NCBI RefSeq assembly: GCF_005502745.1
Contig: NZ_SCNL01000002.1
Coordinates: 186,001 to 250,000 of the forward strand
Source: Sphingomonas sp. 3P27F8
GTDB taxonomy: Bacteria; Pseudomonadota; Alphaproteobacteria; Sphingomonadales; Sphingomonadaceae
Length of the DNA stretch: 64,000 bases
Direction: 5' to 3'
Shown: one piece after another, positions 1 through 64,000 of the stretch
Layout: each line of letters begins with the position of its first letter
How positions within the stretch are numbered: the stretch's first letter is position 1
The notes under the pieces: generated by a model
What the model was told of the DNA's origin: nothing
Databases searched by the model: none
The model's input: the letters and a program-made list of their open reading frames with translations, nothing else
Made by a program: the position numbers and the translations under genes

Positions 1-680
1 AGAAGCAGTTCGTCACGCACGGGCACATCGCTGACCTCTTGATCGTCGCCGCACGCACCGCGGGATCGGCCAATGACGACGCCGGCGTCACCCTGTTCGC
101 GGTGCCGAAGGACGCCGCGAAAATGACTGTCACGCCAGAGCGGCTGGCCGATTCGAGCATCGCCGCGCGAATCGACTTGGATGGTTTGGAACTGGATGCC
201 GATGCGGTGATCGGCGAGGTCGATGCCGGCCGTGCGCCGCTCGATCGGCTGCTTCGTGCCGGCCGCACCGGCGCAGCCGCAGAGATGCTGGGGGTCGGCG
301 CGGGCGCGATGGATATGACCGTCAACTATCTCAAGGAGCGCAAGCAGTTCGGCACGCTGATCGGCAGCTTCCAGGCGCTCCAGCATCGCGCAGCGCATCT
401 GTATAGCGAGATGGAGGTGGCGCGCGCCGCCGTGCTGAAGGCACAGCAACTGCTCGATGCGGGCGACGCGAAGGCAGATACCGCCGTCTCGATCGCCAAG
501 GCGATGACGGGTGTCGCGACGATGCTCAGCGTACAGGAAGGCGTGCAGATGCATGGCGGCATCGGCATGACCGACGAATATGACATCGGCTTCTACATGA
601 AGCGCCAACGGGTGCTCGCCGAGATGTTCGGCGATGCCAACTTCCACGCCGATCTGATCGCACGCGCCGCAGGCTATTGA
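1..680 (+). CDS. acyl-CoA dehydrogenase, C-terminal part (5' end outside window)
   Basis: Partial gene: the reading frame is open from base 3 and ends with TGA at 678-680, so the N-terminal part lies outside the window. What remains is the end of the middle beta domain and the C-terminal helical domain of a flavin-dependent acyl-CoA dehydrogenase. Visible hallmarks are KQFG-LIGSFQALQH, a long helix rich in A/L/E, and MHGGIGMTDEYDIG followed by a C-terminal ADLIAR helix. It closely resembles the short dehydrogenase encoded at 13006-14070, which has the same FQALQHR and HGG(I/V)GMTDEY motifs. It would oxidise an acyl-CoA to the 2-enoyl-CoA in the cytoplasm; the substrate cannot be read from the sequence. 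A thioesterase gene follows on the same strand. Confidence 0.93.
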   Translation, partial: KQFVTHGHIADLLIVAARTAGSANDDAGVTLFAVPKDAAKMTVTPERLADSSIAARIDLDGLELDADAVIGEVDAGRAPLDRLLRAGRTGAAAEMLGVGAGAMDMTVNYLKERKQFGTLIGSFQALQHRAAHLYSEMEVARAAVLKAQQLLDAGDAKADTAVSIAKAMTGVATMLSVQEGVQMHGGIGMTDEYDIGFYMKRQRVLAEMFGDANFHADLIARAAGY

Positions 681-759
681 TGTAGCGCGCGCATCCCGGC
701 CTTGCCCAAGGGCTCCTGCTTCTTCTACCGAAACGATGAAAAGGCAGGAGCCGAACAGC

Positions 760-1653
760 GTGTCAGAGAATCCCCCGCCCACCGCAGAAGAACTCACCGC
801 CGATCTCGTCGATCTGCTGGATGTCGAGGAAATCGATACCGACCTTTATCGCGGGCGCCGGTCGCGTGGCGGCGTGGGCCGCGTATTCGGCGGACAGGTG
901 ATCGCGCAGGCGTTGCAGGCGGCGCAGCGCTCGACCGATGCGCCCAAGACGGCGCACTCCCTCCACGCCTATTTCATGCGCGCGGGCGACGAGAATTACC
1001 CTATCATCTATCGCGTCGTGCGCGATTTCGAGGGACGCAGCTTCGCTACCCGCCGTGTCATCGCAATGCAGCGCGGCGCGCCGATCCTGAACATGGCGGC
1101 GTCTTTCCAGGTGCCGGAGCAGGGCTTCCATCATCAGGATGCGATGCCCGACGTTCCTCCACCCGAATCGCTGGAAAGCGAAGCGCAGATCCGTGCGCGC
1201 GAAAGCGTGAACATCGACGAGAAGTTTCGTCGCCAGCTCACTCGTCCGCGCCCAATCGAGATTCGGCCAGCCTATCCCCGCAAATGGTTCGAGCCGACGC
1301 CAACCGCGCCGATCCAGCATAGCTGGTTCCGTGTCGTCGCGCCGATCGGCGACGATCAGGCGATGCATCGCGCGATCCTCTCCTACGCGTCGGATATGTC
1401 GCTGCTTGGCACCTGTATGCTCCCGCATGGGGTGAACTGGACGACGCCGGGCTTCCAGACCGCCAGCCTCGATCACGCGATCTGGCTGCACGAGGATTTC
1501 CGCGCCGATGACTGGCTGCTTTACGCAACCGACAGCCCGTGGGCGGGCCATGCACGAGGGATGAACCGTGGCCAGATCTTCACGCGCGATGGCCGGCTGG
1601 TCGCCACCGTCGCGCAGGAAGGGCTGATCCGCCAGCGCACGCCCCGCGCGTGA
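760..1653 (+). CDS. tesB: acyl-CoA thioesterase II (TesB-type double hotdog)
   Basis: Cytoplasmic thioesterase that hydrolyses acyl-CoA to free acid and CoA. It has two hotdog halves: an N-terminal half with GGVGRVFGGQVIAQAL and a C-terminal half with YASDMSLLG and ARGMNRGQIFTRDG. Of the E. coli TesB triad (Asp, Thr, Gln), the Asp (YASD) and Gln (AQEG) are present and the Thr is replaced by Ser (ASLDH), a conservative change. I place the start at GTG 760, because a GGAG lies 9 bases upstream and the protein then begins VSENPP. An in-frame ATG at 736 has no ribosome-binding site. Length is about 297 residues, normal for the family. It follows an acyl-CoA dehydrogenase and probably relieves acyl-CoA build-up in the same pathway. 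Confidence 0.93.
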   Translation: MSENPPPTAEELTADLVDLLDVEEIDTDLYRGRRSRGGVGRVFGGQVIAQALQAAQRSTDAPKTAHSLHAYFMRAGDENYPIIYRVVRDFEGRSFATRRVIAMQRGAPILNMAASFQVPEQGFHHQDAMPDVPPPESLESEAQIRARESVNIDEKFRRQLTRPRPIEIRPAYPRKWFEPTPTAPIQHSWFRVVAPIGDDQAMHRAILSYASDMSLLGTCMLPHGVNWTTPGFQTASLDHAIWLHEDFRADDWLLYATDSPWAGHARGMNRGQIFTRDGRLVATVAQEGLIRQRTPRA

Positions 1654-1679
1654 GTTACCAAGCCAACAGAGGACATCCT

Positions 1680-3503
1680 ATGCAGCTCGATCGTCGCGGT
1701 TTCGTCACGGCCGCCGCCGCGCTCGGCGCAACTGCCGCCCTTCCCGTCCGCGCCGGCGCTGCAACCGCGCCAGGTGACGCGCCCGCCATGGACCTGCTGG
1801 GTCGCCACGCCGAACAACTATTGCTCGCCTACCCCGAGAATGCGGCGATGCTGGGTATCGACACCGGCAAGCGTGCACCGCTCAAATCCATGCTGTCGGA
1901 TCACAGCGCAGCAGCTGAGGCGCAGCGCCGGGCGGATGCCACCAGCCGCCTCGCCGAGCTGCGCGCCATCGATCAGACCCGCCTCTCCCCCGTCGTCACC
2001 ACGCATGTCGAGACCGCCACCGTCGCGTACGAGATCGCGCTCGACGGCTGGCGGCGGATGCCGGTGGGCGATATGGCGTTCCTATCCGCCAACGGCTTCC
2101 GCTCGACACCGTATATCGTCAGTCAGGGCAATGGGGCATTCGTCGACGTGCCGGATATGCTGGAAAACAAGCATCAGGTCGCCTCGATCGCCGATGCGGA
2201 AGCGTATCTCGCCCGGATGCGCGCCTATGCCAAGGAGCTGCGCGACGAGACCGAGCGGCTGAAGGCCGACGCGGCAAAGGGCGTTTATCTGCCGGACTTC
2301 CTCAACGACATCACCGCGCGTCAGTTGCGCGCCGGCGCGGAGAAGCCCGGTGCGTGGTCGATCGTCACGGGGCTTGGCGAGAAGGCACGCGCCGCGCATC
2401 TAAGCGGCGATTGGGCCGCCCGCGCCGCGCGCATCGCGGAGCGGGAGATCGCCCCGGCACTTGCCGCGCAGGCCGACGCCCTCGTCGCGCTCCGCCCGAA
2501 AGCACCGGATGTGGCGGGCATGTGGCAGGTTCCTGATGCGGAAAACATCTACGGCTGGCTTGCCGAGGCCGGCACCACCACCAAGCGTACGCCAGAGGAA
2601 ATCCACGCCGCCGGGCTGGAACAGTGCAAGGCGCTTGCGGCGGAGATGGACCCGCTGCTTCGCGCGCAGGGTCTGACGCAGGGGACTGCCGGCGAGCGGC
2701 TCACCCAACTCGGAAAACGGCCCGACCTGCTTTTCGCGAACACCGACGCCGGCCGCGCCGCGCTTCTCGCCTATCTCAACACCGTCGTCGCCAAGGTGCG
2801 CCCGCTGATGCCCAAGGCGTTCGGCAAGCTCGTGCACGGCAACCTGAACATCAAGCGCGTGCCGCCCGCGATCCAGGATGGCGCGCCCAACGGCTATGCC
2901 GGCGCCGGTTCGATGGACGGCAAGATCCCGGGCACCTACTATATCAACTTGCGCGACACCGGCATCTGGCCGCGTTATTCCCTGCCCACGCTCACCTTCC
3001 ATGAGGGGATTCCAGGGCATATCTGGCAGGGTGAATATACTTTTGATCTGCCGCTGATCCGCACATTGCTTAGCTTCAACGCTTATTCCGAAGGCTGGGG
3101 GCTCTACGCCGAGCAGATCGCGGACGAGACCGGCTTCTACGCCGACGATCCGCTCGGTCGAATCGGCTATCTCCAGTCCATGAACTTCCGGGCCGCGCGG
3201 CTTGTCGCTGATACCGGGCTCCACCACAAACGCTGGACGATGGATCAGGCGATGCAATGGTTCATGGCCACCACCGGCTTCACTGCCAGCCAGGCGCGAT
3301 CCGAGCTCAACCGCTATTGCACCTGGCCGGGGCAGGCGCTCGGCTACAAGACCGGCCACAACGAGATCAACCGCCTGCGAGACGCGGCCAGAGCCAAGCT
3401 GGGGACGCGCTTCGACGTGCGCGGTTTCAACGACGCGGTGGTGCAGACGGGCGGCGTGCCGCTAGGCGTACTGGCGAAGGTGGTGGATCGCTGGGCGGTG
3501 TAG
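1680..3503 (+). CDS. exported DUF885 family protein (HExxxH metallopeptidase-like)
   Basis: 607-residue protein of the DUF885 family (PF05960), usually regarded as metallocarboxypeptidase-like zinc hydrolases. The N-terminus is a twin-arginine signal (LDRRGF followed by an alanine-rich stretch and an AGA-type cleavage region), so it is probably folded in the cytoplasm and exported by Tat. Residues 441-446 read HEGIPGH, the metal-binding HExxxH motif of the family, preceded by LPTLTF. Downstream YSEGWGLYAEQ is the other conserved block, whose Glu is the likely third ligand. The start at ATG 1680 is supported by AGAGGA just upstream; the open frame continues upstream without a better start. Substrate is unknown. 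It faces a convergent small secreted protein. Confidence 0.9.
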   Translation: MQLDRRGFVTAAAALGATAALPVRAGAATAPGDAPAMDLLGRHAEQLLLAYPENAAMLGIDTGKRAPLKSMLSDHSAAAEAQRRADATSRLAELRAIDQTRLSPVVTTHVETATVAYEIALDGWRRMPVGDMAFLSANGFRSTPYIVSQGNGAFVDVPDMLENKHQVASIADAEAYLARMRAYAKELRDETERLKADAAKGVYLPDFLNDITARQLRAGAEKPGAWSIVTGLGEKARAAHLSGDWAARAARIAEREIAPALAAQADALVALRPKAPDVAGMWQVPDAENIYGWLAEAGTTTKRTPEEIHAAGLEQCKALAAEMDPLLRAQGLTQGTAGERLTQLGKRPDLLFANTDAGRAALLAYLNTVVAKVRPLMPKAFGKLVHGNLNIKRVPPAIQDGAPNGYAGAGSMDGKIPGTYYINLRDTGIWPRYSLPTLTFHEGIPGHIWQGEYTFDLPLIRTLLSFNAYSEGWGLYAEQIADETGFYADDPLGRIGYLQSMNFRAARLVADTGLHHKRWTMDQAMQWFMATTGFTASQARSELNRYCTWPGQALGYKTGHNEINRLRDAARAKLGTRFDVRGFNDAVVQTGGVPLGVLAKVVDRWAV

Positions 3504-3573
3504 GTGGACGAGAGGGTGGTCGGGGGGCGATAGCCGCCGAAACGCTCGATTGCGGCCGTTCCAAAATACCGAG

Positions 3574-4083
3574 CTACAGTGCCGGAGGTGTTTCAACCGT
3601 GGAAACAACGCGCCAGCGCTGGCCTCGTTTTACCCAGGTGTCCACGCCAGCCAGGTGGCCAGCCTTCACCGCCGCATCTGGATCGGTCCACGATTCCTGC
3701 CATGAAACAACCGCAGTGTTGTCAAAAAACCGGACTTCCGCACGATCGAGCCTTGCCGTTGCACGCCGTCTATCGCGACGGACCGCTTCGATAAACTCAG
3801 CGCCGGACCGCACTTTGCCATCGGACGACACCCAAAGTGCTCGTCGATCGAGATTGCGCCGCAGGGGTTCCGGGTCCGCCGTCGTGAGCATGTCTGTGAA
3901 CGCCCTGGTAGCGGCAAGAAGGAAAGCACAACTCTCCGTGTCCGCTCCATCACAACGCAAGGAGTGATCGGCCTGCGCGCCGACCGGTGCCGACGCGAGG
4001 ATCGCCGACACAGAAAACAACGTTGCAAAAAAGCTCGCCATCTTCAGAGCCTTGCGCACGAACTGGTCCAGGATTTTCGGCAC
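3574..4083 (-). CDS. secreted NTF2-like (SnoaL/DUF4440-type) protein
   Basis: 169-residue protein with an N-terminal signal sequence (hydrophobic stretch around residues 14-35 ending APVGAQA) and a compact alpha+beta domain. The second half, with ARLDRAEVRFFDNTAVVSW and a final strand GQRWRVVSTVE, is the pattern of NTF2-like DUF4440/SnoaL folds, which are small ligand-binding or enzymatic cones. I see no catalytic residue set that would define an activity. Two Cys residues (RCDGADTESC) near the mature N-terminus could form a disulfide. It is transcribed towards the DUF885 gene and away from nothing obviously related, so its role is unknown. Confidence 0.75.
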   Translation of the reverse strand: MPKILDQFVRKALKMASFFATLFSVSAILASAPVGAQADHSLRCDGADTESCAFLLAATRAFTDMLTTADPEPLRRNLDRRALWVSSDGKVRSGAEFIEAVRRDRRRATARLDRAEVRFFDNTAVVSWQESWTDPDAAVKAGHLAGVDTWVKRGQRWRVVSTVETPPAL

Positions 4084-4156
4084 TTTATGGGCTTCTGCCG
4101 CTCAAGACCGCCATCGACGCTGTTTCGGGTTATCCGGGCAGGCGGGTCAGCCCGCC

Positions 4157-4957
4157 CTAAACAGCCGTCCGCCCATATTCCTGCTTGGTAACCGGATGGC
4201 TGGAAGACAAGCCGCCATCCACCGCGATCGCCTGCCCGTTGACGTAACTGGCGTCATCGGAAGCGAGGAACAGCGCCACCTTCGCGAGTTCATCCGGCTG
4301 CGCGCCGCGGCGCAACGGGTTCAGACGGCCAACGCGATCCATCTTTCCCGCATCGCGCGCATAATCGAAGGTCGGTTTGGTCATGCCCGTCTCGGTAAGG
4401 CCGGGGCAGATCGCGTTGACCCGCACGTTCGATCCCGCAAGCTGCTGCGCGGAAACCTGCGCGAGATTGATGACACCCGCCTTTGACGCGGAATAGGCCG
4501 GCGATCCCGCGCCGGAGCGGATGCCGGCCACGCTGGCGGTGAGGACGATAGCGCCCCTGCCGCGTTCGGCGATGCGGGGTGCGGCATGCTTTATCGCCAG
4601 ATACGGGCCGATCAGATTGACGCGCAACACCTCGGTGATGAGCGACACATCTGTGTCGAAGATATTCGCCATCCCTCCCGAGATGCCGGCATTGGCGAAC
4701 ATTACGTCGAGCCCGCCATAGCGATCGACAGCGAGCGCGATCGTCCGGATCACATCGTCCTCGGCCCCTGCGTCCATACGGATCGCCTCCGCCATCCCGC
4801 CCGCATCGCAAATCGCCCGCGCGGTTTCCTCGACGCTGTCAGACACGTCCGCGACGATCACCTTGCCGCCTTCCGCCGCAAACAATGTCGCGGCTGCGCG
4901 GCCGATGCCGGAGCCCGCGCCGGTGACGATGATCGACTTGCCGGTGAACCTGCTCAT
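4157..4957 (-). CDS. SDR family oxidoreductase
   Basis: Classical short-chain dehydrogenase/reductase of 266 residues. The Rossmann motif TGAGSGIG is at 12-19, NAG at 89-91, the catalytic Ser at about 142, and the YxxxK pair at Tyr155/Lys159. Asp38 at the end of beta-2 (VADVSD) predicts NAD(H) rather than NADP(H). It is the last gene of the minus-strand operon acyl-CoA dehydrogenase, alcohol dehydrogenase, kinase, SDR, SDR. A likely role is 3-hydroxyacyl-CoA or secondary alcohol oxidation in that pathway, but this is inferred from context only. Fifteen bases separate it from the upstream SDR. A GC-rich hairpin directly after the stop (about 4136-4157) has no U-tract. Confidence 0.92.
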
Positions 4958-4972
4958 CCCCGCACTCTCCTC

Positions 4973-5752
4973 TTAAATCGTAACGCCGCCGTCGATTACC
5001 ATCACCTGCCCGGTCATGAAGCCGCTCGCCTTCGACGCGAGATAGACGACCGCGCCCGCGATCTCTTCCGGCTCGCCGATACGGCGTAGCGGCGTGGTGC
5101 GATTGCGCTCCGCCACTGCCGCCTCATCCTCCCACAGCGCCTTGGCGAAATCGGTTTTGATAAGGCCCGGCGCGATGCAGTTCACGCGGATGCCGTGCTT
5201 GCCGTATTCATGCGCCAGATTGCGCGCGAGCTGCATATCGGCTGCCTTTGAGATGCAGTAAGCACCGATGATCGGTGATCCGCGCAGCCCGCCGATAGAC
5301 GAGACGATCACGATCGACCCCCCCTCGTCACCTCTGGCGCCCCGCTCCTTCATTTCGGGCGCGACCATGGTGATGAGCCAGTGATTCGACACGATGTTGT
5401 TGTCCAGGATCTTGCGGAACTGTTCGTCCGCGATCCCTTCCTGCGGCCCGTAATAGGGATTGGACGCGGCGTTGCAGACCAGGCAGTCGATCCGCCCGAA
5501 AGCGCGCCGCGTCTCGTCAACCAGATGCTGGAGCCCCGCCTTGTCGGAGATGTTGGCGGCGACCGCGATCGCCGTGCCCGCGCCGAAACGCGCGTCGATC
5601 TCGGACGCTACCGCATCGCAGGCATCCTGCTTGCGGCTGGATATCACCACCTTGGCCCCCTGCTCAGCACAGGCGATGGCGGACGCCTTGCCGATCCCGC
5701 GCGAGGAACCGGTGATGAGCACGACCTTGCCGGTCAGATCGAACAGCGACAT
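4973..5752 (-). CDS. SDR family oxidoreductase
   Basis: 259-residue classical SDR: cofactor loop TGSSRGIG at 14-21, NAAS in place of the usual NNAG at 94-97, active-site Ser152, and Tyr165/Lys169. The end of beta-2 reads SSRKQ, so a basic residue at this position points to NADP(H). The C-terminus (GFMTGQVMVIDGG) is typical of 3-oxoacyl/2,4-dienoyl reductase-like SDRs. It lies 14 bases after the kinase gene and 15 before the next SDR, so all are probably co-transcribed. The two SDRs differ in predicted cofactor, so they probably catalyse different steps. Confidence 0.92.
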   Translation of the reverse strand: MSLFDLTGKVVLITGSSRGIGKASAIACAEQGAKVVISSRKQDACDAVASEIDARFGAGTAIAVAANISDKAGLQHLVDETRRAFGRIDCLVCNAASNPYYGPQEGIADEQFRKILDNNIVSNHWLITMVAPEMKERGARGDEGGSIVIVSSIGGLRGSPIIGAYCISKAADMQLARNLAHEYGKHGIRVNCIAPGLIKTDFAKALWEDEAAVAERNRTTPLRRIGEPEEIAGAVVYLASKASGFMTGQVMVIDGGVTI

Positions 5753-5766
5753 CTCAGTACCTCCAA

Positions 5767-6825
5767 TTATGCCCCGGCCTTGACTGCGAACGCCCAGGCG
5801 GCATCGGCCAGCAGCGGCACCCGCGCGCTGGACGCCTCTGCATTCGCATTGGAGGCTGTACCGATCAGGAAGCGCTTCTTGATCCCCTGCACGATCGAGG
5901 CAAGGCGGAAGAGATTGAACGCGATATACCAGTTAAGGTCCGGCAATCCCTCTGGTCGCCCGGTCTTTTCACAATAGCGTGCGACAACCTCTTCGATGGT
6001 CGGGATCCCCGTCGCCTCCCCTGTCAGCCCCATCACGCCGGAGCGCCCCTCTGGCTCCGTTACCCAGGAGATGAGGAAATAGGAGAGGTCCGCGATCGGA
6101 TCCCCCAAGGTGCACAGCTCCCAATCCAGCACAGCTGTCACGCGTGGCTCCAGCCCAGGCGCGAACTTCATGTTATCGCAACGATAGTCGCCGTGCACGA
6201 TCGACGTGCGCGTCTGCGGCGGCAACGTGCGGGGCAGAAATTCGATCAGCTGCTCCATCGATTGCATATGCTCGGTTTCAGCGCCGCGATATTGCTTGGT
6301 CCAGCGCGACACCTGCCGCTCAAAGTAATTGCCGGGGCGTCCGAAGGTCTCGAGCCCCGCGGCGACGTGATCGACGTTGTGCAGCGCCGCCAGCGTATCG
6401 ATCATCGCGTTGTAATGCGCGCGCCGCGTGTCGGAATCCATGCCGGGGAACGCGCCGTCCCAGATCGTCCGCCCCTCGACCATTTCCATGACGTAAAAGG
6501 CCGATCCGATCACCGCATCGTCTTCGCAAAGGCCGAACGGGCGCGGCACCGGAAAGCCGGTGGGGTGAAGCCCCGCGATGACGCGATATTCGCGGTCCAC
6601 CGCATGCGCCGAAGGAAGCAGATCCCCCATCGGCTTGCGCCGCAACACATAATCGCGCCCCGGCGTGGAAAGCTTGTAGGTGGGGTTCGACTGGCCGCCC
6701 GCAAACTTGGCATAGCTCAGCGGGCCAGCGTAATCCGGCACGTTGTCGGCCATCCAAACGGAGAGGCGACCGGTATCAAGGCGATCTCGATCGGCGATCT
6801 CTTCCTGCAGGCTCGCGTCACTCAC
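5767..6825 (-). CDS. ACAD10/11-type APH-fold phosphotransferase (candidate hydroxyacyl-CoA kinase)
   Basis: 352-residue aminoglycoside-phosphotransferase-fold kinase. GGQSNPTY (43-50) and YVLRRKP (59-65) form the nucleotide-binding lobe with the ATP-contacting Lys. HGDYRCDN (211-218) is the catalytic loop with Asp213, and LDWE (233-236) carries the metal-binding Asp. The stretch around LLPSAHAVDREYRV closely recalls the N-terminal kinase domain of human ACAD11. Bacterial relatives include LvaA, which phosphorylates 4-hydroxyvaleryl-CoA. The likely role is phosphorylation of a hydroxyacyl-CoA so that the neighbouring dehydrogenase can eliminate phosphate. Its start codon overlaps the stop of the alcohol dehydrogenase (ATGA), indicating translational coupling. 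It is not an antibiotic-resistance gene by context. Confidence 0.9.
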   Translation of the reverse strand: MSDASLQEEIADRDRLDTGRLSVWMADNVPDYAGPLSYAKFAGGQSNPTYKLSTPGRDYVLRRKPMGDLLPSAHAVDREYRVIAGLHPTGFPVPRPFGLCEDDAVIGSAFYVMEMVEGRTIWDGAFPGMDSDTRRAHYNAMIDTLAALHNVDHVAAGLETFGRPGNYFERQVSRWTKQYRGAETEHMQSMEQLIEFLPRTLPPQTRTSIVHGDYRCDNMKFAPGLEPRVTAVLDWELCTLGDPIADLSYFLISWVTEPEGRSGVMGLTGEATGIPTIEEVVARYCEKTGRPEGLPDLNWYIAFNLFRLASIVQGIKKRFLIGTASNANAEASSARVPLLADAAWAFAVKAGA

Positions 6826-7910
6826 TGGTCGAACACGATCACGCTGCGGGTGGAATCGCCCTTGCGGAGTTCGTCGAATGCGTCGTTAATCCGCGCGAGC
6901 GGCAGCCGCTCGGCGATGATCGTGTCGAGATCGAGCAGGCCGCGCTGGTAGAAATTCACCAGACGCGGAATATCGACCGGGAAGCGGTTGTATCCCATGA
7001 TCCCACCTTGCAGGCGCTTGCCCGACAGCAAGTCCATCGCCGACAGGCCGACCTTGTCGCCGAGCGGCATCATGCCAAGGATAGTCGCGGTGCCACCACG
7101 CCGCAGCACCTTCACCGAGGTTTCCGCCGATTGCGGGCGGCCAACCGCCTCGATTGCATGGTGGACGCCGCCCTTTGTCAGCTCGATCACCTCGGCGACC
7201 GTATTGTCCGCGAGCGGGTCATAGCTGTGCGTGGCGCCCAGCTTCTCCGCGATGGCGCGCTTTTCCGGCACGGGATCGAGCGCGATGATCTTGCCCGCGC
7301 CGGCGATCTTCGCGGCATTCACCGCTGCCAGGCCAATGCCGCCGCACCCGACGACGCATACGGTCTCGCCCGGCGATACATCCGTCGTGTTGAACACCGC
7401 GCCCGCCCCGGTCGTCACCGCGCAGCCGATCAGCGCGGCGCGATCGAGCGGCATGTCCCGATCGATCGCGACACAGGCATGCTCGTGCACCAGCATCATC
7501 TCGGCATAGGCCGAAAGGTTGAGCATCTGATTGACCGGGTCGCCATTCGCCAGCCGCAGCCGCGGCTCCGATCCAGCAGCACGACGCGTCTCTGCACCAA
7601 GACAGAGGTACATCCGCCCCGTCACGCAGAATTCGCAATGTCCGCAGAACACCGACAAGCAGGTTACGACATGATCGCCCGGCTTCACCGTTCGCACTTC
7701 GTCACCCACCGCCTCGACGATACCTGCCGCCTCATGGCCCGGAACGCCGGGCAGCGGATGCGGATAGGCGCCATCGACGAAATGCAGATCGGAGCGGCAC
7801 ACGCCGCACGCCAGGGTGCGGATCAACACCTCGTGCGCGCCAGGTTTGGAAACGACCACATCGGTCACTTCCAGCGGCTTCTTTGCTTCGAACAATACGG
7901 CGGCCTTCAT
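6822..7910 (-). CDS. zinc-dependent alcohol dehydrogenase (MDR family)
   Basis: 362-residue medium-chain dehydrogenase. Catalytic-zinc residues are in CGVCRSDLH (Cys near 36) and GHEAAGIVEAVG. The structural-zinc lobe is CGHCEFCVTGRMYLC. The cofactor domain carries GCGGIGLAAV, and Asp after beta-2 (IALDPV) predicts NAD(H). The ending TRSVIVFD is typical of Adh-type enzymes of the AdhC/class III-like group. It would oxidise an alcohol to an aldehyde or ketone. It is the second gene of the minus-strand operon; its stop overlaps the kinase start by 4 bases, while a 71-base gap with a perfect hairpin separates it from the upstream acyl-CoA dehydrogenase. Confidence 0.93.
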   Translation of the reverse strand: MKAAVLFEAKKPLEVTDVVVSKPGAHEVLIRTLACGVCRSDLHFVDGAYPHPLPGVPGHEAAGIVEAVGDEVRTVKPGDHVVTCLSVFCGHCEFCVTGRMYLCLGAETRRAAGSEPRLRLANGDPVNQMLNLSAYAEMMLVHEHACVAIDRDMPLDRAALIGCAVTTGAGAVFNTTDVSPGETVCVVGCGGIGLAAVNAAKIAGAGKIIALDPVPEKRAIAEKLGATHSYDPLADNTVAEVIELTKGGVHHAIEAVGRPQSAETSVKVLRRGGTATILGMMPLGDKVGLSAMDLLSGKRLQGGIMGYNRFPVDIPRLVNFYQRGLLDLDTIIAERLPLARINDAFDELRKGDSTRSVIVFDQ

Positions 7911-7933
7911 GCGCCTCTCCTGTCTGGTTCCGT

Positions 7934-7955
7934 CGCCCCGGCCGCGACCGGGGCG
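7934..7955 (-). other. intercistronic hairpin
   Basis: Perfect 8-bp inverted repeat CGCCCCGG / CCGGGGCG with a 6-base loop, lying between the acyl-CoA dehydrogenase stop and the alcohol dehydrogenase start. No U-run follows on the minus strand, so it is more likely an mRNA-stability or partial-attenuation hairpin than a terminator. Confidence 0.4.
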
Positions 7956-7981
7956 TTACATTTCATCATTTATGCGGCCGA

Positions 7982-9289
7982 TCAGCGCGAAACGCCGATA
8001 TCCCCACTCGATACCTCGCTGCCGCCATGCGCCGCCGGGCGCTCCGCTTTCCAGTCGGCATATTTGCCGAACTCGTCGCGGGCGATCGTGCGGGCGTGCA
8101 CCTCATCCGGCCCGTCCGCGAGCCGCAAGGTGCGCATCGCGGCCCAGGCATGAGCCAACCCGAAATCCTCCGCCACGCCGCCGCCGCCATGGGCCTGCAC
8201 CGCATCGTCCAGGATCTGCAACGCCATGTTGGGCGCATAAACCTTGATCATCGCGATCTCCAGCTTCGCAGCCTTGTTGCCTGCCTTGTCCATCATGTCG
8301 GCGGCCTTGAGGCACAGCAGGCGCGTCATCTCAATATCGATGCGGGCGCGGGCGACGCGCTGTTCCCATACGCTGTGATCCGACAATCGCTTGCCGAATG
8401 CGACCCGGCTCACGAGCCGCCTGGCCATCTTCTCGATGCCGACTTCGGCGACGCCGATCGAGCGCATGCAATGGTGGATACGCCCCGGCCCGAGCCGGCC
8501 CTGCGCGATCTCGAACCCGCGCCCCTCGCCCAGCAACAGGTTCTCCACCGGCACGCGGACGTTGGTGAACGTCACTTCGCCGTGGCCGTGCGGCGCATGG
8601 TCATAGCCATAGACGGACAGCATCCGCTCGATCTTCACACCCGGCGTGTCCATCGGCACGAGAATCTGGCTCTGCTGCTGGTGGCGCGAACCCTCGAAAC
8701 TGGTCTTGCCCATCAGAATGCCGATCTTGCAACGCGGATCGCCGACGCCTGAAGACCACCATTTGCGGCCGTTGATGACATAATGATCGCCGTCGCGCTC
8801 GATCCGGGTCTCGATATTGGTGGCGTCGGAAGAGGCGACCTGCGGCTCGGTCATCAGGAAGACGGACCGTATTTCACCGTTCATCAGCGGGCGGAGCCAC
8901 TGCTCCTTCTGCTCGCGCGTGCCGTAGCGGTGAAGAACTTCCATGTTGCCGGTATCGGGCGCCGAGCAATTGAAGCATTCGCTCGCCCAGCCGATCTTGC
9001 CCATCTCCTCGGCGCACAGCGCATATTCGAGATTGGTGAGCTGCGTCCCCTCGAACTCGAACGTGTCGTCAACATGATGCTGGCCGGAATGCGGCGGCAT
9101 GAAGAAATTCCACAGGCCGGCCTCCTTGGCCTTGGCCTTCACTTCCTCGATTACCGGGATCACCTTCCACGGATCGCCTTCATGATGCTGGCGATCGTAC
9201 TCGGCCTGCCGCGGGCGGATATGCTGATCAATGAAATCGCGTACCCGGTCCCGGAAATAGGTTTCGCGCTCGCTCAGCGTGAAGTCCAT
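7982..9289 (-). CDS. acyl-CoA dehydrogenase, ACAD10/11-like
   Basis: 435-residue acyl-CoA dehydrogenase. [12 protein letters not shown] is the flavin/substrate loop of the middle domain, followed by [12 protein letters not shown]. The signature [21 protein letters not shown] and the C-terminal LADGPDEVH are the blocks that characterise human ACAD10/11 and their bacterial relatives. ATG 9289 is chosen because GGAGGGATGT lies just before it and the protein then starts MDFTLSERE; 28 extra codons are open upstream. It is the first gene of the operon with dehydrogenase, kinase and SDRs. In the ACAD11 model it would remove phosphate from a phosphorylated hydroxyacyl-CoA to give an enoyl-CoA. A tandem-TetR regulator is divergent. 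Confidence 0.93.
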
Positions 9290-9444
9290 CACATCCCTCC
9301 AAAGCCTGTTTCGCAGTGGCTCTAAACCGTACCCATCTTTCGGTAAAGCGTATGAATCATCATTTTGCCCCAACGGAAACGGCCGGTCGCGCGCTGACGA
9401 AAAGAGGACTGTTTCTTCGAAATGTAGATGCTAAGAGTATTCGG
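9290..9444. promoter_or_regulatory. divergent promoter region between acyl-CoA operon and tandem-TetR gene
   Basis: 155 bases between two divergently transcribed genes, where a local TetR regulator would be expected to bind. An imperfect inverted repeat ACCG (9326-9329) / CGGT (9341-9344) inside TAAACCG...CGGTAAA is the only symmetric element I could find. I could not assign confident -35/-10 boxes. Confidence 0.35.
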
Positions 9445-10689
9445 ATGCACGGCACGGGGGATACCGGCCAAGGAGAGGATACGAGCACGCGGCGCTTCCG
9501 GGCGAAGCGTGATGCGATCCTTGCCGCGGCCGCAGACGCGATCAACGAACAAAGCGCGAAAGGCATGACTTTCGCGGACGTTGCCCGACGCGTAGGCCTG
9601 AACACCACCAGCGTCACCTATTATTTCAAACGCAAGGAGGATCTGGCGGCAGCCGCGTTCGAGCATACGCTCGACTATCTGCTTCAGATGCTCGAGGAAT
9701 CGATGCTCGAATCGACGCCGGAAGCGCGCGTCGAGCGTTATCTTGTGCTGAACATGGCACGGCTTGCACGGGTGCAGCGAGGCGAGGAGCGGCAGATGGC
9801 CGGCCTCTCAGATCTGCGTGCCACGGACGAGCCCGTGCGCTCCCGCCTGATGGCACAATGGCGGGAAGTGTTCCGCCGTACGCGGCTGTTGTGGGGGCCG
9901 TCCGACACGCGCGGCACGACCGATCTGAACGGCGCACGCGCGCATGTGTTGCTGGAGAACACCTTCTGGTTGCCGGTGTGGCTCGTGCGGTACGATCCCG
10001 ATCAATATGCACGCGCCGAAGCGCGGCTGATGGACGTATTCCGCCACGGCATCGCCGGTTCCGGTGCGGTGTGGAACCCGGCTCCGGTCGACTTGCCGCA
10101 TGACGAGGCCGTGCCCGGGCGCGAGGCCTTCCTGCTGGCGGCGACGCGGCTCATCAACGAACTCGGCTATCGCGGCGCCTCGGTGCAGCGGATCGCATCG
10201 GAGCTGAATGTCACCAAGGGCAGCTTCTATCACCATCTTGACGCCAAAGACGATCTGGTCGTCGCTTGTTACAAGCGCAGCTTCGATACGATCGCGACCG
10301 CGCAGCAGCGTGCTGACGAACGCGGCGGCACCCAGTGGGATCGCCTGGCGGGAACGATTGCGACGCTGCTTGACGTGCAATTCTCGGAGCTTGGGCCGCT
10401 GCTGCGCACCACGGCGCTAACCGCGCTGCCGATCGGCGTGCGGCAGGTAATGGTGGAGCGATCGAACCGCATCGCACGCCGTTTCGCCGGCACGATCTCC
10501 GATGGGATCGCGGAAGGGACGATCCGCCCGGTCGATTCGTTGATAGCGGCGCAGGCGCTGATGGCGTTTCTCAACGCCGCGTTTGATATGCGCAAATGGG
10601 CATGGTCGATGCCGCGAGAACGCGCCATCGCGCTTTATGCCTCCACACTCACCTTCGGGCTTTTCGACGATCGCTTGATCGAAGGCTAG
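9445..10689 (+). CDS. tandem-TetR transcriptional regulator (two TetR domains in one chain)
   Basis: 414-residue protein with two complete TetR-type N-terminal domains in one polypeptide. The first, near residues 12-65, has FADVARRVGLNTTSVTYYFKRKEDL as its helix-turn-helix. The second, near residues 220-275, has VQRIASELNVTKGSFYHHLDAKDDL. Each is followed by an all-helical ligand-binding region. ATG 9445 is chosen because the protein then starts shortly before the first TetR domain; AAGAG is a weak upstream ribosome-binding site, and 43 more codons are open upstream. It diverges from the ACAD10/11-like operon and probably controls it in response to an acyl-CoA. Its stop overlaps the end of the convergent AraC gene by 4 bases. 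Confidence 0.9.
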   Translation: MHGTGDTGQGEDTSTRRFRAKRDAILAAAADAINEQSAKGMTFADVARRVGLNTTSVTYYFKRKEDLAAAAFEHTLDYLLQMLEESMLESTPEARVERYLVLNMARLARVQRGEERQMAGLSDLRATDEPVRSRLMAQWREVFRRTRLLWGPSDTRGTTDLNGARAHVLLENTFWLPVWLVRYDPDQYARAEARLMDVFRHGIAGSGAVWNPAPVDLPHDEAVPGREAFLLAATRLINELGYRGASVQRIASELNVTKGSFYHHLDAKDDLVVACYKRSFDTIATAQQRADERGGTQWDRLAGTIATLLDVQFSELGPLLRTTALTALPIGVRQVMVERSNRIARRFAGTISDGIAEGTIRPVDSLIAAQALMAFLNAAFDMRKWAWSMPRERAIALYASTLTFGLFDDRLIEG

Positions 10690-11528
10690 ACCGCCGCGCC
10701 CAGCACATCCGCGCGCGTCCGCATTACCAGCGCGTTGAGCGGCCCGCGGCGCTGGCGAAATTCACGGATCGAACACCCTAGAAACAGGTGTGCGTCGCGC
10801 AGAAAGTGCGAGCGATCCCAATAGCCAGCCGCCGCCAGCAGCGCGCCGGATTCCTCGGGCGACGCGTCCAGCGTCGCACTGAGCGCGCGAAGAAAGCGTC
10901 GGCGACGCAAAAGCAGCTTGGGGGTAAACCCGAAATTCTGCCGCGTCAGCACGGAAAGCTGACGGGAGGTGAGCTGCAGTTCCTCGGCCAGCGTTTCAAT
11001 TCGCATAACGGCGACGTCCGCGATCATCGCTTCGAGCCGTTCAAGCAAGGGGTCAGGCGCGCGATCGGTTGCGAGCCTGCGATCGAGCCAGCGCTCGAAC
11101 GCGATCGGCGGATGCTCGCCACCATCGAGCGCCTCCAATAGTCGCTGCGCGGAACCGTCCAGGTTGGCGAGCGGGACCACGCGGTTGGCATAAACCGAAA
11201 GATCGCCGCCGAACAGCCGCGCCCACCCCTGCGCGTGAATCCCGATGCCGACGACCGTCCCCCCGGTCGCCTCGATCCAGCCGGCCACGCTGGTCGGCCC
11301 GGTGAAGGAGGCGAGCGGCATATCGAATTTGCGTGCGCCCAGACGCATCGACCAAGGCTGCGGCCCCTCGATCCCGAAGCGAATGGTAGCGAGGCTTGGA
11401 AAGAATACGTCACGAAAAACCGAGCCGACGGGTAATCCAAGACGAAAGCGATGGAACCCCGTTACTAGTCCTGCAAACCTTTCACTTGCCCGCCAGAAAG
11501 TGACCGGCGCGTCATCCGAATCCGCCAT
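10686..11528 (-). CDS. AraC family transcriptional regulator
   Basis: 280-residue regulator with a C-terminal AraC DNA-binding domain (about residues 165-265). The first HTH is around METLAEELQLTSRQLSVLTR, followed by NFGFTPKLLLRRRRFLRAL (the canonical xFGxxPxxxxRxxRF linker) and a second HTH around WDRSHFLRDAHLFLG. The N-terminal half is an unassigned effector domain with GIHAQGWARLFGG, typical of AraC proteins near fatty-acid or aromatic genes. It ends over the stop of the convergent tandem-TetR gene and starts 68 bases downstream of the MFS gene's stop on the same strand, so the two may be linked. The target is unknown. Confidence 0.88.
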   Translation of the reverse strand: MADSDDAPVTFWRASERFAGLVTGFHRFRLGLPVGSVFRDVFFPSLATIRFGIEGPQPWSMRLGARKFDMPLASFTGPTSVAGWIEATGGTVVGIGIHAQGWARLFGGDLSVYANRVVPLANLDGSAQRLLEALDGGEHPPIAFERWLDRRLATDRAPDPLLERLEAMIADVAVMRIETLAEELQLTSRQLSVLTRQNFGFTPKLLLRRRRFLRALSATLDASPEESGALLAAAGYWDRSHFLRDAHLFLGCSIREFRQRRGPLNALVMRTRADVLGAAV

Positions 11529-11596
11529 TCCGCCCCTCGATCAACGAGGATGCGGTAGCATTAAAAACAAGTGCCCAAGGTAGGAGTTTCTTACAA

Positions 11597-12901
11597 TTAT
11601 ACAGGCTGTTCGGACATTTTACGCATCAAATGGCCTGCCCGCCAATAATGGTAAACGGCCCACGGCGTCAGCAGCGAGACGCCCAGCATCGCGTAGCGCA
11701 GCGATTCGGCGCCATAGGCTGGCCGCAGCCAGTCACTGATCTGCCCGACCGCGAGCGGCCCTATACCCAGACCAAGCAGATTGATTGTCAGCAATGACAG
11801 CGCCGCCCAGGTCGCCCGCTGCCGCAGTGGAGCGAGATGCTGGATCATCGAGAAAGTCGGCCCGATGTAGGCGCCGGCGAATATGTAGGACGCGAAATAG
11901 CAGCCGATCGCGAGCGACGCATCCTCGACGAAATAGAACGCGATGCTGAACGGGAAGGCGATCACCTTCATCCCCGCGACCACGCGGCTTTGCGCCCAGA
12001 TACCGGAGCGCCGCGCGGCACGGTCGGCGAGGAACCCGCCGATCAGGGCGGAGGCCGAACCGACCAGCGCGGCCGGGAGCGCAACGTAGCGCGATATATC
12101 GAGCAACGAGAAACCGAGCGAACGCTGCATATAACTCGGCCCCCAGCCCGTCACCGCGTAACCGACCAGCGAGGTGACGGTCATGCCGGCGATCAGGTGC
12201 CTCGCCGCCGCATCACGCCAGATCGACGTGATGCCCTGAAAAAGAGATGGCGCGGCATGGCGCTCGGGCACCGCACCCCCGTCGGAGAGGCCGCGTGGAG
12301 GCTCCACCACCAGCAGCCGCACGATCAGCGCGAGCAGCAATCCCGGCAGCCCGACGACAAACATCGCCGCGCGCCAGCCATGCGCGCTGGCGATGATGCC
12401 ACCGATCGCCATGCCCATGCCTCCGCCCAGCAGCACGCCGAGCGAATAGATCGACATCGCGCTGGCCCGCTTTTCCGGCGGATAAAGATCGGCGATGATC
12501 GAGTGGCTCGGCGGCCCGGATCCCGCCTCGCCCACGCCAACGCCGATCCGCGCCAGCATCAGCTGCGCGAAATTCTGCGCCAGTCCGCAAGCGGCGGTCG
12601 CCCCGCTCCACAATGCGAGGCTTATCGCGATGATGTTGCGCCGGTTCGCGCGATCCGCAACGCGCGCCACCGGGATGCCAAGCGTTGCGTAGAAAATCGC
12701 GAAGACGAGCCCGGAAAGCAGGCCCAGTTGCGTGTCGCTGAGCTTCAGATCCGCCTTGATCGGCTCGAGCAGGATGGCGAGTATCTGCCGATCCATGAAG
12801 CTGAAGAAATAAGTGATCGTCAGCAACGCGAGCGTCAGCCCGCGCCGCCGCGATGCCAGGGCCCGCGCATCCGCGATGCGCGGGGCAGTCGACCTCTCCA
12901 T
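11597..12901 (-). CDS. MFS transporter (Spinster-like)
   Basis: 434-residue major facilitator superfamily permease with about 12 hydrophobic segments. It begins TITYFFSFMDRQILAILLEPIKADL, followed by GLPVARVADR-type loop 2-3 (here GIPVARVADRANRR) and GVGEAGSGPPSHSIIADLYP. These motifs are typical of the Spinster-like MFS proteins that are frequent in sphingomonad catabolic clusters. Inner membrane; likely uptake or export of the organic acid metabolised by the surrounding enzymes, though substrate is not readable. It is preceded by a terminator belonging to the upstream dehydrogenase, so it has its own promoter within about 12902-12957. Confidence 0.9.
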   Translation of the reverse strand: MERSTAPRIADARALASRRRGLTLALLTITYFFSFMDRQILAILLEPIKADLKLSDTQLGLLSGLVFAIFYATLGIPVARVADRANRRNIIAISLALWSGATAACGLAQNFAQLMLARIGVGVGEAGSGPPSHSIIADLYPPEKRASAMSIYSLGVLLGGGMGMAIGGIIASAHGWRAAMFVVGLPGLLLALIVRLLVVEPPRGLSDGGAVPERHAAPSLFQGITSIWRDAAARHLIAGMTVTSLVGYAVTGWGPSYMQRSLGFSLLDISRYVALPAALVGSASALIGGFLADRAARRSGIWAQSRVVAGMKVIAFPFSIAFYFVEDASLAIGCYFASYIFAGAYIGPTFSMIQHLAPLRQRATWAALSLLTINLLGLGIGPLAVGQISDWLRPAYGAESLRYAMLGVSLLTPWAVYHYWRAGHLMRKMSEQPV

Positions 12902-12957
12902 CGGCCCTCTCCTCGTTCCCGATCGAGGTTATCGTGCCGAAACTTGAATCACGACCT

Positions 12958-12996
12958 TAAAAACGCGGAGCAACATTATGTTTTATTTGCTCCGCC
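12958..12996 (-). terminator. rho-independent terminator after the short acyl-CoA dehydrogenase
   Basis: Read on the minus strand, GCGGAGCAA (complement of 12987-12995) pairs with TTGCTCCGC (complement of 12965-12973) across an A/T-rich 13-base loop and is followed by GTTTTT. It lies ten bases after the stop of the dehydrogenase at 13006. This is a classical intrinsic terminator. Confidence 0.85.
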
Positions 12997-13005
12997 TTGC
13001 GCCTC

Positions 13006-14070
13006 TCAATAACCGTTGAGCCGTCCGAAACGATCGCGATGATATGATGCGGTGCCCCACATCGCCTCCAGCGTCGCGGCGCGTTTCAGATAAAGCCCGG
13101 CGGCATATTCGTCGGTCATCCCGACACCGCCATGAAGCTGCACCATCTCGCGACTGGCGAGGCGCAGCGTATCGTTGGCGACAGCCTTGGCGAGGCTGAC
13201 GGCCTGATCGATATCGGAGCGGCCCGCGTCGATCGCCTCCAGCGCGCCTTCGACCGCCGAGCGCATCAGTTCCAGTTCGGTGAGCATTTTCGCCATGCGA
13301 TGCTGCAAGGCCTGGAACGTCGACAGCACCTGCCCGAACTGCACGCGCTGCTTGAGATAATCGAGCGTCTGGCCGAAGGCGCTTTCCGCCATGCCCAGCA
13401 TCTCGGCGGCGGTGACGGCGGTGGCGCGATCGGCGATCGCCTGGGTCAGCGCCGTGTCCCCCAGTTTCTCGGCTGGCGCATTCGTGAACGTCACGTCCGC
13501 ATGGCTGCGGCTATCCGCCATCCGGCGCGTCGCGACGGTCACGCCCTCGCCCTTCGCGACGAGATAAAGCCCGTCGGTGGCCGCGACGACAAACACGTCC
13601 GCCCCGTCCCCTTCCGCGACGAATTTCTTCGCGCCGCTCAGTTTTCCATCGGAAACGCTGGTCGCCAACTTCAGATCATGGTGGCCCCCCTCGTCGATCG
13701 CGAGCGTTGCGATCGTCTCGCCTGACGCAAGCTTGGGCAGCCACTCGCTCTTCGCCCTGTCCGACCCACCCATCACGATCGCGCTGGCCGCGACCGCCGT
13801 CGAGGCGAGCGGCGAGGCGGCGAGGTTGCGCCCAAGCTGCTCGACGACAAGCCCGAGCGAGAGATAACCGAACGCCGATCCGCCGAACTCCTCGGGAATG
13901 ACGATTCCGGCCCAGCCCATCCCGCCGATCGCCTGCCACGCCCCGGGATCGAAGCCCTTGCCGGCCCCGCTGTCGCGCAGTTTGCGGAATGCGGCGATCG
14001 GGCTTTCGTTGTCGGACCATTCGCGCGCCATATCGCGCAGCATCACTTGTTCTTCGTTCAACGCGGCCAT
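13006..14070 (-). CDS. acyl-CoA dehydrogenase, short form
   Basis: 354-residue acyl-CoA dehydrogenase, shorter than the usual 380-400. The N-terminal helical domain starts MAALNEEQVMLRDMAREW. The middle domain is degenerate: the usual T/S-EPxAGSD loop is replaced by LAIDEGGHHDLKLATS. The C-terminal domain has QRVQFGQVLSTFQALQHRMA and LHGGVGMTDEY. Such FAD-loop-poor proteins are typical of one subunit of the heterotetrameric dehydrogenases first described in steroid degradation (FadE28-FadE29 type), and the neighbouring gene at 14190 encodes a full-length partner on the same strand. A strong terminator follows. It is similar to the fragment at the left window edge. Confidence 0.92.
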   Translation of the reverse strand: MAALNEEQVMLRDMAREWSDNESPIAAFRKLRDSGAGKGFDPGAWQAIGGMGWAGIVIPEEFGGSAFGYLSLGLVVEQLGRNLAASPLASTAVAASAIVMGGSDRAKSEWLPKLASGETIATLAIDEGGHHDLKLATSVSDGKLSGAKKFVAEGDGADVFVVAATDGLYLVAKGEGVTVATRRMADSRSHADVTFTNAPAEKLGDTALTQAIADRATAVTAAEMLGMAESAFGQTLDYLKQRVQFGQVLSTFQALQHRMAKMLTELELMRSAVEGALEAIDAGRSDIDQAVSLAKAVANDTLRLASREMVQLHGGVGMTDEYAAGLYLKRAATLEAMWGTASYHRDRFGRLNGY

Positions 14071-14098
14071 TATCGTCTTGCCTTTCGGATTTTATCGC

Positions 14099-14127
14099 GG
14101 AGGAAAGCGCTTGACGCGCTCTCCTCC
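14099..14127 (-). repeat. inverted repeat between paired dehydrogenase genes
   Basis: GGAGGAAAGCGC and GCGCTCTCCTCC form a 12-bp stem with one mismatch around TTGAC. It lies in the 119-base gap between the two acyl-CoA dehydrogenase genes. No U-run follows, so it is probably an mRNA hairpin affecting relative expression or stability of the two cistrons rather than a terminator. Part of it could also contribute the ribosome-binding region of the downstream gene. Confidence 0.5.
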
Positions 14128-14189
14128 CGCCTGCCCTTTCCGGGCGCCCGGTTCCGCCCGATGCGCCCAAACGGAATCATTGCAGGAAT

Positions 14190-15416
14190 TTACTGGTGAT
14201 CGAGCATTCCGAGGATGCGCTTGGCGATCACGTTGTTCTGGATCTCGCTGGAGCCGCCGTAAATCGACACCGCCTTGCCCATCAGCCACGTGCGCGTCTG
14301 CTCAAGCTCCTCACTTGAGAAGCCTTCGCCTTCCCAGCCCAGGCCCTGCATCCCCATGATCTCCACGTTGATCTCCGCACGATCCTGTATGATGCGCGCG
14401 CCGACATTCTTCATCACGCTGGTCGCGGCGGATGGCCCGCCATTGCCCTTCGCCTCCAGCGCGGCGCGGCGCAAGGTGAGCGCGAATGCCCGCTGATCCA
14501 TTTCGTGCTTGATGATGCGGGTGCGCAGATCGGCGTCATCGAGCCGCCCCTCCGCATCGGTGCCGCGATATTTCCGGGCGATTTCCGGCACGCTGGTGCC
14601 CTGGCTCATCCGCCCGGCCGAACCGCCGCCGCCCGACAGCGAATTGCGTTCATGCTGCAACAGGCGCGTGCCGATTTCCCAGCCCTGCCCTTCACGGCCG
14701 ACGAGATTCTCCTTCGGCACCTTCACGTTGGTGAAGAAGGTTTCGCAGAACGGCGACGAGCCGGAGATCAGGCGGATCGGGCGCGTCTCCACGCCGTCGC
14801 TCGTCATGTCGATCAGCAGGAAGCTGATGCCCGCATGCTTCTGTGACTTGTCGGTGCGGACGAGCGCGAAGCATTTATCCGCCCACTGGCCGCCCGACGT
14901 CCACGTCTTCTGGCCGTTGACCAGATAGTGATCGCCCTTGTCCTCCGCGAAGGTCTGCAGGCTGGCAAGGTCAGAGCCGGCGCCCGGTTCGGAATATCCC
15001 TGGCACCAGCGCACCTCGCCGCGCACGATGCCGGGAATGTGTTCGCGCTTCTGCGCCTCGTTGCCATATTCCAGCAAGGTCGGGCCGAACATCATCACGC
15101 CCATGCCGCCGATCGGGTTCCATGCCCCGATCCGCGCCATTTCCTCCTGCAGAACGCGCGCTTCCTCGCGCGAAAGGCCGCCGCCGCCATATTCCTTCGG
15201 CCAGGTCGGCACGCCCCAGCCCTTATCGCCCATCGCCTCGCGCCATTTCCTCTGCGCCGGCGTTTCTTCGCTAGGGCCCTCGACGGCGGACATGGCATTA
15301 TCCGCGCCGCGCAGTTCGGGCGTGAAATTCGCCTCGAGCCATGCGCGCGCTTCCTGTCGGAAGCTCTCCAGGCTGTCTGACGGTCGGTCCAGGTTCGCGG
15401 CGGTCGCCATCGACAT
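14190..15416 (-). CDS. acyl-CoA dehydrogenase, long form
   Basis: 408-residue acyl-CoA dehydrogenase with all three domains. WCQGYSEPGAGSD is the flavin-binding loop, then NGQKTWTSGGQWAD, the helical C-terminal domain, and an ending SSEIQNNVIAKRILGM typical of the family. ATG 15416 is chosen because GGGAG lies 5 bases upstream; a second ATG two codons later is also possible and 26 upstream codons are open. It is the first gene of a two-gene unit with the short-form dehydrogenase, and the pair may form an alpha2beta2 enzyme in which this subunit supplies most FAD contacts. It diverges from a TetA-like MFS gene. Confidence 0.93.
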   Translation of the reverse strand: MSMATAANLDRPSDSLESFRQEARAWLEANFTPELRGADNAMSAVEGPSEETPAQRKWREAMGDKGWGVPTWPKEYGGGGLSREEARVLQEEMARIGAWNPIGGMGVMMFGPTLLEYGNEAQKREHIPGIVRGEVRWCQGYSEPGAGSDLASLQTFAEDKGDHYLVNGQKTWTSGGQWADKCFALVRTDKSQKHAGISFLLIDMTSDGVETRPIRLISGSSPFCETFFTNVKVPKENLVGREGQGWEIGTRLLQHERNSLSGGGGSAGRMSQGTSVPEIARKYRGTDAEGRLDDADLRTRIIKHEMDQRAFALTLRRAALEAKGNGGPSAATSVMKNVGARIIQDRAEINVEIMGMQGLGWEGEGFSSEELEQTRTWLMGKAVSIYGGSSEIQNNVIAKRILGMLDHQ

Positions 15417-15570
15417 CACTCCCACAAGTTCGAATCTGAAGATCGGGTATGGCGGCCCGCATCGCACGACTCGATCCAATATGCAAAGGGACAACGCGTC
15501 CGCCAGCCGTTAGAATGGTGCGGATCGATCACGAAAGCGGCCGTGCAGAGCCGTCGCAAGAGGGGTTTCG

Positions 15571-16779
15571 ATGCGTTTCCACCACCGCGCGGTGCCGATC
15601 GCGCTTGCCGCGATCCTGATCGACACGATCGGTTTCGGCATCGTCATCCCCGTGCTGCCGACGCTGATCGTTCATCTCGCGCGCGTCGATCTGCCACAGG
15701 CGACGCGCATCGGCGGCTACATGCTGATCGCCTTTGCGGTGGCGCAATTCTTTGCCGGGCCGATCCTGGGCAATCTCGGCGACCGGTTCGGCCGGCGCGC
15801 GGTGCTGCTGTCGGCGATGACCGCCTTCGCCGCCGATTACGCGCTGATGGCGCTCGCGCCGACGATCGGCTGGCTGTTCCTGGGTCGTATCATCGCCGGC
15901 ATCACCGGCGCCACCTATGGCCCGGTCAACGCCGTGATCGCGGATGTGACGCCGCCTGAAAAGCGCGGCGCGACGTTCGGGCTGGTCGGCGCGGCGTTCG
16001 GCGCAGGCTTCATCCTCGGCCCCGCGATCGGGGGGCTGCTATCGACACTGGGGCCGCGCGCGCCGTTCGTCGCCGCAGCCTGCCTCGCGCTCGCCAATGC
16101 GACGACCATCGCGTTCATCATGCCGGAAACGCTGCCGCCGGAACGCCGCAGGCCGTTCGACTGGAAGCGCGCCAATGTGTTCGGCGCCTTCGCCCCCCTG
16201 CTGCGCGCCGGCGGCGCCACGCCGCTGCTGGCCGCCGCGCTTTTGTGGCAGATCGCGCACATGGTCTATCCCGCGACATGGGCGTTTTACGCCGAGATCG
16301 CGCTCGGCTGGGACGGGCGGGCGATCGGCTGGTCGCTGGCGGCGACGGGCGCGGCGATGATGCTGGTGCAGATCTTCCTGATCGGCCGCGCGATAAAGCG
16401 CTTCGGCGAGGAGCGTACGGTGTTGATCGGCCTTGCGGTCGGCATGGTGGAATTCTGCCTGATCGCGTTCGCCACCAGGGGCTGGGAGGTTTACACCCTG
16501 ATCCTGTTCGGCGCGCTGGCGGGGCTGGTTTTCCCGTCGATCAACGCGATCCTGTCCAGCCGGGTCGATGCAACGCATCAAGGCGCGCTGCAGGGCGGCA
16601 TGGCGAGCCTTTCCAGCATCGCCGCGATCGTCGGCCCGCTCGTGATGACGCAATCGCTGGCGTTCGGCGCCGACCGCGGATTGCCGGGCGCGGCCTTCCT
16701 CCTCGCGGGGGCGCTGGCGGGGCTGGCGCTTGTAACGATCTGGCTGGGCGTCGTGCGGCGGCGTGGGGCGTTGGCGTAA
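15571..16779 (+). CDS. MFS transporter, TetA/TCR-like
   Basis: 402-residue, 12-segment MFS permease. IDTIGFGIVIPVLPTL in TM1, GNLGDRFGRRAVLL in loop 2-3 (motif A), and GATYGPVNAVIADVTPPEKR plus GAAFGAGFILGPAIGGLL (motif C-like) match the TetA/TCR group of drug:proton antiporters. Similar chromosomal proteins are common in Sphingomonadales, and the sequence alone does not establish drug resistance. A GAGG lies just before the start. It diverges from the dehydrogenase pair, and its 3' end faces a minus-strand SDR across 135 bases in which I see no feature. Confidence 0.9.
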   Translation: MRFHHRAVPIALAAILIDTIGFGIVIPVLPTLIVHLARVDLPQATRIGGYMLIAFAVAQFFAGPILGNLGDRFGRRAVLLSAMTAFAADYALMALAPTIGWLFLGRIIAGITGATYGPVNAVIADVTPPEKRGATFGLVGAAFGAGFILGPAIGGLLSTLGPRAPFVAAACLALANATTIAFIMPETLPPERRRPFDWKRANVFGAFAPLLRAGGATPLLAAALLWQIAHMVYPATWAFYAEIALGWDGRAIGWSLAATGAAMMLVQIFLIGRAIKRFGEERTVLIGLAVGMVEFCLIAFATRGWEVYTLILFGALAGLVFPSINAILSSRVDATHQGALQGGMASLSSIAAIVGPLVMTQSLAFGADRGLPGAAFLLAGALAGLALVTIWLGVVRRRGALA

Positions 16780-16914
16780 TGGCGTTCGCGAGCGGCCGGG
16801 CTGCGCGCGCTCGGAACACTCTCAGCAAGTTGGTCACTACCCCCTGGCACCGTGAAATGAATGGCCGTCAGTCTGAAGATCGTCGGCTATCCACCCGTCT
16901 ATAGCCCCTTTCCG

Positions 16915-17703
16915 TCACCCCATGTCCCGGCCAGGTCGGCGGCTTAGCCCCACGTCCAGATGCGCGCCGGCATCGACCCGCCACACTTCGCCGGTGATCG
17001 CGCGCGTCGCCGGATCGAGCAGCATCTCGATCGGGCCGGCGATCTCTTCGGCCTGCGGAGCGAGCGCCAGCGGGGTCATGCTCGCGATGCGCGAATCGAG
17101 CGCGGCCTTGCCCTCCGCGCCAAGCGCCTTTTCGAACCATCCGGTGCCGACGTAGCCAGGCGCGACCGCGTTGACGCGAATGCGCGGCGCAAGCACGCGT
17201 GCCAGGCTCTGCGTCATCGTCAGCATCGCGCCCTTCGACGCGGCATAAGCGATCGAGGAGCCGATCCCGTGCAGCCCCGCGACCGAGGCGACATTCACGA
17301 CGGCGCCGTGCGGGCTTTCGGCCATCGCCGCTGCCGCCGCGCGTGTCATCTGAAAGGCGGCGATCGTGTTCAGCCGGTAGATATCGATGAAGTCCTCGGC
17401 CTCCAGCCCGTCGAGCCGCTCATGCGCCACGTGCTTCGTCCGCCCGGCGTTGTTGACGAGGAAGTCGATCCGCCCGAACCGCTCCTGCGCGGCGGCCGCC
17501 AGCGCCCGGCATGCCGCATCCTCGACGATATCCGCCTGCACCGCGATCGCCCCCTCACCCACCTCGTCGGCCAGCGCCTCCGCCTCGGCCTGGCTGTGCG
17601 CATAGTTGATGACACAGGATACGCCGCGCCGCGCGAGTCGACGCACCACCGCCGCGCCGATGCCCGTGCCCCCGCCCGTCACGATCGCCACCGATCCCTT
17701 CAT
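16915..17703 (-). CDS. SDR family oxidoreductase
   Basis: 262-residue classical SDR starting at ATG 17703, with GGAGAG five bases upstream; the open frame extends 42 codons further without support. Cofactor loop TGGGTGIG at 9-16, NNAG at 84-87, Ser140, Tyr153 and Lys157. The beta-2 end reads INYAHS, without Asp, which suggests NADP(H). The C-terminal GEVWRVDAGAHLDVGL resembles FabG-like 3-oxoacyl reductases. It diverges from an acyl-CoA ligase gene with only 70 bases between the starts, so the two probably share a control region. Confidence 0.9.
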   Translation of the reverse strand: MKGSVAIVTGGGTGIGAAVVRRLARRGVSCVINYAHSQAEAEALADEVGEGAIAVQADIVEDAACRALAAAAQERFGRIDFLVNNAGRTKHVAHERLDGLEAEDFIDIYRLNTIAAFQMTRAAAAAMAESPHGAVVNVASVAGLHGIGSSIAYAASKGAMLTMTQSLARVLAPRIRVNAVAPGYVGTGWFEKALGAEGKAALDSRIASMTPLALAPQAEEIAGPIEMLLDPATRAITGEVWRVDAGAHLDVGLSRRPGRDMG

Positions 17704-17773
17704 CACGCTCTCCAGCTCGTTTTCGAAAATCGCGTATGGCATTCCCCGATCGCATCGCCTAGCGGCTTCAGCC

Positions 17774-19306
17774 ATGATCGACACTGCCGCGATGCTCGCC
17801 GAGCCGTTCGGGCTATTGCCGGACCTCATTCGCCACCACGCCCGAAGCCAGCCGGAGAAGCTCGCGATCGCCGACGGCGATACGCAGATCAGCTACGCCG
17901 AACTGGATCGCGCGATGGATCGCGTCGCCACCGCGCTGCAACGCGACGGCACTGCACAGCGGCAGGCGGCGGCGATGGTGGCCTATCCATCGGTGGAGCA
18001 GGCAATCGTTTTTTTCGGCGCGCTCCGCGCCGGCAGCATCGCCGCCCCGATCCAGCCTTCCGCCACGCCCGAGCAGATCGCCGGCATGATCAGGGACAGC
18101 GGCGCGAACCTCGTCTTCCTCGATGCCGCCAATGCCGGGGCCCTGCGCGATCAGGCGCTGTCCGCGCGCATCATCCGGCTGGAGGAACTGGAAGAATGGG
18201 TCGCACCCCAAGGGGCGCGGCCCGCCCCGGTCAAGATCGCGCCGGAGGATGGCTTCAACATCATCTATTCATCCGGCACCACCGGCATTCCGAAGGGGAT
18301 CGTGCAGAGCCATGCGATGCGTTGGCAGCATTTCTCGCGTAACGCCGGTGCGGGATACGACACGGCCGTCACGCTGCTGTCCACACCGCTCTATTCCAAT
18401 ACCACGCTGGTCAGCTTCCTGCCGACGCTCGCGTGGGGCGGATCGGTGGTGCTGATGAAGAAGTTCGAGGCGCATCGCTTCCTCGAGCTGGCGGAAAGAT
18501 ATCGCGCGACGCACACCATGCTGGTGCCGGTGCAATATCAACGGATCATGGCGGTGCCGGATTTCGACCGCTTCGACCTGTCGGCCTTCCGCTTCAAGAC
18601 GTGCACGTCCGCGCCGTTCAAGGCCGAGCTGAAGCGCGACGTGCTCGATCGCTGGCCCGGCAAGCTGGTGGAATATTACGGGATGACAGAGGGCGGCGCG
18701 TCGTTCGTCCTGATCGCGGACGAGTTTCCCGACAAGCTGCACACCGTCGGCCGCCTCGCGCCGGGGCATCAGGCGAAGCTGCTCGACGAGGCGGGCAACG
18801 AAGTGGCCCCCGGGGGCATCGGCGAGATCGTCGGCCGCTCACCCGCGATGATGAACGGCTATCACGGCCGCGATCAGGCGACCCGCGATGCCGAATGGTT
18901 CGACGCGCAGGGCAATCGCTGGCTGCGCCACGGCGATGTCGGCCGGTTCGACGAGGACGGCTTCCTCACGCTGATGGACCGCAAGAAGGACATGATTATC
19001 TCCGGCGGGTTCAACATCTACCCCTCCGATCTCGAGGCGGTACTGGCCCAGCATCCGGCGGTCGCCGACTGCACCGTGGTGGGGGTCGCGAGCGAGGAAT
19101 GGGGGGAGACGCCGATCGGCTTCTTCGTGCCGCGCGCGGGGTCGGCGGCGCCGGCGGAGGAAATCCGCCAGTGGGTGAACGCACGGCTCGGCAAGACGCA
19201 GCGGCTGTCGGCGCTGCATGTCGCGGCCGAGCTGCCGCGCAGCGCGATCGGCAAGGTATTGAAACGCGAGCTGCGCGATCGGCTCGCAGCGGGGGAATTT
19301 GCATGA
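17774..19306 (+). CDS. acyl-CoA synthetase / AMP-dependent ligase
   Basis: 510-residue member of the acyl-adenylate-forming superfamily: activates a carboxylic acid with ATP to an acyl-AMP and then an acyl-CoA. The P-loop IIYSSGTTGIPKG is near residues 160-175, YYGMTEGG is the A5 motif, and GDVGRFDEDGFLTLMDRKKDMIISGG is A7-A8 including the hinge. The C-terminal GKVLKREL carries the catalytic Lys of A10. ATG 17774 begins right at the conserved N-terminus; upstream codons overlap the divergent SDR and are not used. Its stop overlaps the start of the thioesterase gene (ATGA), so the two are translationally coupled, pairing activation and hydrolysis of the same class of CoA ester. Confidence 0.93.
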   Translation: MIDTAAMLAEPFGLLPDLIRHHARSQPEKLAIADGDTQISYAELDRAMDRVATALQRDGTAQRQAAAMVAYPSVEQAIVFFGALRAGSIAAPIQPSATPEQIAGMIRDSGANLVFLDAANAGALRDQALSARIIRLEELEEWVAPQGARPAPVKIAPEDGFNIIYSSGTTGIPKGIVQSHAMRWQHFSRNAGAGYDTAVTLLSTPLYSNTTLVSFLPTLAWGGSVVLMKKFEAHRFLELAERYRATHTMLVPVQYQRIMAVPDFDRFDLSAFRFKTCTSAPFKAELKRDVLDRWPGKLVEYYGMTEGGASFVLIADEFPDKLHTVGRLAPGHQAKLLDEAGNEVAPGGIGEIVGRSPAMMNGYHGRDQATRDAEWFDAQGNRWLRHGDVGRFDEDGFLTLMDRKKDMIISGGFNIYPSDLEAVLAQHPAVADCTVVGVASEEWGETPIGFFVPRAGSAAPAEEIRQWVNARLGKTQRLSALHVAAELPRSAIGKVLKRELRDRLAAGEFA

Positions 19307-20088
19307 CCAGCCTTAAACAGCTTCTCGAAACACTTGAACCGATGCCCGATGCTCCCGCCTGGCGCGGCACGATCCCGGATAACTGGCTTCAGGGGCGCAC
19401 GGCCTATGGCGGGCTTTCCGCCGCGATCGCGTTGCATTGCGCGATGCAGTCGGAGCCGGATCTGCCGCCGCTCCGTTCGGCGCAGGTATCGTTCATCGGC
19501 CCGCTCGCCGGCCCGATCATGGTGACGGCGCACAAGCTGCGACGCGGAAAGAACGCGGCGTTCATCCAGGCCGATATCGAAAGCGAGGCGGGGCTGGGGC
19601 TGCGCTGCACCTTCGTGTTCATGCGCGCGATCGAGAGCGAGGTTGACTACCAGACCACCACCCTCCCCGCGTTCCCGCAGCCCGGGCCGGACGAAACGAC
19701 GTACAAGGGCAATCCGCACGTCGCCTTCACGCAGAATTTCGAATTCCTCGATCGGCGCGAGGGGCCGGGGCTGAAGCCCGCGGAATGGCTGCGCTGGACC
19801 CGGCTCAACGATCGCGAGGGGCTCGATCCGATGGTGGAGCTGATCGCGATCGGCGATTGTCTGCCTCCCGCGGCGTTGCGCCTGCTTGGCCGCAACGTGC
19901 CGATTAGTTCGATGACGTGGATACTCAACCTGCTCGGCCCGCTGCCGCGCACTGACGATGGCTGGTGGCTGCTGCGCTCGAACGCTGACTATGTGCGCGC
20001 GGGCAGTTCCTCGCAGCAGATGGGGATCTGGAACGCGGCCGGGGAAATGGTGGCGGAGCAGATGCAGTCGGTCGCGCTGTTCGCGTGA
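19303..20088 (+). CDS. TesB-like acyl-CoA thioesterase
   Basis: 261-residue double-hotdog thioesterase of the TesB-like (4HBT_3) family. N-terminal hotdog: WLQGRTAYGGLSAAIAL, then RSAQVSFIGPLAGPIMV and a hydrophobic FVFMRA strand. The C-terminal hotdog contains SSMTWILNLLG and ends WNAAGEMVAEQMQSVALF. This type hydrolyses short- or medium-chain acyl-CoA. It differs from the full TesB at 760-1653 in length and in lacking the YASD motif. The ATG at 19303 overlaps the acyl-CoA ligase stop by 4 bases. A 118-base gap with direct repeats follows. Confidence 0.88.
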   Translation: MTSLKQLLETLEPMPDAPAWRGTIPDNWLQGRTAYGGLSAAIALHCAMQSEPDLPPLRSAQVSFIGPLAGPIMVTAHKLRRGKNAAFIQADIESEAGLGLRCTFVFMRAIESEVDYQTTTLPAFPQPGPDETTYKGNPHVAFTQNFEFLDRREGPGLKPAEWLRWTRLNDREGLDPMVELIAIGDCLPPAALRLLGRNVPISSMTWILNLLGPLPRTDDGWWLLRSNADYVRAGSSSQQMGIWNAAGEMVAEQMQSVALFA

Positions 20089-20096
20089 CGGCCGCC

Positions 20097-20146
20097 GCGA
20101 CAATTTGCGACAATTCTTCAGACGCGCCGACAAACCTGCGCGACAA
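20097..20146. promoter_or_regulatory. direct GCGACAA repeats upstream of EF-hand / two-component genes
   Basis: GCGACAA occurs at 20097 and 20107 (exactly 10 bases apart, GCGACAATTTGCGACAATTC), again as CCGACAA at 20127 and GCGACAA at 20140. Helically phased direct heptamers are the usual target layout of OmpR-family regulators, and one is encoded 800 bases downstream. Autoregulation by that regulator is an inference. Confidence 0.5.
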
Positions 20147-20206
20147 GACGCTTCTAGATCGGTGAGCAACGGCGGGAAAATCCTTCCGCCGCACCACGAG
20201 GATCGC

Positions 20207-20815
20207 ATGATGAAGAAGCTGTTGCTCGCGCTTGCAATGGGATCAACCACGCTCGCTGGCCCGACGTTCGCGCAAACCCCGCCCGCCCCGCCGCCGGGCG
20301 CGTCACACGCAGCGCACGACCCCAACCGCATCGTCACCCGCGACGAGGCGCTCGCCAGGGCGGACCGGAAGTTCGATGCCGTCGACACCAATCACGACGG
20401 CAGGATCACCGCTGACGAAATGCGGGTCGCACGCGAACAGCGCCGGGACAAGATGCGTGCCCGCTGGCAGGCGCGTCACCCCGATCAGGCGCAGCCCGCG
20501 CCCGGCGCCGATGGCGGCAAATGGGGCGGTCGCGGCGATCACCGTCGGGACGGCATGGGCAAGCGCGGCGGCGGCGATCCGAACCGCGTCATCACGCGCG
20601 AGGAATGGCGGCAGAAGGCGGCCGCGCGGTTCGATCGCGTCGATGTGAACCACGACGGCCGCATCACCCCCGATGAGCGCAAGGCAGCCCATCAGGCGAT
20701 GCGAGAGAAATTCCGCGAGCGGATGGAAATGCGCCGCGATCGTCGCGGGCCGCCGCCGGCCGATGGCGCCCCGGCGCCGGCGCCAGCCCCTGCCCCTGCA
20801 CCGCGCACCAACTGA
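20207..20815 (+). CDS. periplasmic EF-hand calcium-binding protein
   Basis: 202-residue secreted protein: signal peptide at residues 1-22 (LLLALAMG...TFAQ). Two canonical EF-hand loops follow, D60-T-N-H-D-G-R-I-T-A-D-E71 and D146-V-N-H-D-G-R-I-T-P-D-E157. Both have Asp/Asn/Asp at positions 1, 3 and 5 and Glu at 12, so both should bind Ca2+. Each is preceded by the same lead-in (DPNRIVTRDE / DPNRVITREE), showing an internal duplication. The linker is rich in Gly, Arg and His, and the tail is a Pro-Ala repeat. Tandem ATGs at 20207/20210 leave the exact start open. It precedes an OmpR/histidine kinase pair and may be their target or an accessory sensor. Confidence 0.9.
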   Translation: MMKKLLLALAMGSTTLAGPTFAQTPPAPPPGASHAAHDPNRIVTRDEALARADRKFDAVDTNHDGRITADEMRVAREQRRDKMRARWQARHPDQAQPAPGADGGKWGGRGDHRRDGMGKRGGGDPNRVITREEWRQKAAARFDRVDVNHDGRITPDERKAAHQAMREKFRERMEMRRDRRGPPPADGAPAPAPAPAPAPRTN

Positions 20816-20830
20816 CCGGCGTTGGCCGGC

Positions 20831-20866
20831 GGCGTCGGGTGGCATCCTCCGGCCACCCGACGCCTT
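20831..20866 (+). terminator. hairpin after the EF-hand gene
   Basis: GGCGTCGGGTGGC and GCCACCCGACGCC form a perfect 13-bp stem with an 8-base loop, followed by only TTTAT. It lies just after the EF-hand stop and before the response regulator, so it probably terminates part of the transcripts and lowers regulator expression relative to the EF-hand protein. Confidence 0.65.
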
Positions 20867-20898
20867 TATCCCGACGGCGCTTTTCCTGGAGTGATGAC

Positions 20899-21636
20899 GT
20901 GCTACATGCCGATGCGATGGGGGAAACGCCGCACCTGCTGCTTGTCGATGACGAGCGTTCGATCCGCGAACCGCTCGCCGCCTATCTGACGAAGCAGGGC
21001 TTCCGCGTGACGCAGGCCGCCGATGCGGAACAGGCGCGGGCGCGGCTTGCCGCTTATGCCATCGATCTCGTTGTGCTCGATATCATGATGCCCGGCGAGG
21101 ACGGCCTGTCGCTATGCCGCCACATCCGCGAAACCGGCGAGCTGCCCGTCATCCTGCTCACCGCGCGGACGGAGGAAACCGACCGGATCGTCGGGCTGGA
21201 GATGGGCGCCGACGATTATGTCGTGAAACCATTTTCTCCGCGTGAGTTGTCCGCCCGGATCAAGGTGGTGCTGCGCCGCGTGCACGCCGGCGGCGCGCGC
21301 CAGCTCCCGCCGGAAAGCGGTGCCTATGCTTTCGCCGGCCGTGTGCTCAAGACGGGCGAGCGCACGCTGGTGGATCGCGACGGCGTGTCCGTTCCGCTTT
21401 CGACCGGCGAATATAACCTGCTGCTCGCCCTCGTCACCCGGCCGCGCCATGTGCTGACGCGGGATCAGTTGCTTGATCTGACCCAGGGGCGCGAGGCGGC
21501 GGCATTCGATCGGTCGATCGACAATCAGGTGAGCCGGCTGCGGCGAAAGATCGAGGCCGATCCCAAATCGCCGGAAATCATCAAGACCATATGGGGCGGC
21601 GGCTATTCCTTCACCGCCGACGTAACCCGCCTGTGA
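20899..21636 (+). CDS. OmpR-family response regulator
   Basis: Two-domain regulator of about 245 residues. The receiver has acidic DDE near the N-terminus, phospho-acceptor Asp61 in VLDIMMPGEDG, and Lys109 in VVKPFSP. The C-terminal winged helix has LSTGEYNLLLAL, VLTRDQLLDL, DRSIDNQVSRLRRKIE and IKTIWGGGYSF. GTG 20899 is preferred because GGAG lies 7 bases upstream; ATG 20917 is an alternative that would shorten it by six residues. The stop overlaps the GTG of the kinase gene by 4 bases. Together they form a two-component system downstream of the EF-hand gene. Confidence 0.94.
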   Translation: MLHADAMGETPHLLLVDDERSIREPLAAYLTKQGFRVTQAADAEQARARLAAYAIDLVVLDIMMPGEDGLSLCRHIRETGELPVILLTARTEETDRIVGLEMGADDYVVKPFSPRELSARIKVVLRRVHAGGARQLPPESGAYAFAGRVLKTGERTLVDRDGVSVPLSTGEYNLLLALVTRPRHVLTRDQLLDLTQGREAAAFDRSIDNQVSRLRRKIEADPKSPEIIKTIWGGGYSFTADVTRL

Positions 21637-22985
21637 CACCGAAGCTCGGCTGGCCGCGCAGCCTGGCCGGGCAGATGGCGCTGCTCGTGGCGATCGCGCT
21701 TTTCGCGGCCCAGGCGGTGAATTTCGCGCTGATCGTCCGCGATCGCACGGCAAACCGGATCCAGCAAGCGGCCGCGCTTCCGGCGCTGCGTATCGCCGAA
21801 GCGCTGGACCGGGAAGTGGGCGGACGGCCAATCTCGTCCGATCGCGGGAGAGTGCGACACGTCGCGAGCAATCCGATCCCTGACTCGCTGCCACGCCGCG
21901 ATGACGTGGCCGAGGCCGTCCGCGCCAATCTCGCGCGGATGAGCATCGCGAGCGGCAAGGTGGACGCTGCAATCCTTGACGGCCCCAAGGACACGCCTGC
22001 GCCCGACATGCGCCGTCGCCGCCTGCGGGGCGGCGTGGAGCGCGGACCACGGCGCGCAATCCTGATCGCGGTGGAGCTGCCCGGGCAAGGCTGGCTGGTG
22101 ACTCGCGCGGCGTGGCCCTCTCCCGGCCCCGCGATCCTGTGGCGGCTGATCGCCCAGACGCTTTTCCTCTACATCATGGTGCTGGCGCCGGTGCTTTGGC
22201 TCGCGCGGCGCATCTCACGTCCCTTGAACGCGCTGGCACAGGACGCCAGCCGAGTCTCCCTGGAGGGCAAGACGACGCCTGTGCCGGAGGCCGGCCCGGC
22301 GGACGTGCGCGCGGTGATTGCCGCCTATAATGCGCTGCGCGTGCGCGTGCGCGCGATGCTCGACGAGAAGGACCGGATGCTGGGTGCGATCGGGCATGAT
22401 CTTCGCACACCCCTGGCGGCGCTGCGTGTCCGTATCGAATCGGTCGACGATGAAAACGACCGGGTCCGGATGGCCGATACGATCGCGGAGATGAACCGCA
22501 CGCTCGACGATATATTGAGCCTTGCCCGGCTGGGTCGCCCCAGTGAGCCGGTCACCGAAGTTGATCTCGCCGCGCTGGTCGATGCCGTGGTCGAGGATTT
22601 CCGCGATCTGGGTCATGCGGTAAGCTTCGCCGATGCCGTGCGGCTGCCGGTGCATATTCGCCCGTCGCTGATCCGCCGCGCGGTGCGCAACCTGATCGAG
22701 AATGCGGTTAAATATGCCGGCGCGGCGGAGGTTTCGATACAGCCCGGCACAGCTTCAGTGGCGATCGCGGTAGCCGATCGCGGGCCGGGCATTCCGCCCG
22801 AGCGCCTCGCCGATGTGTTCGAGCCTTTCGTCCGGCTGGAAACCTCCCGCAATCGCGATACCGGGGGGAGCGGGCTTGGGCTGGCGATCGCCCGCGCGAT
22901 CGTGCGCGAGGCCGGGGGCGAACTCTCGCTCGCCAATCGCGCGGGCGGAGGGCTGGAGGCGATAGTTACGCTGCCCGCGCGATGA
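21633..22985 (+). CDS. sensor histidine kinase (EnvZ-type)
   Basis: 450-residue inner-membrane kinase starting at GTG 21633, which overlaps the regulator stop (GTGA). TM1 is about 14-35 and a periplasmic loop spans about 36-168. TM2 is about 169-191, followed by HAMP with RRISRPLNALA. The HisKA domain has phospho-acceptor His255 in IGHDLRTPLAALRVRIE. The N box is NLIENAVKYA, and the G boxes are ADRGPGIPPE and GGSGLGLAIARAI. The periplasmic loop contains a very basic patch (MRRRRLRGG, then ERGPRR), unusual for a sensor of divalent cations. It presumably phosphorylates the regulator encoded just upstream. The signal is unknown. Confidence 0.93.
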   Translation: MTPKLGWPRSLAGQMALLVAIALFAAQAVNFALIVRDRTANRIQQAAALPALRIAEALDREVGGRPISSDRGRVRHVASNPIPDSLPRRDDVAEAVRANLARMSIASGKVDAAILDGPKDTPAPDMRRRRLRGGVERGPRRAILIAVELPGQGWLVTRAAWPSPGPAILWRLIAQTLFLYIMVLAPVLWLARRISRPLNALAQDASRVSLEGKTTPVPEAGPADVRAVIAAYNALRVRVRAMLDEKDRMLGAIGHDLRTPLAALRVRIESVDDENDRVRMADTIAEMNRTLDDILSLARLGRPSEPVTEVDLAALVDAVVEDFRDLGHAVSFADAVRLPVHIRPSLIRRAVRNLIENAVKYAGAAEVSIQPGTASVAIAVADRGPGIPPERLADVFEPFVRLETSRNRDTGGSGLGLAIARAIVREAGGELSLANRAGGGLEAIVTLPAR

Positions 22986-23058
22986 GCCGCCCGAACGAAT
23001 CGACGAACTGACCGAAGGTCTTTGCGAATTCGCAGTATTTTACCGGTAATCGTCTCCC

Positions 23059-24111
23059 ATGCGTATCTCCTCACGATCGTTCGCCGCTCTTGCCCTTGCC
23101 ACGCTTGTTTCCGGCTGCGGCGGTTCGGACGGAACCGGCTCGAGTGGCAGCGCCGCCCCCGTCGCCAGCCCCTCCACATCGCCTACCGCGAGCCCGACCG
23201 GAACCCCGACTGCCAGCCCCACGGCAACGCCGACCGGTACACCGACCGGTACGCCCACCTCAACGACCTGGGCTGGCCAGGCAGCGGCGATGTATGATGT
23301 GCAGCCCGATGCCACCGCCTGCACTTCCGGCACGTTGAAAGACTCCGTGAAGGCCACGTTCCTTGCACAGCTCAACACGATCCGCGCGCTGCACAATCTG
23401 CCGGCAGTCGCCTATTCGAATGAGGAGGACAGCCAGGAGCAGGATACCTCGCTGATGATGGCGGTGGCGAAGCAGCTCAGCCACACGCCGGCGACGACCT
23501 GGCCATGCTACAGTTCGAGCGGCGCGGCGGGCGCGGGATCGAGCAACCTTGTCGGCGGCTGGGGCACCGGCCTGCCGTTCAACAGCGAGGACGATTATCT
23601 CGGCCTGTGGCTCACCGAGAACGGTTCCGCCGATATCGGCCACCGCCGCTGGATCCTGAGCCCGTTCCTCGGCAAGACCTCCTACGGTCGCGTCGCTGTG
23701 GTGCTGGCGGACGGATCGCGCGCGAGCGCTGCGTCGATGCGGGTGTTTAACTTTCATACCAGCCCCGCGGTGCCGAGCGGCATCCCCCCCTTCGTCGCCT
23801 ATCCCTACGGTGATTATCCGCAGCGCTATTTCGGCCTCGGCAATTATCTGTCGTTTACCGCGATCAGCAGCACCAGCAGCTCATGGGCCAATCAGGCGGT
23901 CAGCTTCGCCAGCGCAACGATCACCGTGACCGGTCCCGCCGGCGCGATGACCGTGACCGATATCAGCACCGACAATCAGGGCTATGGCGTGCCGAACAGC
24001 ATCCAGTGGCGTGTGACCGGCCTGCAGGCCGGAACATCCTATACGGTGAAGATAAGCGGCGTTTCCGGCGCGCCGCAAACCAGCTACACCTACACGTTCC
24101 GCGTCGTCTGA
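23059..24111 (+). CDS. CAP (SCP/PR1-like) domain lipoprotein
   Basis: 350-residue protein with a lipoprotein signal ending in LVSGC, so Cys20 should be lipidated. Residues about 33-70 are a low-complexity spacer of PT(A/G)SPT-type repeats. A CAP domain of the bacterial YkwD-like group follows (about 100-235), with LNTIRALHNLPAV, an HTPATTW region (His) and GHRRWILSP, the block holding the second conserved His. The last about 70 residues (ATITVTGPAGAMTV...SYTVKISG) look like a beta-sandwich. It is probably anchored in the envelope and displayed on the long spacer. Biochemical function of bacterial CAP domains is not settled. No operon link with neighbours is evident. Confidence 0.85.
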   Translation: MRISSRSFAALALATLVSGCGGSDGTGSSGSAAPVASPSTSPTASPTGTPTASPTATPTGTPTGTPTSTTWAGQAAAMYDVQPDATACTSGTLKDSVKATFLAQLNTIRALHNLPAVAYSNEEDSQEQDTSLMMAVAKQLSHTPATTWPCYSSSGAAGAGSSNLVGGWGTGLPFNSEDDYLGLWLTENGSADIGHRRWILSPFLGKTSYGRVAVVLADGSRASAASMRVFNFHTSPAVPSGIPPFVAYPYGDYPQRYFGLGNYLSFTAISSTSSSWANQAVSFASATITVTGPAGAMTVTDISTDNQGYGVPNSIQWRVTGLQAGTSYTVKISGVSGAPQTSYTYTFRVV

Positions 24112-24265
24112 CCGGCGCGGTTGCAACCGGGCGCCGTTTCGGCTAACGGCCCCACCTTCCTCGTGACAGCGACGGAAATGCTTGCGGGAGGGCTCTGGCC
24201 CGATCGAACCGCTAAACTTGAAACCAGGCCGTCTCCCGTGGGCGCGGCCGGATTGAGAGAGTGAC
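24112..24265 (+). promoter_or_regulatory. rplKA upstream region
   Basis: 154 bases between the CAP gene and rplK. It must hold the rplKA promoter, because no gene on this strand is closely linked upstream. A bulged hairpin at about 24114-24134 (GGCGC-GGTT / AACC-GCGCC) may end the CAP transcript. I could not identify a convincing L1-binding leader or -35/-10 pair. Confidence 0.35.
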
Positions 24266-24697
24266 ATGGCAAAGAAGATTACGGGTTACATCAAGTTGCA
24301 GGTGCCTGCGGGCGCCGCCAATCCCTCGCCGCCGATCGGCCCCGCGCTCGGTCAGCGCGGTGTGAACATCATGGAATTCTGCAAGGCGTTCAACGCGCAG
24401 ACGCAGGACATGGAAAAGGGCGCGCCGCTCCCCACGGTCATCACCGTCTATGCCGATCGCTCGTTCTCGTTCGAGACGAAGACCCCGCCGGCGACCTTCC
24501 TCATCAAGAAGGCCATGAACCTGAAGTCCGGCTCGAAGGAGCCCGGCAAGGTGGTCGCGGGCAAGATCAAGCGCTCGCAGCTTTCGGAAATCGCGCAGGT
24601 GAAGATGAAGGATCTGAACGCGAACGATATCGAAGCCGCGACGAAGATCATCGAAGGCAGCGCGCGGGCCATGGGCCTCGAAGTGGTGGAGGGCTGA
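24266..24697 (+). CDS. rplK: 50S ribosomal protein L11
   Basis: 143-residue L11, a component of the GTPase-associated centre that binds 23S rRNA and contacts elongation factors. The N-terminal domain has [30 protein letters not shown], whose prolines are the thiostrepton-region signature. The C-terminal RNA-binding domain ends in ARAMGLEVV. Length matches the family. GAGAG precedes the start. rplA follows after 2 bases, the usual L11-L1 pair. secE and nusG, which usually precede rplK, are not adjacent here. Confidence 0.98.
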
Positions 24698-24699
24698 AC

Positions 24700-25392
24700 A
24701 TGGCTAAGCTGACCAAGAAGCAGAAGGCCAACCAGGTCGATGGCGAGAAGCTGCACAACGTGGACGAGGCGATCGCGCTGGCCAAGGCGGGCGCCACCGC
24801 TAAGTTCGACGAGACGATCGAAGTCGCGCTGAACCTCGGCGTCGATCCGCGCCACGCCGATCAGATGGTGCGCGGCGTCGTCACGCTCCCGGCCGGCACC
24901 GGCAAGACGGTGCGCGTCGGCGTGTTCGCCAAGGGTGCGAAGGCGGACGAGGCGCGCGAAGCGGGCGCCGATGTCGTCGGTGCGGAAGACCTGATGGAAA
25001 CGATCCAGGGTGGCACGATCGATTTCGATCGCTGCATCGCGACCCCGGACATGATGGGCATCGTCGGCCGGCTCGGCAAGGTGCTCGGTCCCAAGGGGCT
25101 GATGCCGAACCCGAAGCTCGGCACCGTCACGATGAACGTCGCCGAGGCGGTGAAGGCGGCCAAGGGCGGCCAGGTGGAGTACCGCGTCGAGAAGGCCGGC
25201 ATCATCCACTCCGGCATCGGCAAGGCATCTTTCAGCCAGGAAGACCTGCGTCGCAATTTCGATGCGCTGGTCGATGCCGTGGTGAAAGCCAAGCCATCGG
25301 GTGCGAAGGGCAAGTACGTTCGCAAGGTGGCCGTCAGCTCGACGATGGGCGCGGGCATCAAGGTGGACGTGGCGGAAGTCGCCGGCGCCTGA
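24700..25392 (+). CDS. rplA: 50S ribosomal protein L1
   Basis: 230-residue L1, which forms the L1 stalk and in many bacteria represses its own operon by binding the rplK leader. Characteristic segments are [46 protein letters not shown] and the C-terminal [15 protein letters not shown]. Full length for the family. It starts two bases after the rplK stop and is followed by a strong intrinsic terminator, so the operon is rplK-rplA only. Confidence 0.98.
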
Positions 25393-25416
25393 TTTTACGA
25401 CACATCAATGCCGAAA

Positions 25417-25447
25417 AGGGCCGGGAGCGATCCCGGCCCTTTTTGTT
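25417..25447 (+). terminator. rho-independent terminator of rplKA
   Basis: AGGGCCGGGA and TCCCGGCCCT form a perfect 10-bp stem with a GCGA tetraloop, followed at once by TTTTTGTTT. It lies about 25 bases after the rplA stop and closes the operon. Confidence 0.95.
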
Positions 25448-25538
25448 TGCAGGCGGGCAGCCGATGCCAACGTTCCTTGACGCCGTCGCCAAGGCTGCCG
25501 AAAACCCCGCACGCAATTGTGACTGGGGGAGGCAGCGG

Positions 25539-26708
25539 ATGCCGCATTACGGCGATTTCCAGAATTCGATCTACGGCGCCGGCCTCACCGGCGTGCAGCC
25601 GACGCTTCCGGTAGATTTCGCGACGCTGAAAGCGCGGGCGGAGGCAGCGATGCCGCCCTCGGTGCTCAATTATGTACAGGGCGGATGCGGCGACGAATTC
25701 ACACAGGACGAAAATGCCCGGGCCTTCCGGCACTGGGGCATGGTGCCGCGCATGATGGTCGATTGCACGAGCCGAGACCTGTCGATCGACCTGTTCGGCA
25801 ATAAGCTCCCCTCCCCGCTCTTCATGGCGCCGATCGGCGTGACCGGGATTGTAACTCAGGACCAGCACGGCGATCTGGCCGCCGCGCGCGCCGCAGCCAC
25901 CACTGGCGTGCCGCTGTGCGCATCGACATTGGCGAACGATCCGCTGGAGGACGTGCTCCACGCGAGCGGCACGACGCCGGCGATGTTCCAGCTCTATACT
26001 CCGCGCAACAAGGATGTCGCCGCCAGTCTGGTCAGCCGCGCGGAGGCGGCCGGATACAGGGCGATCGTGGTAACGCTCGACACGTGGGTAACGGGCTGGC
26101 GGCCTCGTGACCTGAACGTGTCGAACTTTCCGCAGCTGCGCGGGCACGTATTGACCAACTATTTCGTCGATCCTGCCTTCCGCGCCTTGCTGGCGAAGCC
26201 GGCGGAGGAGGATCTGCGCGCGGCGATCAACACGTGGAGCGCGACCTTCGGCAAGGTGCTGACCTGGGACGATCTGCCATGGCTCAAATCGCTCACGAAG
26301 CTGCCGATCGTGTTGAAGGGCATCTGTCATCCCGATGATGCGCGGCGCGCGCTGGATGGCGGCGCGGACGGCATTTACGTCTCGAACCACGGCGGCCGGC
26401 AGGCCAATGGCGGGATCGCCGCGATCGACATGTTGCCGGGCGTGGCGGCGGCGGTGGATGGCCGTGTGCCGGTGCTGTTCGATTCAGGCATTCGATCCGG
26501 CAGCGACGTGATCAAGGCGATCGCGCTGGGCGCGGATGCGGTGGGGATCGGCCGCCCCTATACCTACGGACTCGCGCTTGGCGGCGCGGAGGGCGCGGCG
26601 CATGTGTTGAAATCGATCCTCGCCGAAGCGGATCTGCTGATGGCCGTGAACGGTTATCCCGATCTGGCGGCGGTTCGCGCGGAGGGCGCGAGGCGGACCG
26701 ACCGATAG
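25539..26708 (+). CDS. FMN-dependent alpha-hydroxyacid oxidase (lactate 2-monooxygenase-like)
   Basis: 389-residue TIM-barrel flavoenzyme that oxidises a 2-hydroxy acid. It has GGCGDEFT near the N-terminus, FMAPIGVTGIV, DTWVTGWR (with the conserved TLD and an Arg), KGICHPDDA with the FMN-contacting Lys, and SNHGGRQ with the catalytic His and substrate Arg. DSGIRSGSDVIKAIALGADAVGIGRP forms the phosphate-binding end. The N-terminus YGDFQNSIYGAG resembles the lactate 2-monooxygenase subgroup rather than LldD. ATG 25539 has GGGGGAGG seven bases upstream; the open frame begins 32 codons earlier. It sits between the L11-L1 and L10-L7/L12 operons, an unusual place, and has no functional link to ribosomes. 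Confidence 0.9.
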   Translation: MPHYGDFQNSIYGAGLTGVQPTLPVDFATLKARAEAAMPPSVLNYVQGGCGDEFTQDENARAFRHWGMVPRMMVDCTSRDLSIDLFGNKLPSPLFMAPIGVTGIVTQDQHGDLAAARAAATTGVPLCASTLANDPLEDVLHASGTTPAMFQLYTPRNKDVAASLVSRAEAAGYRAIVVTLDTWVTGWRPRDLNVSNFPQLRGHVLTNYFVDPAFRALLAKPAEEDLRAAINTWSATFGKVLTWDDLPWLKSLTKLPIVLKGICHPDDARRALDGGADGIYVSNHGGRQANGGIAAIDMLPGVAAAVDGRVPVLFDSGIRSGSDVIKAIALGADAVGIGRPYTYGLALGGAEGAAHVLKSILAEADLLMAVNGYPDLAAVRAEGARRTDR

Positions 26709-26756
26709 ATTGACTTTCACGCGCAAGCCTGTATTGGCCCGCGCTCGCCCGGCAGC

Positions 26757-26835
26757 TTCGTGCCGCCGGGCACCGTCCGAGACAGTAGGTGCCGGAATGC
26801 CGGCTTAATTTCCTACCGAGGCGGGGACAGGATTT
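26757..26835 (+). promoter_or_regulatory. L10 leader (autoregulatory rplJ mRNA structure)
   Basis: The segment GTCCGAGACAGTAGG (26775-26789), hairpin GCCGG-AATG-CCGGC (26791-26804), CTTAATTTCCTACCGAGG (26803-26820) reproduces the E. coli-type L10 leader core (GUCCAAGACnGCAGG ... CUUAAUnnCCUGC). GTAGG at 26785-26789 pairs with CCTAC at 26812-26816 to form the stem enclosing the small hairpin. L10 or its complex with L7/L12 binds such leaders and represses translation of rplJ. The leader lies about 170 bases before the rplJ start, within a 295-base gap. Confidence 0.85.
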
Positions 26836-27003
26836 TGCCGGCTGGTCATCGATGTGACGCGCCGGTCTGCCGCGGTCCGCGATTGAGCGTGGCTGCGTCT
26901 GCTTCCCATTCCCCATCGCTGGACAACCCATCCGCTCGCAAGGCGTGTGGGGAAATGCAACCGGGCATGCGCTTCGGCTCATGCCCAGAACGTGGAGAAT
27001 GGC

Positions 27004-27519
27004 ATGGATCGTGCTCAAAAGGCCGCGGCCGTCGCCGAGCTCAACCGCAATTTTTCCGAGGTCGGCGTGGTGATTGTCACCCGTAACCGCGGAATGACCG
27101 TCGCGCAGTCAACCCAGCTGCGCAACAAGATGCGGGAAGCCGGCGCGAGCTACAAGGTCTCGAAGAACAAGCTTGCCAAGATCGCGCTCGACGGCACCGA
27201 CTATCTCTCGCTGGGCGATCTGCTCACGGGTCCGGTCGGTCTCGCCTCTTCGATCGATCCCGTCGCTGCGGCGAAGGTGGCGGTCGAATTCGCGAAGACG
27301 AACGACAAGTTCGAAATCGTGGGCGGGGCGATGGGCGCGAATGCGCTCGACGTGGAGGGCGTGAAGGCGCTCGCCACGCTGCCGTCGCTGGACGAGCTCC
27401 GGGCGAAGATCGTCGGCCTTATCGTGGCACCCGCCACGAAGCTGGCGACCATCACCCAGGCGCCCGCCGGGCAGCTTGCCCGCGCGCTCAAGGCATATTC
27501 GGAGAAGGAAGCCGCCTGA
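27004..27519 (+). CDS. rplJ: 50S ribosomal protein L10
   Basis: 171-residue L10, the base of the ribosomal stalk that holds L7/L12 dimers. It begins [19 protein letters not shown], continues with [10 protein letters not shown]-type rRNA-binding motif ([11 protein letters not shown]) and [11 protein letters not shown], and ends in a helix for L7/L12 binding ([13 protein letters not shown]). ATG 27004 has GGAGA upstream and gives the family length; 19 further codons are open but unsupported. It is preceded by an L10 leader and followed by rplL after 66 bases. Confidence 0.97.
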
Positions 27520-27585
27520 TTTCCGGCGGTTTTATCAAACGAAACTCAAAGCCCCACCGGGGCTTGCGATTTGAAGGAAGTAACA

Positions 27586-27963
27586 ATGGCAGACCTGAAC
27601 GCGCTGGTTGACCAGCTTTCCGAACTGACCGTCCTCGAGGCGGCTGAGCTTTCGAAGCTTCTCGAAGAGAAGTGGGGCGTTTCGGCCGCTGCGGCGGTTG
27701 CGGCTCCTGCAGCCGGCGGCGCCGGTGCAGCGGCTCCGGCCGCCGAAGAGAAGACCGAGTTCGACGTGATCCTCACCGGCGACGGTGGCAAGAAGATCAA
27801 CGTCATCAAGGAGGTCCGCGCGATCACCGGCCTCGGCCTGACCGAAGCCAAGGCGCTCGTCGAGTCCGCTCCGAAGGCCGTCAAGGAAGGCGTGTCGAAG
27901 GACGAGGCCGAGAAGGTCAAGAAGCAGCTTGAAGAAGCCGGCGCGACCGTCGAACTCAAGTAA
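27586..27963 (+). CDS. rplL: 50S ribosomal protein L7/L12
   Basis: 125-residue L7/L12 stalk protein. The N-terminal dimerisation domain is [29 protein letters not shown], followed by an Ala/Gly/Pro hinge. The C-terminal factor-binding domain has [24 protein letters not shown]. Full length. GAAGGAAG lies just upstream of ATG 27586. The 66-base gap after rplJ gives room for a separate ribosome-binding site, needed because L7/L12 is made in excess. A terminator follows, so rpoBC is not directly read through. Confidence 0.98.
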
Positions 27964-28056
27964 GCCTCACGTCGAGCGCGGGCATGATCCGCGCTCGATC
28001 CCGCCTCCGCGGCCAGCTTTAACAAGCCTGTCAGTGGTGGCGCGAGCAAAACAGAA

Positions 28057-28093
28057 GGAGGCGGCTTCCGCGTGGGAGCCGCCTCTTTTTTTT
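28057..28093 (+). terminator. rho-independent terminator of rplJL
   Basis: GAGGCGGCT (28058-28066) pairs with AGCCGCCTC (28077-28085), then a run of eight T. It lies 95 bases after rplL and immediately before the end of the convergent gene at 28098, separating rplJL transcription from it. Confidence 0.93.
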
Positions 28094-28097
28094 GCTG

Positions 28098-29282
28098 TTA
28101 CCGTTTCACCGTGGCCCCGTGCGCGCGGATAGCGATCGCATCGTGCATCCGGGCGGGTTCGTCCAGCCACATCGGGCCCAGCTTGCCGCCGTCGCCGCGA
28201 TCCACGCCAACCGCGAAAGCCGCAGTCGTCTGCCCCGGCGATCCCGCGGCCGCGTCATACAGCAGGTTGAGCGCCACCACGGGCACGAACATCGGGCGAC
28301 CGGCCGCCTCCAGCGCGACAATATCCTCCCGCCGCAGCGTCGCGATCCCGCGCACCGGCCGCTCCTCACCAGGCGCGAGATCGAACGGGGGCACGACCGG
28401 CCGGTCGACCGGCTCCGCATAAAGGCCGGCGAGCACCGTATCCTGACCCTGCTGCGCACTCGTGAGCCGGATCGCGACGCGCACCCCGCGTGCGATCGCG
28501 ATCCCTTCATTGCGCACCGTCAGCCCCACATCGGCGGTGGCGGTGACAAGGTTGATGCCCGCGCGATGCACCACCGGCAGGGCAACATCGATCCAGGCGC
28601 GCTCGCTCGGCGCAGGGCGTTCGAGAAATTGCGGCGGCTCCGGCGCAGGCGGTGCTGCACCGGTAGCGCTCCGCGCGACCGGCGGATCGGGCGCTGCCGC
28701 CGGCAGTGAAACATTCTCGATCGGCTCGTCCGTGCCGCGATCCTCGCCCGGCAGCAACCGCCGCCGCCACGCCACGAAGCCGGCCGCGAGCGCAGCAAGC
28801 CCGCCAAGCCCTGCCGGCACCAGCCAGCCAGGCAAACCTTCGCCAACGTCCGGCGACGACGCGGGCGTCGCGGCAACAGGAACCGGGCTGGCCACCGGCG
28901 TCGAGGGCGACCCTGTGGGCGCGGGTGCGGGTGCGGGTGCGGGCGCGGGTGCTGGCGCCGCCACGACAGGCACTGGCGTGACGCGGGCGGAAGGCGATGA
29001 TGAGGGGCGCGGTTGCGGTCCCGGCACCGCCGGCAGCGAAATTGCGCGCGGGGTCGAGCGCGCGCGCGGCGCGGCCTGTGGCGCGCTGGACGGCTCTACC
29101 GGGATCAGCGCGATCGGCTGCTCGCTGGCCGGCAGCGCGGCATTCGTCGCGGTCGGCGTCGGCGCGATGATCGGCGCCGGCGTCAGATCTTCCGGTGCTG
29201 TTTTCGGGATCGTCTGCGCGATTCCCGATCCTCCGGCCAACGCCGCCCCGGCCAGCGTCAGCCCTGTGATGCCTATTTTCAT
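28098..29282 (-). CDS. predicted membrane-anchored periplasmic/cytoplasmic protein with Pro-Ala linker (unknown function)
   Basis: 394 residues, function not recognised. An N-terminal signal-like segment (1-22) is followed by a long Pro/Ala/Ser/Thr-rich region containing an uninterrupted (AP)n run at about 109-122. A single hydrophobic segment at about 154-172 ends with WRRRLLPGED. The C-terminal part (about 225-390) is a beta-rich domain with VGLTVRNEGIAIARGVRVAIRL and PGEERPVRGIATL, reminiscent of Ig-like/CARDB-type folds. The signal, linker, helix and cytoplasmic-side basic residues suggest the C-terminal domain may be cytoplasmic or the first segment is cleaved; topology is uncertain. It lies between rplL and rpoB, transcribed against them. 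Confidence 0.75.
   Translation of the reverse strand: MKIGITGLTLAGAALAGGSGIAQTIPKTAPEDLTPAPIIAPTPTATNAALPASEQPIALIPVEPSSAPQAAPRARSTPRAISLPAVPGPQPRPSSSPSARVTPVPVVAAPAPAPAPAPAPAPTGSPSTPVASPVPVAATPASSPDVGEGLPGWLVPAGLGGLAALAAGFVAWRRRLLPGEDRGTDEPIENVSLPAAAPDPPVARSATGAAPPAPEPPQFLERPAPSERAWIDVALPVVHRAGINLVTATADVGLTVRNEGIAIARGVRVAIRLTSAQQGQDTVLAGLYAEPVDRPVVPPFDLAPGEERPVRGIATLRREDIVALEAAGRPMFVPVVALNLLYDAAAGSPGQTTAAFAVGVDRGDGGKLGPMWLDEPARMHDAIAIRAHGATVKR
28919..28960. repeat. GGGTGC hexanucleotide repeat inside a coding region
   Basis: About seven consecutive near-perfect GGGTGC/GGGCGC units encode the Ala-Pro run of the minus-strand gene. Units are in frame, so gain or loss changes linker length by two residues without a frameshift. 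Confidence 0.75.
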
Positions 29283-29324
29283 TCCCTGCGCGTTATCCCG
29301 TCGAAGCTGAACCGCACCCTATCG

Positions 29325-31256
29325 TCACTGCTCGGCCGGGCCCGTCGCCGGCACGACTGGCAGCCATACAGCGCTCGCCTTCGTTCCCCCTCGCACGAGC
29401 GTGATCGTCGCCTTCTGATAATCCTCGGGCTTCGCGAAGAAGATATTGGGGACATATTTCTGCGGGTTGCGATCGTAGAGCGGGAATTGCGACGACTGCA
29501 CCTGCACCATGATGCGATGCCCTGGCTGAAATACATGGTTCACGGTCGGCAGCCGAAAACGATAGCGCTGAACACTGTTCGCCGGGATGGCGGCCGGCTT
29601 GTCGAAGCCGTCGCGATACCGTCCCCGGAAAATGTCCTGGCTGATCGAAAGCTGATAGCCGCCTTTCTTCGGATCGTTCGCAATTTGATCGGGATAGACA
29701 TCGATCACTTTCACCACGAAATCGCCATCCGTGCCGGTGGTCTTGGCGAACAGGTCCGCGATGGGCGCGCCGGAAACACGCATCGGCTGCGTCAAGGGCG
29801 CGGTCTGATAGGTCATCACATCCGGCCGACCATCGACAAAGCGCTGATCCTGCACCAGCCACGTCTTCCAGCGCTCGTCATCGCCGAAATTAACCGGGCG
29901 CGGCAGATGCGGCACCGGCTTTGCGGGATCGGAGACGTAGCTGTCACCCCCCTCCCCGCCCTTGTCGAAGCCGAGCCCGCCGTCGGCTTCCAGATAGATC
30001 GGCTTCAGCGGCGCGGCGCATCCCGCCTCGCACGCCATCGGCCATTGCGCCAAGCTGTCCCAATGGTTCGCGCCGGTGTTGTAGATCAGCGCCTGCGGCG
30101 GGGTGAACGCCGGCCGGCCATCGCGCAGATACTGATCGAAGAACGGAAACAGATATTTGTCGCGCCATTGCGTGGCGGTGTCGCCGTTCCACTTGAAGTC
30201 ACCCAGCGAAGAGCCGTCGTAATTCGCCTGGCTATGGCGCCACGGGCCCATGACGAGGAAATTGCTGGCCAGTTTGCCTTTTGCCTTCAGCGCCTCCCAG
30301 GCGTGGATCGCGCCATACATGTCCTCCTGATCCCACAGCCCCTGCTCCCACATCGTCGGCACGTTCGAGGGATTGGCGGCGACCAGCTTGTCGAGTGCCT
30401 GCCCCTGCCAGAAAGCGTCATAAGCGGGATGCGCGGCCATGCGCTGCCAAAAAGGTAAGGCGGCATAGCCGGATTTCTCCGCCCAGGCGCCTGCCGAGCC
30501 GACGCGCCTGAACTGCTCGTAATCGTCGTAGAACCCGGAAGCCGGCTCGTCGCCCGCCGCCTTGAAGCCGGTCTGTTCGCCGAGCCAGCCGATGTTCGCA
30601 AGCCGGAACGCGCCGTAATGGAACCAGTCGTCCCCCATCCAGCCGTCGATCATCGGGCTTTCCGGCGCAGCGACCTTCAGCGCAGGGTGCGGGTGCAGCA
30701 GCGCCATCACGACCGTGAACCCCTCGTAAGAGGAGCCGAGCATGCCGACGCGACCGTTCGATTCGGGCAGGTTCGCCTTCTTCACCAGCCAGTCGATCGT
30801 GTCCCACGCATCGGTGGTGTGATCTACCTTGGTCGGGTTCAGCGGGCCGATCACTGGCCGGGTGACGACATACTCCCCTTCCGAGCCATATTTGCCCCGG
30901 ATATCCTGAAACACGCGAATATATCCGGCGCGCACGAACGGTTCGTCGCCCTGCGGCAGGATCGAGAGCATTTTCGGGCTCGCCATTCGCGCCACCCGGC
31001 CAGACGCATTGTAGGGCGTTCGGGTCAGCAGGATCGGCGCATTCCTGGCGCCCTTCGGGATGACGATGACGGTGTGGAGCCTCGCCCCGTCGCGCATCGG
31101 GATCATCACCTCGCGCCGCACATAGTCATTCGCGTCGGTGGAATAGGCGAAGTGCGCCGGAATATCGCCCCCGGGTCGCACGACTCCCTGCTCTTGCGCG
31201 GCGAGCGGAGCGGCGGACAGTGCGAGGCAGGCCAGGGCAAGCGTCTTGCGGGTCAT
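29325..31256 (-). CDS. secreted CocE/NonD-type X-Pro dipeptidyl-peptidase family hydrolase
   Basis: 643-residue alpha/beta hydrolase with an N-terminal signal peptide (1-21, ending LAAQ). The N-terminal hydrolase domain contains MRDGARLHTVI, FQDIRGKYGSEG and the nucleophile elbow GSSYEG with Ser176. The C-terminal jelly-roll domain begins around DGDFVVKVIDVYPDQ and includes HRIMVQVQSSQFPLYDRNPQ. This is the architecture of cocaine esterase, glutaryl-7-ACA acylase and Xaa-Pro dipeptidyl-peptidases (PF02129 plus PF08530). It probably hydrolyses peptides or ester/amide substrates in the periplasm. It is divergent from rpoB by 272 bases. Confidence 0.93.
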   Translation of the reverse strand: MTRKTLALACLALSAAPLAAQEQGVVRPGGDIPAHFAYSTDANDYVRREVMIPMRDGARLHTVIVIPKGARNAPILLTRTPYNASGRVARMASPKMLSILPQGDEPFVRAGYIRVFQDIRGKYGSEGEYVVTRPVIGPLNPTKVDHTTDAWDTIDWLVKKANLPESNGRVGMLGSSYEGFTVVMALLHPHPALKVAAPESPMIDGWMGDDWFHYGAFRLANIGWLGEQTGFKAAGDEPASGFYDDYEQFRRVGSAGAWAEKSGYAALPFWQRMAAHPAYDAFWQGQALDKLVAANPSNVPTMWEQGLWDQEDMYGAIHAWEALKAKGKLASNFLVMGPWRHSQANYDGSSLGDFKWNGDTATQWRDKYLFPFFDQYLRDGRPAFTPPQALIYNTGANHWDSLAQWPMACEAGCAAPLKPIYLEADGGLGFDKGGEGGDSYVSDPAKPVPHLPRPVNFGDDERWKTWLVQDQRFVDGRPDVMTYQTAPLTQPMRVSGAPIADLFAKTTGTDGDFVVKVIDVYPDQIANDPKKGGYQLSISQDIFRGRYRDGFDKPAAIPANSVQRYRFRLPTVNHVFQPGHRIMVQVQSSQFPLYDRNPQKYVPNIFFAKPEDYQKATITLVRGGTKASAVWLPVVPATGPAEQ

Positions 31257-31528
31257 GAATATTCCTGTTTGACTGTTGCCCGTTATGCGCAGTGGCGCGC
31301 GTCGATCAACCTGTCCCTCGTAGATTGACGTTGCCGGACATGGCTCCTATATCGCCGTCTTCGCTGGAGCTTCGGGACATGATGCGGCGTCGCGCACCGT
31401 ATCGCACGAATGGAGGCTTCCGGTTCATAAGACGCTTCAGGCTGCAATCGCTCCGATCGTGGGGATGATCGCGGCCTTTTCGCGTCTTTATCGCGCTCTA
31501 ATGTTTTTTACTGAGGGCTGACAGCTAC
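31257..31528. promoter_or_regulatory. divergent region upstream of rpoB
   Basis: 272 bases between the hydrolase gene (minus) and rpoB (plus). It must carry the rpoBC promoter, because the rplJL unit is closed by its own terminator 3.4 kb away. An A/T-rich stretch CTCTAATGTTTTTTACTGAGGG ends 12 bases before ATG 31529 (shown here only as a landmark near 31497-31518). I could not fix -35/-10 boxes. Confidence 0.35.
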
Positions 31529-35677
<4,149 letters not shown>

Positions 35678-35754
35678 CAGGGAACGGGCGCCGTCGATGG
35701 CGGCGCCCTGCCCCCTCTCCACCCAGCAGATTTACCCTCTAGAGGGATGAAGAT

Positions 35755-40038
<4,284 letters not shown>

Positions 40039-40062
40039 TCGACGGATCCTTCGTGACACGAG

Positions 40063-40100
40063 GAACCGCCGCCCGGGATGCCGGGCGGCGGTTTCTTTTT
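40063..40100 (+). terminator. rho-independent terminator of rpoBC
   Basis: AACCGCCGCCCGG pairs with CCGGGCGGCGGTT around a GATG loop, followed by TCTTTTT. The stem of about 13 bp begins 26 bases after the rpoC stop. Confidence 0.93.
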
Positions 40101-40410
40101 CCGCCGTCTTCGACGCTCTAGGCCCTATTTCGGTGGAGTGATCTGGCTAATGCTCCACGTCGCCTTCTGGTGACACGCCCGCGCCCGGCTACCGCGGTTG
40201 ACGGATTCACGCCCTATTTACCCGGCGCGGCCGATAATTCGCCGGGGCGGCACTATCTTTCCTCGCGGGAACCCCTATGTTCCTGGGGCTGACGTCGCCT
40301 GCGACGGATATCGGGCACTCATGCTCCCCTTTGTCCCTTTCTAGCCTCACGACGCCGGGATGCGCTGCTTTTGGCGCATGCCCGTCACATATTGGGACAA
40401 GGAATTCCAT
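40101..40410 (+). promoter_or_regulatory. long intergenic region and 5' leader of the cold-shock gene
   Basis: 310 bases without a gene. It includes the hairpins GTGGAG (40133-40138) / CTCCAC (40153-40158) and GGAAC (40268-40272) / GTTCC (40279-40283), a TTGACG at 40198 and GATAAT at 40233, whose spacing does not make a good promoter. A long structured 5' leader is typical of csp mRNAs, where it controls translation by temperature, so part of this is probably untranslated leader. A minus-strand open frame across it does not look like protein. Confidence 0.4.
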
Positions 40411-40617
40411 ATGATCACCGGAACCGTAAAATTTTTCAACGCCGACAAGGGTTATGGCTTCATCGCGCCGGAAGACGGCAGCGGCGATGCCTTTGTGCAT
40501 GTGACCGCGGTCGAGCGCGCCGGGATGCGCACGCTCGATAAGGACCAGCGCGTCACGTACGAGCTTGAAACCGATCGTCGCGGAAAGACCTCGGCGGTCA
40601 ATCTTCAGGCTGCCTGA
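40411..40617 (+). CDS. cold-shock protein (CspA family)
   Basis: 68-residue single cold-shock domain that binds single-stranded RNA/DNA and melts mRNA structure. RNP1 is KGYGFIAP and RNP2 is DAFVHV; VKFFNADKGYG is the N-terminal strand. AAGGA lies 8 bases before ATG 40411, which is inside a CATATG. Seventeen in-frame codons upstream are not conserved CSD sequence. Position 62-68 (NLQAA) ends at the normal boundary. A long leader precedes it, and a 74-residue protein gene follows after 62 bases. Confidence 0.95.
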   Translation: MITGTVKFFNADKGYGFIAPEDGSGDAFVHVTAVERAGMRTLDKDQRVTYELETDRRGKTSAVNLQAA

Positions 40618-40679
40618 AGCAGGTTGAAGGGCGGGGGTCGATGATCCCCGCCAGTTTCCTCGCGTTTCAGGAGAATGCC

Positions 40680-40904
40680 ATGTCCACCCTGTTCTTCTAT
40701 CGCGAGCAGGCCGCGCAACAGCAGGCGGCAGCGGATGCTGCAACGCTTGATAATGTGCGTGAGCGCTGCCAGCGCGCATCCAATGCCTGGGCGGCGTTGG
40801 CCGCCCGCAGCGAGCGTGCGGAAAATTCCCGCATACGAACGGCCGCTGAAAAGCTGCTTGCCGGGCTCGGTGACGGCGCCGAACTGAATCACGCCGCGAC
40901 CTGA
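40680..40904 (+). CDS. small helical protein of unknown function
   Basis: 74-residue protein starting at ATG 40680, with AGGAG six bases upstream. It is almost entirely predicted helix: MSTLFFYREQAAQQQAAADAA, then DNVRERCQRASNAWAALAARSERAE. Its heptad-like A/L spacing is suggestive of a coiled coil or helical hairpin. Small proteins with this N-terminus occur next to csp genes in sphingomonads as far as I recall, but no function is known to me. It is probably co-transcribed with the cold-shock gene 62 bases upstream. Confidence 0.75.
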   Translation: MSTLFFYREQAAQQQAAADAATLDNVRERCQRASNAWAALAARSERAENSRIRTAAEKLLAGLGDGAELNHAAT

Positions 40905-41027
40905 ACGGTCGGCGCCGGGGATCCTCCCTGCGCTTGAACAGAAAATTCGTTTGTACGAGGTGGCCGGCATTATCGACCTGTTGTTGCGCGGCGCCTGCAA
41001 TCCGCGATCTGATCCAGGGGCCGGCGT

Positions 41028-41747
41028 TTGAGCGCGCCCGGTCTTGCGACCAAGGCCGTCGGCGAGGATGACTGCTGGCCCTTCGGCACTCTTCTGGATT
41101 CAGCCGCCATCCCCGGCGGTGGCCACCTTCATCTCTATCGCCACGAACAGGATTATGAGATCCTGTTCGGCGAAGAGCAATTGATGGGCAGTTGGGCGTA
41201 TCGCTCGGAAAAGGCGCTCGCCACGCTGGTGGTCGACAGGCTTGGCGAGCGTGCCAATAGTGTCCTGATCGGCGGGCTGGGCATGGGTTTTACCCTCGCC
41301 GCCGCCCGCGCCGCGCTATCGCCCGCCGCCACGATCGTCGTGGCGGAGCTGGTGCCCAAGGTGGAAGCCTGGGCGCGTGGCCACCTTGCGCACATCTTCG
41401 GGGATTCACTCGCCGATCCGCGTGTCACGATCGAAATCCGCGACGTTCATGACCTTATCGTTGAGCGGCGCGGTGAGTTCGACGCGATCCTGCTCGACGT
41501 TGACAATGGCCCGGAGGGGCTTGTGAGCCTCGCCAACGAGCGGCTCTACTGCAACTGGGGGCTGAAGGCATCGCACCGCGCGCTGCGCCCCGGTGGCGTG
41601 CTGGCGATATGGTCCGCATTCCGGGACGACGAGTTTGCCGAACGGCTGGCCGGCGCCGGATTTGACGTGGAAGAAGTCCGGGAGCCGACCGGTGGCGGCG
41701 ATGACGAGGCGCCGCATGTAATCTGGCTGGCGACCAGGCGCGACTGA
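41028..41747 (+). CDS. spermidine-synthase-like SAM-fold protein (paralogue 1)
   Basis: 239-residue class I methyltransferase-fold protein. GGLGMGFTLAAAR is motif I, VVAELVPKVEAW holds the acidic residue after beta-2, DAILLDVDNGPEGL is the beta-4 active-site region, and LRPGGVLAIWSA is beta-5. It is usually annotated spermidine synthase, but the N-terminal beta-barrel that binds putrescine in true SpeE is reduced to about 50 residues. The substrate is therefore doubtful. TTG 41028 is the only start that keeps the whole domain; AGGGG lies about 8 bases upstream. A paralogue with the same motifs lies at 44794. Confidence 0.82.
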   Translation: MSAPGLATKAVGEDDCWPFGTLLDSAAIPGGGHLHLYRHEQDYEILFGEEQLMGSWAYRSEKALATLVVDRLGERANSVLIGGLGMGFTLAAARAALSPAATIVVAELVPKVEAWARGHLAHIFGDSLADPRVTIEIRDVHDLIVERRGEFDAILLDVDNGPEGLVSLANERLYCNWGLKASHRALRPGGVLAIWSAFRDDEFAERLAGAGFDVEEVREPTGGGDDEAPHVIWLATRRD

Positions 41748-41762
41748 TCCGCCTCGATCCTG

Positions 41763-42647
41763 TCAATCGCCGTCGGATCGATCGTCGCCAGCTTCAAAAT
41801 CGGCGGCATCGTGGCGCTCGCGCAATTGCCGCTCGCCAAAGGTGCGATTGACGATCCGCCCGCGCTGCACCGCCTCACGGGCGCCGAGCAGCTCCGCCCA
41901 GCGACGCAGATGCGGATATTCGTCAACCGACAGGAATTCCTTCGCGTCGTAAGTTCCCGTCAGCAGCCCGCCATACCACGGCCACACCGCCATATCGGCG
42001 ATCGTGTAGACGTCTCCGGCCAGATATTCGTGCGTCGCGAGATGGGTATCGAGCACATGGAGCTGGCGCTTCGCTTCCATCGCATAGCGGTTGATCGCAT
42101 ATTCGATCTTCAGCGGCGCATAGGCGTAGAAATGGCCGAAGCCGCCGCCCACGAACGGTGCCGAGCCCATCTGCCACATCAGCCAGTTCATCGTCTGCGC
42201 CCGTGCGTGATGCTCGGTCGGCAGGAACGCCCCGAACTTCTCCGCCAGATAGAACAGGATCGAGCCGCTCTCGAACAGATGCGTGACCGGATCGGTGGAA
42301 TGATCGGCAAGCGCGGGAATCTTCGAATTGGGATTGATCGCGACAAAGCCGCTGCCGAACTGATCGCCCTGCCCGATATCGACCAGCCACGCATCATATT
42401 CGGCGCCGGCATGGCCTGCGGCGAGCAGCTCTTCGAGCAGGATCGTGACCTTCTGCCCGTTGGGCGTGCCGAGCGAATAGAGCTGCAACGGATGCTTGCC
42501 GACCGGCAGTTCCTTGTCGTGCGTGGCGCCGGAGATCGGCCGGTTGATATTGGCGAACCGACCGCCGCTTTCCTTGTCCCACGTCCACACGCGGGGTGGC
42601 ACATAGCCTGCCGGCTGGTTGTTAGCGGCGTCGTCGGCGTCTGCCAT
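41763..42647 (-). CDS. yghU: glutathione-dependent disulfide-bond oxidoreductase (YghU-type GST)
   Basis: 294-residue glutathione S-transferase of the Nu/YghU group. The N-terminal extension (YVPPRVWTWDKESGGRFANINRPISGAT) precedes a thioredoxin-fold domain with LYSLGTPNGQKVTILLEEL, in which Thr-Pro-Asn replaces the usual catalytic Tyr/Ser/Cys, as in YghU/YfcG. NPNSKIPAL is the cis-Pro loop and LFESGSILFYLAE binds the glutathione gamma-glutamyl. The helical C-terminal domain has DMAVWPWYG. Family members bind two glutathiones and reduce disulfides or peroxides in the cytoplasm. Its 3' end is 15 bases from that of the plus-strand SAM-fold gene. Confidence 0.93.
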   Translation of the reverse strand: MADADDAANNQPAGYVPPRVWTWDKESGGRFANINRPISGATHDKELPVGKHPLQLYSLGTPNGQKVTILLEELLAAGHAGAEYDAWLVDIGQGDQFGSGFVAINPNSKIPALADHSTDPVTHLFESGSILFYLAEKFGAFLPTEHHARAQTMNWLMWQMGSAPFVGGGFGHFYAYAPLKIEYAINRYAMEAKRQLHVLDTHLATHEYLAGDVYTIADMAVWPWYGGLLTGTYDAKEFLSVDEYPHLRRWAELLGAREAVQRGRIVNRTFGERQLRERHDAADFEAGDDRSDGD

Positions 42648-42733
42648 GCGGTCCTCCAGGATAGTCGAACCTGTAGATAGGGTCGCGCGGCGGCAGCGCC
42701 AGTCCGTCGCTCAATATAGCGCGTCGTCGCGGC

Positions 42734-43042
42734 TCATTGTTTCGGCGTGACCCAGACCGAAACGGGCACGACGACCTTGCCCGGCGCGGGCTTGCCGATA
42801 TCGACGCGATCCGCTGTCACCAGTTCGCCGGTTTCGAGCGTGAATGAAACCCACGGCTTGGGCACGCGGCCGAACGTGAAGCGCTGGATCGGCTGCCCGG
42901 TGGTCGAATTCATGATGGTGGCGATGATCGGCATCGCGGGCGGATAGCGACCGGCGGCGAGCGCTGTCCAGCGTGATGCGACGGGAAAATCCCTCGCGAC
43001 GGCGGCCCGCCTCGCCGCGCGAACAATGACCAGGGCGTTCAA
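42734..43042 (-). CDS. small hypothetical protein (start uncertain)
   Basis: The last 66 residues, beginning MPIIATIMNSTTGQPIQRF and containing VPKPWVSFTLETGELVTADRVDIGKPAPGK, read like genuine protein with beta-strand periodicity; I do not recognise a family. The open frame reaches 43384, but its upstream part lies inside the ATPase gene and is unlike protein. The true start may be TTG 43042 or ATG 42934; neither has a good ribosome-binding site. The N-terminal residues of the longer version (VARDFPVASRWTALAAGRYPPA) also look coding. Confidence 0.55.
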   Translation of the reverse strand: MNALVIVRAARRAAVARDFPVASRWTALAAGRYPPAMPIIATIMNSTTGQPIQRFTFGRVPKPWVSFTLETGELVTADRVDIGKPAPGKVVVPVSVWVTPKQ

Positions 43043-43152
43043 GAGATCCGGCCGGCCGAACGCCCGGTTCCTAGACGGTGAGCACCTGGCCGGGAGCGGC
43101 GCTGCGCCTGGCGTACGACCTTGGAAGCGTGCCGAAGTGGCGCCCGGCCGGA

Positions 43153-44640
43153 CTACGCCCGCCGCCGCGTCGTGGCGACGCGGCGCGGCACATGCGCGCG
43201 TGGCGGTTCGGGAATCGCCGGCCGCGTGGTCCATCCGAAATGCGGCAGGGTGATCGATCTTTTGCCGACCAGATCGACACGCACGACGATCAGACCCTTC
43301 TCCTCGATGAAATCGAGCATCCGCCTGGCTCTGCTGGGCGAGGCCGTGTCGTAGAGGATGGCGAGCGCCGCGTTGTCCGGGCATGGCTCCTCCGCGCGCG
43401 CCGCGCGCGCCAGCCCGAGGAACGGCGCGAGCATCTCCTCCGGCAGCGCGTCGCCGAGCGCCAGCACATCGGCCCAGTCCTCGTCCGGGCCCAGCCCCGC
43501 GCGCGCGATCGCGAACTGCCGGCGGAAACGGTCCAGCGGCTCGTTCGCGATCACGCCGCGCATCCGGCAGCGCACCTGATAATCCTGATACAGTTGCGGC
43601 AGCGGCATCCGCGCCCCCTCCCCCGCCATCTGCGCCATCACGTCCGCGCGCACGGCTTCCTGCGCCGCTTCGTCCAGCTCGGGCAGATCGGGCACGGCCA
43701 CCGGATCCGGCGCGGCCATCGCGCTTTGCATCAGTTCCGAGATCGACGGCGGCGGGGGCGCGGGAAGCGGCGGCGGCGCGTCATCGGCGCCGGCGGTGAA
43801 CAGTCGTTCGCGCAGGCCGTCCACATCCGCTTCCGGCAGCGGCATCAGCTTGGGGCTGACGTTGCGCGCCGAGGTGGTGACGCTGCCGATCCTCACGCTG
43901 ATCGGGCGGCGCGAGATCGCCGGGCCGAGCGCGAGAAATTCGCCGCGCGTCAGATCGCGGATCTGATCGGCCTGCCGCCGCTCCATCCCCAGCAGATCGG
44001 CGGCGCGCGCCATGTCGATATCGAGGAAGGTCCGCCCCATCAGGAAATTGGATGCCTCCGCCGCGACATTCTTCGCCAGTTTCGCCAGCCGCTGCGTGGC
44101 GATCACCCCGGCCAGCCCGCGCTTGCGGCCACGGCACATGAGGTTCGTCATCGCCGCCAGCGAGGCGCGGCGCGCTTCCTCGCCCACCTCCCCCGCGGCG
44201 GCAGGCGCGAAAAGCTGCGCCTCATCGACCACCACGAGGATCGGATACCATTGTTCGCGCGGCGCATCGAACAGCGTGGACAGAAAGCCCGCCGTGCAAC
44301 GCAGTTGATCGTCCACCTCCAGCCCGTCGAGGTTGAGCACGATCGAGGCACGATGCTCACGCGCGCGGGCCGCAAGCCGCTCGATCTCGATCAGGCTGTA
44401 GTGCGCGGCATCCACGGCGACATGGCTGAACGAATCCGCCAGCGAGACGAAATCGCCCTCGGGATCGATGACGACCTGCTGCACCAGCCCGGCGCTCCCT
44501 TCGAGCAGGCGGCGCAGGAGATGCGACTTGCCCGAGCCGGAATTGCCCTGAACGAGCAGGCGCGTGGCGAGCAGTTCCTCCAGGTCCAGCTCGACCGGGC
44601 GCCCCGATCCATCGAATCCCATGTCGATCTTGGCAGTCAT
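43153..44640 (-). CDS. HerA/DUF87-like ATPase
   Basis: 495-residue P-loop ATPase starting at ATG 44640 (MTAKIDMGFDGSG). Walker A is GNSGSGKSH (32-40) and Walker B is ILVVVDEAQLF. Further elements are RGRKRGLAGVIATQRLAKL (sensor-like Q) and FLDIDMARAADLLG. This is the HerA/FtsK-like central domain found in DUF87 proteins, many of which form hexameric DNA or protein translocases. The C-terminal 190 residues (after SVTTSARNVSP) hold a Pro-rich linker and a winged-helix-like end (MLDFIEEKGLIVVRVDLVGKRSI). No NurA-like nuclease is next to it. The gene diverges from SAM-fold paralogue 2. Confidence 0.85.
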   Translation of the reverse strand: MTAKIDMGFDGSGRPVELDLEELLATRLLVQGNSGSGKSHLLRRLLEGSAGLVQQVVIDPEGDFVSLADSFSHVAVDAAHYSLIEIERLAARAREHRASIVLNLDGLEVDDQLRCTAGFLSTLFDAPREQWYPILVVVDEAQLFAPAAAGEVGEEARRASLAAMTNLMCRGRKRGLAGVIATQRLAKLAKNVAAEASNFLMGRTFLDIDMARAADLLGMERRQADQIRDLTRGEFLALGPAISRRPISVRIGSVTTSARNVSPKLMPLPEADVDGLRERLFTAGADDAPPPLPAPPPPSISELMQSAMAAPDPVAVPDLPELDEAAQEAVRADVMAQMAGEGARMPLPQLYQDYQVRCRMRGVIANEPLDRFRRQFAIARAGLGPDEDWADVLALGDALPEEMLAPFLGLARAARAEEPCPDNAALAILYDTASPSRARRMLDFIEEKGLIVVRVDLVGKRSITLPHFGWTTRPAIPEPPRAHVPRRVATTRRRA

Positions 44641-44793
44641 CCGCCGTCCGATGGCAATGCACGGACGCGGGGGCAAGCGGATTGCGTCAGGCGAATATCG
44701 CTCGGGCCGGCCCGCGCCCCGCCCCGGTTTGCGGAAATTCACGGTTCCGCCTATCGCGCCGCCGATCCGGCCCTGGTCGCAGAAGGAACCTCG
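44641..44793. promoter_or_regulatory. divergent promoter region between HerA-like ATPase and SAM-fold gene
   Basis: 153 bases separating two divergent starts. AAGGA at 44782-44786 is the ribosome-binding site of the plus-strand gene. No symmetric operator is evident. The open frame on the plus strand that runs through it from 43078 is an artefact of high GC. Confidence 0.35.
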
Positions 44794-45456
44794 ATGCTCC
44801 CGCGCATTACGATCGACACGACCCTCGTGCCCGGCGGGGCCGAGATGCGGCTGGTGCAGCGCGGACGCGACTGGTTCATCATGCTGGGGCGCGAGGAGCT
44901 GATGAGCAGCCGCATGAGCGGATCGGAAGAGGCGCTGGCGACGCTCGCCTGCGATCGCGTGCGCGGCGACGCCCGGCTGCTGATCGGTGGCTATGGCATG
45001 GGCTTCACGCTGCGTGCCGCGCTGGCGCGGCTGGCGCCGGATGCGCGGGTGACGGTGGCAGAGCTGGTGCCGGCGGTGATCGACTGGGCCAACGGGCCGA
45101 TGGCAGAGGTTGCCGCCGGCTGTCTCGCCGATCCGCGCGTCGATGTGGTGCTCGACGATGTCGGCGCGGTGATCGCCGCCTCGCCCGGCACGTTCGACGC
45201 GATATTGCTCGATGTGGACAATGGCCCGGACGGGCTGACGCGGGCGGGTAACGACCGTCTCTATTCGGCGGCGGGGCTGGCGGCGGCGAAAGCGGCGTTG
45301 CGGCCCGGCGGGCTGCTCGCGATCTGGTCCGCCGCGCCCGATCCGGCGTTCGCGCGCGCGCTGGTGCGCGCCGGCTTCGGTGTCGAGGAGGAGGTGATCC
45401 GCGCGCGCGCCAGCGGAAAGGGCGCGCGGCATATCATCTGGATCGCGCGCAGATAG
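44794..45456 (+). CDS. spermidine-synthase-like SAM-fold protein (paralogue 2)
   Basis: 220-residue protein with the same layout as the one at 41028. LVQRGRDWFIMLGREELMSSRMSGSEEALATLACD at the N-terminus corresponds to LYRHEQDYEILFGEEQLMGSWAYRSEKALATLVVD (aligned as two short strands plus helix). GGYGMGFTLRAAL is motif I, VAELVPAVIDWA follows, and DAILLDVDNGPDGL and LRPGGLLAIWSA match almost exactly. AAGGA lies 9 bases before ATG 44794. True spermidine synthase activity is unlikely for the same reason as paralogue 1. A gene duplication flanking the GST and ATPase genes is the simplest reading. Confidence 0.82.
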   Translation: MLPRITIDTTLVPGGAEMRLVQRGRDWFIMLGREELMSSRMSGSEEALATLACDRVRGDARLLIGGYGMGFTLRAALARLAPDARVTVAELVPAVIDWANGPMAEVAAGCLADPRVDVVLDDVGAVIAASPGTFDAILLDVDNGPDGLTRAGNDRLYSAAGLAAAKAALRPGGLLAIWSAAPDPAFARALVRAGFGVEEEVIRARASGKGARHIIWIARR

Positions 45457-45527
45457 GCGCTCGTACGCGGGGGATTGAACGAAATCCCCCTCGAAAGTGT
45501 TCTCGCCTCGGCAAAAGGAGATTGTTG

Positions 45528-45902
45528 ATGCGTATGAAACTAGCCAGCGCCATGCTCATGGCCGCCGTCGCCCTGCCGGTCGCGATGCCCGCGCCCGCGG
45601 TGGCGCAGCACCGTGACTATCGGTGGAACGGTGATCGGGACAATTGGGATGCGTCGCGCTCGTATCGCGCCGGGCGGTATCGCGAACGGCAGCTCAGCCG
45701 CGACGATCGCATCTATCGTGGTCGCGACGGCCGCTATTATTGCAAGCGCAACGACGGCACCACCGGCCTCGTGATTGGCGGGGTTGCTGGCGGGTTACTT
45801 GGCAATGCGCTGACGGGTAGCACTCTTGGTACGCTTGTGGGCGGCGCAGGTGGCGCGCTGCTTGGTCGGTCGGTCGATCGCGGTCAGGTCCGCTGCCGAT
45901 AG
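45528..45902 (+). CDS. glycine-zipper 2TM domain protein
   Basis: 124-residue secreted protein. The signal peptide is residues 1-24 (ending PAVAQ), followed by an Arg/Tyr/Asp-rich mature region (YRWNGDRDNWDASRSYRAGRYR) and a glycine zipper, LVIGGVAGGLLGNALTG and LVGGAGGALLGRSV (about 84-118), of the Rick_17kDa/2TM type. Such proteins are envelope-associated, often outer-membrane antigens. ATG 45528 has AAAAGGAG seven bases upstream; two in-frame TTG codons precede it. A GC-rich hairpin lies after the stop. No operon partner. Confidence 0.9.
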   Translation: MRMKLASAMLMAAVALPVAMPAPAVAQHRDYRWNGDRDNWDASRSYRAGRYRERQLSRDDRIYRGRDGRYYCKRNDGTTGLVIGGVAGGLLGNALTGSTLGTLVGGAGGALLGRSVDRGQVRCR

Positions 45903-45911
45903 TTAACATCG

Positions 45912-45945
45912 CCCCGGTCCGGGCGCTTCGACGCTCGGGCCGGGG
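45912..45945 (+). terminator. GC-rich hairpin after the glycine-zipper gene
   Basis: CCCCGGTCCGGGCG and CGCTCGGGCCGGGG pair over 14 positions with minor mismatches around CTTCGA. No T-run follows, so it is only a possible (rho-dependent or weak) terminator. It sits 9 bases after the stop. Confidence 0.5.
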
Positions 45946-46062
45946 ACGCCTGAATAATAGCATTCAGCCTGATCACGGATTGTCGGAAAAAGCGAATGTG
46001 CTCCTGACAGCGGCGGCCGCGCGGGCTATCAGGCGCGTCTTTCGCCGATTAGGGACTTGCGT

Positions 46063-47043
46063 ATGGCCGATCGCGACTATTCTCGCTACTCTTCGCGAAC
46101 GCTGAATGACGCAACGATTGCGGAGCTGCCGCACCATTATCGCGGCAAGGTACGCGACAATTACGATTTGCTTGACGGCCGGCGCATTATCATCGCGTCG
46201 GACCGGCTGAGTGCGTTCGATCGCATTCTGTGCGCCGTGCCTTTAAAGGGCGAACTTCTTACCCAGACGGCGCGTTTCTGGTTCGAGGCAACCGCCGATA
46301 TCTGCACCAATCACGTTCTGGAATATCCGGACCCGAACGTTCTGATCTGCCGACGCCTGGACATTTTGCCAGTGGAGATCGTCGTTCGCGCCTATCTTGC
46401 CGGAACGACCGATACATCGATCCTCAAACGCTACAAGGCGGGGCAGCGCGAGATGTACGGCATTACCTTGCCTGACGGAATGCGCGATAACCAGCGTCTG
46501 ACCGCGCCTGTCATCACCCCAACGAGCAAGGAGTTCGATGGGGGACATGACGAGCCACTCACCCCTGCGGAGATACTCGATCGCGAACTGCTCACCCCGG
46601 CGCAGTGGGAAGAGGTAAGCGCCGTCGCACTCGCGCTGTTTGCGCGCGGGCAGAAGATCGCGGAACAACGCGGACTGATCCTGGCAGATACCAAGTATGA
46701 ATTCGGCATCGATACCGACGGCAAGATCGTTCTCGCCGACGAGATCCACACGCCCGACAGCAGCCGCTATTGGCTGAAATCGACTTATGAAACGCGGTTC
46801 GAGGCGGGAGAGCGACCCGATAGCTTCGACAAGGATTTCATCCGCTCATGGGTCGCCGCCCGCTGCGATCCATACAGGGATGCAATTCCCGAAATACCAC
46901 CGGAACTGATCCTAGGTACTACGGAAACCTACGTAACCGCGTTCGAGACGATCACCGGTCGGATATTCGACCCCGACCTTGAAGGCGCAACGGTACTCGA
47001 GCGTATCCGGGCGCGACTCGCGCCGTTGTTCGGCCACGCCTGA
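46063..47043 (+). CDS. purC: SAICAR synthase, long form
   Basis: 326-residue phosphoribosylaminoimidazole-succinocarboxamide synthase, which joins CAIR and aspartate using ATP in purine synthesis. Conserved parts: [13 protein letters not shown] (ATP loop), [46 protein letters not shown] (catalytic Asp/Lys) and [12 protein letters not shown]. The usual bacterial enzyme is about 240-260 residues; this is the longer eukaryote-like type. ATG 46063 is chosen over TTG 46057. Two 60-base lines I counted here are 55% GC, against 70% in a line of the preceding region, suggesting a different origin. A class I aminotransferase follows after 40 bases. Confidence 0.92.
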
Positions 47044-47083
47044 CCCGCAACAGTCTCCCTCCCTCGCATCGAGGATCTCCCAA

Positions 47084-48256
47084 GTGAACCCCATCTTTGC
47101 CACGATGAGGACCACGATTTTCGAGGAAATGTCAGGCCTTGCCAGAGAGAGCGGGGCGATCAATCTCGGACAGGGCTTTCCTGATACGATCGGGCCACCC
47201 GAGTTGTTAGGCGCAGCGGCCGATGCCGTGCTGACCGGGCCTAATCAATACCCTCCTTCGGTCGGCTTGCCTGTGCTGCGTGAGGCCGTGGCCGCGCACT
47301 ATCGTCGCTTCCAATCGCTCGACATTGGCTTTGCCAACGTGCTCGTCACCTCGGGCGCGACGGAAGCGATCGCCGCTGCTTTTCTCGCCGTAATTTCCGA
47401 GGGCGACGAGGTGATCGTGTTCGAGCCGATGTACGATGCGTATTCGCCACTGATCCAGCGCGCAGGCGGCGTGCCACGACCGGTAACGCTGAGGCCGCCG
47501 CACTGGCGGCTTCCGATCGATGAAGTTGCCGCCGCGATCGGGCCGCGCACCCGCGCGATCGTCCTAAACAATCCGAACAATCCGGCAGCGCGCGTATTCT
47601 CGCATGAGGAACTCGCGGCGCTTGCGATTATATGCGTGGAACGCGATCTGATCGCAGTCTGCGACGAGGTCTGGGAACATGTCGTTTTTGACGGCAGCGC
47701 GCATGTCCCGATGATCGCGCTGCCAGGCATGGCGGAGCGCGCGATCAAGATAGGATCAGCGGGCAAGATCTTCGGCCTCACCGGCTGGAAGGTCGGGTTC
47801 GCCATTGCCGCGCCGAGCCTCCTGCAGGCGATTGGTCGCGCGCACCAATTTCTAACCTTCACCACCCCGCCAAATCTCCAGATCGCCGTCGCGCACGGTC
47901 TTGGACTCGACGACGGCTTTTTCGCCACCATGCAGGCTGCACTGGAGCATTCGCGCGACCGCCTCGTGGATCTTTTGGCCAAGACAGGATTCACGACGTT
48001 GGCCAGCGAGGGCACGTACTTTGTAACCGTCGACCTCGCCGCCTCTGGTGTATCCGGTAACGATGGCGTCCTCGCTCGGCGCATCTTGAGCGAAGCGGGG
48101 GTGGCCAGCATTCCATTCTCACCCTTCTATATGCGCGGCCCGCCGCCCGTCGGTCTGATCCGCCTATGTTTTGCGAAGCCAGATGAAATGTTGGAGGAAG
48201 CCGTCGGCCGACTTGGCAGTTGGTTGACGGCGCAAAAACAGAGGGATGACGGGTGA
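47084..48256 (+). CDS. class I/II PLP-dependent aminotransferase
   Basis: 390-residue fold-type I aminotransferase that moves an amino group between amino acids and 2-oxo acids. INLGQGFPD near residue 26 and PSVGLPVLREAVA are typical of the methionine/kynurenine aminotransferase (YbdL/KAT) group. Other blocks are TSGATEAIAAAF, NNPNNPA (with the PLP-contacting Asn), CDEVWEHVVF, Lys228 in GSAGKIFGLTGWKVGF forming the Schiff base, and RLCFAK with the carboxylate-binding Arg. GTG 47084 is taken as start, with GAGGA upstream; an ATG seven codons later is possible. It lies between purC and the DSD1-like gene on the same strand. Confidence 0.9.
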   Translation: MNPIFATMRTTIFEEMSGLARESGAINLGQGFPDTIGPPELLGAAADAVLTGPNQYPPSVGLPVLREAVAAHYRRFQSLDIGFANVLVTSGATEAIAAAFLAVISEGDEVIVFEPMYDAYSPLIQRAGGVPRPVTLRPPHWRLPIDEVAAAIGPRTRAIVLNNPNNPAARVFSHEELAALAIICVERDLIAVCDEVWEHVVFDGSAHVPMIALPGMAERAIKIGSAGKIFGLTGWKVGFAIAAPSLLQAIGRAHQFLTFTTPPNLQIAVAHGLGLDDGFFATMQAALEHSRDRLVDLLAKTGFTTLASEGTYFVTVDLAASGVSGNDGVLARRILSEAGVASIPFSPFYMRGPPPVGLIRLCFAKPDEMLEEAVGRLGSWLTAQKQRDDG

Positions 48257-48348
48257 TCCGCGAGGCGGCAATCGTGGGCGCATGGTTCTCCGGCACATTG
48301 CTCGCGACGCCGATCTCGCCCGACTGTTCGTCATAGAAAGTTGGGATA

Positions 48349-49494
48349 ATGAACGACGAACAACTCCATCGCCATCTGGTTGGCCGGCAAGGATCGCGCC
48401 GCGATCTCAACACGCCCGTGCTGCTGATCGATCGCGATGCGCTCGATCGTAACATTGCGCGGATGGCCGCTTTCACAACTGCCAACGGGCTGAAGCTTCG
48501 CCCGCATGCGAAGACGCACAAGAGCGCCGATGTCGCACGGCGCCAGATCGCCGCCGGTGCCGTGGGGCAATGCTGCGCGAAGCTGGGCGAGGCGGAGGCG
48601 CTTGCGGATTTCGGAATCGCCGGGTTGCTCATCACCTCGCCGGTGGTTTCCGCGCCCGGGATCGCGCGACTCGTTGCGCTGAACGAACGAGCGGACGGGC
48701 TGATGTGCACGGTCGACAACCCAGATGTCGTGCGGTCGATTGCGGCGGCGATCAATGCACGGAGCGGGAAACCGCTGACCGTGCTGATCGACGTCGATCC
48801 CGGCATTCACCGGACCGGGGTTGCGACACGCGAAGCTGCGACCGAGCTGTACCGCGCGATCGCGAGCTTACCCGAACTCGTTTACGCCGGCATTCAATAT
48901 TATTGCGGCTCGCAGCAGCATATCGAAAGCTATGCTGAGCGAGAGGCCGCGATGCGCGATCGCGCCGCATATCTCCGTACCGTCATCTCCGCGCTAGACG
49001 CGTCCGGAGGAAAACCGTCGATCGTCTCGGGCGGCGGCACCGGAACGCACCGTATCGATGCGACGCTGGACCTGTTCACCGAGCTTCAGGTCGGGTCGTA
49101 TGTTTTCATGGACGATCAGTACCGGGCCTGCGCGCTGACTCCAGACGAGGGAGAAATACCGTTTGAGACATCGCTGCTGATCGACACACGCGTCATCAGC
49201 GCCAACACAAAGGGGCTAGTGACGCTGGATGCCGGAATTAAATCCATGGCTACCGACGCGAGACCGCCGCTTCCCGTTGGCGGCGTGGCGGAAGGAACCG
49301 TCTATTTCTTCATGGGAGACGAGCAGGGCGCGCTTATAAACCCCAATGGCGCTCTGCCGAAGCTTGGAGACACGGTGACGCTGGGCGCCCCGCATTGTGA
49401 TCCTACCGTCAACCTATATGATTTCTATCATGTGGTAAGCGGCAATACATTGGTGGATATCTGGCCAGTTTCTGCGCGTGGCCGCTCGCGTTGA
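48349..49494 (+). CDS. DSD1-type PLP enzyme (D-threonine aldolase / D-hydroxyamino-acid dehydratase)
   Basis: 381-residue fold-type III PLP enzyme with an alanine-racemase N-terminal barrel. The PLP Lys is in RPHAKTHKS, SGGGTGTHR is the phosphate loop, and the C-terminal domain ends PHCDPTVNLYDFYHVV. In this group the His/Cys pair is the metal (Zn or Mn) site of eukaryotic-type D-serine dehydratase, D-threo-3-hydroxyaspartate dehydratase and D-threonine aldolase. The sequence does not tell these apart. RBS and spacing: ATG 48349 follows GGGATA. Genes upstream are an aminotransferase and SAICAR synthase. The stop faces the flavoprotein gene at only 4 bases. Confidence 0.9.
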   Translation: MNDEQLHRHLVGRQGSRRDLNTPVLLIDRDALDRNIARMAAFTTANGLKLRPHAKTHKSADVARRQIAAGAVGQCCAKLGEAEALADFGIAGLLITSPVVSAPGIARLVALNERADGLMCTVDNPDVVRSIAAAINARSGKPLTVLIDVDPGIHRTGVATREAATELYRAIASLPELVYAGIQYYCGSQQHIESYAEREAAMRDRAAYLRTVISALDASGGKPSIVSGGGTGTHRIDATLDLFTELQVGSYVFMDDQYRACALTPDEGEIPFETSLLIDTRVISANTKGLVTLDAGIKSMATDARPPLPVGGVAEGTVYFFMGDEQGALINPNGALPKLGDTVTLGAPHCDPTVNLYDFYHVVSGNTLVDIWPVSARGRSR

Positions 49495-49498
49495 TGGG

Positions 49499-50677
49499 CT
49501 ACAAAGCCTGTGCCGCCGCCCAGCCGCTCGCCCACGCCCATTGGAAGTTGTAACCGCCAAGCCAGCCCGTCACATCCACCGCTTCACCGATGAAATGCAG
49601 GCCGGGGATCCTGCGCGCTCCCATGGTCTGCGATGAAAGCTCAGCCGTGCTGACGCCGCCAGCGGTCACCTCCGCCTTTGCGAACCCTTCGGTGCCGTTG
49701 GGTGTGAAGCGCCATCCGGCGAGCATCTGCTCGGCATCGTTCAGCCGGGCGTCGGGAATGTTGGCCAGCTCGCCGGTCAGCCCGATCCGATCCGATAATG
49801 TGGCCGCAAGCCGGTCCGGCAAGACGCCTGCCAGCGTCTTGCCTAGCGTCATTCGCGGCGAGGTTCGCTTTGCTTGCTTGAGCCAGCCCGCCGCGTGATC
49901 GGGCAGGAAATCGATCGCCACCGCGTCGCCATGCCGCCAATAGGAAGACGTCTGCAGAATCGCAGGACCGGAGAGGCCCCGATGCGTGAACAGCGCCGCC
50001 TCCCGGAAGGCTGCCCTGCCAGCCTTCGCAACGATATCGGCGGACACCCCGGAAAGCGTGCGGAACAATTGCTCGTTCTCACCCAGCGTCAGCGGTACAA
50101 GCGCCGGGCGCGGCTCCACCACTTTCAGGCGAAATCGGCGCGCCACGTCATAGGCGAAGCCCGTTGCGCCCATCTTAGGAATGGATGGACCACCCGTCGC
50201 AATCACCAGAGCTGGCGCGCTTGCCGTCTGCTCCCCCAAGCTGACGCAAAAACGCGCATCGGCGTGATCGATGCCAGCTACCTTGTCGCCCAGCGTGAGG
50301 TCGACCGCGCCGCGATCACATTCCTCTAGCAGCATGTCGACGATCTGCCGCGCGGAGCCATCGCAGAAAAGCTGCCCGAGCGTCTTTTCATGCCATGCGA
50401 TGCGATGCCGCCCGACCAGCTCCAGAAAATCCGCCGGGCCATAACGCGCCAGCGCCGAGCGCGCGAAATGTGGGTTCGCGGAAATGAAGCGATCGGGCGC
50501 CGTTCCGAGATTGGTGAAGTTGCAGCGACCGCCGCCGGAGATAAGGATTTTCTTGCCCGGCCGATCCGCATGGTCGATCAGCAGCACGCGCCGGCCGCGC
50601 TGCCCGGCCGTCGCCGCACACATCAACCCCGCCGCCCCCGCGCCAAGCACGATCGCGTCATAACTTCTGTTAGGCAT
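49499..50677 (-). CDS. BaiN/HI0933-type flavoprotein (NAD(P)/FAD-dependent oxidoreductase)
   Basis: 392-residue FAD protein. The N-terminal FAD site is AIVLGAGAAGLMCA with LLIDHADRPGKKILISGGGRCNFTNL, diagnostic of the HI_0933/YhiN family. A central domain follows, and the C-terminal FAD contact is TAGGVSTAELSSQTM...GLHFIGEAVDVTGWLGGYNFQWAWASG. The family includes BaiN, reported to act on bile-acid enoyl-CoA/steroid double bonds, but most members are uncharacterised. With acyl-CoA genes close by, an enoyl reductase role is possible but unproven. A tiny DNA-binding-like gene lies directly upstream on the same strand. Confidence 0.9.
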   Translation of the reverse strand: MPNRSYDAIVLGAGAAGLMCAATAGQRGRRVLLIDHADRPGKKILISGGGRCNFTNLGTAPDRFISANPHFARSALARYGPADFLELVGRHRIAWHEKTLGQLFCDGSARQIVDMLLEECDRGAVDLTLGDKVAGIDHADARFCVSLGEQTASAPALVIATGGPSIPKMGATGFAYDVARRFRLKVVEPRPALVPLTLGENEQLFRTLSGVSADIVAKAGRAAFREAALFTHRGLSGPAILQTSSYWRHGDAVAIDFLPDHAAGWLKQAKRTSPRMTLGKTLAGVLPDRLAATLSDRIGLTGELANIPDARLNDAEQMLAGWRFTPNGTEGFAKAEVTAGGVSTAELSSQTMGARRIPGLHFIGEAVDVTGWLGGYNFQWAWASGWAAAQAL

Positions 50678-50686
50678 CAGGATCGA

Positions 50687-50866
50687 TCAGTGTAGTTTGG
50701 CGATCGAAAGGCCATCGAGCTTCGCCCGCTCCTTCACCGATTCCTCGCTGCGTGTCATCGCCTTGGCGATCGCCTTCAGCGCCATGCCCTTCTTGGCGAG
50801 CGTGTGGAGCTTCTGAATTTCGTCTTGGCGCCACGGCTGGCGGTGTCGTTCAAAGCGTTCGGCCAT
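50687..50866 (-). CDS. small Myb/SANT-like protein
   Basis: 59 residues from ATG 50866 (a TTG at 50887 would add seven). WRQDEIQKLHTLAKKGMALKAIAKAMTRSEESVKERAK has the W-x-E/D-x(8)-K-G-x(3)-I-A...R-S-x(3)-V/K spacing of a compact helix-turn-helix of the Myb/SANT or GcrA-like kind. Such mini proteins are conserved next to other genes in alphaproteobacteria. It probably binds DNA, but no target is known. Nine bases separate its stop from the start of the flavoprotein. Confidence 0.7.
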   Translation of the reverse strand: MAERFERHRQPWRQDEIQKLHTLAKKGMALKAIAKAMTRSEESVKERAKLDGLSIAKLH

Positions 50867-50908
50867 GCGATACTGTAGCTGAGCCAAGCGCGGATCGCTA
50901 TGACACTT

Positions 50909-51949
50909 CTAACCAGGCGTAAGCACCATCTTCAATGCGCCTGCCTCGCGCCGCTCGAACAGCGCATAGGCCTCCGCGCCTTCACTTAGCGGGAGGCGGT
51001 GGGTGATATATTTCTCCGGTCGCAAACGGCCAGATTGGACTAGCGGAAACAGCACCGGCAGTTCTTCCGGCACCGAGCAGGTTCCCGTGCGGAAGGTGAG
51101 CCCAGCCGCGAACGCCCGCTCCAGCGGAAAGGGAAAACGCCGCGACTGCTGTACCCCGATCACAGAGACGGTGCCGCGCGGGCGCACCAGCCGAAGCGCC
51201 AGATCGACCGTCGCATCGCTGCCGACCACCTCGACTGCGCAATCGAGCTTGCGACCTGCGGTGGCATCCCGAATTTTCTCCAACGCCTCTTCCGGATGGA
51301 GCGCGATCGCGCCCGCGTCCGCCGCGAGCGCGCGCCGCTCAGGCACGGGATCGATTGCATAGACGATATGCGCGCCCATGACGAAGGCACTGTCCACGGT
51401 CATCAGCCCGATCGGCCCCAGCCCGATCACCGCCACACTGCTACCGGGCACGATATCGGCGTTGCGCGCGCCGAACCAAGCCGTCGCCATCGCATCAGTC
51501 ATCATCAGCGCCTGTTCCGCAGACACGCCATCGGGGATTATCACCGCGTTCATGTCGGCAGCGGGCACCCGCACCGCCTCCGCCTGAGAACCCTGCAGTC
51601 GCGCCGACAAGCCGTAGCAGCCGCCTAGCCCGAACTCGCAGCGATTGACCACGCCTGCAAGGCAATAGCGGCACGCGCCGCAACCGGCCGCCGCCGGGAT
51701 CATGACCTTGTCGCCAATCTTCAGCCGGTTCACCGCGCGTCCTGTTTCCACCACCTCGCCCACCGCCTCGTGACCGACGCAGAAGCCGATATCCTCGGAA
51801 AAGCCGTGGCCATGGTAGATATGAAGATCGCTGCCGCAGATTGAGCACGCTTCCACCTTGATGATGGCGTCACGATCCGATTGCGGGATGGGATCGTCCA
51901 TTCCCTCGTAACGGACATCGCGCGCACCGTAATAGCGAAGAGCCTTCAT
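50909..51949 (-). CDS. zinc-dependent MDR alcohol dehydrogenase
   Basis: 346-residue medium-chain dehydrogenase. Catalytic zinc ligands are in CSICGSDLH and GHEAVGEVVETG, and the structural-zinc lobe is CGACRYCLAGVVNRC. The Rossmann motif GLGPIGLMTV is followed by an acidic end of beta-2 (YAIDPV), which indicates NAD(H). Family resemblance is to the formaldehyde/threonine dehydrogenase-like Zn-ADHs. It lies 21 bases downstream of the acyl-CoA dehydrogenase at 51971 and is co-transcribed with it, so the substrate is probably an alcohol from the same pathway. Confidence 0.92.
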   Translation of the reverse strand: MKALRYYGARDVRYEGMDDPIPQSDRDAIIKVEACSICGSDLHIYHGHGFSEDIGFCVGHEAVGEVVETGRAVNRLKIGDKVMIPAAAGCGACRYCLAGVVNRCEFGLGGCYGLSARLQGSQAEAVRVPAADMNAVIIPDGVSAEQALMMTDAMATAWFGARNADIVPGSSVAVIGLGPIGLMTVDSAFVMGAHIVYAIDPVPERRALAADAGAIALHPEEALEKIRDATAGRKLDCAVEVVGSDATVDLALRLVRPRGTVSVIGVQQSRRFPFPLERAFAAGLTFRTGTCSVPEELPVLFPLVQSGRLRPEKYITHRLPLSEGAEAYALFERREAGALKMVLTPG

Positions 51950-51970
51950 CCCGCGTACCTCCCTGCACGC

Positions 51971-53197
51971 TTACCGCACGTTCGCGGCGACATATTCGGC
52001 GATCTTCTGCTTGCCGAGCTGCGACATATGCACCTCTTCCGGCCCATCGGTCAGCCGCACGTAACGATTCAGTGTGAAGAAATATGCGATCGGCGTGTCG
52101 TCACTGACTCCCATCCCGCCGTGCGCCTGAATCGCGCGATCGGAAACGGTCTGCGCCATTTTCGGCGCAATCACCTTGATGGCCGCAATCAGATCCTTCG
52201 CCCGCCTGTTGCCATATCGATCCATCGCATCGGCTGCCTTCAGCGTAAGCAATCGAGCCATCTCGACCTCGCAGAAACTGCGCGCCACATCCTGACGGAT
52301 GCTGCTTTGATCGGCCAGCTTCTTGCCGAATGCGACCCGGCTGTCGACGCGGCGCGCCATATATTCCAGCGCGCGCTGCGCCTGCCCGATCGAGCGCATG
52401 CAGTGATGGATGCGGCCTGGCCCGAGCCGCCCCTGCGCGATCTCGAACCCGCGACCCTCGCCGAGGATAAGATTCTCCTTGGGTACGCGGACGTTGTCAA
52501 AACGCAGCTCCACCTCGCCACCCGGTGAATTATGCGAGCCGAATACGGTGAGATGCCGCACCACCTCAACGCCCGGGGTGCCACGCGGAACGAGGATCTG
52601 CGAATGCTGTGCGTGGCGCGGTGCGTCGAAATGGGTCTTGCCCATCACGATGAAAATGTCGCACCGCGGGTGCATCGCATTCGAGATCCACCATTTGCGG
52701 CCGTTTATGAGGTAATAGCCGCCGTCGGGGATGATCGACAGCTCCAGATTGGTGGCGTCGGAGGAGGCGACCTGCGGCTCGGTCATCACATACGCCGAGC
52801 GAATCTCGCCCGCGAGCAGCGGCTTCAGCCATCGCTCCTGCTGCTCGGCCGAACCGAACCTGGCGAGCACCTCCATGTTCCCGGTGTCAGGCGCGGAACA
52901 GTTGAACACCTGGCTCGACCACGGCACCCGCCCCATCGCCTCCGCCAGCGGCGCATATTCGAGATTGGACAACCCGGGCGAGAACGCGCCATATTCGTGC
53001 GGCAGGAACAGGTTCCACAGGCCCTGTTCGCGCGCCTTGGCCTTCAGCGCCTCCATCCCCGGCCATTCCTTCCACAGGTTCGCCTGGTCGTGGACGAAAT
53101 CGTAATAGGCACGCTCGTTGGGATAGATATGCTCGTCCATGAAGGAATCGAGCCGCGCCAGCAGATCGGCCACCTTTTCGGTAAACTCGAAATTCAT
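51971..53197 (-). CDS. acyl-CoA dehydrogenase, ACAD10/11-like (second copy)
   Basis: 408-residue acyl-CoA dehydrogenase of the same subgroup as the one at 7982. Shared blocks are [61 protein letters not shown] and LTDGPEEVH. The stretch between is shortened relative to 7982. It is preceded by AGGGCTAG-type spacer and an upstream palindrome shared with the divergent TetR gene. It has no kinase partner beside it; the downstream partner is an MDR dehydrogenase. Substrate is unknown; the shared signature suggests the same chemistry as ACAD11. Confidence 0.93.
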
Positions 53198-53264
53198 CCT
53201 CTAGCCCTCCCGAAGGCATTGCCGGGATGGCGCGTGCGCCGCCGGTTATCCCACGTCATCATGG

Positions 53265-53280
53265 TTATCCATATGGATAA
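53265..53280. promoter_or_regulatory. perfect palindromic operator candidate
   Basis: TTATCCATATGGATAA is a perfect 16-bp palindrome in the 125-base gap between the acyl-CoA dehydrogenase (minus) and the TetR gene (plus). A half-site GGTTATCC also occurs at 53243-53250, spaced 20 bases from the one at 53263-53270. This is the expected layout for a TetR operator serving both promoters. Confidence 0.7.
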
Positions 53281-53322
53281 GAGCATTTGACTCGGTCGGC
53301 TGTCAATGCCACGCCGCCAGCG

Positions 53323-53961
53323 ATGAAAACCCCGGTGACACCAGGTCGCGCGGAGCCGGCCGCGCAGATCAAGGCGGTCGCGCTGAAACTGTTCGCGGAA
53401 CGCGGGATCGACGGCGTTTCGGTTCGCGAGATCGCGACCGCCGCCGGGCAGAAGAACCATGCCGCCCTCACCTATCATTTCGGATCGAAGGACCGGCTGA
53501 TCCGCGAACTGATCGTCGATGGCGCGCGCGCGATCGACGATCGCCGCAACGCGTGGCTCGATCAGGCGGAGGCGGGCGGCGGCCCCCGCACGGTGCTGGA
53601 AGTAATGGAATGCCTCGTCCGCACCTCCGTCTCGCTCGATGCGCCGACGTGCAGCGAATGCTATAACCGCTTCCTGATCGGCGTGCAGATGTCGAACCGC
53701 AACATCCTGACCGATGCGCTCGGCGACCGGTGGAATTCCGGCTATCAGCGGTGCCTGCGGCATATTCGCCGGCTGATGGCCGACGTCTCCCCGGCATCGC
53801 TCAACCAGCGCCTCGTATTCATGGGCGCGGCGCTGGGCGGCATCATGGCCGCGCGAGAGAATGAACTGGCGGATCATTCACGCCCGCACGCGATGTGGTC
53901 TCGCGACGCCACGCTTTCCCATATCGCGAAATCGATCGCGGCGCTGGTCGAACAGCGCTGA
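53323..53961 (+). CDS. TetR family transcriptional regulator
   Basis: 212-residue repressor. The N-terminal DNA-binding domain is QIKAVALKLFAERGIDGVSVREIATAAGQKNHAALTYHFGSKDRL, with the HTH recognition helix around KNHAALTYHFG. The helical C-terminal ligand domain has CSECYNRFLIGVQMSN. ATG 53323 is taken as start since the domain begins about 20 residues later; a TTG twelve codons upstream is possible. It diverges from the acyl-CoA dehydrogenase/MDR operon over a palindrome, so local repression with an acyl-CoA inducer is likely. Twelve bases separate it from the SulP gene. Confidence 0.93.
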   Translation: MKTPVTPGRAEPAAQIKAVALKLFAERGIDGVSVREIATAAGQKNHAALTYHFGSKDRLIRELIVDGARAIDDRRNAWLDQAEAGGGPRTVLEVMECLVRTSVSLDAPTCSECYNRFLIGVQMSNRNILTDALGDRWNSGYQRCLRHIRRLMADVSPASLNQRLVFMGAALGGIMAARENELADHSRPHAMWSRDATLSHIAKSIAALVEQR

Positions 53962-53972
53962 CATCCAGACGG

Positions 53973-55703
53973 ATGCGGCTTGCCCCGCGCGCGAAAGCGC
54001 GTAGCGTTCGGCACATGGCGCGGGCGGACATCGTCGCAGGGATATCGGTGGCCGGGCTGCTGCTGCCCGAGGCGGTAGCCTATGCCAGTATCGCCGGGCT
54101 GGAGCCTGCCCGCGCGATCACCGCTGCCGTCGCCGGCTGCCTCGCCTATGCCGCGATCGGGCGAAGCCGTTTCGCGATCGTATCGCCAACTTCGTCCTCC
54201 GCCGCGATCCTCGCCGCGGCGCTGGCCGCGATGCCCGGCGATGCCGCAACCCGCGCGATGCTGACAACGATCGCGGTGGCGTTCGCGGGGATAGTGTTCC
54301 TCGCCGCCGCTGCCTTGCGGCTGGGCGCACTGACAAACTTCATCGCCCGCCCCGTGCTGCGCGGCTTCGCGCTCGGGCTGGCGATCACGATCATCCTGCG
54401 ACAATTGCCGGCGATCACCGGCATCGCGGTGCCGGGTGGCAACCTGCTGAAGCTGATAACCACGCTCGGCGGCAATATCGGCGCATGGCACGGCGCAAGC
54501 GTGGCGGCGGGAGCGCTCGCGCTGGCGCTGCTGCTGGGGCTGCGGCGATTCCACGGCCTGCCCGTTGCCTTCGTCGTGCTGGCGCTCGGCATCGCGGCAT
54601 CGGTGCTGCTCGATCTGCCGGCACACGGCGTAAAGACCGTCGGCGACATTGCGCTGGCGCCGCGCCTGCCGACGGTGCCGAACCTCTCGTTCGGACAGGC
54701 ATCCCGGCTGGCCCAGCTTGTCGTGCCGCTGGCGCTGATCCTGTTTGCGGAAAGCTGGGGCACGATGCGCGCGCTCGCGCTGCGGCATGGCGATATGATC
54801 GACCCCGATCGCGAGCTGGCGGCGATCGGCGGCGCGAATCTCGCCGCCGCGCTCGTACAGGGCATGCCGGTGGGCGCGGGTTTCTCGGGCGGCTCGGCAA
54901 GCGAGGCGGCGGGCGCCACATCCCGCTGGACCTCCGTCGTCGCGGGCGTAGCGCTGGCATTGCTGGCATGGTTCGGGCGTCCGGCGATCGCGCACCTGCC
55001 CGATGCGGTGCTGGCGGCGGTGGTGATCGCCGCATTGACCCACGCGCTATCGCCCGCGCCATTCGTGCATCTGTGGAAGATCGGTCGTGACGAGATCATC
55101 GCTTTCGCCGCCGCCGCGGCAGTGCTGATGTTCGGGGTGCTGGATGGGATGCTGATCGCGATCGGCCTGTCGCTCGCGGCGCTGATCCAGCGCATGGCCG
55201 CGCCGAACATCGCGAACCTCGGACAGCTCGACGGCGGGCACGATTTCGTCGATATGAGGCGCCACCCGGACGCAAGGCCCGTGCCGGGCGTGACGATCCT
55301 GCGGCCCGCCCAGACGCTGTTCTTCGGCAATGCGGAGCGCGTGTTCGGCGATGTCGCGAAGCGGCTGAACGGCGATCACGCGCTGGTACTCAGTCTTGAG
55401 GAAAGCTCCGACCTCGACAGTACCGCGCTCGATTGCCTGATCGAATTCGACGACCGGCTGACGCGCGACGGCATCCGGTTGCAACTCGCGCGCGTTCACG
55501 ATCATATCCGCGATCTGTTCCTGCGTGCGGGACAGGACAGGCTCGTGGCGCGCAGCAGCTTCAGCGTCGCGGATGCGGTGGCGACGATAAGAGGAAATGG
55601 CGATGCAGGATTTTACCCCCGCGCTTCAACCCACCCCGATCCTGGACCTGCGGCCGACGCAGATGACGGTCGGCTACCGAGAGGTCGCGCGGAAGCGCCG
55701 TGA
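53973..55703 (+). CDS. SulP/SLC26 family anion transporter with STAS domain
   Basis: 576-residue inner-membrane transporter of the SulP family: about 10-14 hydrophobic segments from ADIVAGISVAGLLLPEAVAYA onward, including the AGL-P motif. It contains SPTSSSAAILAAALAAMPGD (substrate region) and GMPVGAGFSGGSASEAAGATS. The C-terminal STAS domain begins about residue 460 (FGNAERVFGDVAKRL) with LEESSDLDSTALDCLIEF. Transports sulfate, bicarbonate or an organic anion; not determinable. Start at ATG 53973 or ATG 54015 remains open. Its last 100 bases overlap the ParB-like gene, and the final about 35 residues beyond the STAS domain look out-of-fold. Confidence 0.88.
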   Translation: MRLAPRAKARSVRHMARADIVAGISVAGLLLPEAVAYASIAGLEPARAITAAVAGCLAYAAIGRSRFAIVSPTSSSAAILAAALAAMPGDAATRAMLTTIAVAFAGIVFLAAAALRLGALTNFIARPVLRGFALGLAITIILRQLPAITGIAVPGGNLLKLITTLGGNIGAWHGASVAAGALALALLLGLRRFHGLPVAFVVLALGIAASVLLDLPAHGVKTVGDIALAPRLPTVPNLSFGQASRLAQLVVPLALILFAESWGTMRALALRHGDMIDPDRELAAIGGANLAAALVQGMPVGAGFSGGSASEAAGATSRWTSVVAGVALALLAWFGRPAIAHLPDAVLAAVVIAALTHALSPAPFVHLWKIGRDEIIAFAAAAAVLMFGVLDGMLIAIGLSLAALIQRMAAPNIANLGQLDGGHDFVDMRRHPDARPVPGVTILRPAQTLFFGNAERVFGDVAKRLNGDHALVLSLEESSDLDSTALDCLIEFDDRLTRDGIRLQLARVHDHIRDLFLRAGQDRLVARSSFSVADAVATIRGNGDAGFYPRASTHPDPGPAADADDGRLPRGRAEAP

Positions 55704-56217
55704 CTGGCAGGAGCGCCCCAAGGACGCGGACGCGCATTTCCTGTCGCATCATCTCGTTCCCGCCGTGATCGGCCCGAAAAAGCGCCCGTGGCTGATCGAC
55801 AACCATCATCTCGCGCTCGCGCTTCACGAGGCGGGTCAGGAAAGCGTACTGGTGCGCGTCGTCGCCGATCTCAGCCACCTCGCACCGAAATCCTTCCTGA
55901 CGTTCATGGACAATCGCAACTGGCTCCATCCCTATGACGCGAGGGGCACGCGGCAGTCGATCGACGACCTGCCGAAAAAGATCACCAAGCTGGCGGATGA
56001 CCCCTACCGTTCGCTGGCCGGGGAGCTGCGCCGGGCGGGCGGCTATGCCAAGAGCGACACGCCGTTCTCCGAATTTCTGTGGGCTGATTTCCTGCGCACC
56101 CGGCTCAAGCCGGCGCTGCTCGACAAGGATTTCGATACCGCGGTGGAACGGGCGCTGAAGATCGCGCACGGGGCCGACGCCGCCTATCTGCCGGGATATG
56201 CAGGGCCGCATGGCTGA
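55603..56217 (+). CDS. ParB-like protein (ParBc_2 family)
   Basis: 204-residue protein of the putative ParB-like nuclease family (PF08857). RPTQMTVGYREVARKR is the N-terminal ParB-like segment, PWLIDNHHLALAL contains the conserved DNHH, and FMDNRNWLHPYD is typical further on. The C-terminal two-thirds are helical and unassigned. ATG 55603 is favoured since AGAGGAA lies 6 bases upstream; ATG 55597 is an alternative. It overlaps the end of the SulP reading frame by about 100 bases in another frame. No ParA, parS or plasmid gene is nearby, so partitioning is unlikely. Confidence 0.85.
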   Translation: MQDFTPALQPTPILDLRPTQMTVGYREVARKRRDWQERPKDADAHFLSHHLVPAVIGPKKRPWLIDNHHLALALHEAGQESVLVRVVADLSHLAPKSFLTFMDNRNWLHPYDARGTRQSIDDLPKKITKLADDPYRSLAGELRRAGGYAKSDTPFSEFLWADFLRTRLKPALLDKDFDTAVERALKIAHGADAAYLPGYAGPHG

Positions 56218-56258
56218 ACGGCGTTGAACCGACGGCTCGCCCGCCCCATGGCACCGCG

Positions 56259-56930
56259 ATGAGATTGCTGATCGTCGAGGACAATGCCGAGCTTGCGGAG
56301 GCGATGAGCGAGGCGTTCGGCCGGCGCCATCTGCACTGCGACATCGCGCATGACGCGGGCGATGCGGAAATACTGATCCGCACGACGCGTTATGCACTGG
56401 TCATTCTCGATCTCGGGCTTCCCGACGAAGACGGGATCGATCTGTTGCGGCGGCTGCGTTCGGCGCGACATAACGAACCGATCCTCGTCGTCACGGCGCG
56501 CGGCGAGGTGGAGAACCGCATCCTCGGCCTGAGCGCCGGGGCCGACGATTACATGTCGAAGCCCTTCCACTTCGACGAGCTGCACGCGCGCGTATTGGCG
56601 ATCCTGCGGCGCGAATCCGGCTACAAGGATCGCCTCTTGCGCGCCGGAGCGCTGGAGCTGGATACGGAGGCGAGACAGTTTCGCGTCGATGGCGCGCCGG
56701 TGGAATTCTCCGTCCGTGAGGGAGAGCTGGTGGAGCTGCTGATGCGCCAGCTCGATCGCGTCGTGCCGAAGCGCGTGCTGGAAGATCAGCTTTTCGGCGC
56801 GGGCGACACGCTCGGATCGAACGCGGTGGAAGTCTATATCCACCGTATCCGCAAGCATCTTAAAGAGGCCGGGCTGGCGCTGACCGTGCAAACGGTGCGC
56901 GGCGTCGGTTACATGCTGCAGACCCGGTGA
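56259..56930 (+). CDS. OmpR-family response regulator (orphan by position)
   Basis: 223-residue regulator. The receiver has ED at 7-8, phospho-acceptor Asp51 in LDLGLPDEDG and Lys101 in MSKPFHF. The winged-helix DNA-binding domain has FSVREGELVELLM, VLEDQLFG and SNAVEVYIHRIRKHL...VRGVGYML. It resembles the QseB/TctD/PmrA-like group. No histidine kinase adjoins it; the RND operon lies convergent, 7 bases away. A sensor kinase is encoded beyond that operon at 62973 but is of a different kinase class. It may control the RND genes, which is inference. Confidence 0.93.
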   Translation: MRLLIVEDNAELAEAMSEAFGRRHLHCDIAHDAGDAEILIRTTRYALVILDLGLPDEDGIDLLRRLRSARHNEPILVVTARGEVENRILGLSAGADDYMSKPFHFDELHARVLAILRRESGYKDRLLRAGALELDTEARQFRVDGAPVEFSVREGELVELLMRQLDRVVPKRVLEDQLFGAGDTLGSNAVEVYIHRIRKHLKEAGLALTVQTVRGVGYMLQTR

Positions 56931-56937
56931 GCCGGTA

Positions 56938-58365
56938 TCAGCGCGCCGTCACCGGCGTGCCGCATGCCTGGAACAGCGCCACCGTATCGGTAAGCCGCGC
57001 GGCCGCCGCCTGGATGCGCTGCGCGCGTGCCTGCGATGCTGCAGACGAGGCGTTGAGCAGCCCCAGCGTGCCGACCGCGCCGAGCTCCAGCTGCCGCCGG
57101 GTCATGGCCAGCGTGCTGCTGGCGGCGGTATCCGCACGCGTCGCGGCGTCCAGCGCCGCGGCATCGGTGCGCAGGCCCGACAAGGCGTCGTCCACATCGA
57201 GAAACGCCTGGAGCGCGGCCGCGCGATACTGCGCCTTGGCCGCGTCCAGCGCTGCCTCTGCCGCGCGCTGGCGATGACGCAATTCGCCGGAGTGGAAGAT
57301 CGGCTGGGTGATGCTGCCGAGCAGCGTGAAGAACGGATTGCCGCTCGCGAACATATCCAGGAAGCGCGTGGCGGAGCCGCCGGCGTTGCCGCTGAGCGTG
57401 ATCGAGGGCAGCCGCGCCGCGATCGCCGCGCCCACGTCCGCCGCCGCACCGCGCACCTGCGCCTCGGCCGCACGGACATCGGGGCGGTGCGCAACGATAT
57501 CGGCGGGTAGCGACACAGGCAGATCGGCCGGCAGGCGCAGTTCGTCGATCGTGGGGAGATCGGGCAGCGCAGACCCCGCAGGGCGGCCGATCAGCGACAG
57601 GATCGACCCCGCCTGATGATCGCGCTGGCGCTCCAGCCCCGGAAGCGTCGCCTCGACATTGGCGAGCACGGTCTGCTGCGCGGCGACATCAACCAGCCCC
57701 ACATCGCCGAGCGCGCGCCGGCGTTCGAGCATCGCGACGAGCGCGCGATTGTCGGCGATCGCTTTTTGCGTCGCGGCGACCTGCGCTTCAAGCGCAGCAT
57801 GCTGGATCACGGCCACGACCAGGCTGGAAACCGCGGTGATGCGCGCCGCGTCCAGCCGATGCGCCGCGACCTCGGCCGCCGCCCGCGCGGAGCGAACCGC
57901 GTTTCGCCCTGCGCCGAACAGATCGAGCGGATATGCCACCGTGACCTGCGCGGTATGCAGCGTGTAGGGATTCAGCCCCTGATCGTTCAGCGGCGTCTGC
58001 AACGCATTGGACACGCGCGCGCGCTGCGCCTGATAGTTGGCGTCGACCTGCGGCCCCTGTGCGCCAGCCGCGGCGCGCGCGAGTTCGCGTGCCTGGCGGA
58101 GACTGGCATCGGCGCTGGCGAGATCCTCGTTATGCGCAAGCGCGATCTGCACCAACGCATCGAGCTTCACGCTGCCGAACGCGCGCCACCAGTCCGCGAG
58201 CGCGGGCGCGCCCACATCCAGCCGCTGCGCGGTGCCGCTGTTCGAGACGATCGTTTCCTGTGCGCGCGCGGGCGGCAGCGCGGCCTCGGTAGATGGATGG
58301 CGCGGCGAAACCGTGCAGCCGACGAGCAGCGCGGCGCATGCCGCAATGGACAGGTTGCGCGTCAT
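56938..58365 (-). CDS. RND efflux outer-membrane lipoprotein (NodT/OprM family)
   Basis: 475-residue TolC-like channel. The lipoprotein signal ends LLVGC, with Cys17 lipidated. Two similar halves contain the helices and strands of the OEP family, with LVQIALAHNEDLASADASLRQA and AAEAALDAAKAQYRAAALQAFLDVDDALSGL as the repeats. NodT-type features are LPTIDELRLPADLPVSLPADIVAHRPDVRAAE. It forms the outer-membrane duct for the pump encoded just upstream on the minus strand; the 4-base overlap at 58362 shows translational coupling. Confidence 0.95.
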   Translation of the reverse strand: MTRNLSIAACAALLVGCTVSPRHPSTEAALPPARAQETIVSNSGTAQRLDVGAPALADWWRAFGSVKLDALVQIALAHNEDLASADASLRQARELARAAAGAQGPQVDANYQAQRARVSNALQTPLNDQGLNPYTLHTAQVTVAYPLDLFGAGRNAVRSARAAAEVAAHRLDAARITAVSSLVVAVIQHAALEAQVAATQKAIADNRALVAMLERRRALGDVGLVDVAAQQTVLANVEATLPGLERQRDHQAGSILSLIGRPAGSALPDLPTIDELRLPADLPVSLPADIVAHRPDVRAAEAQVRGAAADVGAAIAARLPSITLSGNAGGSATRFLDMFASGNPFFTLLGSITQPIFHSGELRHRQRAAEAALDAAKAQYRAAALQAFLDVDDALSGLRTDAAALDAATRADTAASSTLAMTRRQLELGAVGTLGLLNASSAASQARAQRIQAAAARLTDTVALFQACGTPVTAR

Positions 58366-61300
58366 GCCGGCTCTCCCCGGCTCTCAGCCGACGGCCCGCG
58401 CGTGGCGAGGCTTTCGTGACGCGAGAAGCGCATGATGAGCACCGGCAGCACCAGCAGGATCAGCACCGGCGCGAGCGTCATGCCGCCCACCACCACCAGC
58501 GCGAGCGGCTTTTGCACCTGGCTGCCGATGCCGGTGGAGATCGCGGCCGGCAGCAGCCCGATCGCGGCGGCAAGGCACGTCATCACCACCGGACGCAGGC
58601 AATTGCGCACCGTGATCGCGATCGCCTCTTCATGCCCGTAGCCTTCGTTGACGTGGCTGTTGAACGTCGCGACGACGAGAATGCCGTCCATCACCGCGAT
58701 GCCGAACAGCGCGACAAAGCCGATCGCCGCGGAGATGCTGAACGGCGTTGCCGTCAGCGCCAGCGCCAGCACGCCACCGATCAGCGCCATCGGAATCACA
58801 CTGAACGCCAGCAGCGTATCGCGGATCGAACCGAAATTCGCGAACAGCAGCACGATGATGAGCAACAGGCTGATCGGCACCACGATCTGCAACCGCGCCA
58901 CCGCATTGGCAAGGTTGCCCAACTCGCCCGCCCATTCGAGATGATAGCCGGGCGGCAGCACGACATGCCTGGCAATCCGGGCTTTCACCTCGTCCACGGT
59001 ACTTCCCAGATCGCGGCCGCGCACGCTGAACTTGATCGGGACGTAGCGTTCCTGATGCTCGCGATAGATGAAGGAGGCGCCGGACGTCAGCCGGATCGTC
59101 GCGACCTCAGACAGCGGCACCTGGACCAGCCCGTTGCCACCCGGCGACGGCGCTCCCACCGTGATGCGTCGCAGCGCCTCGATATCGCCGCGCTGCGCGG
59201 GATCGAGGCGGACGACGATCGGGAAATAGCGGTCGGTATCCTTTTCGTAGAGGTTCGCCACGGAGCCACCGCCGATCGCCGCCGCGATCGTCTGATTGAT
59301 GTCGTCCGGCGCGAGGCCATAGCGCGCCGCCGCCTTGCGATCGATATCGATGCGGACGGTCGGCTGGCCCAGCGAGTCCGATACGCCGAGATCGGCGATG
59401 CCGCGCACCTGCGCCATCTGCGCCTTGATCTCGGCGGCCACCTTTTCCAGCGTCTCCAGATCGCTGCCGAACACCTTGACCGAGTTCGCCCCCTTCACGC
59501 CCGACGACGCCTCGTCGACATTGTCCTGGATATATTGCGAGAATTCGAAATCCACGCCGGGATATTTCGCCTGCAGTTTCTGTTGCAGTTCGGCGGTGAG
59601 CTTCTCCTTGCTCGCCCCGGCGGGCCAATCCTCCGCAGGCTTCAGCGGCGCATAGAATTCGGCGTTGAAGAAGCCGGTCGCGTCTGTCCCGTCATCGGGG
59701 CGGCCGTGGGTCGAGACGACGCGCTCCACCTCCGGCCGCTCGGCGACGATGCGGCGAATGCCGTTCACCACCGGCTGGCCCGCCTCCAGCGAGATCGACG
59801 CCGGGAGGGACGCGCGGATATAGAGATTGCCCTCCTCCAGATGCGGCAGGAATTCCACGCCAAGCGCACGCACCGCGAACAGCGACACCGCCAGCGCGAT
59901 GCCCGTCAACCCCAGCGTCAGCACGCGGTTCGCCAGCGCGAACGACACCGCCGGCTCGGATGCGCGCCGCAATTGCCGCACCACCCAGGTATCGACCTCG
60001 GCAAGCTTGTCCGGCAGCAGCAACGCCGACAGCACCGGCGCCACGGTAAAGGCCGCCACCAGCCCGCCGGCGATGGCATAGGCATAGGTCTTGGCCATCG
60101 GGCCGAAGATGTGCCCCTCCACCCCCGTCAGCGTGAACAGCGGCAGGAAGCTGGCGATGATGATCGCCGCGGCGAAGAAGATGCCCCGGCTGACATCGGT
60201 GGAGGCATGGAGGATCGCGGAAAAGCGGTTTGCCGTGCTGGCGTTGATCCGCCCGCTGCCGATCGCATGCGAACGCTCGGCCATGCGGCGATAGATCGCC
60301 TCCACCATGATGACCGCGGCATCGACGATCAGCCCGAAATCGAGCGCGCCCAGCGACAGCAGGTTCGCCGATTCCCCTTGCAGGATCAGCACCAGCACGG
60401 CGACCGACAGCGCGAACGGGATCGTCACCGCCACGATCAGCGCGCTGCGCAGATTGCCGAGGAAAAGCCATTGCAGGGCGAAGATCAGCAGCACGCCCAT
60501 GACGAGGTTGTGCATCACGGTATGCGTCGTCACGCCGATCAGGTTCGAACGGTCGTAGATGCGTTCGAGGTGGACGCCCGGCGGCAGCACGCCGCCCGCG
60601 TTGATCGTCTCCACCTCCTGCTCGACCGCGCGGATCGCCGGCATGGATTGTGCGCCGCGTTGCATCAGCACGATGCCCATGACGATATCGTCGTCGGCCC
60701 CATCCCCGGCGATGCCCAGGCGCGGCATGTTGCCGATCTTCACCGTGCCCACATCGCGCAACAGCACCGGCGTCGAACCGGCCATGCCGACCATCGTGTC
60801 GCGGATCGCATCGACCGAGTGGATCAGCCCGACGCCGCGCACGATCGCCGCCTGCTCACCGAAATTCACCGTCTGGCCGCCGACATTGCCGTCGCTCTTG
60901 CCGAGCGCCGCCAGCACCGCCGGCACCGTCACGCCGTGCGCGACCAGCCGGTCTCGATCGAGCTGCACCTCATAGGTACGCAGCTTCCCGCCCCAGCCGG
61001 TAACGTCCACGACGCCCGGCAGGCGCTTGAAGCGGCGCTGGAGCACCCAGTCCTGAAGGGTCTTGAGGTCCATCACCGAATAGCCGGGCGGCCCGACCAC
61101 CTGGTAGCGGTAGATTTCGCCGATCGGGCTGGTCGGTGACAGCGTGGGTTGCGCGCCATTCGGCATCGGCGGAATCTGGGAGAGGCGACCGAGCACGAGC
61201 TGCTCCGCCTCCCGGAACGTCACGTCGTAGGTGAACTGGATCTTCACGTCGGACAGGCCGAACAACGAGATCGAGCGCACCGCCGTCACATGCGGCAGCC

Positions 61301-61520
61301 CCGCGATCGCCACCTCGATCGGGGTGGTGACATTGCGTTCCATTTCCTCGGCCGAGGTGCCGTCGCTCTGCGTCAACACCTCCACCATCGGGGGCACGGG
61401 ATCCGGATACGCCTCGATATTGAGGTTCGCGAAGCCGACCGCCCCCGCCATGACAAGGCCGATCAGGAGCGTGAGGACAAGCATCCGCTGGCGCAGCGCC
61501 AGCTCCACCAGCCGGTTCAT
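58362..61520 (-). CDS. RND efflux transporter, heavy-metal (CzcA/CusA-like) type
   Basis: 1052-residue inner-membrane RND pump with 12 predicted membrane segments and two large periplasmic loops. TM4 carries LDFGLIVDAAVIMVEAIYRRM, with the two Asp and Glu used for proton relay in the HME class (CzcA has DFGxIVDGAVVMVEN). Here Ala follows the Glu where Asn is usual. The Met triad of CusA is not visible at the corresponding place (SSTHGRPDDGTDATGFFNAE-like region), so Cu/Ag is doubtful; Zn/Co/Cd or an organic substrate is possible. It lies between adaptor and outer-membrane genes with 4-base overlaps on both sides. Confidence 0.95.
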   Translation of the reverse strand: MNRLVELALRQRMLVLTLLIGLVMAGAVGFANLNIEAYPDPVPPMVEVLTQSDGTSAEEMERNVTTPIEVAIAGLPHVTAVRSISLFGLSDVKIQFTYDVTFREAEQLVLGRLSQIPPMPNGAQPTLSPTSPIGEIYRYQVVGPPGYSVMDLKTLQDWVLQRRFKRLPGVVDVTGWGGKLRTYEVQLDRDRLVAHGVTVPAVLAALGKSDGNVGGQTVNFGEQAAIVRGVGLIHSVDAIRDTMVGMAGSTPVLLRDVGTVKIGNMPRLGIAGDGADDDIVMGIVLMQRGAQSMPAIRAVEQEVETINAGGVLPPGVHLERIYDRSNLIGVTTHTVMHNLVMGVLLIFALQWLFLGNLRSALIVAVTIPFALSVAVLVLILQGESANLLSLGALDFGLIVDAAVIMVEAIYRRMAERSHAIGSGRINASTANRFSAILHASTDVSRGIFFAAAIIIASFLPLFTLTGVEGHIFGPMAKTYAYAIAGGLVAAFTVAPVLSALLLPDKLAEVDTWVVRQLRRASEPAVSFALANRVLTLGLTGIALAVSLFAVRALGVEFLPHLEEGNLYIRASLPASISLEAGQPVVNGIRRIVAERPEVERVVSTHGRPDDGTDATGFFNAEFYAPLKPAEDWPAGASKEKLTAELQQKLQAKYPGVDFEFSQYIQDNVDEASSGVKGANSVKVFGSDLETLEKVAAEIKAQMAQVRGIADLGVSDSLGQPTVRIDIDRKAAARYGLAPDDINQTIAAAIGGGSVANLYEKDTDRYFPIVVRLDPAQRGDIEALRRITVGAPSPGGNGLVQVPLSEVATIRLTSGASFIYREHQERYVPIKFSVRGRDLGSTVDEVKARIARHVVLPPGYHLEWAGELGNLANAVARLQIVVPISLLLIIVLLFANFGSIRDTLLAFSVIPMALIGGVLALALTATPFSISAAIGFVALFGIAVMDGILVVATFNSHVNEGYGHEEAIAITVRNCLRPVVMTCLAAAIGLLPAAISTGIGSQVQKPLALVVVGGMTLAPVLILLVLPVLIMRFSRHESLATRGPSAESRGEPA

Positions 61521-62761
61521 TGATCGAGACCCGCCTCGTTCACGAACAGCGCGCCCCGGGTGACCACACGATCGCCCGCCTTCAGCCCCTGAAGGATACG
61601 AGTAAAACCGCCATCGCTGGCACCGGCGCGCACGGCCCGGGCATACAGCAGCCCGTCTCGACCGAGCACCCAGACGCGGGCGTTATCCCCCTCGTGGATT
61701 ATCGCCGATCCCGGCACCAGCACGGCATTGTCACCGCTGAGTTGCCGGCGGATCGTGAACGAGGCGAACATCTGTGGCTTAAGCGCGCCATCGGGGTTGC
61801 TGATCGAGGCGCGCACCGGCAGCCGATGGCTGTTCGGATCGAGCGCCGCGCCGACATTCTCGATCCGCGCATCGAAACTGCGGCCCGGGAGCGCCGGCGT
61901 CGTCACCTGCACCTGATCGCCGACGTGCACGGCGGCGGCATCGCTTTCCGCCACCTGGGCGACCAGCCACACTCGGGTTGGATCGGTGATCGTCATCAAG
62001 GGCGTGCCGCTGCCGGCGGCAATGTATTGCCCCGGCGCGACGCTGCGGTCTGCGATCAGCCCCGCGACCGGCGCGCGATAGACGGTTGCGGGCTGCCCCG
62101 GCCGCCCGTCTCCGTCGCCGCGCCGGCCGAAGATCGCCAGATGATTCTGCGCCGCCCGCACGGACGATTCCGCGGTACGCAACGTCGATTGCGCCGCAAC
62201 CAGATCGGCCTGCGCCTGCGAGAAATCCTTCAGCGCGCCGCCGGCGGTTTCGTAGATCGCCTTCTGCCGCGTAGCATTGGCCTGCGCCACCCTGAGCGAT
62301 TCGGCGGCGGTCGCGCGCTGTGCGCTGGCCGTCAGCAGCGCGTTGCGCGCGTCCACCATTTCCGGCGAGGCGATGCGGAGCAGCGGCTGCCCCTTCGCGA
62401 CGCGCTGCCCCGGCTCGACATAGACGGCCAGCACCTGCCCGGAGAAAGGCAACAGGACCGGCGCGCTGCGATCGCCATCGACCGCGATCGCGCCGCTCGC
62501 GCGGACGAGCTGCGCGTCCGCCCCGGCCGTCACCGGCGCGATCGTGAGCTGCGCGAGCTGCTCGCGGGTCGGCCGGAAAGCGCCGGCTGGCAACCTGGCC
62601 GCAGGCGGCGGCGTGGTCGTGAACAGCGCACGCACGCCGGCGATCAGCAACAGGATCGCGATCACCGCCGCCGCCACCAGCGCGACAAGCCTGATCTGCC
62701 CGCCGCGGCCGATTTTGCGCGCCGGCGGCAATGGTGAGTGAGAAACTGAATGGTCGGTCAA
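61517..62761 (-). CDS. RND efflux periplasmic adaptor (membrane fusion protein)
   Basis: 414-residue membrane-fusion protein. A single N-terminal anchor (about 25-47) is followed by a lipoyl/hairpin domain with VYVEPGQRVAKGQPLLRIASPEMVDARNALL. A coiled-coil hairpin (AQADLVAAQSTLRTAESSVRAAQNHL) and VAPGQYIAAGSGTPLMTI complete it, then beta-barrel and membrane-proximal domains. It links the inner-membrane pump to the outer-membrane channel. It is the first gene of the operon. No His/Met-rich metal-binding N-terminus typical of some CusB/CzcB proteins is seen. Confidence 0.94.
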   Translation of the reverse strand: MTDHSVSHSPLPPARKIGRGGQIRLVALVAAAVIAILLLIAGVRALFTTTPPPAARLPAGAFRPTREQLAQLTIAPVTAGADAQLVRASGAIAVDGDRSAPVLLPFSGQVLAVYVEPGQRVAKGQPLLRIASPEMVDARNALLTASAQRATAAESLRVAQANATRQKAIYETAGGALKDFSQAQADLVAAQSTLRTAESSVRAAQNHLAIFGRRGDGDGRPGQPATVYRAPVAGLIADRSVAPGQYIAAGSGTPLMTITDPTRVWLVAQVAESDAAAVHVGDQVQVTTPALPGRSFDARIENVGAALDPNSHRLPVRASISNPDGALKPQMFASFTIRRQLSGDNAVLVPGSAIIHEGDNARVWVLGRDGLLYARAVRAGASDGGFTRILQGLKAGDRVVTRGALFVNEAGLDQ

Positions 62762-62972
62762 AATGCTCTACCCGCAGCCAGCTGGTGCCACGCCCCCCGG
62801 ATTGGCGAGCCTAATTGGCGCGCTCTATTCCACGTCGCTTACATGGACATTACGTTAAGCACCACGCGCGGATAGCACCGATCCGGCAGTAAGGCCGACG
62901 TAAGCAACGATGCGCACGATGCCCACGATCGGCCCGCATCACCGTATCCCGCGCGGGCGGGAGAAGCCTGAC
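62762..62972. promoter_or_regulatory. divergent region of RND operon and sensor kinase with TTAC repeat
   Basis: 211 bases between the adaptor (minus) and the sensor kinase (plus). TTACATGGACATTACGTTA (62839-62857) contains two TTAC units exactly 11 bases apart, the spacing typical for OmpR-family direct-repeat sites. No confident -35/-10 box was fixed. Candidate target of the regulator at 56259. Confidence 0.45.
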
Positions 62973-63992
62973 GTGTCTCCATCCCTCCCTCGCGCTGCCG
63001 CCTCGCTGCTCGGCTGTTTTCTGTTGATCGCGGGCGTCACCGCAGCGTCGCTTCATCTGTGGCCGGATCGCCCGTGGCTCCTGTTCGTTTTCATGGCGCT
63101 GAGCTTCGTCGTCATCGCGATCACGGCTGGTCGAAACGCGGGGTTCGCGAGCGTCGGCCTCGGGGCGCTTGCGCTAGCGTTCGCGCTGCCGGGTGAGGGT
63201 CTGGCCGTGCTGAACCCCGATGATGCGCTAGCGCTGGTCGCCACGGTGGCGCTTGGCTTGCTCGTCGTGTGGTTCGCCGCGCGTTCGGCCAGACGCTACG
63301 AGTTGCTTGCGGCGGAGCTCGAGAAAACGACGGCGGACCGCGATCGCGCCACCGCCCTGCTGCGCGAACTTTCGCATCGGCTGGCCAACGATCTCGCGAT
63401 GCTGGTTTCCACCGCCTCGCTGGCTTCGCGCCAATCCAGCAATCCCGAAACCGTCACCGCGATGGAGAGCCTGATGTCTCGCCTCATCGTGCTTAGCCGG
63501 GTCTATCAGCGCCTGCGCGTGGATGAAGCCACCAGCGAGCAGGTCGAACTGAGCACATTCCTGGGCAGCCTTTGCAACGATATGCAGCAGACCCGCTTCA
63601 GCATGCGGCCGATCTCGCTGAAGGTCGATGTTGATCGATGCGCGGTTCCGCTCGCACAGGCGGTGATCCTGGGCCTGATCACGAACGAGCTGCTCACCAA
63701 CATCTCCAAACATTCCTATCCCGACGATCGGCCGGGTAACGTGAGCGTGCAACTGCGGCCACATCCGTTCCGAACCGATGCGATGCAACTGACGGTCAGC
63801 GACGACGGCGTCGGCTTCACGCCAGCGGCTGACAACGGCACGCATCTGGGCCATCGCCTGATCGCGGCGCTCGCCTCGCAACTGGGCGGGGACATCGCGA
63901 TGGCGCGCCGCGACGGGCAGACGATCGCGACGCTGCATTTTCCCATGGCCGCGCACGACGCCGACTCCTCACGAGCGGCTGAAACCCGCTAG
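62973..63992 (+). CDS. sensor histidine kinase, HisKA_2/HWE-type
   Basis: About 339 residues from GTG 62973, which has GGGAGAAG 8 bases upstream; ATG 62910 would add 21 residues. Four hydrophobic segments between about 10 and 105 (ASLLGCFLLIAGVTAASL, LLFVFMALSFVVIAITA, SVGLGALALAFALPG, ALVATVALGLLVVWFAA) form an N-terminal DUF4118-like four-helix membrane sensor. The dimerisation domain has His135 in LLRELSHRLANDLAML, the HisKA_2 pattern. The ATPase domain follows with LGLITNELLTNISKHSY and SDDGVGFTP. Such kinases often act in alphaproteobacterial general stress or light signalling. It diverges from the RND operon; no partner regulator adjoins it in the window. Confidence 0.9.
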   Translation: MSPSLPRAAASLLGCFLLIAGVTAASLHLWPDRPWLLFVFMALSFVVIAITAGRNAGFASVGLGALALAFALPGEGLAVLNPDDALALVATVALGLLVVWFAARSARRYELLAAELEKTTADRDRATALLRELSHRLANDLAMLVSTASLASRQSSNPETVTAMESLMSRLIVLSRVYQRLRVDEATSEQVELSTFLGSLCNDMQQTRFSMRPISLKVDVDRCAVPLAQAVILGLITNELLTNISKHSYPDDRPGNVSVQLRPHPFRTDAMQLTVSDDGVGFTPAADNGTHLGHRLIAALASQLGGDIAMARRDGQTIATLHFPMAAHDADSSRAAETR

Positions 63993-64000
63993 CGAGCCTG

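Follow-up and report, generated by a model that had tools for sequence, protein, structure and literature searches.

A Sphingomonas operon encoding relatives of the two halves of animal ACAD11 as separate proteins, with a predicted role in 4-hydroxyacyl-CoA breakdown

The animal enzymes ACAD10 and ACAD11 combine a kinase with an acyl-CoA dehydrogenase (ACAD), and their biochemistry is recent (2024–2025). In ACAD11, replacement of R626, H634 or R637 by Ala or Leu was the most disruptive change and the phospho-intermediate accumulated (PMC12440821). The bacterial side of this chemistry has been tied mainly to levulinate, through the lva operon of Pseudomonas putida (lvaR-lvaABCDEFG), which has a kinase, an ACAD and a short-chain dehydrogenase (SDR) for 4-hydroxyacyl-CoA. 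Separate bacterial kinase and dehydrogenase genes are already in print for the lva operon and for Burkholderia orthologues (PMC11342911, PMC6692424), and the separate Burkholderia kinase and ACAD substituted for the corresponding parts of ACAD10 in vitro (PMC11342911). Another kinase, the 25-hydroxy steroid kinase (9fsg), is part of an ATP-dependent dehydration (PMC8449060).

The window analyzed here is a 64,000-nucleotide stretch of Sphingomonas sp. 3P27F8 (GCF_005502745.1, contig NZ_SCNL01000002.1, forward-strand positions 186,001–250,000). Its open reading frame (ORF) list and Pfam matches revealed a five-gene operon on the minus strand at 4157–9289, and all five reading frames lay where the original prediction had placed them. 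The first gene encodes a 435-residue ACAD10/11-type acyl-CoA dehydrogenase, predicted to eliminate phosphate (7982–9289), whose start codon is the ATG at 9289 with GGAGG upstream, and not the TTG at 9373 at which the ORF list begins. It is followed by a zinc-dependent (MDR) alcohol dehydrogenase (ADH; 6822–7910; Pfam ADH_N and ADH_zinc_N), an APH-fold kinase of the ACAD10/11 type with a GTG start, predicted to act on 4-hydroxyacyl-CoA (5767–6825), a DHRS4-like SDR whose best PDB matches were DHRS4 (SDR1; 4973–5752), and a second SDR (SDR2; 4157–4957; Pfam adh_short_C2). The successive gaps are 71, −4, 14 and 15 bases, the negative value being a 4-base overlap of the ADH and kinase reading frames. 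A sigma-70 scan found no promoter (1.6 expected), and three terminator-like sites were found against 4.8 expected. Elsewhere in the window, at 51971–53197, there is a second ACAD10/11-type dehydrogenase gene, which has no accompanying kinase.

Several lines of evidence indicated that the kinase and ACAD are relatives of the two halves of animal ACAD11, and both are homologous to ACAD11 and ACAD10 over almost their full length. The kinase matched the Pfam APH family (E 4.3e-53), and its search scores were 364 bits against 3dxp, 242 against ACAD11 and 200 against 9o56, with the next at 35. It is 38% identical to the mouse ACAD11 kinase and 50% identical to 3dxp (reut_a1007, Ralstonia eutropha JMP134), its closest solved structure, which was also the top fold match (Z 40.4) of its predicted model (pLDDT 91.3). 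The ACAD matched the Pfam acyl-CoA dehydrogenase domains and scored 447 bits against mouse ACAD11 (54% identity) and 431 against 4hr3 of Mycobacterium abscessus (51% identity), the next PDB sequence reaching 146. Its predicted model gave Z 47.4 to 4hr3, the closest solved structure, and 47.0 to ACAD11 (8v3u), with the next entry at 39.2. The titles of 3dxp and 4hr3 give only "putative" functions.

Trees were built from matches of at least 240 (kinase) or 330 (ACAD) residues, which numbered 222 and 191. A 70% identity cut then left 75 of 224 kinase rows and 40 of 195 ACAD rows, a step that took out 2wbi. The kinase fell in a 41-row group with mouse ACAD11 and 3dxp (support 98/99), and the ACAD in a 20-row group with mouse ACAD11 (97/99). 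Kinases linked to DUF6285 genes, which stood in for the LvaA clade, made up 12 rows of a separate 14-row group (100/99) that excluded the operon kinase. The check named in the original prediction, whether the two proteins fall outside the ACAD10/11 and LvaA clades, came out in favor of ACAD10/11. The residues agreed with this placement. The kinase keeps equivalents of the HGD, N, DRE and R176 of ACAD11, and the ACAD has equivalents of R626, R631, H634, R637 and the catalytic D753; across the pair, both catalytic Asp residues, DRE, R176, N225 and R626/H634/R637 are identical to those of the mouse enzyme. The set R626/H634/R637/D753 was present in 28 of the 40 ACAD tree rows, including that of the window, and the other 12 rows had none of the four. 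The two motifs quoted in the original prediction were found in the dehydrogenase and kinase sequences, and the likeness to ACAD10/11 that it had proposed was borne out by the sequence comparisons, the trees, the folds and the catalytic residues.

The pair is conserved within the genus. The kinase was found in 57 of 61 genomes, with the ACAD directly upstream in 54 of the 57. Outside Sphingomonas the linkage was looser, an ACAD10/11-type gene lying beside the kinase at 7 of 58 named kinase loci, or 3 of 33 where 4 kb was available on either side. Viewed from the ACAD side, a kinase match was present in 23 of 40 regions hand-picked from the ACAD matches (5 in the genus, 35 outside), 18 of them among the 35 outside. 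Separate kinase and dehydrogenase genes occur in many bacteria, so that the split arrangement, which had been presented as remarkable, is an ordinary bacterial one and, as noted above, a published one. Among the literature matches listed, all of them open-access papers, none described this operon in Sphingomonas.

Of the accessory enzymes, the ADH is encoded near the kinase at 21 of the 22 named Sphingomonas loci. The gap between ACAD and kinase is too small for an ADH in 6 of 54 operons of the genus, and no SDR1 match was present at seven loci (L024, L031, L032, L033 and L178–L180); neither gene can therefore be essential. The ADH scored 319.8 bits against the NCBIfam NDMA-dependent ADH model, below its cut-off of 440. 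The residues after the second strand of an SDR are a guide to the choice between NAD(H) and NADP(H). At this position SDR1 has SSRK and SDR2 has ADVSD, a difference that fits the earlier suggestion of different cofactors and from which SDR1 is predicted to be NADP(H)-dependent and SDR2 NAD(H)-dependent.

Divergent from the operon, on the plus strand, lies a gene for a regulator with two Pfam TetR_N stretches on a single chain (9316–10689, start tentative). A match to this regulator was found upstream of the ACAD on the opposite strand in all 22 named Sphingomonas loci and all five genus regions. Between the regulator and the ACAD start is an operator-like block, TTTACCGAA-N5-GGTAYGG (9327–9347, minus strand). 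All 21 of the upstream regions that were aligned contain this block, slightly altered in some rows; the start pattern used for this alignment occurred in 20 of 27 loci (L023, L025, L030, L031, L032, L176 and L180 were left out). The pattern, which was derived from its own site, occurred once in the window (0.23 expected) and, at up to two mismatches, once genome-wide against five for the reversed control, and is neither rarer nor commoner than chance. Because of these chance-level counts and the origin of the pattern, it is conservation that speaks for the operator candidate. The two-TetR protein is probably a repressor of the operon that acts at this conserved palindrome.

Together, these data make it likely that the operon encodes a bacterial counterpart of ACAD10/ACAD11, divided over two genes, for 4-hydroxyacyl-CoA phosphorylation followed by phosphate elimination. 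Both reactions are taken from published work on ACAD10/11 and on the Burkholderia orthologues. The kinase would use ATP to place a phosphate on the 4-hydroxyl of a 4-hydroxyacyl-CoA, and the ACAD, using FAD, its catalytic Asp and the Arg/His/Arg cluster, would expel the phosphate to give a 2-enoyl-CoA. The ordinary β-oxidation of the cell could then complete the breakdown; a gene for a FadJ-like hydratase/dehydrogenase is located some 7 kb away (C22:180974–182998). SDR1, SDR2 and the ADH would most likely act upstream of the kinase, in 4-oxo/4-hydroxy interconversion or oxidation of a precursor alcohol. Most likely, then, the operon channels 4-hydroxy fatty acids into the usual pathway of fat breakdown. 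The identities, tree groups and folds, the presence of all three of R626, H634 and R637, the Burkholderia substitution in vitro, the conservation of the pair in the genus and the FadJ-like gene were counted in favor of this reading; the loose kinase–ACAD linkage outside Sphingomonas, the dispensable ADH and SDR1, and the lack of a CoA ligase were counted against it. The five genes also include no enoyl-CoA hydratase or thiolase, and the "complete route" of the original prediction was not supported. There is a small chance that the operon performs a stereochemical clean-up, in which the SDRs, aided by the ADH, would invert S-4-hydroxyacyl-CoA via the 4-oxo compound into the enantiomer preferred by the kinase. 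This would allow 4-hydroxy acids of either configuration, or γ-lactones, to enter β-oxidation under a dedicated two-TetR switch.

We gave a modest chance to the same chemistry acting on another hydroxylated substrate, such as a terpenoid or steroid side-chain alcohol or acyl-CoA, or at another hydroxyl position. The 25-hydroxy steroid kinase was the second fold match of the operon kinase (Z 27.4, rmsd 3.4, 320 aligned; phmmer E 0.00015), and plasmid-borne kinase–ACAD pairs in one Sphingobium and one Sphingopyxis lie near a P450 gene, the Sphingobium pair also near a gene annotated as 3-alpha-hydroxysteroid dehydrogenase. However, the identity to the steroid kinase is only 19%, well below the values for ACAD11 and 3dxp; both the arginines of the ACAD11 kinase and the residues of its ACAD half are retained; and, in an ACAD10 cell assay, 5- or 6-hydroxyhexanoate gave no phospho-product (PMC11342911). 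It is highly improbable that this is an ordinary acyl-CoA dehydrogenase operon with an unrelated or resistance-type phosphotransferase, even though such pairs are deposited as "phosphotransferase" and "acyl-CoA dehydrogenase". The drop in ACAD score from ACAD11 to the first PDB sequence beyond the ACAD11/4hr3 set, and the all-or-none residue set that the window's ACAD carries, argue against it, and an aminoglycoside resistance kinase was rejected at 27.9 of the 205 bits required by the APH(3') resistance model.

A levulinate pathway, in which the SDRs would reduce levulinyl-CoA and the kinase and ACAD act on 4-hydroxyvaleryl-CoA, is improbable. The chemistry would be identical, and an SDR reductase belongs to lva (PMC9399607, PMC6692424). 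For comparison we used lva-like loci, recognized by gene order only, from 59, 119 and 398 genomes of one Pseudomonas-like genus of another class; beside DUF6285 genes a strict kinase motif gave no kinase, and tblastn then did. Locus L216 reads sigma-54/PrpR_N regulator, APH, DUF6285, ACAD, SDR, AMP-binding and SSF, and from the place of the gene we infer that LvaB corresponds to DUF6285. The L216 ACAD, an incomplete sequence read from its first Met, shows 37% identity and 54% similarity to mouse ACAD11, as against a printed 56% identity for LvaC (PMC11342911), so we term the locus lva-like only: either it does not represent a genuine lva operon, or the published value is a different sort of measure. 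The operon kinase is 30% identical to that of L216, and against its SDR the values were 33% for SDR1 and 37% for SDR2. No LvaB-type gene lies between or beside the five genes, and none could adjoin the kinase given its overlap with the ADH and the 14 bases to SDR1; the sole DUF6285 match in the genome is on contig C42. The LvaB gene is likewise missing from the Pseudomonas citronellolis cluster (PMC6692424).

The proposed counterpart of ACAD10/ACAD11 is common to most sampled genomes of a widespread environmental genus, where it comes with redox partners and a regulator of its own. It offers a simple bacterial system for asking about natural 4-hydroxy acids, function of the pair without fusion, and handling of enantiomers, and suggests a function for pairs now annotated merely as phosphotransferase and acyl-CoA dehydrogenase. 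Compared with lva, LvaB is absent, and Pfam found no counterpart in the operon to the LvaE-like ligase, the transporter or the sigma-54 regulator; the order ACAD-ADH-kinase-SDR-SDR differs from lvaR-ABCDEFG, in keeping with the original prediction; and kinase and ACAD fall in other tree groups than the lva-like loci. Membership in lva was rejected on the lack of LvaB and CoA ligase and the other order. The steroid kinase shares the fold and an ATP-dependent phosphorylation en route to an alkene, but its substrate is a tertiary steroid alcohol and not an acyl-CoA. The Burkholderia pseudomallei LvaA/LvaC orthologues, compared by their published description (PMC11342911), are also a separate kinase and ACAD. 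The animal enzymes are one chain, whereas the operon has two ORFs with the ADH gene in between; the HAD domain of ACAD10 (PMC12440821) matched none of the operon proteins by Pfam, and the operon adds the ADH, two SDRs and the two-TetR regulator. The chemistry is already known; this form of it, in gene set and control region, has been little described.

The operon is genuine and is kept across the genus. Its five genes lie on the minus strand from 9289 to 4157 and encode a dehydrogenase (ACAD, 7982-9289), a zinc alcohol dehydrogenase (ADH, 6822-7910), an APH-type kinase (5767-6825), SDR1 (4973-5752) and SDR2 (4157-4957), with intergenic gaps of 71, -4, 14 and 15 bases in that order, and GGAGG precedes the ACAD start codon at 9289. 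Kinase (E 1e-100) and ACAD (E 1e-110) matches were each found in 57 of the 61 genomes of the genus. In 54 of the 57 kinase-bearing genomes the best ACAD match was upstream of the kinase, on the same strand and less than 5 kb away; in the exceptions it was located elsewhere (G856 and G867) or was not found (G844). An ADH-sized gap between ACAD and kinase (>900 bases, judged by size rather than by the contents of each) was present in 48 of these 54 operons, and six had no room for ADH. The closest named relatives of the kinase were all from Sphingomonas (70-89% identity). Within 4 kb of the kinase at 22 named loci (kinase identity at least 69%) we found ACAD in 22, ADH and SDR2 in 21 each, and SDR1 in 16, where one locus (L028) stops at a contig end and the SDR1 of another (L026) is in two pieces.

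The original prediction that the kinase and dehydrogenase are of the ACAD10/11 type was borne out by sequence scores, tree groups, signature residues and predicted folds. The kinase matched mouse ACAD11 (242 bits, 38% identity) and the Ralstonia structure 3dxp (364 bits, 50%), and the ACAD matched mouse ACAD11 at 447 bits and 54% identity, with the top PDB sequence outside the ACAD11/4hr3 set scoring 146 bits. A 20-row group in the ACAD tree (support 97/99) united the operon ACAD, a second ACAD of the window, mouse ACAD11 and 4hr3, and a 41-row group in the kinase tree (98/99) held the operon kinase, the ACAD11 kinase and 3dxp; the deepest branching order within these groups is tentative, some very long branches (up to 3.9) occur in both trees, and in the kinase tree long branches meet, as the tool warned. 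A separate 14-row kinase group (100/99) did not include the window kinase, and 12 of its rows came from DUF6285 loci. Alignment identified the equivalents of ACAD11 R626, R631, H634, R637 and D753 in the ACAD, and of DRE, R176, D220 and N225 in the kinase (published numbers are the printed chain numbers plus 1; the published R86 had no number match, and the Arg adjoining the helix-C Glu was taken instead). The R626, H634, R637 and D753 set was complete in 28 of 40 ACAD rows, and the other 12 had none of the four. A phospho-intermediate is reported to build up in ACAD11 altered at R626, H634 or R637 (PMC12440821). The kinase model (pLDDT 91.3) gave Z scores of 40.4 to 3dxp, 27.4 to the 25-hydroxy steroid kinase and 23.1 to ACAD11 (229 residues aligned), and the ACAD model (pLDDT 82.0) gave 47.4 to 4hr3, 47.0 to ACAD11 and 46.8 to 2wbi, the next entry scoring 39.2. 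An HVDDxFxFEGTQ insert at ACAD residues ~70-83 (window 9042-9081) occurred in the 13 Sphingomonas-type ACADs of the alignment and was missing from the other eight aligned rows.

The operon is most likely a 4-hydroxyacyl-CoA dehydroxylation module, a further example of chemistry already known, with the substrate and the redox-partner roles assigned by inference. Gene linkage at the other 58 named kinase loci speaks against this reading, as an ACAD10/11-type gene was within 4 kb in seven, SDR1 in three, SDR2 in two and ADH in none (three, two, two and none, respectively, at the 33 loci with at least 4 kb on either side). Counted from the ACAD, 23 of 40 hand-picked regions had a kinase match, five of the 23 being from the genus. 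A kinase match (E 1e-50) was present in 118 of the 149 genomes that made up the larger family sample. Kinase and ACAD10/11-type genes are also neighbors on named plasmids from four genera, Sphingobium, Sphingopyxis, Rhodococcus and Sulfitobacter (in the last with an SDR separating them), where their annotation reads simply phosphotransferase and acyl-CoA dehydrogenase. The kinases of two MAGs labelled Klebsiella pneumoniae (L082 and L088) grouped with those of Gammaproteobacteria, Myxococcota and Acidobacteriota, and these labels look doubtful.

The nearest solved structure to SDR1 was DHRS4. The residues after the second strand were SSRK in SDR1 and ADVSD in SDR2, which we take to indicate NADP(H) and NAD(H), respectively. 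For the kinase part of ACAD10, the amount of product from R-4-hydroxyhexanoyl-CoA is reported to exceed that from the S enantiomer approximately fourfold (PMC11342911). An opposite-cofactor SDR pair could invert the other enantiomer, but this cannot be general, as SDR1 is absent from several operons. Sneathiella and relatives (six loci: L054, L056, L060, L061, L062 and L081) had two tandem kinases of this family, perhaps one per enantiomer, and at L056, L060, L061 and L081 a convergent ACAD10/11-type gene adjoins them.

The second ACAD10/11-type dehydrogenase (51971-53197, minus strand) was 55% identical to the first and kept every signature residue. Its locus (50909-53961) also contains another MDR dehydrogenase, on the minus strand at 50909-51949, and a divergently oriented TetR gene on the plus strand (53287-53961), and no kinase was found among its neighbors. 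In five Hyphomonadaceae loci (L037, L038, L040, L041 and L044; neighbors scanned for L038 and L044) a relative of this MDR gene (57-59%) was found 1-4 kb away from the kinase.

The proposal that the operon gives a complete hydroxyacid route was not supported, as there was no ligase, hydratase or thiolase among its five genes. CoA activation must be supplied from outside the operon. A convergent gene run, starting below the window and ending within it, contains a FadJ-like gene (enoyl-CoA hydratase and 3-hydroxyacyl-CoA dehydrogenase), which is separated from the SDR2 end by ~7 kb, together with two more ACADs and a TesB thioesterase; TesB was also near the operon in 9 of the 22 named loci and all five genus regions.

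Domain search identified a regulator, divergent from the operon (9316-10689, plus strand), whose single chain carries two TetR_N stretches, and a match to it was beside the operon in all 22 named Sphingomonas loci. Upstream of ACAD, conservation pointed to a palindromic block (9327-9347) as a candidate operator. A block near CTTTACCGAA-N5-GGTAyGG was kept in 21 of 21 aligned upstream rows, with small changes in some, and that of L033 includes the perfect palindrome TACCGAATATTCGGTA. The evidence for the block is its conservation rather than its rarity, since within two mismatches the 4.06-Mb source genome had one copy of it and five of the reversed control pattern. Another conserved block, near TTTCGAAGAAACAGTCC, was closer to the regulator.

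The lva operon is described as comprising a regulator, the LvaA kinase, the 12-kDa LvaB, LvaC, the SDR LvaD, the ligase LvaE and transport genes (PMC9399607, PMC6692424). This content was matched by the lva-like locus L216, in which a DUF6285 protein occupies the LvaB position. The expected mismatch between the window operon and lva gene order was confirmed, and domain search found no DUF6285, ligase or transporter in the operon. Its kinase and ACAD were 30% and 34% identical to those of L216; thus, while the chemistry would be alike, the subgroup and gene set differ. The source genome has a single DUF6285 match, located close to another kinase on contig C42, and an ACAD on contig C40 grouped with that of an lva-like locus. 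Together, these indicated that several phosphorylation-elimination modules may coexist in this genome. Homologues of lvaABCD are already published for Alpha-, Beta- and Gammaproteobacteria (PMC6692424), and parts of ACAD10 are reported to be replaceable in vitro by Burkholderia orthologues (PMC11342911).
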